36,226 nt of DNA from Selenomonadaceae bacterium (GTDB taxonomy: Bacteria > Bacillota > Negativicutes > Selenomonadales > Selenomonadaceae), in contig JAFZIV010000013.1 of the NCBI GenBank assembly GCA_017554235.1, forward strand, positions 1 through 36,226, in the 5' to 3' direction. Under the pieces are notes generated by a model. The model saw only the letters and a list, made by a program, of their open reading frames with translations, had not been told where the DNA came from and did not search any database. Both the position numbers and the translations under genes were made by a program. Positions 1-36,226 of the stretch are shown piece by piece. The first letter of the stretch is position 1, and each line of letters starts with the position of its first letter.

Positions 1-87
1 AAATTGAATATTGGTAATTCTGACGTTACCACGTTGTCTTGGCAAATGCCTTGCAATTTTTTCGTATTGTTCTTGTGTGATTTTCAT
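1..87 (-). CDS. IS5-family-like transposase, N-terminal fragment (runs off the left edge)
   Basis: The reverse strand from the ATG at 87-85 reads 29 codons without a stop to the edge of the window. The peptide starts MKITQEQYEKIARHLPRQRG. Its ITxxQYExIxxxLPxQRGN pattern is what IS5-group DDE transposases carry in the N-terminal helical region before the catalytic domain. No catalytic residue is inside the window, so activity cannot be judged. The product would cut and join IS ends. The call rests on family resemblance only. Confidence 0.6.
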   Translation of the reverse strand, partial: MKITQEQYEKIARHLPRQRGNVRITNIQF

Positions 88-139
88 AATTATATCTTAC
101 TGCTTAACCCTATCTATTGCAATAGTGTGAACACGCTCT
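1..139 (-). mobile_element. One end of an IS5-like insertion sequence
   Basis: Upstream of the transposase start is a short non-coding stretch with the - strand sequence gagcgtgttcacactattg (about 120-138). It looks like a terminal inverted repeat. It is flanked by TTA/TA, which suits the short target duplications of this family. The other end is outside the window, so the boundary is an inference. Confidence 0.35.
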
Positions 140-216
140 AAAAATTCTTTCCAAAGTTGGAATTTACCAACGGTTTTTAATTTTATCAGCAGTTTTTTTG
201 AAGGTCAAATTTTTTA

Positions 217-244
217 TTGAATTTTGCGGAAGGGCTGATATAAT
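217..244 (+). promoter_or_regulatory. Sigma-A-type promoter of the adaptor gene
   Basis: TTGAAT (217-222), a 16-bp spacer and a perfect TATAAT (239-244) lie about 47 bp before the ATG at 291. The tatA promoter at 20307-20334 has the same layout and the same two hexamers. The rest of 140-290 shows no gene. Confidence 0.65.
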
Positions 245-290
245 TTACAGAAAATAATTTTGGTATCAAAAGGGAAAAAAATAAGAGATA

Positions 291-1436
291 ATGAAATTTA
301 AAATTTTAATTATACTTTGTTTGATAATCGGCGGAGTTGTCGGTTATCAATATTACAACAATAAAATTGAAGAAGAAACCGTTAAGACTTACGAAACAGA
401 AAAAATTATCCGTATGGATTTGACGAAAACCGTTTCTGCAACCGGCACTGTCCAACCGCGTGACAGCGTTGAAGTCAGCAGTAAAATAACTGCGCGTGTT
501 AAAGAAATTCCCGTTAAGGAAAATGACAGAGTTGTTGCCGGACAAGTTGTAGCAATTTTGGAAGGCAAAGACTACGAAGCTAAACGCGACCAAGCCCAAT
601 TCACTTTAACTAATGCGTCACAAAAATTGGCGCGTACCAAACATCTTTACGAAATTGGCGCGAAATCTTTGGAAGAGTATCAAGACGCCCAATACGATTA
701 CGATAAAGCCAAATCCGCGCTTGAAGTTGCTGAATCTGATTTAAACGAAATGGTTATAACCGCGCCGATGGACGGCGTTGTAGTCGGCGAACCATTGACG
801 CCCGGAAGTATGGCTGTACAAGGTTCAAGTAACCCTACTGTAATTTTGCGCATTGCAGATTTAAGCGAAAAGCTCGTCAAGGCTAAAGTTGATGAAACAG
901 ATATTGGTAGCGTCAAAGTCGGTGAACGCGCAACTTTTACCGTCGACGCTTACCCCGATGAAGAATTTTCCGCGCAGGTTATAAAAATTTCGCAGACTGA
1001 CACAAATAATTCATGGAACGTCAACAGCAATTCGACTAGCACTTCAAGTAATTCAAGCAACTCCGTTATTTATTACTACGTAACTTTCCACGCGCCCGAT
1101 CCTAAAAATCTTTTACTACCGGCGATGACTGCGCGGCTTGACATTGTAGTTGGTCAAGTCAAAAATGCGTTGTGCGTGCCGATTACCGCAATTAAGACTG
1201 ACGAAAAAGGTTCTTACGTCGAAAAAGTTACTAAGGACGAAACGGGCAGACAGTCAGCTGAAAAAGTTTACATTACAATCGGCTTGTACGGTGAAGATTA
1301 TGTAGAAGTTGTCAAGGGAAATTTGAAGGCAGGCGACGAAATTTCCACGACTTACGAAGCGTCACAATCAAAAATTCCTTCCGGCGGTATGGGCGGCGGA
1401 CGACGCGGCGGTATGGGCGGTCATCCTCCCTTTTAA
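291..1436 (+). CDS. Efflux periplasmic adaptor (MacA/HlyD-like membrane fusion protein)
   Basis: A 381-aa protein with an N-terminal membrane anchor (residues about 4-20). It then shows the membrane-fusion order: a first half of the lipoyl/barrel-sandwich fold (PVKENDRVVAGQVVAILEG, about 75-95), a coiled-coil hairpin (about 97-150), and the second half with APMDGVV (about 158-165). A beta-barrel part and a membrane-proximal domain follow. Such adaptors link an inner-membrane pump to an outer-membrane channel. A Ser/Asn-rich insert (about 243-256) and a Gly-rich tail (GGMGGGRRGGMGG) are unusual low-complexity parts. The gene is followed 22 bp later by a diguanylate cyclase. No MacB-type ATPase/permease or TolC gene is in view, so its pump partner is unknown. 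Confidence 0.82.
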   Translation: MKFKILIILCLIIGGVVGYQYYNNKIEEETVKTYETEKIIRMDLTKTVSATGTVQPRDSVEVSSKITARVKEIPVKENDRVVAGQVVAILEGKDYEAKRDQAQFTLTNASQKLARTKHLYEIGAKSLEEYQDAQYDYDKAKSALEVAESDLNEMVITAPMDGVVVGEPLTPGSMAVQGSSNPTVILRIADLSEKLVKAKVDETDIGSVKVGERATFTVDAYPDEEFSAQVIKISQTDTNNSWNVNSNSTSTSSNSSNSVIYYYVTFHAPDPKNLLLPAMTARLDIVVGQVKNALCVPITAIKTDEKGSYVEKVTKDETGRQSAEKVYITIGLYGEDYVEVVKGNLKAGDEISTTYEASQSKIPSGGMGGGRRGGMGGHPPF

Positions 1437-1458
1437 AAAAAATTGAAGGCTAATCATC

Positions 1459-3291
1459 ATGAAAAAAAATTTTTTAGGCGATAAAACTTTTGCAAAACAA
1501 ATTTTAATCGTCATTGCAATGGCGTTTTTAATTGCAATTTCTGTTTCCTGTGTGATTTTAAACAATGTCATTCAGAGTCACGACGAAGAATTAGCTCTTG
1601 TAATTGCTGCGGACGTTTACGACGCAATTAACAACGAACTGATTAAGCCGGTTATGGTTTCGCGAGCAATGGCAGAAGATTTTTTCTTGAAACAAACTTT
1701 GTCGTCGGAAGAGGGAATTTCTGAAGACCAAAGGACAGAACTTATAACCAATTATCTAAATAAAATTAAAGATAATTTTCAATACAGCGCGGCATTTGTG
1801 GTTTCTGAAGAGTCTAAGAATTATTACACCTGCAAAGGCATGCTTAAAAAAATGAGTCCGAAAAATAAGCATGATGTTTGGTATACTAATTTTCTTGCAA
1901 AAAATACCTCCTATGAATTTCATCCCGACACAGACGAAGCAAATAATTACAACTTGACGCTTTTCACAAATATGCGTATGGAGGACGATGACGGAAATTT
2001 AATTGGCGTTTGCGGCGTTGGACTGAAAATGTCTTCGCTCCAAATGACTTTAAATGCCAACGAAAATGCTTACGGAATCAGAATAAGTTTGGTTGATAAA
2101 GACGGGCTTGTACAGATTGATACAAATTCGGAGGATATTTCAAAGTTGAGTCTTTCCGATGTTTTGACGCATACCACAAACGAATTTGTTTTGAAAAGAT
2201 TCGGCAACGGCTACGTCATTACAAAATTTATTCCCGATTTAAAATTTTATCTTGTCATTCAAAGTAACGGGCAAAATAAAAAAAGCGTCTATGCCGACCT
2301 GATTTTGTATATGGCGGTGAGTTTTTTTGTAGCGTTGGTAGTGTTGTTATCTTTCATACAGTTTAGTTTGCAACGTGGACGCAAAAATATTGAAGAATCT
2401 GCGACGAAACACGGGCTTATAAGTCATGCGGGGTTGTATGTTTCAATGCATTTGATTGACTTGAAAAATAATTTTATTTACGAACTTAGCAGAGATCCCG
2501 AACTGAATTTAAAATTGCCGAGCGATGGCGGAGAAGCTAAGGAAAGACTTTTGCGGACTATCAAAAAAATTACCTCTCAAGAAAGTTTGCCGTTTATGTT
2601 GGATTTTTTAAATTTTGACACGCTTGCAAAAAGAATTTCCCAAAAGAACGCTATATACTGTGAATTTTTGAGCGAAGGTTACGGTTGGCTTAAGGCGTAT
2701 TTCATGCTGGTTGACAGCGAATCCAACGGCGATATTCATCAAGTTGTGTTTTCTATCGAACAGATTGACGAGGAAAAAAATCGTGAACAACATTTGATAC
2801 AACTTTCAGAGACGGATGCAATGACGGGTTTACGTAATCGCGGGAGCGGCGAAAAAACTATTACTGAATTGATGACGAAGGGCAAGGAAGGAATGTTTTG
2901 TCTGCTTGACGCGGATAAATTTAAATCTGTCAATGATAACTTCGGGCATGATGTCGGCGACAAAGTTATTAAAGCCATTGCGGATTGTTTGAAAATTACT
3001 TTCCGAACAACTGATATTGTTATGAGGTTGGGCGGCGATGAATTTGCGGCGTATGCGTTAAATGTCACGGACGCAGAACGCGCTAAAATTATTATAGACA
3101 GGCTCTTTAACGAAATTGACAAAATTAACATTCCCGAACTTGGAGACAGAAAAATTAATATCAGTTTAGGCGCGGCGTTTTTCATCTTTACTGAAGGTTG
3201 CACTTTCACTGACATTTATAAACGCGCAGATTTAGCCGTTTATCAGAGTAAAAAAATTTCTGGAAACTCTTTCACAATTCATAAAACGTGA
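1459..3291 (+). CDS. Membrane sensor diguanylate cyclase (Cache-like + GGDEF)
   Basis: A 610-aa protein predicted to make c-di-GMP from two GTP. TM1 (about 9-32) and TM2 (about 277-300) enclose an extracytoplasmic sensor that looks like a double Cache domain. A PAS-like stretch follows (about 315-435), then a GGDEF domain. The domain opens at SETDAMTGLRNR, and the signature GGDEF is intact at about 525-529. An RxxD inhibitory site (RTTD, about 516-519) lies five residues before it, so product feedback is likely. No EAL or HD-GYP domain is present. It follows the adaptor gene by 22 bp and is probably co-transcribed with it. The ligand is not predictable from sequence. Confidence 0.87.
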   Translation: MKKNFLGDKTFAKQILIVIAMAFLIAISVSCVILNNVIQSHDEELALVIAADVYDAINNELIKPVMVSRAMAEDFFLKQTLSSEEGISEDQRTELITNYLNKIKDNFQYSAAFVVSEESKNYYTCKGMLKKMSPKNKHDVWYTNFLAKNTSYEFHPDTDEANNYNLTLFTNMRMEDDDGNLIGVCGVGLKMSSLQMTLNANENAYGIRISLVDKDGLVQIDTNSEDISKLSLSDVLTHTTNEFVLKRFGNGYVITKFIPDLKFYLVIQSNGQNKKSVYADLILYMAVSFFVALVVLLSFIQFSLQRGRKNIEESATKHGLISHAGLYVSMHLIDLKNNFIYELSRDPELNLKLPSDGGEAKERLLRTIKKITSQESLPFMLDFLNFDTLAKRISQKNAIYCEFLSEGYGWLKAYFMLVDSESNGDIHQVVFSIEQIDEEKNREQHLIQLSETDAMTGLRNRGSGEKTITELMTKGKEGMFCLLDADKFKSVNDNFGHDVGDKVIKAIADCLKITFRTTDIVMRLGGDEFAAYALNVTDAERAKIIIDRLFNEIDKINIPELGDRKINISLGAAFFIFTEGCTFTDIYKRADLAVYQSKKISGNSFTIHKT

Positions 3292-3297
3292 TATAAT
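3271..3297 (+). promoter_or_regulatory. Possible promoter of the carbonic anhydrase gene
   Basis: A perfect TATAAT (3292-3297) overlaps the stop region of the cyclase gene. A TTCACA (3271-3276) lies 15 bp upstream, which is slightly short. It stands 33 bp before the ATG at 3330, after a good AAAGGAAG ribosome-binding site. Confidence 0.4.
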
Positions 3298-3329
3298 AGA
3301 CACAATTTTTAAAGAAAGGAAGTTTTTTA

Positions 3330-3884
3330 ATGAGTGGAAAAAATATCATTACTGCGCAAGAAGCTCTTGCAAAGTTGAAGGAAGGCAACGAAAAATTTTT
3401 GAAGGCGAAAACTCCCATTGCGGACGTTTCGCCGCAGATTCGCGAAAAGACTGCTACTGAAGGTCAGTTCCCTTACGCGGTCGTCATTTCTTGTTCAGAT
3501 TCGCGCGTTATCCCCGAAGATATTTTTTCGGCGGGCATTGGTGAATTGTTTGACATTCGCGTTGCGGGTTATGTCGTAAACAAAACTGAATTGGGTAGCG
3601 TTGAATACGCGGTAGATCATCTCGGAACTAATCTTGTTGTTGTACTCGGTCATACGCAGTGCGGCGCGGTCGGTACGGCACTTGAACACCATGAAGTTGG
3701 CGGCGCATTGAAAGTTATTATTGACGAAATTGAAAAAGCTATCGGCGATGAAAAAGATTATGACGAAGCCGTTAAACTTAACGTCATTAACAGTTGTAAC
3801 GTCATTAAGGCGGATAATATCAAAGCTACAGTTATCGGAGCAATTTATCATATCGACGATGGACGAGTTGAATTTTTAGATTAA
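3330..3884 (+). CDS. Beta-carbonic anhydrase
   Basis: A 184-aa cytoplasmic zinc enzyme that interconverts CO2 and bicarbonate. The beta-class signatures are intact: CSDSR gives Cys55, Asp57 and Arg59, and GHTQCGA gives His108 and Cys111. Zinc ligands Cys/His/Cys and the Asp-Arg dyad are therefore all present. Length is at the short end for the class, as in many Firmicute members. A strong ribosome-binding site (AAGAAAGGAAG) precedes the ATG. An unknown gene starts 7 bp after the stop and is probably translated from the same mRNA. Confidence 0.93.
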   Translation: MSGKNIITAQEALAKLKEGNEKFLKAKTPIADVSPQIREKTATEGQFPYAVVISCSDSRVIPEDIFSAGIGELFDIRVAGYVVNKTELGSVEYAVDHLGTNLVVVLGHTQCGAVGTALEHHEVGGALKVIIDEIEKAIGDEKDYDEAVKLNVINSCNVIKADNIKATVIGAIYHIDDGRVEFLD

Positions 3885-3890
3885 CAGATT

Positions 3891-4565
3891 ATGCAGACAG
3901 AAATTAAAAATACTCTTGCCGCTGAATTTGAGGCGGCTAATTTTTTTGACAAAATTCCCGCGCAGATTGACGGCTACGCGCTGAAAAAAATTCTTACAGA
4001 CAACGGCGATAAGTTTGACTATTTCACTTACGAAAATATTTCCGCGCACAGAAGTTTGACTGCGTATTTTCACGGAGAAACGAAAGAATATAAAGTTCGC
4101 GTAAAGTTAGGGCTTACGGAATTTTGCTTGACGAATTTTTTCACGAGCAAATTTGAACAATTCACGAAAATTTTAACGTCTGAACTTGAAAGCACGATAA
4201 AAAATTTTTCCGCGCAGGTTGACGCCGATTCAGATATTTTAATTGCGGATAAAAAATTTTCGACGTGGAATTACGGAAAAAATCTTCCGCAAAATCTTGA
4301 AGGCTTTGAACTTTTCATCAAACCTAAATTTCCCGTCCGCATTACTAACGGTTCATACATCATCATAAATTACAGCAACTTTGAAAATAATTTGGACTTC
4401 AATATTTTTTACAACGTCTACAGCGATAATTTTTCCGGCGAATCGCAAATAGGCGGCGTTCACCATCCCAGTTACATTTTTGACGCGATAAATTTAACGG
4501 AGCTTGAAAATATTTTGTCTGAAAATCTTTCCGCCGAACTGCGCAGAATAAAAAATATTTCTTAA
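3891..4565 (+). CDS. Unknown 224-aa protein
   Basis: I do not recognise this protein. It begins [20 protein letters not shown] and has no signal peptide, membrane segment or cysteine-rich motif, so it is probably cytoplasmic. It is rich in Phe, Asn and Asp and alternates short helical and strand-like stretches. The start is 7 bp after the carbonic anhydrase stop, which suggests one operon with coupled translation. Base composition and codon use look like the neighbours. No function is proposed. Confidence 0.7.
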
Positions 4566-4644
4566 TGTAAAAAATCTCTGCAGGAACTTTCAGAAAAAAA
4601 AAGAAATATTTTTTATAAATAAATTGACAGGGGTGGCGGTTCAG

Positions 4645-6447
4645 TTGGAAAAAGTCAAATCTATGAAAAGGCAGTTCCTGATGATGATGATAGGTTCTTC
4701 CTTAGTGACAATGTTATTTATTAGCGGCGTGTTCCTGAATAACATGATTAATAACTCAAAAGAGGAAGTTGCAGAAATTCGCTCCACTCTTATGGAGGAG
4801 GTCGAAGATCAGCTTAGAGAACAAACTCAAACGGCAATTAGCTTGATTGATACGATTTACAAACGTCAACAGGCAGGACAGCTGACGGAAGAACAAGCTA
4901 AAAAAGAAGCTGCCGATTTGGTAAGGGGATTGCGTTACGAAGGTGAAGGCGGATATTTTTGGATTGACACTTACGAAGGTGTCAACGTCGTATTGCTCGG
5001 TCGTACCGAAACGGAAGGCAAATCGCGTATAAATCTCATTACGCCTGACGGAAGACCATTTATCAAAGAAATGATTGAAAATGGTCGTAAACCTGACGGC
5101 GGCTTTACCGATTTAATGTTTGCGAAACCTAATCAAACAGAGCCTTTGCCGAAAAGAAATTACACGAAGGCGTTTGAGCCTTATCAATGGGTCGTCGGCA
5201 CGGGTGTTTGGATTGACTACATTGACGAGCAAGTTGCTGAAGCAAAATTGCGGGCAGATGAAAATCTTCGATCCAGTATGTTCCACATGATTATTGTTGT
5301 CGTAGTACTTGAAGTTGTTATAACTTTTATTGCAATGGCACTTTCCGAAAGACTTATTGCACCGATTAAACGTATCACGAACGTTTTAGGCGTTTTGAGT
5401 ACAGGAGACTTTCGCATTAACAAAGGTGAAGAAGAAGAGCAAAATAAATATATTACACGAACTGATGAATTAGGTGTAATGGCGCGAGCCGTTGTGACGT
5501 TGCGCGGAAATATAAATCAGATGATGCAACAGGTTATTAATTCTGCCGCACAAGTCGCCGCCGCCAGTCAACAGTTGACGGCAAGTGCGGATCAATCTAC
5601 GATAGCGATTAATCAAGTTGCAGATTCGATTGTTACAGTTGCAACTGCTTGTAGCGAACAATTTACGGAAGTTGAAAGCGCGGGACGACAAGCCGATACC
5701 CTTAAAGAAAATATGGATTCGGTAAGCCAGACTTTGAAAGTTTCGACCAAAAAAATTCAAGATACTGCACAAGCGGCAGAAGAAGGCGGACACAGCGTAG
5801 AAAATGCCGTTGACCAAATGAAAAAGATTGAGACTTCGGTTAGCGCGTCGGCTGACGTAATTGCGCAACTTGGTGAAGAATCTGACAAGATTGGTAAAAT
5901 TGTTGACGCCATTTCAGAAATTGCCGAACAAACTAACTTGCTTGCATTAAACGCGGCGATTGAAGCTGCCCGCGCAGGTGAACACGGAAAAGGCTTTGCG
6001 GTTGTCGCTGATGAAGTTAGAAAACTTGCCGAACAATCGCAGGGGTCGGCGCGTGAAATTTCTGAATTGATAGGTTCTATTCAAGCTAAATCGCAAGACG
6101 CAGTACAATCCATGAAAACCGGCGTTACAAATGTGCGTAACGGTGCAGAGGCAGTTAATGGCGCGGGTAAAACTTTTGGCGAGATTATTCAAATGGTTAC
6201 TGACGTTGAGCAAGGTTCGCGGCATATGGGTAAAATTGTTGCGCAACTGGTTGACAGCACGAATGTTATTACGAAGTCCGTTGAAAATATTGACGTAAAG
6301 AGCCGTCAAGTTGCTAAAGAATCTGAAACGGTTTCCGCCGCAAGTGAGGAACAATCCGCTACAATGCATGAAATTGCTGATGCAAGCCGTTCACTTGCCG
6401 AGATGGCGCAGAATCTTCAAAACGTCACGAGTAATTTTAAAATTTAA
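4645..6447 (+). CDS. Methyl-accepting chemotaxis protein with a single Cache sensor
   Basis: A 600-aa chemoreceptor if the TTG at 4645 is used. AGGGGTGG at 4629-4636 is a good ribosome-binding site 8 nt before it; in-frame TTG 4624 and GTG 4633 are alternatives. The order is TM1 (about 11-33), a periplasmic single-Cache (sCache_2-like) domain with [10 protein letters not shown] and [16 protein letters not shown]2 (about 208-232), HAMP, and a long signalling coiled coil. The conserved tip [18 protein letters not shown] (about 427-445) binds CheA/CheW. Such Cache domains often bind small carboxylates, but the ligand here is not known. There is no C-terminal CheR-tether pentapeptide. The gene stands alone and is followed by a palindromic repeat. 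Confidence 0.92.
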
Positions 6448-6517
6448 AGTGATCAGTGATCAGTAATCAGTGATCAGTGAAAAAATCTGACCACTGATCA
6501 CTGACTACTAATCACTT
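6448..6517 (+). repeat. Palindromic intergenic repeat, copy 1 (AGTGATC family)
   Basis: The left arm (6448-6479) is built of tandem agtgatc/agtaatc units. The right arm (6491-6516) is close to its reverse complement, leaving a 10-12 nt loop. It starts directly after the chemoreceptor stop codon. A second copy lies at 13093-13172. As RNA it would form a stem of more than 20 bp with a few mismatches and could act as a terminator or mRNA 3' protector. Confidence 0.8.
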
Positions 6518-6535
6518 AACAACGGAGAATTTATT

Positions 6536-7375
6536 ATGGACGTAATTGCATTGGTAGGACCCAGCGGGACAGGTAAAAGTCACCGTGCATTACAAGTAGC
6601 TCATGAACAAAACGCCGACGCAATTATTGACGACGGAATTTTAATCAAAGACGGACATATTATCGCGGGCGAATCGGCTAAAACTGAAAAAAGTAAAATT
6701 ATGGCGGTACGTCGCGCAATTTTCGTATTGCCCGGTCACGCGGAGGAAGTTCGCGAAGCCATTCAAAGGATACAGCCGCATAGAATTTTGATTATCGGCA
6801 CTTCCGAAAATATGGTTCACAAAATCGCCCAGACGCTTAAGTTGCCGTCAATCCAGCTGATAATTCGCATTGAGGATATTGCGTCGCGTGCGGAAATTGA
6901 CTTGGCGCGTTTTCATCGCCTTAAAGAAGGCAAACATATTATTCCAGTGCCGACGATTGAACTTAAGCCGCATTTTTCAGGTTATCTTATTGATCCGTTG
7001 CAATCAATTTTCAAGCGGTCGCGTGTCAGACGTCGCAAGCTTGGCGAAAAATCTATAGTTCGTCCCGTTTTCAGTTACTACGGAAAATTGATTATTGATG
7101 ACAGAGTTATTCGCGCGGTTGTTGAAAGAGTTGTCAAAACCTGTGAATTTATTGAAAGTGTTAAAAATGTTAAGATTGACCGCAGATTTAAGGGCGAAGA
7201 GGACAGAGGTTTACAAATTACTTGCGAAGTTGTGTTGAGTTACGGCAATCACATTCCAACGCTTGTATCGCAGACGCAAAATAAAATTCGTGAGGCAGTC
7301 GAATATACAACGGGGATGATTGTCGATTCAATAAATATTATCGTTAAAGCTTTGTACGTGGATATTAAGTCTTAA
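6536..7375 (+). CDS. P-loop NTPase fused to an Asp23/Gls24-like domain
   Basis: A 279-aa cytoplasmic protein. A Walker A motif GPSGTGKS at residues 8-15 opens a nucleotide-binding half (to about 185). That half has a short basic segment (SRVRRRKLG, about 162-170) near its end. The C-terminal half (about 178-275) reads like an Asp23/Gls24 (DUF322) domain: YYGKLIIDDRVIRAVVERVV, then strands, then TQNKIREAVEYTTGMIVDSINI. Asp23-family proteins are linked to envelope stress in Firmicutes. I see no classical Walker B aspartate with certainty. CGGAGA 8-10 nt upstream supports the ATG. A terminator follows, so it is probably monocistronic, just before ftsE. Its substrate is unknown. Confidence 0.75.
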   Translation: MDVIALVGPSGTGKSHRALQVAHEQNADAIIDDGILIKDGHIIAGESAKTEKSKIMAVRRAIFVLPGHAEEVREAIQRIQPHRILIIGTSENMVHKIAQTLKLPSIQLIIRIEDIASRAEIDLARFHRLKEGKHIIPVPTIELKPHFSGYLIDPLQSIFKRSRVRRRKLGEKSIVRPVFSYYGKLIIDDRVIRAVVERVVKTCEFIESVKNVKIDRRFKGEEDRGLQITCEVVLSYGNHIPTLVSQTQNKIREAVEYTTGMIVDSINIIVKALYVDIKS

Positions 7376-7387
7376 CGAAAAAAATTT

Positions 7388-7415
7388 CCTCGTCATAATT
7401 CGACGGGGATTTTTT
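7388..7415 (+). terminator. Rho-independent terminator
   Basis: CCTCGTC and GACGGGG form a 7-bp stem with one G-U pair around a short loop, followed by ATTTTTT. It ends the P-loop/Asp23 transcript and separates it from ftsE. Confidence 0.8.
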
Positions 7416-7456
7416 AATTTGCAGAAAAATTTTTTAGAAAGGAAATTTAAATTGAT

Positions 7457-8140
7457 ATGATTCATTTGGAAAACGTCACGAAAATTTATGAACAAAATAA
7501 AGTAACTGCGCTTGACAATATCAGCCTTGACATTCTGCCGGGCGAATTTGTTTTTATTGTCGGCGCGTCAGGTAGCGGCAAATCTACGTTGATGAAACTT
7601 TTAATGCGTGAAGAGTTAGTGACTTCGGGCGATATCTTTGTTGACGGAAAAAACGTTGTCAAGCTTAAAAGAAGTGAAGTTCCTTACCTTCGACGTTCAC
7701 TCGGCGTAATTTTTCAAGATTATCGACTTTTGGAAGATAAAACTGTTTATGAAAATGTTGCCTTCGCCATGCAAGTTATTGAGGCTCCGCGCAGATTAAT
7801 GCAACGCACCGTAAACGCCGTGCTTGATATTGTAGGACTCGGCGATAAAAGAGAGCATTTTCCCGATCAACTTTCAGGCGGCGAACAGCAACGCGTAGCC
7901 ATTGCCCGCGCAATCGTAAACGATCCAAAAATTGTAATTGCTGATGAACCTACAGGAAATCTTGATCCTGTTACAAGTTGGGACATCATGGATATTTTCA
8001 AAAGAATTAATGCGACTGGTACAACAATCGTAATGGCAACTCACGATAAAAGCATTGTTGACCGTATGCGAAAAAGAGTTATCGCGCTCGTAGAAGGAAA
8101 AATTGTTCGTGATGAACTGCGCGGCACTTACGAAAGATAA
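7457..8140 (+). CDS. ftsE: Cell-division ABC ATPase FtsE
   Basis: A 227-aa ATPase, the usual FtsE length. Walker A is GASGSGKST (36-44), then the Q-loop [20 protein letters not shown] typical of FtsE. The signature is [15 protein letters not shown], Walker B is [13 protein letters not shown], and the switch histidine is in ATHDK. With the membrane protein FtsX it normally controls peptidoglycan hydrolases at the division site. AAAGGA about 13 nt before the ATG is the likely ribosome-binding site. The usual downstream ftsX is absent: a convergent TPR gene ends 10 bp later. A related LolD-type ATPase is less likely given the close FtsE wording. Confidence 0.88.
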
Positions 8141-8150
8141 AATTTTTAAA

Positions 8151-8786
8151 TTATTCTTCGTAGCCGAGTTGACGCGCTTTTGTCAAATCTGCTTCTGATT
8201 TTGCATTTTCTCCAATTTCTTGATAACAAATTGCGCGATTAACATAAGCATGATAACGATTCGGATCTATTTGTATTGCTTTTGTAAAATAGGGTATAGC
8301 GTTTTGATAATCTTGCAAATAACGATACGCATTTCCGAGATTAAAATATGCATTGTAATAATTCGGATTTAAACTTATTGCCTTATTGTAATCTGCAATA
8401 GCATCGTCAAATTTTCCTAAATCAGAATAAATCATTCCACGATTACTATAAACATCTGCAAAATTTGGATTAAGTTCAATCGCTTTATCATAATCTGCAA
8501 AAGCTTGCGAATAATTTTGCAAAACCTGATAACACATTCCGCGATTATAATATACATTTGCAGAATCTGGATATGCGTTAATAGCTTCAGTATATTTTTT
8601 TATTGCGCCTTTATAATCGCCTTGAAAATAAAGGTCTAATCCTTCCTTAAATTTTTGCTCTGCAATCTCATAATTAGCCTCCGCGTAAACTTTCGACACG
8701 GACATAATATTTTCATCAAAATTTATATTCGAGAAATTAAAAACAGACAGTGCGGCGAGTGCAACTAAAAATTTTTTACCAAGCAT
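8151..8786 (-). CDS. Exported TPR-repeat protein, paralogue 1
   Basis: A 211-aa protein with an N-terminal export signal (MLGKKFLVALAALSVF, possible cleavage after VYA near residue 34-36). Five consecutive 34-aa tetratricopeptide repeats fill the rest, with the YxNRGxxYxxLxxYxxAIxDYxKAIxLNPN pattern. TPR solenoids hold protein partners, here probably in the periplasm. GGAGGT lies 6 nt before the ATG. Signal peptide and upstream 60 bp closely match the second TPR gene at 9159-10100, so the pair arose by duplication. The signal is odd: after the short hydrophobic core comes a long Asn/Asp-rich spacer before the VYA site. Confidence 0.85.
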   Translation of the reverse strand: MLGKKFLVALAALSVFNFSNINFDENIMSVSKVYAEANYEIAEQKFKEGLDLYFQGDYKGAIKKYTEAINAYPDSANVYYNRGMCYQVLQNYSQAFADYDKAIELNPNFADVYSNRGMIYSDLGKFDDAIADYNKAISLNPNYYNAYFNLGNAYRYLQDYQNAIPYFTKAIQIDPNRYHAYVNRAICYQEIGENAKSEADLTKARQLGYEE

Positions 8787-8893
8787 TGTTTAACCTCCAA
8801 ATAAAATTTTTATGTAAATTTCTACTTAAAAATAAATTTCCCTGCAAATACAAAAATCCCAACGACTAAGCCGAAGGGAGTTTTAAACAGTAA

Positions 8894-9061
8894 CCCCAAA
8901 CATTGACAAAAATATACCTAGTGTCTAAAATGTCCCTATCAGCGAGAACCAAGCTGAATAAAAAAGTTTTAATACCGGTGGCTCGCCGGGAATTCACGAC
9001 TGTGGAAGTGTTACAGCAAACGTTAGTAGGTAAGCCGAGAACGGACACGATGAAGCAGTAA
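8894..9061 (+). pseudogene. 3' remnant of an IS200/IS605-type tnpB
   Basis: From the in-frame stop at 8891-8893 an open frame runs to the TAA at 9059-9061. The last part reads VARREFTTVEVLQQTL and ends TDTMKQ. The REFTxVE...MKQ(E) ending is a hallmark of the C-terminus of many TnpB proteins. The zinc-finger and RuvC-like catalytic parts are missing, and no start or upstream frame can be joined. The stop is followed at once by two hairpins, as at intact element right ends. This is an old, internally deleted copy that cannot make active TnpB. Confidence 0.6.
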
Positions 9062-9125
9062 GACAGAATCGCGAGGTCTGTCCGAATCATCTTGACATAG
9101 ACATTTGTCTATGTTTTAAGGAGCA
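9062..9125 (+). mobile_element. Right end of the IS200/IS605-like remnant, with hairpins
   Basis: GACAGA (9062-9067) pairs with TCTGTC (9077-9082). ACATAGAC (9095-9102) pairs perfectly with GTCTATGT (9107-9114) around an ATTT loop. Subterminal hairpins are the transposase-recognised ends of this class. In active elements the 3' end of tnpB plus this region also forms the omegaRNA scaffold. The exact border is not visible. Confidence 0.5.
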
Positions 9126-9158
9126 GTCTTTTATTTACGGCTGATAAGTTTCAAATTT

Positions 9159-10100
9159 TTATTCTTGGTAACCGAGTGATTTAGCTTTAGCAAAATCTGC
9201 ATCAGCTAAATCATTTTTACCAATTTCTTTGTAAATGTTCCCGCGAATAAAATAAACTTCTGCATTATCAGGATTAAGTTCAATTTCTTTAGAAAAATCT
9301 GCTATCGCCTCATCATATTTTTTTAACTTATAATAAGCAGACCCTCGATTAAAGTACACATATTTTAAATTTGGATTAATTTCAATAACTTTGTTGTAAT
9401 TTTCTACAGCCTCATCAAATTTTTCTAAATATGCGTAAGAATTTCCGCGCTCATTATATGCCAACGCAGAATTAGGTTCAATCTCAATAGCTTTATTGAA
9501 ATCTGCTATCGCTTTTTCATATTCTTCAAGGTTATTATAATTCATTCCGCGATTTATATAAGAGTTCGCATTATTCGGATAAAGTTCGATTGCTTTTGTA
9601 AAATCAGCAGTAGATTCCTCAAATTTTCCTAATTGTCCATAAGAATAACCCCTGTTGTGATATGCCAATGCAAATTCAGGATTAATTTCAATCGCTTTAT
9701 TTAAATCTGCGATTGCTTTTTCATATTCTTTTAAATGATTATAAGACTCTCCGCGACTATTATACGCAAATACAAGTTCAGGATTAAGTTCAATAGCTTT
9801 ATTAAAATCTGCAATCGCTTTTTCATATTCTCCTAAATGATTATAAGAATCTCCGCGAAGTTGGTATGCAAGTTCATTATTCGGATAAAATTTTATTGAT
9901 TCAGTAAATTTTAAAATTGCAGCTCGATAATTTCCTTGTTCAAAAAGTTGTACTCCTTCTTGATGAAATTTTACAGCAGGTTCTTCACGAACATCCGCGT
10001 AAACTTTCGACGTAAAATTAATATTTTCATCAAAATTTATATTCGACAAATTAAAAATCGACATCGCCGCCATTGCAACTAAAAATTTTTTTCCAAGCAT
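9159..10100 (-). CDS. Exported TPR-repeat protein, paralogue 2
   Basis: A 313-aa protein from the ATG at 10100, which has GGAGGT 6 nt upstream. An in-frame extension to 10160 is just the translated leader. The export signal MLGKKFLVAMAAMSIF and the VYA site match paralogue 1. Eight tetratricopeptide repeats follow, several nearly identical (YEKAIADFNKAIE). Identical units suggest recent expansion by unequal recombination. Both TPR proteins end with the same K(A)xxLGYxE tail. It is probably a periplasmic scaffold; partners are unknown. It lies 78 bp from the phosphorylase gene, on the same strand. Confidence 0.85.
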   Translation of the reverse strand: MLGKKFLVAMAAMSIFNLSNINFDENINFTSKVYADVREEPAVKFHQEGVQLFEQGNYRAAILKFTESIKFYPNNELAYQLRGDSYNHLGEYEKAIADFNKAIELNPELVFAYNSRGESYNHLKEYEKAIADLNKAIEINPEFALAYHNRGYSYGQLGKFEESTADFTKAIELYPNNANSYINRGMNYNNLEEYEKAIADFNKAIEIEPNSALAYNERGNSYAYLEKFDEAVENYNKVIEINPNLKYVYFNRGSAYYKLKKYDEAIADFSKEIELNPDNAEVYFIRGNIYKEIGKNDLADADFAKAKSLGYQE

Positions 10101-10178
10101 TTTTTTACCTCCAAATAAATTTCCTAGTAAGTTTCTGCTTAAAAATAAATTTCCCTGCAAAAAATCTTCAATTAAGTT

Positions 10179-11003
10179 TTAATCGTAAACTTCTTTAAGC
10201 AATGTTTCTTTTCTCAATTCCGCGCATTGACAAACTTTTTTTTCAAGTTCAGCATTACGAATAACGTCAATCAAAATTTTTCCAAGTAATTCCGCGTCGT
10301 CGAAGAAAATATTTTTCATAACTTCATGAGACCAATTAAAAATTCCCTCGCCGTAATTTACGATAAATGATAAATTAGCGTAGCAAGCTCCAATCTCACG
10401 CGCCAAATAAACTTCCGGTGCTAAACTTTGCCCGACAATATCAGCGTGACCTTTCATCATAGAAATTTCCGCAGGGCTTTCAAAATGTCTCCCGTCCGTC
10501 ACCGCGTAAATGCCGCGCTCAAAAATTCTGCCGTCAAAATATTTCTGCGCCGCGTCCAACAAATTTTTTCTAAGCGCATGACATAAAGCTTGACGCATAA
10601 TCAGCAAATATTTCCCGTCAAGCTGAACATCTTTTCTTACTGACAAGTCAAGATAGTCATCTGGTATCATCAAATCGCGCGGGTTAAGCAAATGGTTGAC
10701 GGTGCCAACGCCGCCTTCTGATAAAATTTTTTTGACACCGGCTTCGCGAAATATCCAAAAAATTTGTCGTGAAGAATCTGCGCGGGTAACACCGCTCCGC
10801 CAACCGTGCATTTTACAAGTTAAAACTTTCCTGCCGTCCACGTCGAAAATTTTCATCGCGGGGCTTTTACCGTAAGGCGTCGAGTAGAATAAATTTTCAG
10901 CCAAAATTTTTACGTCTGCAAACTTATTAGGAAAGTTGCTTGAGAGTGTTCCAGACCCGCCGATTATCGCAAAATCTGCGCGAGGAATTTTTTTATCGTC
11001 CAT
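10179..11003 (-). CDS. MTA/purine nucleoside phosphorylase family protein
   Basis: A 274-aa cytoplasmic enzyme from the ATG at 11003; AAGGTG is 6 nt upstream, while the GTG at 11012 lies inside that site. The phosphate-binding GGSGT opens the protein. GGVGTVNHLLNPRDLMIPDDYLDL in the middle and MMKGHADIVGQSLAPEVYLARE are family blocks of the MTAP/PNP superfamily. These enzymes split methylthioadenosine or purine nucleosides with phosphate, feeding purine and methionine salvage. The usual RHGRGH block of MTA phosphorylases reads MHGWRSG here, so the substrate may be a 6-oxopurine or methylthioinosine. The ahcY gene 7 kb away serves a related branch of SAM recycling. Confidence 0.75.
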   Translation of the reverse strand: MDDKKIPRADFAIIGGSGTLSSNFPNKFADVKILAENLFYSTPYGKSPAMKIFDVDGRKVLTCKMHGWRSGVTRADSSRQIFWIFREAGVKKILSEGGVGTVNHLLNPRDLMIPDDYLDLSVRKDVQLDGKYLLIMRQALCHALRKNLLDAAQKYFDGRIFERGIYAVTDGRHFESPAEISMMKGHADIVGQSLAPEVYLAREIGACYANLSFIVNYGEGIFNWSHEVMKNIFFDDAELLGKILIDVIRNAELEKKVCQCAELRKETLLKEVYD

Positions 11004-11021
11004 AAAGTTCACCTTACAAAT

Positions 11022-11050
11022 TTGAAATTACAATTTCATTTTACGCTAAT
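11022..11050 (+). promoter_or_regulatory. Weak candidate promoter for hpf
   Basis: TTGAAA (11022-11027), a 17-bp spacer and GCTAAT (11045-11050). If real, the hpf transcript would carry the hairpin at 11071-11105 in its leader. The -10 box matches at only four of six positions. Confidence 0.3.
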
Positions 11051-11070
11051 AACAGCCGTTTGTAAAATAA

Positions 11071-11105
11071 AAAAATCTGATAACTAAAAAACTATCAGAT
11101 TTTTT
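11071..11105 (+). terminator. Terminator-like hairpin in the hpf leader
   Basis: AAAAATCTGATA (11071-11082) and TATCAGATTTTT (11093-11104) form a perfect 12-bp stem with a 10-nt loop. A T-run follows on either strand. It sits between divergent genes, so it does not end a known gene. It could be an attenuator for hpf or a barrier to read-through. Confidence 0.6.
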
Positions 11106-11185
11106 TGTATTCAACAAAGGATTATTGGCAAGCTTGCAGAATATTATTTTTAAAACCAATCGAAACATCAGAGGAGGTTGATTTG

Positions 11186-11749
11186 ATGGCAACGTTTAAC
11201 ATAAGAGGTAAAAACACAGAGGTTACTCCGGCACTTCGTGAATACGTTGAAAAGCGTGTCGGCAAGGTTAATCGTTACTTCGGCAATATCGACGAAATTT
11301 TTGTCCTGTTGGCGATTGAAAAGGATCGTCATATCGTGGAAGTTACGGCGGAAGTTCCCGGCGGATTAATTCTGCGCGGCGAAGAATCAACGGGCGATAT
11401 GTACACCTCGATAGATCTTGTTGTTGAAAAACTTGAACGCCAAATTCGTAAACAAAAAACCCGTCTTGAAAAGCGTTTTCGCGCCGGTGGCTTTAAGGGC
11501 GAACTTATCGAAGAGCAAAGACTTCAAAATCAGGCTCAAGCAGAAATTGAAGAGGACAGCGGCGAATTTCCGATTGTCAAGACAAAACGTTTCTTCGTTA
11601 AGCCTATGGACGTACAGGAAGCTATTTTGCAAATGAATCTGTTGAACCATAACTTTTTCGTTTTCCGTGACGCCAGTACCAATGATGTTTGCGTTGTGTA
11701 TAAGCGTAAAGACGGAGCCTACGGTTTACTGGAGTCACAGCAAGATTAA
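11186..11749 (+). CDS. hpf: Ribosome hibernation promoting factor, long form
   Basis: A 187-aa protein from the ATG at 11186, which follows GAGGAGG with ideal spacing. The N-terminal RaiA/YfiA fold starts MATFNIRGKNTEVTPALREY, and the basic stretch QIRKQKTRLEKRFR ends it. The C-terminal domain (about 128-187: FFVKPMDVQEAILQMNLL, then FVFRDASTN, then VVYKRKDGAYGL) is the dimerising tail of long HPF. That form joins two 70S particles into inactive 100S ribosomes in stationary phase. A strong terminator follows. Confidence 0.95.
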   Translation: MATFNIRGKNTEVTPALREYVEKRVGKVNRYFGNIDEIFVLLAIEKDRHIVEVTAEVPGGLILRGEESTGDMYTSIDLVVEKLERQIRKQKTRLEKRFRAGGFKGELIEEQRLQNQAQAEIEEDSGEFPIVKTKRFFVKPMDVQEAILQMNLLNHNFFVFRDASTNDVCVVYKRKDGAYGLLESQQD

Positions 11750-11774
11750 AATTTAAAAAATCTTTTCGGTTTTG

Positions 11775-11818
11775 GCGCGAGGATTCTCCCATTAAAAGGG
11801 AGATGAATCGCGCTTTTT
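11775..11818 (+). terminator. Terminator of hpf
   Basis: GCGCGA and TCGCGC close a two-part stem that also contains TCTCCC/GGGAGA around an ATTAAAA loop. TTTTT follows. It lies in the 71 bp between the convergent hpf and dacF genes. Confidence 0.88.
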
Positions 11819-11820
11819 AG

Positions 11821-13071
11821 TTACGAAAAAAGCCCCTTAATCTTTTCCGAAAACCAGCGGAAGAAAGATTTTTGCTCAACGTCCGCCGTAGCAATGATGT
11901 CAACTGCCGCCGCTTCTTTGTCACCGTACATTATGCGAACCTTGCCGACCTTCTGTCCGTTAGTAATAGGTGCGTTTAAAATTTTCGGCAAATCGTAAAC
12001 CACTTCATAAGGCTCATCATTTCCGAAAATCGGCATAACAATTTCTTCCGTCGTCTTAACTTCGACAGATTTTTTTCTGCCGGACATAATGGGAACATTT
12101 TTGACAACTTCACCGGCTTTTACAAGCGTTTCAAATTTTACATTTTGAAAGCCGTAATCAAGAAGCTGGATAGAATCAGTCCACATATATTCGCTGTCCA
12201 AAACTACAGCAATAATTTGTATACCGTTACGTTTAGCCGCACTGACTAAGCAACGTCCCGCCGCATCAGTGTAGCCCGTCTTAACACCGTTGCAACCATT
12301 GTAAAGCCACAACATTTGATTTTCATTGCGAATAATTTTCGGAAAATCGTGTATCCAATCGAAAGATTTTTCTTTAGCGGTTATAATTTCTTCAAATTCT
12401 GCAAGCTTGAAACCGTGAGCGGCAAGCAAAGCTAAATCGTGCGCCGTCGTGTAATGATTATCAGCATGCAACCCGTTAGGATTCGTGAATTGTGTACCCG
12501 TCGCTCCGAGTTCTTTAGCGCGTCTCGTCATATGCGCCGTAAAATCCAAGACACTTCCGTCAAGATGTTCCGCAATCGCAATCGCCGCGTCATTCGCTGA
12601 AACCATCATCATTCCGTAAAGCAATTCGCGCATTGGTATACTTTCATTGAAATTAAGCCATAACGTAGAACCTTCTGTTCCGTCTGCATGCGAACCGATT
12701 GTAACAAATTCGTCAAGCCTGCCCGACTCCAACGCCATTATCAACGTCATCATTTTTGTTGTACTTGCTGGGAACATTCTTTGATCTGCGTTGCGCGAGT
12801 AGATAACGTGTCCCGTCGAAGCCTCAATGACTATCGCCGCCGTTGCCGTGACGTTGGGCAACGCATCGCCTGCCGGAACAGGACGCGAACCTTGCAGAAG
12901 CGGTATAGAATAATTTGGATTTAATCCTGAATTTTCCGAAGTCAACGTTGTAATTGTCGGTGCCGTTGCTTGAGGAATTTCATTGACGGCTTGATATTCG
13001 GTCATCGCCTCCGCTTTTGTCATAATAAGTATAGATAAAATTATTCCTAAAAAAATTTTCCCGATTTTCAA
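11821..13071 (-). CDS. dacF: D-alanyl-D-alanine carboxypeptidase (DacF/PBP5 type)
   Basis: A 416-aa exported penicillin-binding protein that trims the last D-Ala of peptidoglycan stem peptides. A signal peptide (residues 1-22, cleavage after AEA) is followed by a long Pro/Thr-rich spacer. The active-site motifs are intact: STTK with Ser103 and Lys106, SAN at 158-160, and KTG at 264-266. A beta-rich C-terminal domain (about 310-400) and an amphipathic tail (FFRWFSEKIKGLF) would hold it on the membrane surface. The start is TTG, supported by AAGGAAGGG just upstream. It lies downstream of dnaE, behind a palindromic repeat. Confidence 0.93.
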   Translation of the reverse strand: MKIGKIFLGIILSILIMTKAEAMTEYQAVNEIPQATAPTITTLTSENSGLNPNYSIPLLQGSRPVPAGDALPNVTATAAIVIEASTGHVIYSRNADQRMFPASTTKMMTLIMALESGRLDEFVTIGSHADGTEGSTLWLNFNESIPMRELLYGMMMVSANDAAIAIAEHLDGSVLDFTAHMTRRAKELGATGTQFTNPNGLHADNHYTTAHDLALLAAHGFKLAEFEEIITAKEKSFDWIHDFPKIIRNENQMLWLYNGCNGVKTGYTDAAGRCLVSAAKRNGIQIIAVVLDSEYMWTDSIQLLDYGFQNVKFETLVKAGEVVKNVPIMSGRKKSVEVKTTEEIVMPIFGNDEPYEVVYDLPKILNAPITNGQKVGKVRIMYGDKEAAAVDIIATADVEQKSFFRWFSEKIKGLFS

Positions 13072-13092
13072 TTTACCCTTCCTTTCTTTTTA

Positions 13093-13172
13093 AGTAGTCA
13101 GTGATCAGTGGTCAGTGGTCAGAAATTTTTTTTCACTGATCACTGATTACTTTTCACTGACCACTATTCACT
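13093..13172 (-). repeat. Palindromic intergenic repeat, copy 2 (AGTGATC family)
   Basis: The left arm (13093-13122) is made of agtagtc/agtgatc/agtggtc units. The right arm (from 13134) is cactgatcactgattac and continues with a further ttcactgaccactattcact block. The arms are largely complementary. It fills the dnaE-dacF gap, and the dnaE stop codon (TAG at 13173-13171) touches its edge. It belongs to the same family as 6448-6517. Confidence 0.8.
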
Positions 13173-16100
13173 AATAAATCCTGACATTTTCAACGCCGAG
13201 CAAATTTTTCAACTGCGTTAAAACTTCGTCAGTTATAGAAATTTTATATTTGATTGGTTTCCATTTTCCTTGACGCCGCAGATAAATTGAACTGTCGCCT
13301 TGATTTTCATTAAATATTTTTTTCAAAATCTGCGCGGTGTTCAAATTATCAGGCTCGTCAATCAAGTAAAGATTCGGCACATAATTTTCAATCGGCGTAA
13401 CTTTGTCAGCTAAAATATTAATTTCGCCCCGTGAAAAATCTGTCTTGCCTTCGATAACTAAAACTTTTTCTTCGATAAGAAATTCTTCACAACTCATAAA
13501 AATTTTTGGGAAAATTACTACGCTGATATTGTCCTGAAAATCTTCAATCGTGATAAACGCCATAGGTTCATGATTCTTCGTCATAATCTGTCGATAATCA
13601 GTAAGCAATCCGCCAATCTTCACCGTAGTTTTTGCCGTTAAATTTTCGCCTTTAATGTCAGCAATTCCTTTGAAGTTTTCAAGAATCTTTGAAAAATCTT
13701 CCAGCGGATGTCCTGAAATGTAAAAGCCAAGAGTTTCCCTTTCCCAATCAAGACAATTTTTTTTGGAAGTTTTAATTTTACTCGAAATATTTTTTTCTTC
13801 AGCCTCAAAAGATTTAGTGCTGTCGAACAAAAGATTTTCCCCGCCGTTTCTCATTCGAGCAAATGAAAGAATTTGTTCAGAGACTTTAAGCAACGCCGCA
13901 CGATTATTGTTAATGCTGTCAAACGCGCCGCAACGTATCAAATTCTCAACGGCTTGCGAAGTAAACTTTTTCAAGTCAATACGCATACAAAAATCTGTCA
14001 GCGATTTAAAACGCCCGCCGGTTTCGCGAACTTCGACAACACCTTTTATAGCCGATTCGCCGAGATTTTTAACGGCAGATAACGCGAAATAAATTTTATT
14101 TTCTTCCGCTTGAAATTTGACGCCGCTCGAATTGACATCAGGCGTAAGAATTTTTATCCCCATACGTTTAGCCAAGTCAATGTACACGGCGATTTTATCT
14201 GAATCCATTACGCTTGAAAGAGTCGCCGCAATATATTCAGCAGGATAATGCGCCTTAAGATACGCCGTCTGCCACGCCAGCCAACCGTAAGCCGCCGAGT
14301 GAGATTTATTAAAGCCGTAATCCGCAAAATGTTCCAGCAAGCCGAAAATTTTTTCAGCTAAACTTATTTCAATTCCGTTAGCCATGCAACCTTTCAAAAA
14401 ATTTTCCTTCTGCGCGGCAAGAATTGAGATTTTTTTCTTAGCCATTGCCCGCCGCAAAATATCAGCTTGCCCAAGCGTAAATCCTGCAAGTGCCTGAACA
14501 ATTTGCATTACCTGTTCTTGATACAAAATTACGCCGTAAGTTTCGCGCAGAATCGGTTCAAGTTTCGGGTGAAGATAAACGGGTTTTCTAAGTCCGTGCT
14601 TGCCGTCGATAAAATCTTTTACCATACCGCTACCCAACGGACCCGGTCTGAAAAGCGCGATTGTCGGAATTAAATCTTGAAAGCAAGTAGGTTTCAAGTC
14701 GCGTACAAGTTTTGTCATCCCCGCTGACTCCATTTGAAAAACCGCGCCGGTATCACCGCTTGATAACATTTTAGCCGTTGCCTCGTCATCAGTTGGAATA
14801 GTGCTAATATCAATTTCAACGCCAGAATTTTTTCTGATATTATTTCTTGCGTCGTCAATTATCGTCAACGTCCGCAGTCCCAAAAAATCCATTTTGAGAA
14901 GTCCAAGTTCCTCAATTTTATCTTTGTCAAACTGCGTGACGATTGTTCCTTTGAGATTTTGCAACGGCACATAATCAATCAACGGCAACTTTGAAATTAC
15001 AATTCCCGCCGCGTGTACCGATGCATGACGCGGCAAGCCTTCTAATTCGCGGGCAAGGTCAATAATCCTGCGCGTCTGCGGATTATTTTCATAATCGGCT
15101 TTAAGTTTCGGCGAAGTCTCCAACGCCTTATCAAGAGTGATTTTTAATTCGTTGGGAATCATATCAACAAGACGCGAGCCTGTAGCATAAGGAATATTTA
15201 AAACGCGTGTAACGTCACGAATTGCCGCCTTTGCCGCCATAGTTCCGAAAGTTACAATTTGTGCAACGTGACTTTCGCCATAAGTTTTTTTAACGTAGTC
15301 GATAACCTCTTCACGACGTAAATAACAAAAATCTATGTCAATGTCAGGCATTGTTACGCGCTCGGGATTCAGGAAACGTTCAAAAATTAAATCAAATTTG
15401 AACGGATCAATATCCGTAATTCCCAGCACGTAAGCAACTAAACTTCCTGTAGCTGAACCGCGTCCCGGTCCGACTGCAATATTATTTTTTTTGGCGTAGT
15501 CTATAAAATCCTGCACGACTAAAAAATAATCCGCATAACCCATACGCTTTATAGTATCAAGTTCGTAATTTAGACGGGCAAAAATTTTTTCGTCGGGCAA
15601 GTCATAGCGGTCATAAATTTTTTTGCGGCAAAGTTCGTTAAGATAATCGGCGGAATTTGCGTAACCTATTGGGATAGAAAATTCAGGCAAGTGCATTTCG
15701 CCAAAATTAAATTCGACATTGCAACGCTCGGCAATCTTAACGGTATTTTCGCAAGCTTCCGGCGTATCGCTAAAAAGTTCATACATCTGCGCGGGCGACT
15801 TCAAATAATAATCGTCGGAAGGAAATTTCAATCGATTTTCATCAGTCAAAAGTTTATTCGTCTGCAGGCACAACAAAACATCATGCGCGGCACTGTCACT
15901 TTGCTTGACGTAATGAACATCATTTGTAGCGACGAGACCAATATTTAATTGGCGTGAAATTTTTATAAGCTCTTCATTAACAATTTTTTCTTCGTCGAGT
16001 CCGTGATTTTGAATTTCCAGAAAAAAATTATCCTGCCCAAAAATCGCCGCGTATTCTTCGGTAAGTTCAACTGCGCGGGTCAAGTTGCCTTCAAGAATTG

Positions 16101-16533
16101 CGCGTTGAATTTCGCCGTTGACGCAGGCACTTAGCGCGATAATTCCTTCGTGATATTGGCGCAAAAGTTCCTTGTCGACGCGAGGCTTGTAATAAAAACC
16201 TTCCAGCGACGCTAAAGAAACCAGCTTAATTAAATTTTGATAGCCGACATTATTTTCCGCAAGCAACACGAGATGAAAATATTTTGTATCGTTATAATTG
16301 CGATTATGACGCGAATCAGGCGCGAGATAAACTTCACAACCAATTATGGGTTTAATCCCGCGCTTTTTCGCCGCTTTATAAAAATCAATCGTGCCGTACA
16401 TTGTGCCGTGATCTGTTATCGCTATCGCATTCATTTCAAAATTTTTTACCGCGTCCAGCAAATTACCGATTCGCGCCGCGCCGTCCAGCAGACTGTATTC
16501 CGTATGAACGTGTAGATGAACAAAATTATTCAC
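13171..16533 (-). CDS. dnaE: DNA polymerase III alpha subunit, DnaE type
   Basis: A 1120-aa replicative polymerase. The PHP domain begins HLHVHTEYSLLDG near the N-terminus. The palm has PGRGSATGSLVAY and the catalytic PDIDIDF (about 394-400). The fingers and tandem HhH region follow (LEHFADYGFNKSHSAAYG), then an OB fold (about 985-1065) and a short C-terminal domain. The GTG start overlaps the fmt stop by 8 bp, so translation is coupled. Length fits DnaE1/DnaE3 rather than PolC, as there is no inserted exonuclease. Firmicutes usually also have PolC elsewhere. The last codons run into the palindromic repeat. Confidence 0.97.
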   Translation of the reverse strand: MNNFVHLHVHTEYSLLDGAARIGNLLDAVKNFEMNAIAITDHGTMYGTIDFYKAAKKRGIKPIIGCEVYLAPDSRHNRNYNDTKYFHLVLLAENNVGYQNLIKLVSLASLEGFYYKPRVDKELLRQYHEGIIALSACVNGEIQRAILEGNLTRAVELTEEYAAIFGQDNFFLEIQNHGLDEEKIVNEELIKISRQLNIGLVATNDVHYVKQSDSAAHDVLLCLQTNKLLTDENRLKFPSDDYYLKSPAQMYELFSDTPEACENTVKIAERCNVEFNFGEMHLPEFSIPIGYANSADYLNELCRKKIYDRYDLPDEKIFARLNYELDTIKRMGYADYFLVVQDFIDYAKKNNIAVGPGRGSATGSLVAYVLGITDIDPFKFDLIFERFLNPERVTMPDIDIDFCYLRREEVIDYVKKTYGESHVAQIVTFGTMAAKAAIRDVTRVLNIPYATGSRLVDMIPNELKITLDKALETSPKLKADYENNPQTRRIIDLARELEGLPRHASVHAAGIVISKLPLIDYVPLQNLKGTIVTQFDKDKIEELGLLKMDFLGLRTLTIIDDARNNIRKNSGVEIDISTIPTDDEATAKMLSSGDTGAVFQMESAGMTKLVRDLKPTCFQDLIPTIALFRPGPLGSGMVKDFIDGKHGLRKPVYLHPKLEPILRETYGVILYQEQVMQIVQALAGFTLGQADILRRAMAKKKISILAAQKENFLKGCMANGIEISLAEKIFGLLEHFADYGFNKSHSAAYGWLAWQTAYLKAHYPAEYIAATLSSVMDSDKIAVYIDLAKRMGIKILTPDVNSSGVKFQAEENKIYFALSAVKNLGESAIKGVVEVRETGGRFKSLTDFCMRIDLKKFTSQAVENLIRCGAFDSINNNRAALLKVSEQILSFARMRNGGENLLFDSTKSFEAEEKNISSKIKTSKKNCLDWERETLGFYISGHPLEDFSKILENFKGIADIKGENLTAKTTVKIGGLLTDYRQIMTKNHEPMAFITIEDFQDNISVVIFPKIFMSCEEFLIEEKVLVIEGKTDFSRGEINILADKVTPIENYVPNLYLIDEPDNLNTAQILKKIFNENQGDSSIYLRRQGKWKPIKYKISITDEVLTQLKNLLGVENVRIY

Positions 16534-17437
16534 TAAACTTTTTATCCTCTAACTTATGCCCTAACAAATAACTTGCCGCGTCGAGTTTTTTTGAATTAGG
16601 TGCTTGCAATTCTAAAATTTCTAAAGTACTGTCACCGGTTCCGACGAAAAATTTTTTACCGTCGATTTTAATTTCGCCCGCAGAAAGTTTTAAATCTGTA
16701 TCAAAAATTTTCGTTCGCCAAATTTTAAATTTTTGCTCGTCAATATTGGTAAACGCTCCGCCGTACAAACCGCGTACCAAATTATGAATTTCCCGCGCAG
16801 ATTTCGTCCAATCGATTTTGCCGGTATCCTTCGTAAGCATTGGCGCATAATTGGATAAAGCGTCATCCTGCTTAACGGGCTTTATCGCGTCAAGATTGTT
16901 AATTGTCTCGATTAAAAGTTTTGCACCTTCGACGCTTAAAATTTCTTTCAGCTCCGGTAAAATCATATCTTCGCCAATTTCAATTTTCGTAGACAGCAAC
17001 ATATCGCCGGTATCAAGTCCCGCGTCCATTTTCATTGTAGTTACGCCTGTCAAAGTTTCGCCGTTGATGATAGACCATTCGATAGGCGCGGCTCCGCGAT
17101 ATTTAGGCAACAATGATGCGTGAACGTTTATGCAACCGAATTTTGGCAAGTCTAAAATTGCTTGCGGCAAAATTTTTCCGTAAGCTACAACTACAATTAA
17201 ATCTGCGTTAAACGCGGCAAGTTGCTCAATAACTTCAGGCGATTTTAACCGCGCAGGTTGAAGGACGGGAATATTATTTTTTTCGGCAAAAACTTTTACC
17301 GGCGGCGGCTGAAGTTTATGTCCGCGACCTTTCGGTTTATCCGTTTGAGTGACGACGCATAACACTTCGGCTGACTCGGTCAACGCTTTCAAACTTTGCA
17401 CGGCAAACTCCGGCGTCCCCATAAAAATCACTTTCAA
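16526..17437 (-). CDS. fmt: Methionyl-tRNA formyltransferase
   Basis: A 303-aa enzyme that formylates initiator Met-tRNA with 10-formyl-THF. The start is the TTG at 17437 (reads MKVIFMGTPEFAVQ), 7 nt after GGAGGG; the ATG at 17455 would place that site inside the gene. The catalytic block is INVHASLLPKYRGAAPIEW, with Asn, His and the SLLPKYRG loop intact. DAGLDTGDM follows in the same domain, and the C-terminal OB-like domain starts near 205. It has its own promoter and leads directly into dnaE. Confidence 0.95.
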   Translation of the reverse strand: MKVIFMGTPEFAVQSLKALTESAEVLCVVTQTDKPKGRGHKLQPPPVKVFAEKNNIPVLQPARLKSPEVIEQLAAFNADLIVVVAYGKILPQAILDLPKFGCINVHASLLPKYRGAAPIEWSIINGETLTGVTTMKMDAGLDTGDMLLSTKIEIGEDMILPELKEILSVEGAKLLIETINNLDAIKPVKQDDALSNYAPMLTKDTGKIDWTKSAREIHNLVRGLYGGAFTNIDEQKFKIWRTKIFDTDLKLSAGEIKIDGKKFFVGTGDSTLEILELQAPNSKKLDAASYLLGHKLEDKKFSE

Positions 17438-17472
17438 ATAAAATCCCTCCGTCACCGATAAAAATTTTTAAC

Positions 17473-17502
17473 ATTATATCACATTACAAGAATTTTTCCC
17501 AA
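17473..17502 (-). promoter_or_regulatory. Promoter of fmt-dnaE
   Basis: On the - strand TTGGGA (17502-17497), an 18-bp spacer and a perfect TATAAT (17478-17473). A TG just before it gives an extended -10 element. It lies between the ahcY terminator and fmt. Confidence 0.6.
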
Positions 17503-17503
17503 C

Positions 17504-17531
17504 AAAAAAATTGCCGCCCAATATCGACGGC
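17504..17531 (-). terminator. Terminator of surE-ahcY
   Basis: On the - strand GCCGTC pairs with GGCGGC (one G-U pair) around a 6-7 nt loop. A run of T follows (aaaaaaa on the + strand, 17504-17510). Confidence 0.75.
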
Positions 17532-17554
17532 TTTGTAAAAAAATTTTATAAAAT

Positions 17555-18793
17555 TTATGCGTTAAGGTAAGCCTTTTGATCTTCCGTCAAGCTGTCAATC
17601 TCAATACCTATTGACGCAAGTTTAATCTCCGCAATTTTTGTACTGATTTCGTCGGGGATAAGGTAAACTTTATTTTCAAGCTTGCCGTGATTGTGAAGAA
17701 TATGTGCAACGCTGAAAAATTGTACCGCAAAACTTAAATCCATAATCTCGGCGGGATGTCCGTCGCCTGACGCTAAATTTACCAGTCGACCTTGCGCCAA
17801 TAAATAAATTTTCCGACCGTCCTTTTGCAAAAATTCTTCAACATTAGCACGAACAGTTTTTCTGCTGACAGATTGCGTTTCAAGTTGCGGAATATTAATT
17901 TCAACGTCAAAATGTCCCGCATTAGCCAAAATTGCGCCGCTCTTCATCAACGGATAATGTTCACCAGTGATAACGTCTTTGTTGCCCGTGACAGTCAAGA
18001 AAATATCGCCAATTTTCGCCGCCTCATTCATCGGCATTACGCGGAAACCGTCGAATACCGCCTCAATCGCTTTAATCGGATCTACTTCAGTGACAATGAC
18101 ATTTGCGCCGAGACCTTTAGCACGCATAGCCGCACCCTTGCCGCACCAACCGTAACCGGCAATGACAACATTTTTTCCGGCAACTACAAGATTAGTTGCA
18201 CGCATAATTCCTTCCCAAGTCGATTGCCCTGTACCGTAGCGATTATCAAACAAATATTTACAGTAAGCGTCATTGGCGGCAATTACGGGGAAGGCAAGCT
18301 CGCCGCGATTTTCCAACGCGCGAAGTCTGTGTACGCCTGTTGTAGTTTCTTCTGAACCGCCTAAAATTTTTGCAAGAGCGTCACGGCGTTTAGTGTGAAT
18401 TAAATTTGTAATATCGCCGCCGTCATCAATTACAATCGTCGGTTCAAAATCAACCGCTTTGTTCAGATAATCGTTGTATTCTTCGTCGGTGCAAGCGTGT
18501 TTAGCAAAAACTGTTATCCCACGTTCGACAAGCGCGGCGGCAACGTCATCTTGAGTAGAAAGAGGATTGCTCCCCGTCAAGACAACTTCCGCACCTGCAT
18601 TTTTAAAAACTTCCGTCATGTACGCGGTCTTAGCTTCAAGGTGAATCGTTATAGAAATTCTTTGTCCTGCGAAAGGTTTTGTCTTAGAAAATTCGCGTTC
18701 AATCGACGCCATAACCGGCATAAAATTTTTTACCCAATTAATTTTATCGTGTCCTGTCGGTGCAAGTTTGATGTCCTTAATAATTGATTCCAA
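17555..18793 (-). CDS. ahcY: Adenosylhomocysteinase
   Basis: A 412-aa NAD-dependent enzyme that splits S-adenosylhomocysteine into adenosine and homocysteine. This removes the inhibitory product of methyl transfer. The NAD-binding loop [18 protein letters not shown] is intact, followed by VTEVDP. The substrate-side blocks [18 protein letters not shown] and NAGHFDVEI are clear. The length matches the shorter bacterial/archaeal type. The TTG start lies 1 bp after the surE stop, and its ribosome-binding site (AAGGGAG) is inside the end of surE. The two genes are therefore coupled. Confidence 0.95.
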
Positions 18794-18794
18794 A

Positions 18795-19520
18795 TTAAAA
18801 TTCTCCCTTCAAATCCGTAATATCACAATGCAAAGGCGTAACTGAAACGTAACCTTGATTGACGGCGTAAATATCTGTACCTTCGCTGTCGTCAATGTCA
18901 GAAATTTCGCCGCGTATCTCAAAAAAAACTTTCCCGTCGTCATTTTCATGCGTAATAAAAGCGTTAATGTAATCGCGTCGACCGAGCCGCGCAGTTTTAA
19001 ATTCAGCGTAACCTGCGCGGTATTTTTTAGGAAAGTTTAAATTATGGAAAAAAATTTCGTTACGTTGCATTTGCGCGGAAAAATATTTTGCGGTTTCAGC
19101 GGCGGCGTTATCAAAAGAAATTTCCGAATGAATATCAAGTGAAACGGCAAGCGCGGGAATTTCATGCAGGTAACCTTCAAGAGCCGCTCCCACTGTGCCG
19201 GAATATAAAACGTCCGTTGCAAGATTCGCGCCGTTATTTATTCCTGATACCACCGCGCAGATTTTTTTATCTGTGTCAATCGCCTCAAGATAGAATTTTA
19301 CACAATCTGTAGGCGTGCCGTCAATCGTCCAAGTCTCAAAACCTTCATCGTCAACGCGGCGATATTCAAGCTTGCGACCTATTGAAAGCGCGTGTGACAT
19401 ACCGCTTTGTTGATACATGGGCGCGGCGATGGCGACTTCAAAATTTTCTTTAAGTGCGTGAGCCATTGCCCAAAGTCCTGCGCCGTCAATTCCGTCATCA
19501 TTGCTGATTAAAATTTTCAC
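18795..19520 (-). CDS. surE: 5'/3'-nucleotidase SurE
   Basis: A 241-aa metal-dependent phosphatase acting on nucleoside monophosphates. The family start [16 protein letters not shown] carries the metal-binding Asp pair. [25 protein letters not shown] gives the conserved Asn and Ser-Gly-Thr loop. The GTG start follows GGTGGTG. It is the first gene of the surE-ahcY unit. A nucleotidase beside SAH hydrolase suits adenosine and nucleotide salvage, but the link is only by position. Confidence 0.94.
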
Positions 19521-19563
19521 TTAATCACCACCAAAAATTTTTTTCATTATAACAGATTTACGC

Positions 19564-19598
19564 AAAAATAAAACTCCCTGCAAAATTTTGAAGGGAGT
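19564..19598 (-). terminator. Terminator of the PTS IIA-like gene
   Basis: ACTCCCT and AGGGAGT (19573-19579 and 19592-19598) make a perfect 7-bp stem. On the - strand it is followed by TTTTATTTTT, so it ends the gene at 19630-20142. Confidence 0.83.
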
Positions 19599-19629
19599 CT
19601 TTTAAAATTATTTCGGTATGACGTAGAAT

Positions 19630-20142
19630 TTATTTCACTTTAACTACAAAGTCTGCTTCATCTTCGCCGGCAATTTCCGCGCCGCTTTCAACGAAAATAC
19701 CTTTAAGCGTTTTAGCAAGTTCACTGTCTCCGATAACCGCCGCTTTCTTGCCTTTAAGAGCCGCCGTATCTGCTTCGCTGACGGAAATTTCGTCGCCTAT
19801 ACGAATGTTAGGAATTGGCTTATCTTCTACGTGTACACTGCCTTCCATCAAATCGCCCGCGCCGCCGTCAAACTTAATGATAACGTGACCAAGCGTCTTA
19901 ATATTGCTATGGACTTCTCCGCCAACCTTGATAATTTTAAATTCGCTGTCAGCAACTTTGAGAATGTCGCCCGGTTTAATTACGCCGTCAAGCTTGTTGC
20001 CGCTATGCAGTACCGAAAATTCACGAAGTTCCGGAAGAACCATAGAATCATCAAACAACACCATCATCTTAACGACGTTTAAAAACTTCGGCACATCGCC
20101 GCCGACGCCTACAATTTTAGTCGAATAATACTTTTTTGACAC
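19630..20142 (-). CDS. Stand-alone glucitol/sorbitol-type PTS IIA-like protein
   Basis: A 170-aa protein from the GTG at 20142, placed 5 nt after GGGAGGGG. An ATG further up (20199) has no such site. Residues 1-115 follow the EIIA-Gut (GutA/SrlB) pattern: a strand-rich start, LPELREFSVLHSGN with His46 at the expected phosphorylation position, and LGHVIIKFDGG. Such proteins normally pass phosphate from HPr to a sorbitol IIB/IIC pair. No other PTS gene is near. The last 50 residues (LKGKKAAVIGDSELAKTLKG onward) are an extension I cannot assign. A regulatory role is possible. Confidence 0.7.
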   Translation of the reverse strand: MSKKYYSTKIVGVGGDVPKFLNVVKMMVLFDDSMVLPELREFSVLHSGNKLDGVIKPGDILKVADSEFKIIKVGGEVHSNIKTLGHVIIKFDGGAGDLMEGSVHVEDKPIPNIRIGDEISVSEADTAALKGKKAAVIGDSELAKTLKGIFVESGAEIAGEDEADFVVKVK

Positions 20143-20306
20143 GCAAACCCCTCCCAAAAAATTCAGAAATTTTTTCAACTTTATTTTTAAATTCTTCAAG
20201 CGGTTAATTTATCCTGCCGCCTTTTTCATTTAATCTAAAAATTTTTTGAAATAAATGCGATAAGACATCGCGTCGAATAAAAATTTTTTTGAAAGGCTAA
20301 TAGGGA

Positions 20307-20334
20307 TTGAATTTAAAACAATTTATGATATAAT
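20307..20334 (+). promoter_or_regulatory. Promoter of tatA-tatC
   Basis: TTGAAT (20307-20312), 16-bp spacer, perfect TATAAT (20329-20334), 55 bp before the tatA ATG. A small hairpin (GCGAT/ATCGC) lies just upstream, near 20257. No gene is seen in 20143-20388. Confidence 0.75.
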
Positions 20335-20388
20335 TTCCGAAATTATTTGGAAAGTTACTTTAAGAAATTTAAATGAGGAGATTTAATT

Positions 20389-20565
20389 ATGTTTGGAATT
20401 GGCATACCTGAATTGGTTTTGATCTTGATAATCGGTCTTGTAGTTTTCGGACCAGGCAAATTGCCGGGCGTCGGTAAGGCGTTGGGACAGAGCATTAAAG
20501 AATTTAAGCAGGCAAATTCGGACGATAAAACTTCTGACACCGAAAATAAAGTCGATAAGAAATGA
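20389..20565 (+). CDS. tatA: Twin-arginine translocase subunit TatA
   Basis: A 58-aa protein with the full TatA plan. A short N-terminal segment (MFGIGIPELVLILIIGLVVF) is one membrane helix, then the hinge FGPGKLPGVGKALG and the amphipathic helix (QSIKEFKQA). A charged Asp/Lys tail follows. It forms the protein-conducting part of the Tat system for folded proteins. GAGGAG precedes the ATG. The stop overlaps the tatC start (ATGA). Confidence 0.93.
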   Translation: MFGIGIPELVLILIIGLVVFGPGKLPGVGKALGQSIKEFKQANSDDKTSDTENKVDKK

Positions 20566-21317
20566 CTTCATCTGAAGACAAACTTCAAAAATCAGCTGAT
20601 GAAAATTCTAATGACGAGCAAATTGATGATGGTTCAATGCCGCTGACTTCGCATTTGGAAGAGTTACGTTCGCGAATCATAAAAAGTTTGTTTGCTATTG
20701 TCGCCGGCAGTTGTATTTCGTATTTTTTCCTTGACGAGATAACAAAATTTTTAACTGCACCTGTCGGCAAGCTTTACTATATGCAACCGGGCGAAGCTTT
20801 TTTCACGTATCTTAAAATTGACATTGTCACGGGATTTTTGATTGCCCTGCCAATAATTTTTTTTCACATATGGCAATTTTTTCTGCCCGCGCTTACGAAG
20901 TCTGAACGCGCCGTATTGGGAATACTCGTTCCGTCATCGGTAATTTTATTTTTCGCGGGATTGGCATTTTCATTTTTCCTGTTAATGCCAGTAGCGTTGA
21001 AATTTTTTATGGGATTTAGCACGGACGATTTGCAGACAATGTTTTCGTTCCAAAATTATTTTGACTTCGTGATAATGTTTTCATTACCGTTCGGTTTCGT
21101 GTTTGAGTTGCCGCTCGTGATAATCGTGCTTGGCAAGTTGGGAGTTTTGACCAGCCAATTTTTAGGAAAGTACCGCCGAATAATTTTTTTCCTGTCCTTC
21201 ATAATCGGCGCACTTGTCACAACGCCTGACGTTATCACGCAAATTGCCGTAGCTATTCCCGTGATGATGTTGTATGAAGTCGGCTACCTCGTTGTCAAAT
21301 ATGTTTTGAAAAAATAA
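20562..21317 (+). CDS. tatC: Twin-arginine translocase subunit TatC
   Basis: A 251-aa inner-membrane protein with six predicted helices. It is the receptor for twin-arginine signal peptides. The family marks are SHLEELRSRI before TM1, the FTYLKIDIVTG stretch (the usual Glu is in PGEAFF) and FGFVFELPLVII. The acidic N-terminal 25 residues are longer than usual. It overlaps tatA by 4 bp; there is no tatB, so this is a minimal TatAC system. A new promoter lies immediately downstream. Confidence 0.95.
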   Translation: MTSSEDKLQKSADENSNDEQIDDGSMPLTSHLEELRSRIIKSLFAIVAGSCISYFFLDEITKFLTAPVGKLYYMQPGEAFFTYLKIDIVTGFLIALPIIFFHIWQFFLPALTKSERAVLGILVPSSVILFFAGLAFSFFLLMPVALKFFMGFSTDDLQTMFSFQNYFDFVIMFSLPFGFVFELPLVIIVLGKLGVLTSQFLGKYRRIIFFLSFIIGALVTTPDVITQIAVAIPVMMLYEVGYLVVKYVLKK

Positions 21318-21318
21318 C

Positions 21319-21347
21319 TTGACAGCAATGTAAAATTTTTGTAGGAT
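21319..21347 (+). promoter_or_regulatory. Promoter of the hairpin leader
   Basis: Perfect TTGACA (21319-21324), 17-bp spacer, TAGGAT (21342-21347). It starts 2 bp after the tatC stop codon. Transcription would begin near 21354 and run through the hairpin array. Confidence 0.6.
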
Positions 21348-21377
21348 AGCCGCGTTATAATCTTGATTGAAATTGTT

Positions 21378-21628
21378 AGGCAACGAGAGTTCCTGTTATC
21401 TCGGCGCGGGAGCGTCGCTACAGTTGGCGTTTAAACGCTGACTGATTATCCTAGTACTCTCTGCCTTAATCTGTCGGCATAAAAAGTTCCTGTTTAATTC
21501 AATTTGAAAATGTTTTACTTTTCGCCGACAATAAATAACGGCATAGAAAGTTCCTGTTTGTTTTTACCATTTTTTACTTTCCGCCGTTCTCAAAGAATAT
21601 AGTGGCGGTTGGGCTGGGCTCAATCGCC
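21378..21628 (+). ncRNA. Structured leader RNA candidate: three matching hairpins plus a fourth
   Basis: Three hairpins share one plan. The lower stem ends GGC/GCC, an internal loop has three bases 5' and one base 3', a 6-bp upper stem ends AGT/ACT, and the apical loop begins TCCTGTT. Hairpin 1 spans 21378-21466 (AGGC/GCCT, GAGAGT/ACTCTC). Hairpin 2 spans 21472-21530 (TGTCGGC/GCCGACA, AAAAGT/ACTTTT). Hairpin 3 spans 21537-21588 (AACGGC/GCCGTT, GAAAGT/ACTTTC). Stem bases differ but stay paired. A fourth hairpin (21604-21611 with 21621-21628) has a different design and sits 29 bp before the next ATG. No terminator follows, so it is more likely a leader than a free RNA. I know no family for it. 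Confidence 0.6.
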
Positions 21629-21657
21629 TTTAAAGTTTACGGGAAGAAGGGATATTT

Positions 21658-23568
21658 ATGAAAAATTTTATTAAAGCCGTCATCACTCTTTTTAAATCTG
21701 TGCCGACCGTGCAAAATATTTCCGACGTGAAATTTTCTAATGAAGAGAATGTCACGAAAGGATTTTTCATAACGGAATCTGCTTTCAAGTCGTGTCCGAT
21801 TGACAAAGAAATTTTGAAGTTCATCGAAGAAAAATTCGGATACAATATTCTTGAACTTAATCAAGGCTTTTATAAATCTTTTAAGACCGTTACTGAACTT
21901 ACTCCGCAAAAAATTCTTGCCAATAAACTTTTGCATTACATGTCAACTTACGGATTTGAGAATTTAGGAATTTTCGATCAAGAGACAGTTTTCATTCCAA
22001 ATGACGTACTTGAACTTCCCGCCGATTCTAAGCCCATAAAATTGACGATTATAAATTCAATCGGCAACATATCAATTTTTTCTCGCGTAGAAAAAATGAT
22101 TATGTCAGGTATTGCGCTTTCAGATGAGACGCTGGAAAATCTTACGACGATTATAAAATATCTCAATCTGAAATTTGACATTGACGCCGTGCCGAATAAA
22201 GAGTTAAGAATACGTCTTTATGACTTGCTGAATATCCTGCCGAAAAATCCCGCCGAATTTCTGCGCTATATGATTTACAAGGCTATCGACTCAACTTTGC
22301 TGATAAAATCCCCTGAAACGATTGGGGGCGTAAAAAATTCTTCTTTTGACTGTGATAAATTTTTTACAGATTATATTGCGGCTAACGGGCTTGAAAAGCT
22401 TGCAGAAATTTTTCATCGATACAAGCCGTTATGGTTGGCGTTTAAGCAACATTCAAAATTTATGAAGTCGACCGTCAACAAAATGCGTAAACTTGCCGAT
22501 AAGTATCACAAGCCCTTGACGCCGAAAATTTTGGATACAGTGACTTCGAGTCAAAAAATTAATGTCGACGAACTTAAACGCGAGCTTGAAAAAGTTCCCG
22601 TCTTCAAAAGGATTTCGCTTGCCAATGCCATACTTTTTAGATCTGCCGCGCCTGAAAGTATCGCGTATATGATTCGCAACGGAAAAGTTTTCGTTGAAGA
22701 ATACGATAAAAAATTTAAGCTGAACTATCAAACTTTGTTGACGATTGTTGAATCGATTGTGGAAGTTGTCCGCCCCAATGTTGAGGGTAGAAAAATTTAT
22801 TTGCCGGAAAATTTGATATATGCCGCGCCGATTAGTGAGAAAAAATTTATTGGCGAAATTCCTTTTGGCTCGGCTTATACTTTCGACAGTCAATCTGTTA
22901 TCGTCGGTGTTCATTGGTTCAATCTTCCTACGGAGCGCGTTGATTTGGACTTGCATTTAAATTCGACTAAACGCAGTATTGGCTGGTATAATGACTTTAA
23001 TAACAAAAATTTTATTGATACTAAAAATGAAACCATAATTTTTTCCGGCGATATGACGGACGCGCCGATTGATAAGGGCGGAGCGACGGAAGCTTATTTT
23101 GTCGGCGAATCGCTGAAAGATGAAATGCTGATGGTTAATCTGAATCGCTATACGTATCACGAAGAAACTATTCCGTACAAGCTGATTCTTGGCCATGTAG
23201 AAGACGGCAAGATTGACAGAAAATATTTGATTGATTCGCACGAAATTGCTTTTTGTCTGCCGAATAAAATTGAAAGCGGCGAAATGTTCATAGGATTTTT
23301 GAACAGCGATGAAAATGGCAACAAAAAATTTTATTTTACGGCGGCGGAAACCAGCAGAAGGATTGTTGCGCGGCGTGATGAAAATGCTTTGCGTACAATT
23401 TCGGCGTTGCAAACTTCTTTGGAGTCCTGCTTGAAGTTGAAAGATATTTTGAAGGACGCAGGCGCAATTTTTGAAAAAGATAACGACGAAGAATGGGATA
23501 TTAACCTTGACCCGCAAGTTATCACGAAAGATACAATTTTGAATTTGTTTGCGAAAGTGAGTGATTAA
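21658..23568 (+). CDS. Large two-part protein with a TerD-like C-terminal region
   Basis: A 636-aa protein without signal peptide or membrane helix. Residues 1-400 are mainly helical (for example LANKLLHYMSTYGFENLGI and a long run of helix pairs), like an alpha-solenoid. Residues about 408-560 look TerD-like: VGVHWFNLPTERVDLDLHL, then IFSGDMTDAPIDKGGATEAY. That wording resembles the C-terminal part of large actinobacterial and myxobacterial Ter-associated proteins. TerD domains bind calcium and belong to stress and conflict systems. A ribosome-binding site (AGAAGGGA) lies 8 nt before the ATG. It is the first gene after the hairpin leader, and its end overlaps the next start. The family call is tentative. 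Confidence 0.5.
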   Translation: MKNFIKAVITLFKSVPTVQNISDVKFSNEENVTKGFFITESAFKSCPIDKEILKFIEEKFGYNILELNQGFYKSFKTVTELTPQKILANKLLHYMSTYGFENLGIFDQETVFIPNDVLELPADSKPIKLTIINSIGNISIFSRVEKMIMSGIALSDETLENLTTIIKYLNLKFDIDAVPNKELRIRLYDLLNILPKNPAEFLRYMIYKAIDSTLLIKSPETIGGVKNSSFDCDKFFTDYIAANGLEKLAEIFHRYKPLWLAFKQHSKFMKSTVNKMRKLADKYHKPLTPKILDTVTSSQKINVDELKRELEKVPVFKRISLANAILFRSAAPESIAYMIRNGKVFVEEYDKKFKLNYQTLLTIVESIVEVVRPNVEGRKIYLPENLIYAAPISEKKFIGEIPFGSAYTFDSQSVIVGVHWFNLPTERVDLDLHLNSTKRSIGWYNDFNNKNFIDTKNETIIFSGDMTDAPIDKGGATEAYFVGESLKDEMLMVNLNRYTYHEETIPYKLILGHVEDGKIDRKYLIDSHEIAFCLPNKIESGEMFIGFLNSDENGNKKFYFTAAETSRRIVARRDENALRTISALQTSLESCLKLKDILKDAGAIFEKDNDEEWDINLDPQVITKDTILNLFAKVSD

Positions 23569-23785
23569 ATTGACTAACGAAGAAAAAATTATCTCTATGC
23601 TGGAAAGTTTGCAAAAAGAAGTTGCAGATTTAAAAGCCGAAATTAAAGAATCGCGCTATAAAAAATCTATGCGCGAAGAAACTCAAGATGAGTACATTGC
23701 TCGTCAGCTCACGGCACTTGAGGGAATGCGTAGCGTTTTGACGAAGGAAGAAGCGGATAAACTCGCGGAGATTGTGGGGATTTAG
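23561..23785 (+). CDS. Small antitoxin-like protein upstream of vapC
   Basis: A 74-aa acidic and basic helical protein. Residues 5-35 form a likely coiled coil (EKIISMLESLQKEVADLKAE), and the C-terminal half is also helical. I see no AbrB, RHH or Phd motif, so the antitoxin call rests on position, size and coupling. The GTG start overlaps the preceding gene by 8 bp (a TTG at 23570 is possible). The stop is 1 bp from the vapC ATG. Such a partner would bind and block the PIN toxin and repress its own promoter. Confidence 0.65.
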   Translation: MIKLTNEEKIISMLESLQKEVADLKAEIKESRYKKSMREETQDEYIARQLTALEGMRSVLTKEEADKLAEIVGI

Positions 23786-23786
23786 C

Positions 23787-24182
23787 ATGAAATATCTTTT
23801 GGACAGTAGCGCGGTTATTGACCTTATTCGCGGCAACGAAAAAGTTCTGAACGAATATAATCGCAAATTAATTGAGAGGAATAAATTTTTCATTTGCCCG
23901 ATTATTTATTATGAAGTTATGCGCGGCTTTAAAGTTTTAAATGGCGGAAAACGCATTGAAACATTTTTAAAATTTTATCAGATGTGGGATAATCTCCAAA
24001 TGGAAGATAGCGCAATGATGAAAGCCGCCGAAATTTACGTTAAACTTCGTAAAGGGCAGACAGTGGAGGATAACGATATTTTCATCGCGGCTGTTGCTAT
24101 TGTCAATGATTGTACGCTGATAACTGCCAATGAAAAACATTTTTCGCGAATCGACGAATTGAAATTTGAAAATTGGCGGTGA
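23787..24182 (+). CDS. vapC: VapC-type PIN-domain ribonuclease toxin
   Basis: A 131-aa protein, typical of VapC. The PIN acidic residues are in place: Asp6 in YLLDSSAVIDL, Glu in YYEVMRG, Asp in VEDNDIFIAA. ITANEKHFSRI is the usual Thr-x-Asn...HF end. VapC toxins cut specific RNAs, often tRNAs, using magnesium. The ATG at 23787 is preferred (GTGGGGA 6 nt upstream). It is unusual that the pair is embedded in a longer operon, with the TerD-like gene before and ubiD 7 bp after. Confidence 0.87.
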   Translation: MKYLLDSSAVIDLIRGNEKVLNEYNRKLIERNKFFICPIIYYEVMRGFKVLNGGKRIETFLKFYQMWDNLQMEDSAMMKAAEIYVKLRKGQTVEDNDIFIAAVAIVNDCTLITANEKHFSRIDELKFENWR

Positions 24183-24189
24183 AAAATTT

Positions 24190-25647
24190 TTGGCATATAA
24201 AGATTTACGAGAATTTATTGCGGAACTTGAAAGCAGAGGATTGCTTAAACGCATAAAAGTTCCTGTTGACGCCGAATTAGAAATTACGGAAATTACCGAT
24301 CGTGTTTCAAAATTTCGTGACGGGCGTAATGTCGCATTACTATTTGAAAATGTACGCGGTTATGACATACCGGTTTTAACGAATATGTTTGGAAGTTACG
24401 AGCGAATGTCATTGGCTCTCGGCGTTGATAAACTTGACGATGCGGCAAACGATATACGCGAACTTTTGAAGTTGCCTTATATTTCGCTGAAAAATCGTAT
24501 GAGTATCGTTTCAATCGTCTCAACCGGCAGTAAAGTTATTAATTTCCCCAAGTATGTAAAAAATGCTCCATGTCAAGAAATTGTAGAAGAAAATCCTGAT
24601 TTAAATAAAATTCCTATTTTAAAATGTTGGCCTCAAGACGGCGGAAATTTTATAACGTTGCCGCTTGTCTTTACAAAAAATCCGCGTACAGGAAAACGTA
24701 ACGTCGGTATGTATCGCTTGCAAAAATATGATTCCACTACAACGGGTATGCATTGGCACATTCATAAAAACGGCGCGGAAAATTTCAGGGACGCGCAGGT
24801 TGACGGGCAAAATAAAATTGAAGTTGCCGTCGCAATAGGTACAGACCCAGTTGTAACTTATGCCGCAACTGCTCCGCTTCCTCGTGACGTTGACGAAATG
24901 GTTTTTGCAGGATTCTTACGCCATAAATCTGTTGAGTTGACAAAGTGCAAAACTGTTGACCTTGAAGTACCTGCTACCGCCGAATTTATTTTAGAAGGCT
25001 ACGTTTTGACTGACGAATTTAGACGCGAAGGACCTTTCGGCGACCATACGGGATATTATTCTTTGGCTGACGATTATCCCGTTTTTCACGTAACTTGCAT
25101 AACTCACAGAAAAAATCCTATTTACGCGGCAACAATCGTTGGTAAGCCGCCTATGGAAGATTGTTACATGGCGAAGGCTACGGAAAGAATTTTTTTACCG
25201 CTGTTGCAACAAATTATTCCTGAAATTATTGATATAAATATGCCGCTTGAAGGCGTCTTTCACGATTGCATAATTGTTTCCATAAAAAAAAGTTACCCCA
25301 TGCAAGCGCGAAAGGTTATGCACGCTTTATGGGGTATGGGACAAATGATGAACGTCAAGATGATTATTGTTGTTGACGCTCATGTAAACGTACAGGATTT
25401 AAGCGAAGTTGCTTGGAGAGTTTTTAATAACATTGACGCGGATCACGACTTAGAAATTGTTCATGGACCTCTTGACGTACTCGACCACTCATCGCCTATG
25501 GCAAAGTGGGGAGCTAAACTCGGCATTGACGCTACAAAAACTTGGAAGGAAGAAGGACATCTGCGCGATTGGCCCGATGAAATTTCTATGACGCCTGAAG
25601 TTAAAGACCGAATAAATTTTATTTGGAAGTCGCTCGGATTGGAATAA
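24190..25647 (+). CDS. UbiD-family decarboxylase
   Basis: A 485-aa enzyme from the TTG at 24190, the usual UbiD length. An upstream in-frame TTG (24166) lies inside vapC. UbiD enzymes use prenylated FMN to remove or add CO2 on aromatic or unsaturated acids. Here it may act in menaquinone synthesis, or on phenolic acids. REGPFGDHTGYYS, the active-site Glu/Arg block, is intact. KNPRTGKRNVGMYRLQ and GKPPMEDCYMAKATER are family signatures. No ubiX partner (prFMN maker) is in view. A strong terminator follows. Being in one operon with vapBC is unusual. Confidence 0.88.
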   Translation: MAYKDLREFIAELESRGLLKRIKVPVDAELEITEITDRVSKFRDGRNVALLFENVRGYDIPVLTNMFGSYERMSLALGVDKLDDAANDIRELLKLPYISLKNRMSIVSIVSTGSKVINFPKYVKNAPCQEIVEENPDLNKIPILKCWPQDGGNFITLPLVFTKNPRTGKRNVGMYRLQKYDSTTTGMHWHIHKNGAENFRDAQVDGQNKIEVAVAIGTDPVVTYAATAPLPRDVDEMVFAGFLRHKSVELTKCKTVDLEVPATAEFILEGYVLTDEFRREGPFGDHTGYYSLADDYPVFHVTCITHRKNPIYAATIVGKPPMEDCYMAKATERIFLPLLQQIIPEIIDINMPLEGVFHDCIIVSIKKSYPMQARKVMHALWGMGQMMNVKMIIVVDAHVNVQDLSEVAWRVFNNIDADHDLEIVHGPLDVLDHSSPMAKWGAKLGIDATKTWKEEGHLRDWPDEISMTPEVKDRINFIWKSLGLE

Positions 25648-25653
25648 ATCATT

Positions 25654-25681
25654 GTCTCTGCAAACGCGGAGACTTTTTTTT
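25654..25681 (+). terminator. Terminator of the leader-terD-like-vapBC-ubiD operon
   Basis: GTCTCTGC and GCGGAGAC form an 8-bp stem with one G-U pair and an AAAC loop. A run of at least seven T follows. Confidence 0.85.
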
Positions 25682-26590
25682 ACATCTCAATCAGTGGCGT
25701 TTGCTTACCATACAACAGTATATCAAACATGTCGTAATAAAATATTTGACCTCCCGCATAACCATTAAGAACTATCTCCCAAAATTCTAATCCCTTTTGG
25801 ATATTTGGATTTATGTAAAATGCCGAATCCAAATCAGACTTAAACGGAACGAAACAAACTTTCTTTCCATAGGGTAATTCATCAAACTGCGTAGCAATTT
25901 CTTGACTTTCAGTATACGCCATAACGAAAAGATTGTACCAATTTATGCGTTGTTTACGTTCATTCCATTTTGCAACAGCTTCTTCAAAAGTTTTGTAGTG
26001 ATTAAAGTGTAACTCAACGTTTCCGAGACAACCGACTGGATAATAAACTTTTGAATGTGGTTCGAGAGCTTCTCTACTGTAAGTGACATTTTCTTCCATA
26101 TAAACACGAGGACTTCGCAAAAACTTTATATATTCCTTCTCTTTAAGAAACATATTCACGAAAGGTGAACGAAACGGAAGTCCCAAAGTATTGCTTATGA
26201 CTCCGCCGAAACAATTAATCGTAAAGATCGAAAGTTTAGAGAGTTGAAGTTGACGATACTTTTGAAGAGTAAAGCCCGGTATGCAAACTATCCAGTCGCC
26301 TAAAAGTTTGTCTGTATCAAGATTAATTTGTTTTGCAAATTTCGTAACTTCTGACATGCCGACATCACGCGCACCGGCAACAAGGAGGACGTCATACCCC
26401 CCCCGTTCAGATTAATTTCATTTAACGGAATGAACGGCAAATTGTTCACGTTAATTTGTTGCGTTGCCGTCGTCCCGAGAATTTCAATACCATTATGCTG
26501 TTGTGCCAAAATGTTTAACGCGTTACCAATATAGCGTCCGTCATTTGACACAAACCAAATTATAATTCGAGGCTTGCTGTTAATCTCCAT
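25680..26590 (-). pseudogene. DUF1919-type surface-saccharide gene, frameshifted at a G8 tract
   Basis: Two frames make up one gene. From the ATG at 26590 the first frame gives a Rossmann-like start (PRIIIWFVSNDGRYIGNAL) for 62 codons, then meets eight G and is lost; as read it ends at 96 aa. The next frame continues just after the G run with YDVLLVAGARDVGMS and goes on to 25680. It has the DUF1919 blocks INCFGGVISNTLGLPFRSP, VELHFNHYKTFEEAVAKW and RKQRINWYNLFVM. Nine or six G would give one 303-aa (or 302-aa) protein. DUF1919 proteins occur in capsule or exopolysaccharide clusters. It may be phase variable, broken, or a sequencing error. Confidence 0.8.
26397..26404 (-). repeat. Homopolymer of eight G (- strand) inside the DUF1919 gene
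   Basis: The + strand has eight C in a row, the longest G/C run that I noticed in the window. It lies exactly where the reading frame changes. Such tracts change length by slipped-strand pairing. Confidence 0.9.
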
Positions 26591-26603
26591 AAAATTTTCC
26601 TCG

Positions 26604-29600
26604 CTAAATTTTTTCTACGCCCAGAGTAATTTTTTCGCCGTTAATGTCCCAATCAGTAAGAATGGCGGCGTCGTTATCAAAAATAATTTTGTCGCACAAA
26701 GTAACTCTTTGAATTTCTTCCGCATTACGTTTAATAATTTCAGCAAGTTTATCATTGCCCTGCGCGGAAAGTTTTATCCTGTCAGTCACTTCAAATTTGC
26801 TGTCACGGCGCATAGTTTGTACCTTGCTGATAATTTCGCGGACAAAGCCTTCCTCAATCAATTCAGGCGTCAACGTCGTAGACAGAGCGATTGCAACTTC
26901 GTTATCGTTTTGGCAGTTGTAACCTTCGCTTTGTTCAATAATAATTTCAACATCTTCAGCCGTTAAAATTACTTCGCCGCTCTTTAAATTAAGTTTAAGT
27001 TCGCCGGTCTTATCCAGTTCAGCTTTCGCCGACGCACCGTCAATGGTCGTCAATGCCGCTTTAACTTCGCCGATCTTCTTACCAACTTTTTTACCGAGTA
27101 CGCGGAAGTTGGGCTTGAAGGTGTACTTTACAAACTCTTCCATATCTGCGCGGAACTCAACGGATTTAACATTCAATTCATCTTCGATAATCTCAACGAA
27201 AAATTTTGGAAGTTCATCAGCCTTCACAAACATATTGGCAATGGGTTGACGATTCTTTATATTGGCAGAATTTCTCGCCGCGCGTCCAAGCACAACGATT
27301 TTTAAAACTTCCGCCATATTTTTTTCAAGCTCGGTATCAATCAAACTTTCATCAGCCTGCGGATAATCGCAAAGATGAACGCTTTCCCGCGCAGATTCGT
27401 CTACACTGCAAACCAAATTGCGATAAATATTTTCCGTGATGAAAGGCACAAGCGGCGCGGCAATCTTCGCAAAAGTTACAAGTGCAGTGTACAGCGTCAT
27501 ATAAGCGTTGATTTTATCCTGTTCCATACCTTTAGCCCAAAAACGCGCACGACTTCTGCGTACATACCAGTTAGACAGTTCGTCTACAAAATTTTGAAGA
27601 GCCTTAGCCGTCTCCGTAACTTTGTAATTTGCTAAGCAATCATCAACATATTTTACAACCGTATTCAAGCGCGACAAAATCCATTTATCCATTACGCTCA
27701 ATTTACCGTAATCAAGCTGATATTTCGTAGCGTCAAACTCATCAATGTTCGCGTAAAGCACGAAGAAGGCATAAGTATTCCAAAGAGTTCCCAAGAATTT
27801 GCGTTGACCTTCCGTAACTGCGTCGTCCGAATATCTTTTCGGCAGCCAAGGAACACTGTTTTCGTAGAAATACCAACGAATTGCGTCCGCACCGTGTTGC
27901 TTAAGCGTCGCCATAGGATCAACTGCATTACCCTTCGACTTAGACATTTTCTGTCCGTCTTTGTCCTGTACGTGACCCATTACGATACAATTTTTAAACG
28001 GCGCAGAATCAAACAGCAAAGTCGAAATAGCCAGCAACGAATAAAACCAGCCGCGCGTTTGGTCGACAGCCTCACTGATAAAATCTGCGGGATAACGTTC
28101 ATCAAAAATTTCTTTATTCTCAAAAGGATAATGCCATTGCGCGAAAGGCATTGCACCCGAATCAAACCAACAGTCAATGACTTCAGGAACGCGATGCATT
28201 TCGCCGCCGCACTTCGGACACTCAAAAGTTACGTTGTCAATGTACGGGCGGTGCAGTTCAATATCATCGGGACAATTTTTCGACAAAGATTTTAATTCTT
28301 CAATCGAGCCAATAGCGTGTTGATGTCCGCAGGAACATTCCCAAATATTTAAAGGCGTTCCCCAATAACGGTTGCGAGAAATTCCCCAATCTTGAACATG
28401 CTCAAGCCAATCACCAAATCTGCCCGTTCCAATCGTCGGAGGCAACCAATTTATTGTAGCGTTATTCTTCAACAGATTTTCCTTAACCGCCGTCATTTTG
28501 ATAAACCAAGATTCACGCGCATAATAAATCAACGGAGTATCACAACGCCAACAATGCGGATAACTATGCTCAAAGACGGGAGCTTTAAAAAGTTTACCGC
28601 TAACTTTTAAGTCTTTCAAAATCAACGGGTCGGCGTCCTTAACGAAAGTTCCTGCCCAAGTTGTTTCCGCCGTCATATTTCCTTTTCCGTCGACGAATTG
28701 AATAAACGGCGTACCATATTTTTTGCAAACACGGTTATCATCTTCACCGAATGCGGGCGCACAGTGTACAATGCCCGTGCCGTCTTCCGTCGTAACATAA
28801 TCGTCACAAGTCACGATAAAGGCAGGTTTTCCGCTCTTAGCTACAATTTCATCAGCGAAAGGATAAAGCGGCTCATATTTTTTATATTCAAGTTCCGCGC
28901 CTTTGAACGTCGCCAAAAATTTTCTGTCACCTTCGACGCCTTCAAAAACACTTTCAACCAACGCTTCCGCTAAAATATATTTCGTGCCGTTTACTTCGAC
29001 TTTGACATAATCGACTTTGGGATTGACGCACAAAACTAAATTTGAAGGCAATGTCCAAGGGGTAGTTGTCCACGCTAAATAATATGCGTCATCGTCAACT
29101 GCCTTAAACTTTACCATTGCCGAACGCTCTTTTAAATCTTTGTAGCCGAGCGAAACTTCATGACTGGAAAGCGGCGTCCCACAACGCGGACAATACGGTA
29201 CAACTTTATGACCTTTGTAAAGTAAATCTTTCTCCCAAATTTTTTTCAAAGCCCACCATTCGGACTCAATATAATAATTTTCGTAAGTTATGTAGGGGTG
29301 TTCCATATCAGCCCAAAAACCGACGACGCCGGAAAATTCTTCCCACATAGCTTTATATTTCCAGACGGATTCGCGACATTTTTTGATGAAAGGTTCAATG
29401 CCGTAAGCCTCAATCTGTTCCTTGCCGTTAATGCCGATAAGTTTTTCGACTTCCAATTCAACGGGCAATCCGTGAGTATCCCAGCCGGCTTTACGCAAAA
29501 CTTTTTCGCCCTTCATTGAGTGATAGCGCGGGAATAAATCTTTAATGACACGCGTCAAAACGTGACCGATATGCGGTTGACCGTTTGCAGTAGGCGGACC

Positions 29601-29735
29601 GTCATAAAATGTAAAATCCTTGCAACCTTCGCGCTGATCTATAGCCTTCTGCGCGATATTATTTTCAGCCCAAAAAGTTTCGACTTCCTTTTCGCGGCTG
29701 GCAAAATTCAAATTTGTATCAACTTTTTTATACAA
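26604..29735 (-). CDS. ileS: Isoleucyl-tRNA synthetase, type II (eukaryote-like)
   Basis: A 1043-aa class I synthetase that charges tRNA-Ile with isoleucine. HIGH is at 55-58, in PPTANGQPHIGHVLTR; KMSKS is near 595, in KDGQKMSKSKGNAVDP. The editing domain lies between about 190 and 400, with a C-x-x-C zinc site CPRCGTPL at about 186 and CPKCGGEM further on. GWDTHGLPVELEVEKLIG and the long C-terminal region mark the eukaryote-like IleS2 type, which is often mupirocin resistant. The TTG start follows GAGGTG by 7 nt. The upstream gap is too short for a normal T-box. Confidence 0.96.
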   Translation of the reverse strand: MYKKVDTNLNFASREKEVETFWAENNIAQKAIDQREGCKDFTFYDGPPTANGQPHIGHVLTRVIKDLFPRYHSMKGEKVLRKAGWDTHGLPVELEVEKLIGINGKEQIEAYGIEPFIKKCRESVWKYKAMWEEFSGVVGFWADMEHPYITYENYYIESEWWALKKIWEKDLLYKGHKVVPYCPRCGTPLSSHEVSLGYKDLKERSAMVKFKAVDDDAYYLAWTTTPWTLPSNLVLCVNPKVDYVKVEVNGTKYILAEALVESVFEGVEGDRKFLATFKGAELEYKKYEPLYPFADEIVAKSGKPAFIVTCDDYVTTEDGTGIVHCAPAFGEDDNRVCKKYGTPFIQFVDGKGNMTAETTWAGTFVKDADPLILKDLKVSGKLFKAPVFEHSYPHCWRCDTPLIYYARESWFIKMTAVKENLLKNNATINWLPPTIGTGRFGDWLEHVQDWGISRNRYWGTPLNIWECSCGHQHAIGSIEELKSLSKNCPDDIELHRPYIDNVTFECPKCGGEMHRVPEVIDCWFDSGAMPFAQWHYPFENKEIFDERYPADFISEAVDQTRGWFYSLLAISTLLFDSAPFKNCIVMGHVQDKDGQKMSKSKGNAVDPMATLKQHGADAIRWYFYENSVPWLPKRYSDDAVTEGQRKFLGTLWNTYAFFVLYANIDEFDATKYQLDYGKLSVMDKWILSRLNTVVKYVDDCLANYKVTETAKALQNFVDELSNWYVRRSRARFWAKGMEQDKINAYMTLYTALVTFAKIAAPLVPFITENIYRNLVCSVDESARESVHLCDYPQADESLIDTELEKNMAEVLKIVVLGRAARNSANIKNRQPIANMFVKADELPKFFVEIIEDELNVKSVEFRADMEEFVKYTFKPNFRVLGKKVGKKIGEVKAALTTIDGASAKAELDKTGELKLNLKSGEVILTAEDVEIIIEQSEGYNCQNDNEVAIALSTTLTPELIEEGFVREIISKVQTMRRDSKFEVTDRIKLSAQGNDKLAEIIKRNAEEIQRVTLCDKIIFDNDAAILTDWDINGEKITLGVEKI

Positions 29736-29792
29736 AAGGTTTCACCTCTCAAAATTTTTCAGTAAAAATTAAAATTATTTAATTCGGCGATA

Positions 29793-29832
29793 GATAAAAA
29801 ATTTCCTGCCGCCATTTCTTATAACGCAGGAA
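29793..29832 (-). terminator. Terminator-like hairpin in the ileS leader
   Basis: TTCCTGC (29803-29809) and GCAGGAA (29826-29832) make a 7-bp stem with a 16-nt loop. On the - strand it is followed by ATTTTTTATC. It lies 58-97 bp before the ileS start, so it could attenuate ileS or block read-through from the divergent genes. Confidence 0.5.
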
Positions 29833-29889
29833 TGTTTTGTGTATTTGTCGAAAAAATAATTTGCTTAATAAAAAATAGGAGCGATTAAT

Positions 29890-30465
29890 TTGGAAACAAA
29901 AAATATTATTATCGTTGGAGTCGGCGGACAAGGTTCACTGTTAGCCAGTAAGATTTTGGGACGCTTGCTGTTAAGTGAAGGTTATGACGTAAAAGTTTCT
30001 GAAGTTCACGGAATGAGCCAACGCGGCGGCAGTGTCATAACTTACGTTAGATTTGGCGACAAAGTTTATTCGCCGGTTGTCGATAAGGGCGAAGCAGATT
30101 TCATTGTATCCTTTGAAATTTTAGAAACTGCGCGGTGGATTTCGTATTTAAAACCGTCTGGACAAGTTGTCACTAATACGCAACAAATTGATCCTATGCC
30201 CGTGATAACAGGCGCGGCTACATATCCTGAAAATCTCGTCGAAAAAATGCAGGATAAAGGATTTAAAGTTGACGCGATAGATTGTCTTTCACTTGCAAAA
30301 AAAGCAGGCTCATCAAAGGCAGTTAATATAGTTTTGTTGGGAAGATTGGCACATTACTTTAACATTTCTCAAGAAACTTGGGAAGAAACAATTAAAGCTT
30401 GCGTACCTGCGAAATTTTTAGACTTGAACATAAAAGCTTTTGAACTCGGCAAAACTGCAAACTAA
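29890..30465 (+). CDS. iorB: Indolepyruvate oxidoreductase beta subunit (IorB-like)
   Basis: A 191-aa gamma-type subunit of the 2-oxoacid:ferredoxin oxidoreductase family. GVGGQGSLLASKILGRLL opens the fold, and SEVHGMSQRGGSVITYVRFG is the family block. The complex oxidatively decarboxylates aryl-pyruvates to aryl-acetyl-CoA with ferredoxin. The catalytic TPP-binding subunit iorA normally lies directly upstream; here ileS is divergent upstream, so it is an orphan. The TTG start follows TAGGAGCG. The next gene starts on the base after its stop. Confidence 0.87.
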   Translation: METKNIIIVGVGGQGSLLASKILGRLLLSEGYDVKVSEVHGMSQRGGSVITYVRFGDKVYSPVVDKGEADFIVSFEILETARWISYLKPSGQVVTNTQQIDPMPVITGAATYPENLVEKMQDKGFKVDAIDCLSLAKKAGSSKAVNIVLLGRLAHYFNISQETWEETIKACVPAKFLDLNIKAFELGKTAN

Positions 30466-31914
30466 TTGATTAAAAAATTTTCTGTCGCGATATTGACAAA
30501 TTTATCTGCGGCATTGTCAGAGATTTTATTAATGGCGTCATCGGCATGGCTTATCGCAAGTGCCGCGTTACATCCTCCGCTTAGTGCATTGTCAATCGGA
30601 ATTACGCTGGTTAGGACGGCAGGAATTTTTCGTGCGGTGTTACGTTATGCGGACAGATTTTTTTCACACAAAATAATTTTCAATTTCCTTGACGACCTGC
30701 GCGAAAAAATTTTTTTAGACGCCGCATTAAAGTTACCTTTAAAGTCGGGAATAATCGGCGAAGGTGACTTACTCCACAAATTGACGGTACAGGCAGATAA
30801 GGCGAAAGATTTTTTGCCGCGAGTTGTCCTTCCAATTTCAACAGCCGCATTGGTAACAATCCTGCTGGCGTTTTTTTTATTTAAGTCAATCGGACTTTAC
30901 TCGTTGATTCTGCCGCTAAACTTTTTTATTGTACTAATTTTATCTGCGCGGTTTAAATCTGTTGAAGCAGACGATTCAAACTACCGCGAAAAAATTTTGG
31001 ACTTTTACGACGGACGAGATGAGCTTAAAATTTTCGGTACAAATCCTGCCGTTGAAAAGTTAAACTGCGCGGCGAAAAATTTTGGCGATAAACATTTTCA
31101 TACAAAGTCACGCGATATAAATTTTGACACGCTGATAAAAATTTTGAATGCGGCTTTTACTTGTGTGCTACTTTATCAAATCAGTTTGCACGTTGACAAA
31201 ATAAGTTTAACGGTCTGGGCATTGGTTTTAATTTCAGTCAATTTTAAATTTCAGCTGTCGATACCAAATTTTAAAGAAAAAACTTTGTTTACTAAAAACT
31301 CTTCCCTATCCCCTCTTCCCTATTCCCTAAAATTCAGCAACGTAGATTTTTCTTACAATTCCGCGCAGATTGTCCTGAAAGATTTTAACTTGGAAGTTCA
31401 ACGCGGTGAACATTTAGCGATTATCGGAGAGAGCGGCGCAGGTAAAACAACTTTGCTTTACCTTATGACAAAACTTTTTCAACCTGATAGCGGTAGCGTT
31501 GAAGTAAACGGAAAGATTGCCGCCGCCACTTCGACTAATTATATTTTTTCCGAATCGATACGCGCCAATTTTAAAATCTTTAATGGAAATATTTCCGACG
31601 ATGAAATTTTAGCCGCGTTAAAAATTTGCCAACTTGACGACTTCGACATTTCCGCGCAGATTGGTGAGGACGGAGCTAATTTATCAGGCGGTGAAAGAGT
31701 TCGTCTGCAAATTGCGCTTGCCATTGCGAAAAATCCCGACATACTTATTTTGGACGAGCCGACCGCAGGACTTAATAAAAATCTTGCCGAAAATTTAATT
31801 GCCGCCATTGTCGACGAATCAAAAAAAAATAATCGCACGCTGATTGTCATCACGCATGATTTAACCCTTGCCGAAAAGTTTTTTGGAAAATTCTTGACGG
31901 TCAATCACTTGTAA
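30466..31914 (+). CDS. CydC-like ABC transporter half-protein
   Basis: A 482-aa fused permease-ATPase. The first about 270 residues are membrane helices like CydC: LMASSAWLIASAALHPPLS, then VRTAGIFRAVLRYADRFFSH. The ATPase has Walker A GESGAGKTT (about 320-328), signature LSGGERVRLQ, Walker B ILILDEPTAG and switch ITHD. CydDC exports cysteine or glutathione and is needed for cytochrome bd assembly. It is about 80-90 residues shorter than usual CydC; the last membrane helices look shortened. The TTG start is adjacent to the iorB stop, without a clear ribosome-binding site. No cydD partner is seen. The linker carries a DNA repeat. Confidence 0.72.
   Translation: MIKKFSVAILTNLSAALSEILLMASSAWLIASAALHPPLSALSIGITLVRTAGIFRAVLRYADRFFSHKIIFNFLDDLREKIFLDAALKLPLKSGIIGEGDLLHKLTVQADKAKDFLPRVVLPISTAALVTILLAFFLFKSIGLYSLILPLNFFIVLILSARFKSVEADDSNYREKILDFYDGRDELKIFGTNPAVEKLNCAAKNFGDKHFHTKSRDINFDTLIKILNAAFTCVLLYQISLHVDKISLTVWALVLISVNFKFQLSIPNFKEKTLFTKNSSLSPLPYSLKFSNVDFSYNSAQIVLKDFNLEVQRGEHLAIIGESGAGKTTLLYLMTKLFQPDSGSVEVNGKIAAATSTNYIFSESIRANFKIFNGNISDDEILAALKICQLDDFDISAQIGEDGANLSGGERVRLQIALAIAKNPDILILDEPTAGLNKNLAENLIAAIVDESKKNNRTLIVITHDLTLAEKFFGKFLTVNHL
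31299..31328 (+). repeat. Tandem CTCTTCCCTAT(T)CCC repeat inside a coding linker
   Basis: Two units, 31299-31312 and 31313-31327, differ by one base in length. They lie exactly between membrane part and ATPase of the CydC-like gene and are read as SSLSPLPYSL. Pyrimidine-rich units of this type normally sit between genes. Confidence 0.65.
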
Positions 31915-31958
31915 ATTATACTTTCAAATATTAAAAATTTTTCAGGAGGATAGCGTTT

Positions 31959-33974
31959 ATGAACGGAACTACTGTAAAAGGCAAAATTTTAATGTTTGTC
32001 TTGCCAATCGTGATAATCGGATTGATTATTCTTTCGGGTGTAATTTTCAACTACGTCAACAAAACTTTTGAGACGCAAATACTTTCCAGCAACTTAAAGA
32101 CAACTGATGAGGTCGGCGCGGAAGTTTCGGCTTGGCTCGATAAAAGAATGTTGGAGACACATTTAACCGCGTCAAATGTTGCAAGTAAAACTTTGAACGC
32201 GGATGCTATGAATCAAAATAATATTTATCGCCTTAAGCTGATGAATGAACGTTATCCCGGCGTTTATGACAGTGTAAGTTGGGGACCTTTCGACGGTTCA
32301 GGCGTCCTTTACGGGCAAACTTCAAGCGGCTTTAAGGAAATGCACAATCAAGACAAAGCTTGGTATAAGCAGACAATGACTGGCAATCAAGATTCGTTTA
32401 TGTCCTCGCCGGTAATTTCTCAAGCTACAGGAAAAATTATTGTCAACTCCATAGCTCTTTCTCGTGATGACAGCGGAAAGCCTGTTGCAATGATTCTGGC
32501 GGCAATTTATGTGCAAGCCGTTATGGATAAAGTTGAATCGTTAAAGTTCGGTGATAGCGGGTACAGCTTACTTGTTTCCAAAGAAGGCGTTTATATCGTC
32601 AATCCCGATGAAAATGCTATTATGAAGAAAAAAATTTCTGAAGAGAGTGATCCCGCGCTTGTTGAACTTGGACAAAAAATGTTAAGCGGAAGTTCAGGTT
32701 CTTACCAATTCAAAACTTCAAGCGGCGATGAAATGATTGCTTTCTACACGCCGATTACGTCAACGGGTTGGGGTATGGCGACGCTTGCTTATAAAGCTGA
32801 AGTTTTTGCGCCGGTTCACAATACCTTAAAGATTATGGTAATAATTTCTTTAACGCTGATTGTATTAATTTCGGCAGGCATTTGGATAACCGTCAACAAA
32901 ATTATGAAACCGCTCGGCGATATGATGAACGAAGTGCATAATTTAGCGCAGGGAGATTTCCGCGAAAGGTCTTTGCATATTGCGTCGGAAGATGAACTTG
33001 GATTATTGGTGAGAGCGGTTGAAGAAATGCGGGTAGCTGTCTCAAAAGTTATTAAGTCTGTAAGTTCATCAGCGGCAAATTTAACCGCGTCCACAGAAGA
33101 ATTAAATTCTACAACGGATCAATCGGCTATCGCGGCGAATCAAGTCGCAGAATCAATCAGTAAGGTTGCCTCCAGCACAAATCAGCAACTTGACGCCGTT
33201 AATGCAATGTCAAACGCGGTTCAGAATTTGAGTAGCGCAATTCAGATTATGGCTAAAGACGCCGAATCAGCAACTTCAAAGAGCGTCGAGGCGTCGGACA
33301 TTGCTCGCGAAAGCGGACATACTCTTGAAATGGCGATTGAACAAATTAAAACTATTGAGCGGTCTTCCAACAAAACTAAAGAGACTGTTACGGCACTCGG
33401 AGAAAATTCTCAAAAAATCGGTAACATCGTTAATACAATCAGTGCTATTGCCGAACAAACTAATTTGCTTGCACTCAACGCCGCTATTGAAGCCGCCCGC
33501 GCAGGTTCAGCCGGTCGAGGTTTTGCTGTCGTTGCTGATGAAGTTAGAAAGCTTGCCGAATCCAGTCACGAGGCGACGCAACAAATTTCAGATTTAATCA
33601 AAGTCACGCAGGAAGATACCAACAAAGCCGTTAAGGATATGGAAGACGGCGTTGAAGTCGTCAGAGTAGGCACGGAAAATATTATTTCAATGGGCGATGC
33701 GTTTAGAAAAATTATTGACATTGTAGAAAAAGTTAGTGCGCAAATGCAGGAAATTTCTGGAGCAACTCGTACAATGGCTCGTAACGGTGAAGAAATTGTT
33801 GACCACATACGCACCATTAACGAAACGAGTAAATCTTCTGCGGAGGAGGCTGAAACTGTCAGCGCGGCGACAGAGGAACAAACTGCATCTGTTCACGAAA
33901 TTGCTAACGAAAGTACTAACCTTGCACGTATGGCTAATGAACTTCAGCAAGAAGTACAAAAATTTAAAGTGTAA
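31959..33974 (+). CDS. Methyl-accepting chemotaxis protein with a double Cache sensor
   Basis: A 671-aa chemoreceptor. TM1 is about 10-30, a dCache_1-like periplasmic domain about 35-275, TM2 about 285-308, then HAMP and the signalling coiled coil. The tip [18 protein letters not shown] is near 496-513. The sensor has KAWYKQ where amino-acid-sensing dCache domains usually have RxWY, and AAIYV where an Asp would be expected, so the ligand is probably not a standard amino acid. AGGAGG precedes the ATG. No pentapeptide is at the C-terminus. A terminator follows, and the gene looks monocistronic. Confidence 0.92.
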
Positions 33975-34014
33975 ATCAGCATTTATAATTTTTCAGAAAA
34001 ATTTTTCAGATACT

Positions 34015-34035
34015 ACTTTTCAACAAAAGTTTTTT
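34015..34035 (+). terminator. Terminator of the dCache chemoreceptor gene
   Basis: ACTTTT and AAAAGT flank a CAAC loop, followed by TTTTT. The stem is short and AT-rich. Confidence 0.55.
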
Positions 34036-34045
34036 AGATTATAAT
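34017..34045 (+). promoter_or_regulatory. Possible promoter of the RTX-like gene
   Basis: TTTTCA (34017-34022), 17-bp spacer, perfect TATAAT (34040-34045), 49 bp before the ATG. It overlaps the preceding terminator. A strong AAGGAGGAGG site follows. Confidence 0.45.
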
Positions 34046-34093
34046 TCAAACATATTTTGTATAGGTGTTTTTTTCAAGGAGGAGGAATTTTTT

Positions 34094-36226
34094 ATGAAAA
34101 ATTGTTTTTTGAGAGTTAAAGGCGTGCCAAGCGTGATAATATCCGGCATCGCAGGAAACTCTAACGGTAAGAAAAAGTTTAACTTCGACATTCAGCGGTT
34201 TGCCAACATCAGCAACAGCACGAACAACACTGTCATAACAGGAACTGCAAATGACGATTCTATTTTCAATGGTAGTTCCAAATATTATTTTAGCGGCTCG
34301 AACGTTACAATAAATGCACTTGCCGGCAATGATAAAATTACAAATTTGGCTCCAAACGTGACGATAAATGGCGGCGAAGGTGACGATAAAATTACCATTT
34401 ACAGCGGAGTAAGCGTTGCTGTTTACGGCGGCTCAGGCAACGATTATATTGACAATTCTGGTAGTGATGCGACAATCAGCGGTGGTGATGGCAACGATTC
34501 CATTTATAATTCTGGTAGTGATGCGACAATTACCGGCGGATTAGGTAACGATTCAATTCAAAACAGTGCCAAAGCTTTGATTTACGGTGGAGAAGGTGAG
34601 GACACCATTTCAATCGGAAGCTCCGGGGATTATTCGACGATCATCGGCGGCGATGGTAATGACTCAATTTTCAATGTCAGTGATTATTCGACAATAAGTG
34701 GAGGCGAAGGTAACGATACAATTACAAATTATGAATACAATACCTCCGTTGTTTCCTATTATGGTAATTATAACTCGATTTACGGCGGAGCAGGAGATGA
34801 CAAAATCAGTATCTATGGTAGTTCTCAAGGCTTGACGATAAATGGTGGTGCAGGTAATGACACGATTTATGGGGCAAGTTTGAGCAGTATCGGGAATATT
34901 TATCAATACAATAGCGGCGAGGGAAATGACGTTATCTACGGTTTCAATACCAACGATACTTTGCAGGTGAACAGCAGTTATACTACGCAGAAAAGCGGCA
35001 GTGATTTGATTTTAAAATTAGGAAGCAACTCAGTCACTTTTAAAGAAGTGCTTGCTGATTCTTATGTCAAAGTCAATGTACAGAATACAGCGACAGGAAA
35101 ATCGACCGTCTTAAATGACTGGAGTGTAATGAGTGGAACAGCAGGTAATGATTCTCTGATAAACGTGGCAGAAACTGTTACGGTAGAAGGACTTGCAGGC
35201 AATGACACTATTCAAAATTACGGCGCGAGTGTTGCAGTTTACGGCGTCGACGATAACGATTACATTCAAAATTCTGGCTCAAATGTAACGATAGACGGCG
35301 GTGATGGTACTGATTCAATTTACAACAATGGTGCAAGTGTCGCGGTTTACGGTGGAAAAGGTGAGGACACTATTTCCATAGGAAGCTACGGTGATAGTTC
35401 GTCAATCGATGGCGGCGACGGCAACGATTACATTGAAAATTATGGTGCTTATTCGTCAATAAGTGGCGGCAATGGCGATGACTACATTAGCAATTATTAT
35501 AGCGATAACGTAACGATAAGCGGAGGAGACGGCAACGATTACATTCACAATTGGAATGGCGACTACGTCTACGTATCTATAAGCGGCGGCGATGGCAACG
35601 ATACCATTGAAAATTATGGCAGAAACGTGACGATAAGCGGCGGAGCGGGTGATGACACTATTTCGCTTTCAAGTAGCAGTTACTCTTCGCTTAGAGTCAT
35701 TGAGTATGAAAATGGAGACGGCAACGATTATGTTTACGGCTTCCAATCTAATGACACGTTGATAATCAGCGGCACAAAGTACAGCACGACGAAGAGCAAC
35801 AATAACGTGATTGTTACTGCAGGTTCAGGTAAAATTACGTTGCAAGGTGCGGCGAGTTTGTCGACGATAAACATTAAAGGAACTTTAGGAGGCGGAAATA
35901 TGGACACAATTTCAAACGGCGTAACGCTCAGCAATAACACGAATAACACGGTTATCACGGGAACGGCTTACGGTGATTCGATTTACAACAATGGGAACTA
36001 TGCTACAATCGACGCAGGCACAGGTAATGATACAATTACAAATTATGGATACCGTACATCCACTTCCAATACCTCTGTCACTTCTAGTTATGGCAGTTAT
36101 AACTCGATTTACGGCGGAGTAGGAGATGACAAAATCAGTATCTATGGAAGTTCTCAAGGCTTGACAGTAAACGGTGGCACTGGCAACGATACCATTTACA
36201 ATAGCAATTCTTATGCAGGCAATATC
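34094..36226 (+). CDS. RTX-like repeat protein, N-terminal 711 codons (runs off the right edge)
   Basis: The frame from the ATG at 34094 is open through the last base, without a stop. After a short start with FNFDIQRFA (about residues 30-38) the protein is made of GGxGNDxI nonapeptides spaced by a second 9-residue strand (xNxGxxxTI), an 18-residue period. Such GGxGxD repeats form calcium-loaded beta-rolls in secreted proteins. Three large modules are seen, opening near 34216 (NTVITGTAND), 35130 (MSGTAGND) and 35935 (NTVITGTAYG). Modules 1 and 2 end with a FxxNDTL beta-domain. There is no signal peptide, so type I secretion with a C-terminal signal is likely. Calcium-binding adhesin or surface-layer roles are both possible. 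Confidence 0.85.
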   Translation, partial: MKNCFLRVKGVPSVIISGIAGNSNGKKKFNFDIQRFANISNSTNNTVITGTANDDSIFNGSSKYYFSGSNVTINALAGNDKITNLAPNVTINGGEGDDKITIYSGVSVAVYGGSGNDYIDNSGSDATISGGDGNDSIYNSGSDATITGGLGNDSIQNSAKALIYGGEGEDTISIGSSGDYSTIIGGDGNDSIFNVSDYSTISGGEGNDTITNYEYNTSVVSYYGNYNSIYGGAGDDKISIYGSSQGLTINGGAGNDTIYGASLSSIGNIYQYNSGEGNDVIYGFNTNDTLQVNSSYTTQKSGSDLILKLGSNSVTFKEVLADSYVKVNVQNTATGKSTVLNDWSVMSGTAGNDSLINVAETVTVEGLAGNDTIQNYGASVAVYGVDDNDYIQNSGSNVTIDGGDGTDSIYNNGASVAVYGGKGEDTISIGSYGDSSSIDGGDGNDYIENYGAYSSISGGNGDDYISNYYSDNVTISGGDGNDYIHNWNGDYVYVSISGGDGNDTIENYGRNVTISGGAGDDTISLSSSSYSSLRVIEYENGDGNDYVYGFQSNDTLIISGTKYSTTKSNNNVIVTAGSGKITLQGAASLSTINIKGTLGGGNMDTISNGVTLSNNTNNTVITGTAYGDSIYNNGNYATIDAGTGNDTITNYGYRTSTSNTSVTSSYGSYNSIYGGVGDDKISIYGSSQGLTVNGGTGNDTIYNSNSYAGNI
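34769..34873 (+). repeat. Long direct repeat, copy A, inside the RTX-like gene
   Basis: From tataactcgatttacggcgg onward about 100 bp match 36102-36206 with only scattered changes, the first 70 bp nearly without change. The encoded peptide starts YNSIYGGAGDDKISIYGSSQ. Confidence 0.75.
36102..36206 (+). repeat. Long direct repeat, copy B, inside the RTX-like gene
   Basis: Second copy of the 34769-34873 segment, 1333 bp downstream. Most changes gather in the last third. Confidence 0.75.

Follow-up and report, generated by a model that had tools for sequence, protein, structure and literature searches.

Three successive hairpins on a contig of a Selenomonadaceae bacterium (JAFZIV010000013.1, positions 1 to 36,226; this whole stretch of 36,226 nucleotides is referred to below as the window) belong to an apparently undescribed RNA family and are probably copies of a dedicated noncoding RNA partner of the adjoining TerD-family protein, with which they would form a ribonucleoprotein particle similar to Ro60/Y RNA, but with a different protein. 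The existence of a new structured RNA, proposed as a candidate in the earlier note, is strongly supported by the lack of an Rfam match, by covariation and by retention beside one protein family in both bacteria and phages.

Structure and conservation of the hairpins

Direct reading of the sequence located the three hairpins of one architecture described in the earlier note, all on the forward strand: AGGC-AAC-GAGAGT ... ACTCTC-T-GCCT (hairpin 1, positions 21378-21466), TGTCGGC-ATA-AAAAGT ... ACTTTT-C-GCCGACA (hairpin 2, 21472-21530) and AACGGC-ATA-GAAAGT ... ACTTTC-C-GCCGTT (hairpin 3, 21537-21588). Each includes a basal stem, a 3x1 internal loop, a 6-bp stem and an apical loop opening with UCCU, and in all three this loop starts with TCCTGTT in the DNA. 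The apical module of hairpin 1 is long and made of two sub-hairpins. Folded one at a time with a few flanking bases and compared with dinucleotide shuffles, hairpins 1, 2 and 3 gave z-scores of -3.34, -4.26 and -3.96, respectively; the z-score for the folding energy of the whole leader was -2.40. Hairpin 1 was matched by the covariance model R1 (E 1.1e-8), and hairpins 2 and 3 by the model R2 (E 1.6e-13 and 5.4e-13), but the three hairpins are training rows of the models, and independent support therefore comes from the hairpins of relatives. Hairpin 1 is absent from several lists of model matches (R1 on the public loci, R2 runs), perhaps owing to its long two-hairpin loop. The genome carries five occurrences of the motif AAGTTCCTGTTT, two of which are those of hairpins 2 and 3; the other three lie outside the three hairpin-model matches of the genome and appear coding-like by eye.

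The hairpins are preceded by the promoter-like sequence TTGACA-17-TAGGAT (21319-21347, forward strand), matching the consensus at 10 of 12 positions, which would start the hairpin transcript. The stop codon of tatC ends at 21317, and the -35 box previously placed two bases behind this gene is indeed present, although a single base separates it from the stop codon. A separate stem-loop between hairpin 3 and the start codon (21604-21628, forward strand; z -4.88) is a possible terminator or attenuator with a poor U tract; it was not scored as a terminator in the promoter and terminator scans. It is followed on the same strand by a Shine-Dalgarno-like GAAGGG, read from the sequence (21646-21651), and by the gene of the partner protein of 636 aa (21658-23568).

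In A2, an alignment of 22 hairpins based on sequence, 91.9% of the cells are paired, 8 of the 13 pairs are changed on both sides, and the covariation score is 0.308, versus 0.166 for shuffles and at most 0.112 for slid versions. The hairpins of A2 were chosen by a pattern requiring AGTTCC and a 3' AC..GC part, so that the constancy of these bases arises partly by construction; later model matches carry CU or CA where A2 has GU. A larger set of 63 hairpins, including viral ones, has 92.9% of cells paired, double changes in all 13 pairs and a covariation score of 0.514, versus 0.181 for shuffles, none of 500 of which attains it, and no more than 0.152 for slid structures. The rows of this set were aligned to fit the structure, a bias in the structure's favour, and the sequence-only A2 agrees with it. 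Alignments A4 and A7 are likewise structure-fitted and contain chosen loci from 36 and 46 sources, near-duplicates (e.g., L033, L115, L116, L121) and the eight loci without a cis match being omitted; two Ruminococcus rows are omitted from A6. The most constant parts are the three-base internal loop facing one pyrimidine and the UCCU that opens the apical loop. A degenerate middle hairpin was observed in L086 (1555-1640), where AGUUACUU replaces AGUUCCU and the flanking hairpins are both intact.

No Rfam family was found on the leader at the gathering score, and two matches obtained there at E up to 5 were both at chance level; scans of 11 related loci gave nothing on the hairpins beyond chance level. 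The comparison with Rfam, which the earlier note had named as a way to disprove the novelty of the RNA, thus leaves it standing. The sole Rfam match of the whole window is a RAGATH-18 RNA at 8999-9061 on the forward strand (61.4 bits, E 5.4e-10). In searches of the open-access literature, none of the papers listed describes the hairpin RNA or pairs a TerD protein with an RNA of this kind, and no paper found there combines two of the terms SCO0854, MXAN_6230, TerD domain and Y RNA.

Association with the gene of a TerD-fold protein

The partner protein of 636 aa comprises a helical N-terminal region (about 1-380) and a C-terminal domain (about 400-584) with the TerD fold. The family model NF041916 (MXAN_6230/SCO0854 family RING/TerD) weakly matches 15 of 22 aligned homologues, with the best E-value of 3.2e-19; the window protein matches it at 0.0056 over the TerD part, scoring 14.9 bits where the curated cut-off is 600. 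We know of no function or RNA partner for the MXAN_6230/SCO0854 family. Compared with the TerD proteins of tellurite resistance and stress response, the window protein carries in addition a large, unassigned helical region at its N-terminus, and no ter gene was found among the window proteins scanned. The best match in a sequence search of the PDB had an E-value of 0.29, and Foldseek listed no structure at E ≤ 0.001, whether the query was the entire protein or its N-terminal part; Ro and ToxN were not listed, which excludes neither. The homologues from the Ruminococcus loci L060 and L061 have a longer N-terminus (an ORF of 758 aa in L060) and share the stretch HYMSTYG.

Protein matches were found in 14 of 60 sampled relatives, the genome of the window included, all of one genus. 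Reading of the sequences upstream of the orthologues revealed one to three hairpin copies. The model R1 was run on the window and on all 41 public loci encoding a relative of the 636-aa protein, and in 33 of the 41 a hairpin was present upstream on the coding strand (E ≤ 5.1e-5). The hairpins beside orthologous genes, whose absence would have spoken against the earlier claim, are thus widespread. The names of the public records (Quinella, Selenomonadaceae) suggest Quinella-like rumen bacteria; the positive loci also include Anaerovibrio (L050 and, from Anaerovibrio sp. JC8, L053), Selenomonas ruminantium (L051), a Clostridia genome (L054), an Erysipelotrichaceae genome (L055) and Bacteroidales (L056, L058). 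In Clostridia, Erysipelotrichaceae and Bacteroidales, the linkage extends to proteins of 28-34% identity.

The position of the hairpins in these loci is consistent with a cis-acting leader, in which the protein or another factor would bind hairpins in its own mRNA and control termination or translation, with nothing acting in trans. Promoter-like and terminator-like sequences were counted in 36 cis loci, namely, the window, 31 of the 33 cellular cis loci (L021 and L033, with hairpins at the contig edge, were left out) and four viral loci; expected counts were taken from mononucleotide shuffles, and some gene starts were inferred. A promoter-like match of at least 10 of 12 positions within 130 nt 5' of the first hairpin was present in 22 of the 36 loci, versus 1.8 expected, and a terminator-like hairpin between the hairpin and the gene in 7 of the 36, versus 0.9 expected, one of the seven overlapping the ribosome-binding site. 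A general terminator behind the RNA was considered and dropped, since the criterion holds in these seven loci only. Despite the leader position in 33 of 41 loci, the promoter-like sites and the excess of terminator-like hairpins, a purely cis-acting leader is rather unlikely, as copies occur far from the gene in genomes that retain the protein, behind the gene and within tRNA arrays, and the tRNA-like loops of some copies have no obvious use in a leader.

RNA and protein also co-occur among 60 genomes of the genus. The RNA was found at E ≤ 1e-6 in 27 of the 28 genomes with the protein and in none of the 32 without it, so that all 27 genomes with the RNA at this threshold encode the protein; the 60 genomes are related and these co-occurrences are not independent events. 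At E ≤ 0.01, 30 of the 60 genomes have a match, among them two genomes without the protein, G070 (9.7e-6; coding-like by eye) and G016 (0.0026). The protein-bearing genome G080 contains an RNA match at 0.004 only, together with a protein fragment. Beyond the genus, R2 matched the genome of the window alone among 299 genomes of the phylum, a weak negative result, as only 16 candidates per genome were scored, and the protein was found in 1 of 198 Bacteroidales genomes, namely, the centre genome itself. The distribution is sparse, and the system is probably mobile.

A riboswitch sensing a metabolite or ion ahead of a stress gene would agree with the leader position and with the conserved apical and internal loops. 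In the loci read, however, the gene behind the hairpins nearly always belongs to one protein family, the exception L082 resembling an old locus, and tandem copies and tRNA arrays fit such a sensor poorly; we regard a riboswitch as very improbable.

Neighbours of the cellular copies vary, as seen from 20 proteins, chosen genes only, scanned in nine other loci. In the window, the region 23772-25647 (forward strand) encodes a PIN-domain protein (PF01850, 3.6e-15), followed by UbiD; neither was among the 20 neighbours scanned in the nine other loci. Of the operon TerD/vapBC/ubiD, which the hairpins had been supposed to lead, the TerD-family gene is the conserved partner; the neighbours scanned in those loci are different, and the operon reading is supported only in part.

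Copies away from the gene and in phages

Eight of the 41 protein loci have no cis match (L025, L039, L044, L048, L049, L059, L060, L061). In the genome G012 (L039), hairpins lie on contig C28 between genes read as pfkA and a HIT-family gene, while the protein is encoded on contig C30 with another gene directly upstream. The model R2 was run on 14 genomes, seven without a cis match and seven more, and 11 of them had a match at E ≤ 0.05. RNA was found elsewhere in G360 (L044), G361 (L048), G369 (L059) and G373 (L049); L048 also holds a weak degenerate upstream copy (E 0.11), and in L049 the gene start is near the contig end. In G369, the RNA and the protein gene are on one contig, 79 kb apart, which is stronger evidence than the location on different contigs of draft assemblies in G012, G064/G361 (one assembly) and G360. 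In the genomes of 3 of the 41 protein loci, R2 found no RNA: those of L060 and L061 (G370 and G371, with divergent Ruminococcus homologues) and that of the truncated L025 (G372).

Since some genomes carry the RNA at a distance from the gene, it is more than a cis leader, and this freedom of position is the main reason for preferring a putative function in trans. By reading, T-rich or terminator-like sequence follows the stand-alone copies L101 and L103. The copy of L082 precedes a HIT-family gene, and the upstream end of pfkA is the same as in protein-bearing loci (by reading); L082 looks like a former protein locus.

Copies remote from the gene also bear on the loop sequence, for which two explanations had been offered: several identical protein sites, or three UUCCU segments pairing with GGGAA near the ribosome-binding site. 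UUCCU is kept in copies on other contigs, 79 kb away, behind the gene and in tRNA arrays, which does not agree with such pairing. Pairing of UUCCU with CAGGGG of the downstream stem-loop is feasible in many Quinella loci, but was rejected too, CAGGGG being missing, by reading, from the window, L007 and L018. The preferred and plausible reading is that the hairpins represent several identical putative protein sites.

Tandem RNA modules ahead of a single gene also resemble type III toxin-antitoxin systems, in which the modules would neutralise the protein, an RNA-acting toxin. One to three copies preceding one gene, a promoter-like site, in some loci an intervening terminator-like hairpin, the patchy distribution and the presence in phages are in agreement with this. 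On the other hand, a TerD domain with a helical domain does not look like the small ToxN-like RNase fold, and the size of the protein differs from that of known type III toxins; PADLOC gave no match for the window protein, and 1 of 22 homologues weakly matched PglX. An antitoxin would be expected upstream in cis, which holds for 33 of 41 loci, whereas the RNA lies elsewhere, 79 kb or a contig away, in G012, G064/G361, G360 and G369. Neither tRNA-mimic loops nor a location in tRNA arrays is known from type III antitoxins. A system of this type is therefore improbable; like the cis-acting leader, it is strained by copies lying far from or behind the gene.

Homologues of the protein, 29-33% identical, are encoded on ten viral contigs, and R2 found hairpins near the homologue in nine of them; no hairpin was found nearby in L119. 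The R2 matches of L114-L116 are identical, as are those of L120 and L121. Three of the four hairpins listed for L122 fall within an array of 19 tRNA genes or at its end, and in L123 one hairpin lies between the genes of tRNA-Met and tRNA-Leu; no tRNA gene was present in the stretch in six of the eight viral loci scanned. Scans of chosen viral neighbour genes, 10 with PHROGs and 20 with Pfam, revealed a metallophosphatase-kinase and an amidase/endolysin (L116), an HD-kinase (L120) and the tRNA-His guanylyltransferase Thg1 (L122), and a CCA-adding enzyme is annotated among the phage neighbours. As far as seen, genes for RNA-end processing were confined to some of the phage loci. Two more sites, 6692-6780 in L122 and about 6710-6780 in L120, have hairpins that follow the family design with long and quite different basal stems and were not listed by R2.

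Homologues of the L123 protein were found in five of 50,697 phage records, representing three distinct phages, namely, Synechococcus phages S-CRM01 and S-CBWM1 and gut phage Phass-1, all three of which contain hairpin matches (E ≤ 2.1e-4) within 3 kb of the gene. S-CRM01 has four hairpins, three directly upstream of g174 and one directly behind it; S-CBWM1 has one, within a tRNA cluster 2.5 kb upstream of the gene; Phass-1 has four, 1.2-1.7 kb behind the gene. The stretches of interest beside g174 are at about 132343-132568 and 134424-134482 of the S-CRM01 record. In S-CRM01 and S-CBWM1, the homologue and the hairpins are located amid tRNA genes. Copies behind the gene are present in L120, L122, S-CRM01 and Phass-1.

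The position of some phage copies between tRNA genes could indicate a decoy or processing element of tRNA gene clusters, mechanistically unrelated to the protein. This is highly improbable, since ARAGORN detected no tRNA gene in seven cellular loci, and yet every genus genome with a confident RNA match encodes the protein.

Apical modules and comparison with Y RNA particles

A few apical loops contain tRNA-like modules. The T-arm GCGGG-TTCGANT-CCCGC is present in the apical loops of L027 and L086. The second hairpin of L054 has the T-arm GTTGG-TTCGAAT-CCAAC ahead of an 8-bp stem whose loop consists of three bases. In L123, the apical loop permits a reading as a circularly permuted tRNA, with GCCUG/CAGGC as the top of the anticodon stem, the T-arm AGAGG-UUCGAAU-CCUCU, an acceptor stem that contains one mismatch and is capped by UGAUA, and the D-arm GUCU-AAUGGUUA-AGAC; this fold has an energy of -29.8 kcal/mol, versus -32.6 for the unconstrained minimum, which is a different fold. 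Resemblance to the D-, T- and acceptor arms was thus noted by reading in L123 and partly in L054, and to the T-arm alone in L027 and L086. A script detected the T-arm in 2 of 49 apical loops, and two more were recognised by reading or by a site scan; in most apical loops, those of the window included, no T-arm was seen. T-arm-like sites are rare, with 19 in 753,870 bases on both strands (L027 and L054 counted in), and still only a minority of the hairpins has one. The best Rfam match in the L123 copy was a chance-level tmRNA fragment (E 0.31), and no Y RNA family was matched; a permuted order of tRNA parts is not expected to match the tRNA model.

A constant handle, a variable head, a dedicated protein and the frequent tRNA setting in phages correspond to the plan of bacterial Y RNAs, for which reason a particle of the TerD-family protein and the RNA that handles tRNAs is proposed. 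The protein-binding handle would be formed by the constant elements (basal stem, AAA/C internal loop, 6-bp stem and UUCCU), and the variable apical part would be the effector or substrate-like end, in few copies a T-arm or a circularly permuted tRNA. In the window, the promoter at 21319 would give a transcript with three such handles ahead of the mRNA of the partner. We infer that the RNA is transcribed, processed, bound by the protein and functional in trans, with a role in tRNA metabolism; the particle may act in tRNA or RNA quality control, repair or protection under stress or phage infection. Among the observations that run counter to this reading, most cellular copies have the leader position expected of a cis regulator, and the hairpins of S-CBWM1 and Phass-1 are 1.2-2.5 kb from the gene.

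In the excerpts of the sources consulted, the basal stem of bacterial YrlA holds Rsr and its tRNA-like domain reaches a nuclease (PMC8394870), and bacterial Y RNA operons are tied to tRNA damage (PMC7790460). Judging from the same partial texts and from part of PMC12282133, the hairpin RNA shares with the YrlA/Ro60/Rsr system a small size, a closing stem that is putatively protein-binding, an apical end that may in a few copies mimic tRNA arms, a gene adjoining that of the partner, occurrence in phages and RNA-repair genes nearby. Part of the last source describes an Rsr-like protein of Listeria phage CKA15 near three very abundant RNAs, which its authors suggest as possible Y RNAs (PMC12282133).

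The differences concern both components. The hairpin RNA has no Rfam match, often occurs in several copies per locus, combines a 3x1 internal loop with the UUCCU handle, and bears a tRNA module in few copies; its partner is of the TerD family, without a detectable TROVE domain and with a TerD domain instead of vWA. Sequence and profile scans gave no TROVE match for the 636-aa protein, and profile comparison with four TROVE proteins by hhalign gave a probability of 0.2%. The region 313-382 aligns by eye with the end of TROVE, but this candidate was discarded, being supported neither by hhalign and HMMER nor by column shuffles, 33 of 60 of which scored as high. TROVE was found in none of 60 genomes of the class, the genome of the window included, and in 6 of 249 genomes of the phylum. 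By the tests made (Y RNA models and TROVE), which compare sequences and profiles, the hairpin RNA falls outside the Y RNA family; the system is set apart from the nearest known particle because neither its RNA (Rfam) nor its protein (TROVE tests) belongs to Y RNA/Ro60.

More tentatively, and with somewhat less than even confidence, the system can be regarded as a second, Ro-independent Y-RNA-like particle, consisting of a TerD protein and interchangeable RNA modules, each with a constant protein handle and a changeable, sometimes tRNA-like head; it would be part of the tRNA kit of tRNA-rich phages, shared with gut bacteria, and may sense, shield or help to repair cleaved tRNAs. If so, a TerD stress protein gains an RNA partner and a molecular role, and the way of working of Ro and Y RNA (protein, RNA handle and tRNA-like head) arose with another protein. 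TerD proteins are described in stress and phage-resistance loci, with nucleotide-like ligands proposed and the ligand unsettled, in the portions consulted of PMC7824862 and PMC7159879; this question becomes testable through a conserved putative RNA partner that shows some tRNA mimicry.

Unannotated stretches beside the tRNA genes of phages such as S-CRM01 and S-CBWM1 would likewise gain a role through the RNA family. At 6710-6856 of L124 (minus strand), the annotated hypothetical gene SCRM01_173c overlaps hairpin matches on the other strand and may not be a real gene.
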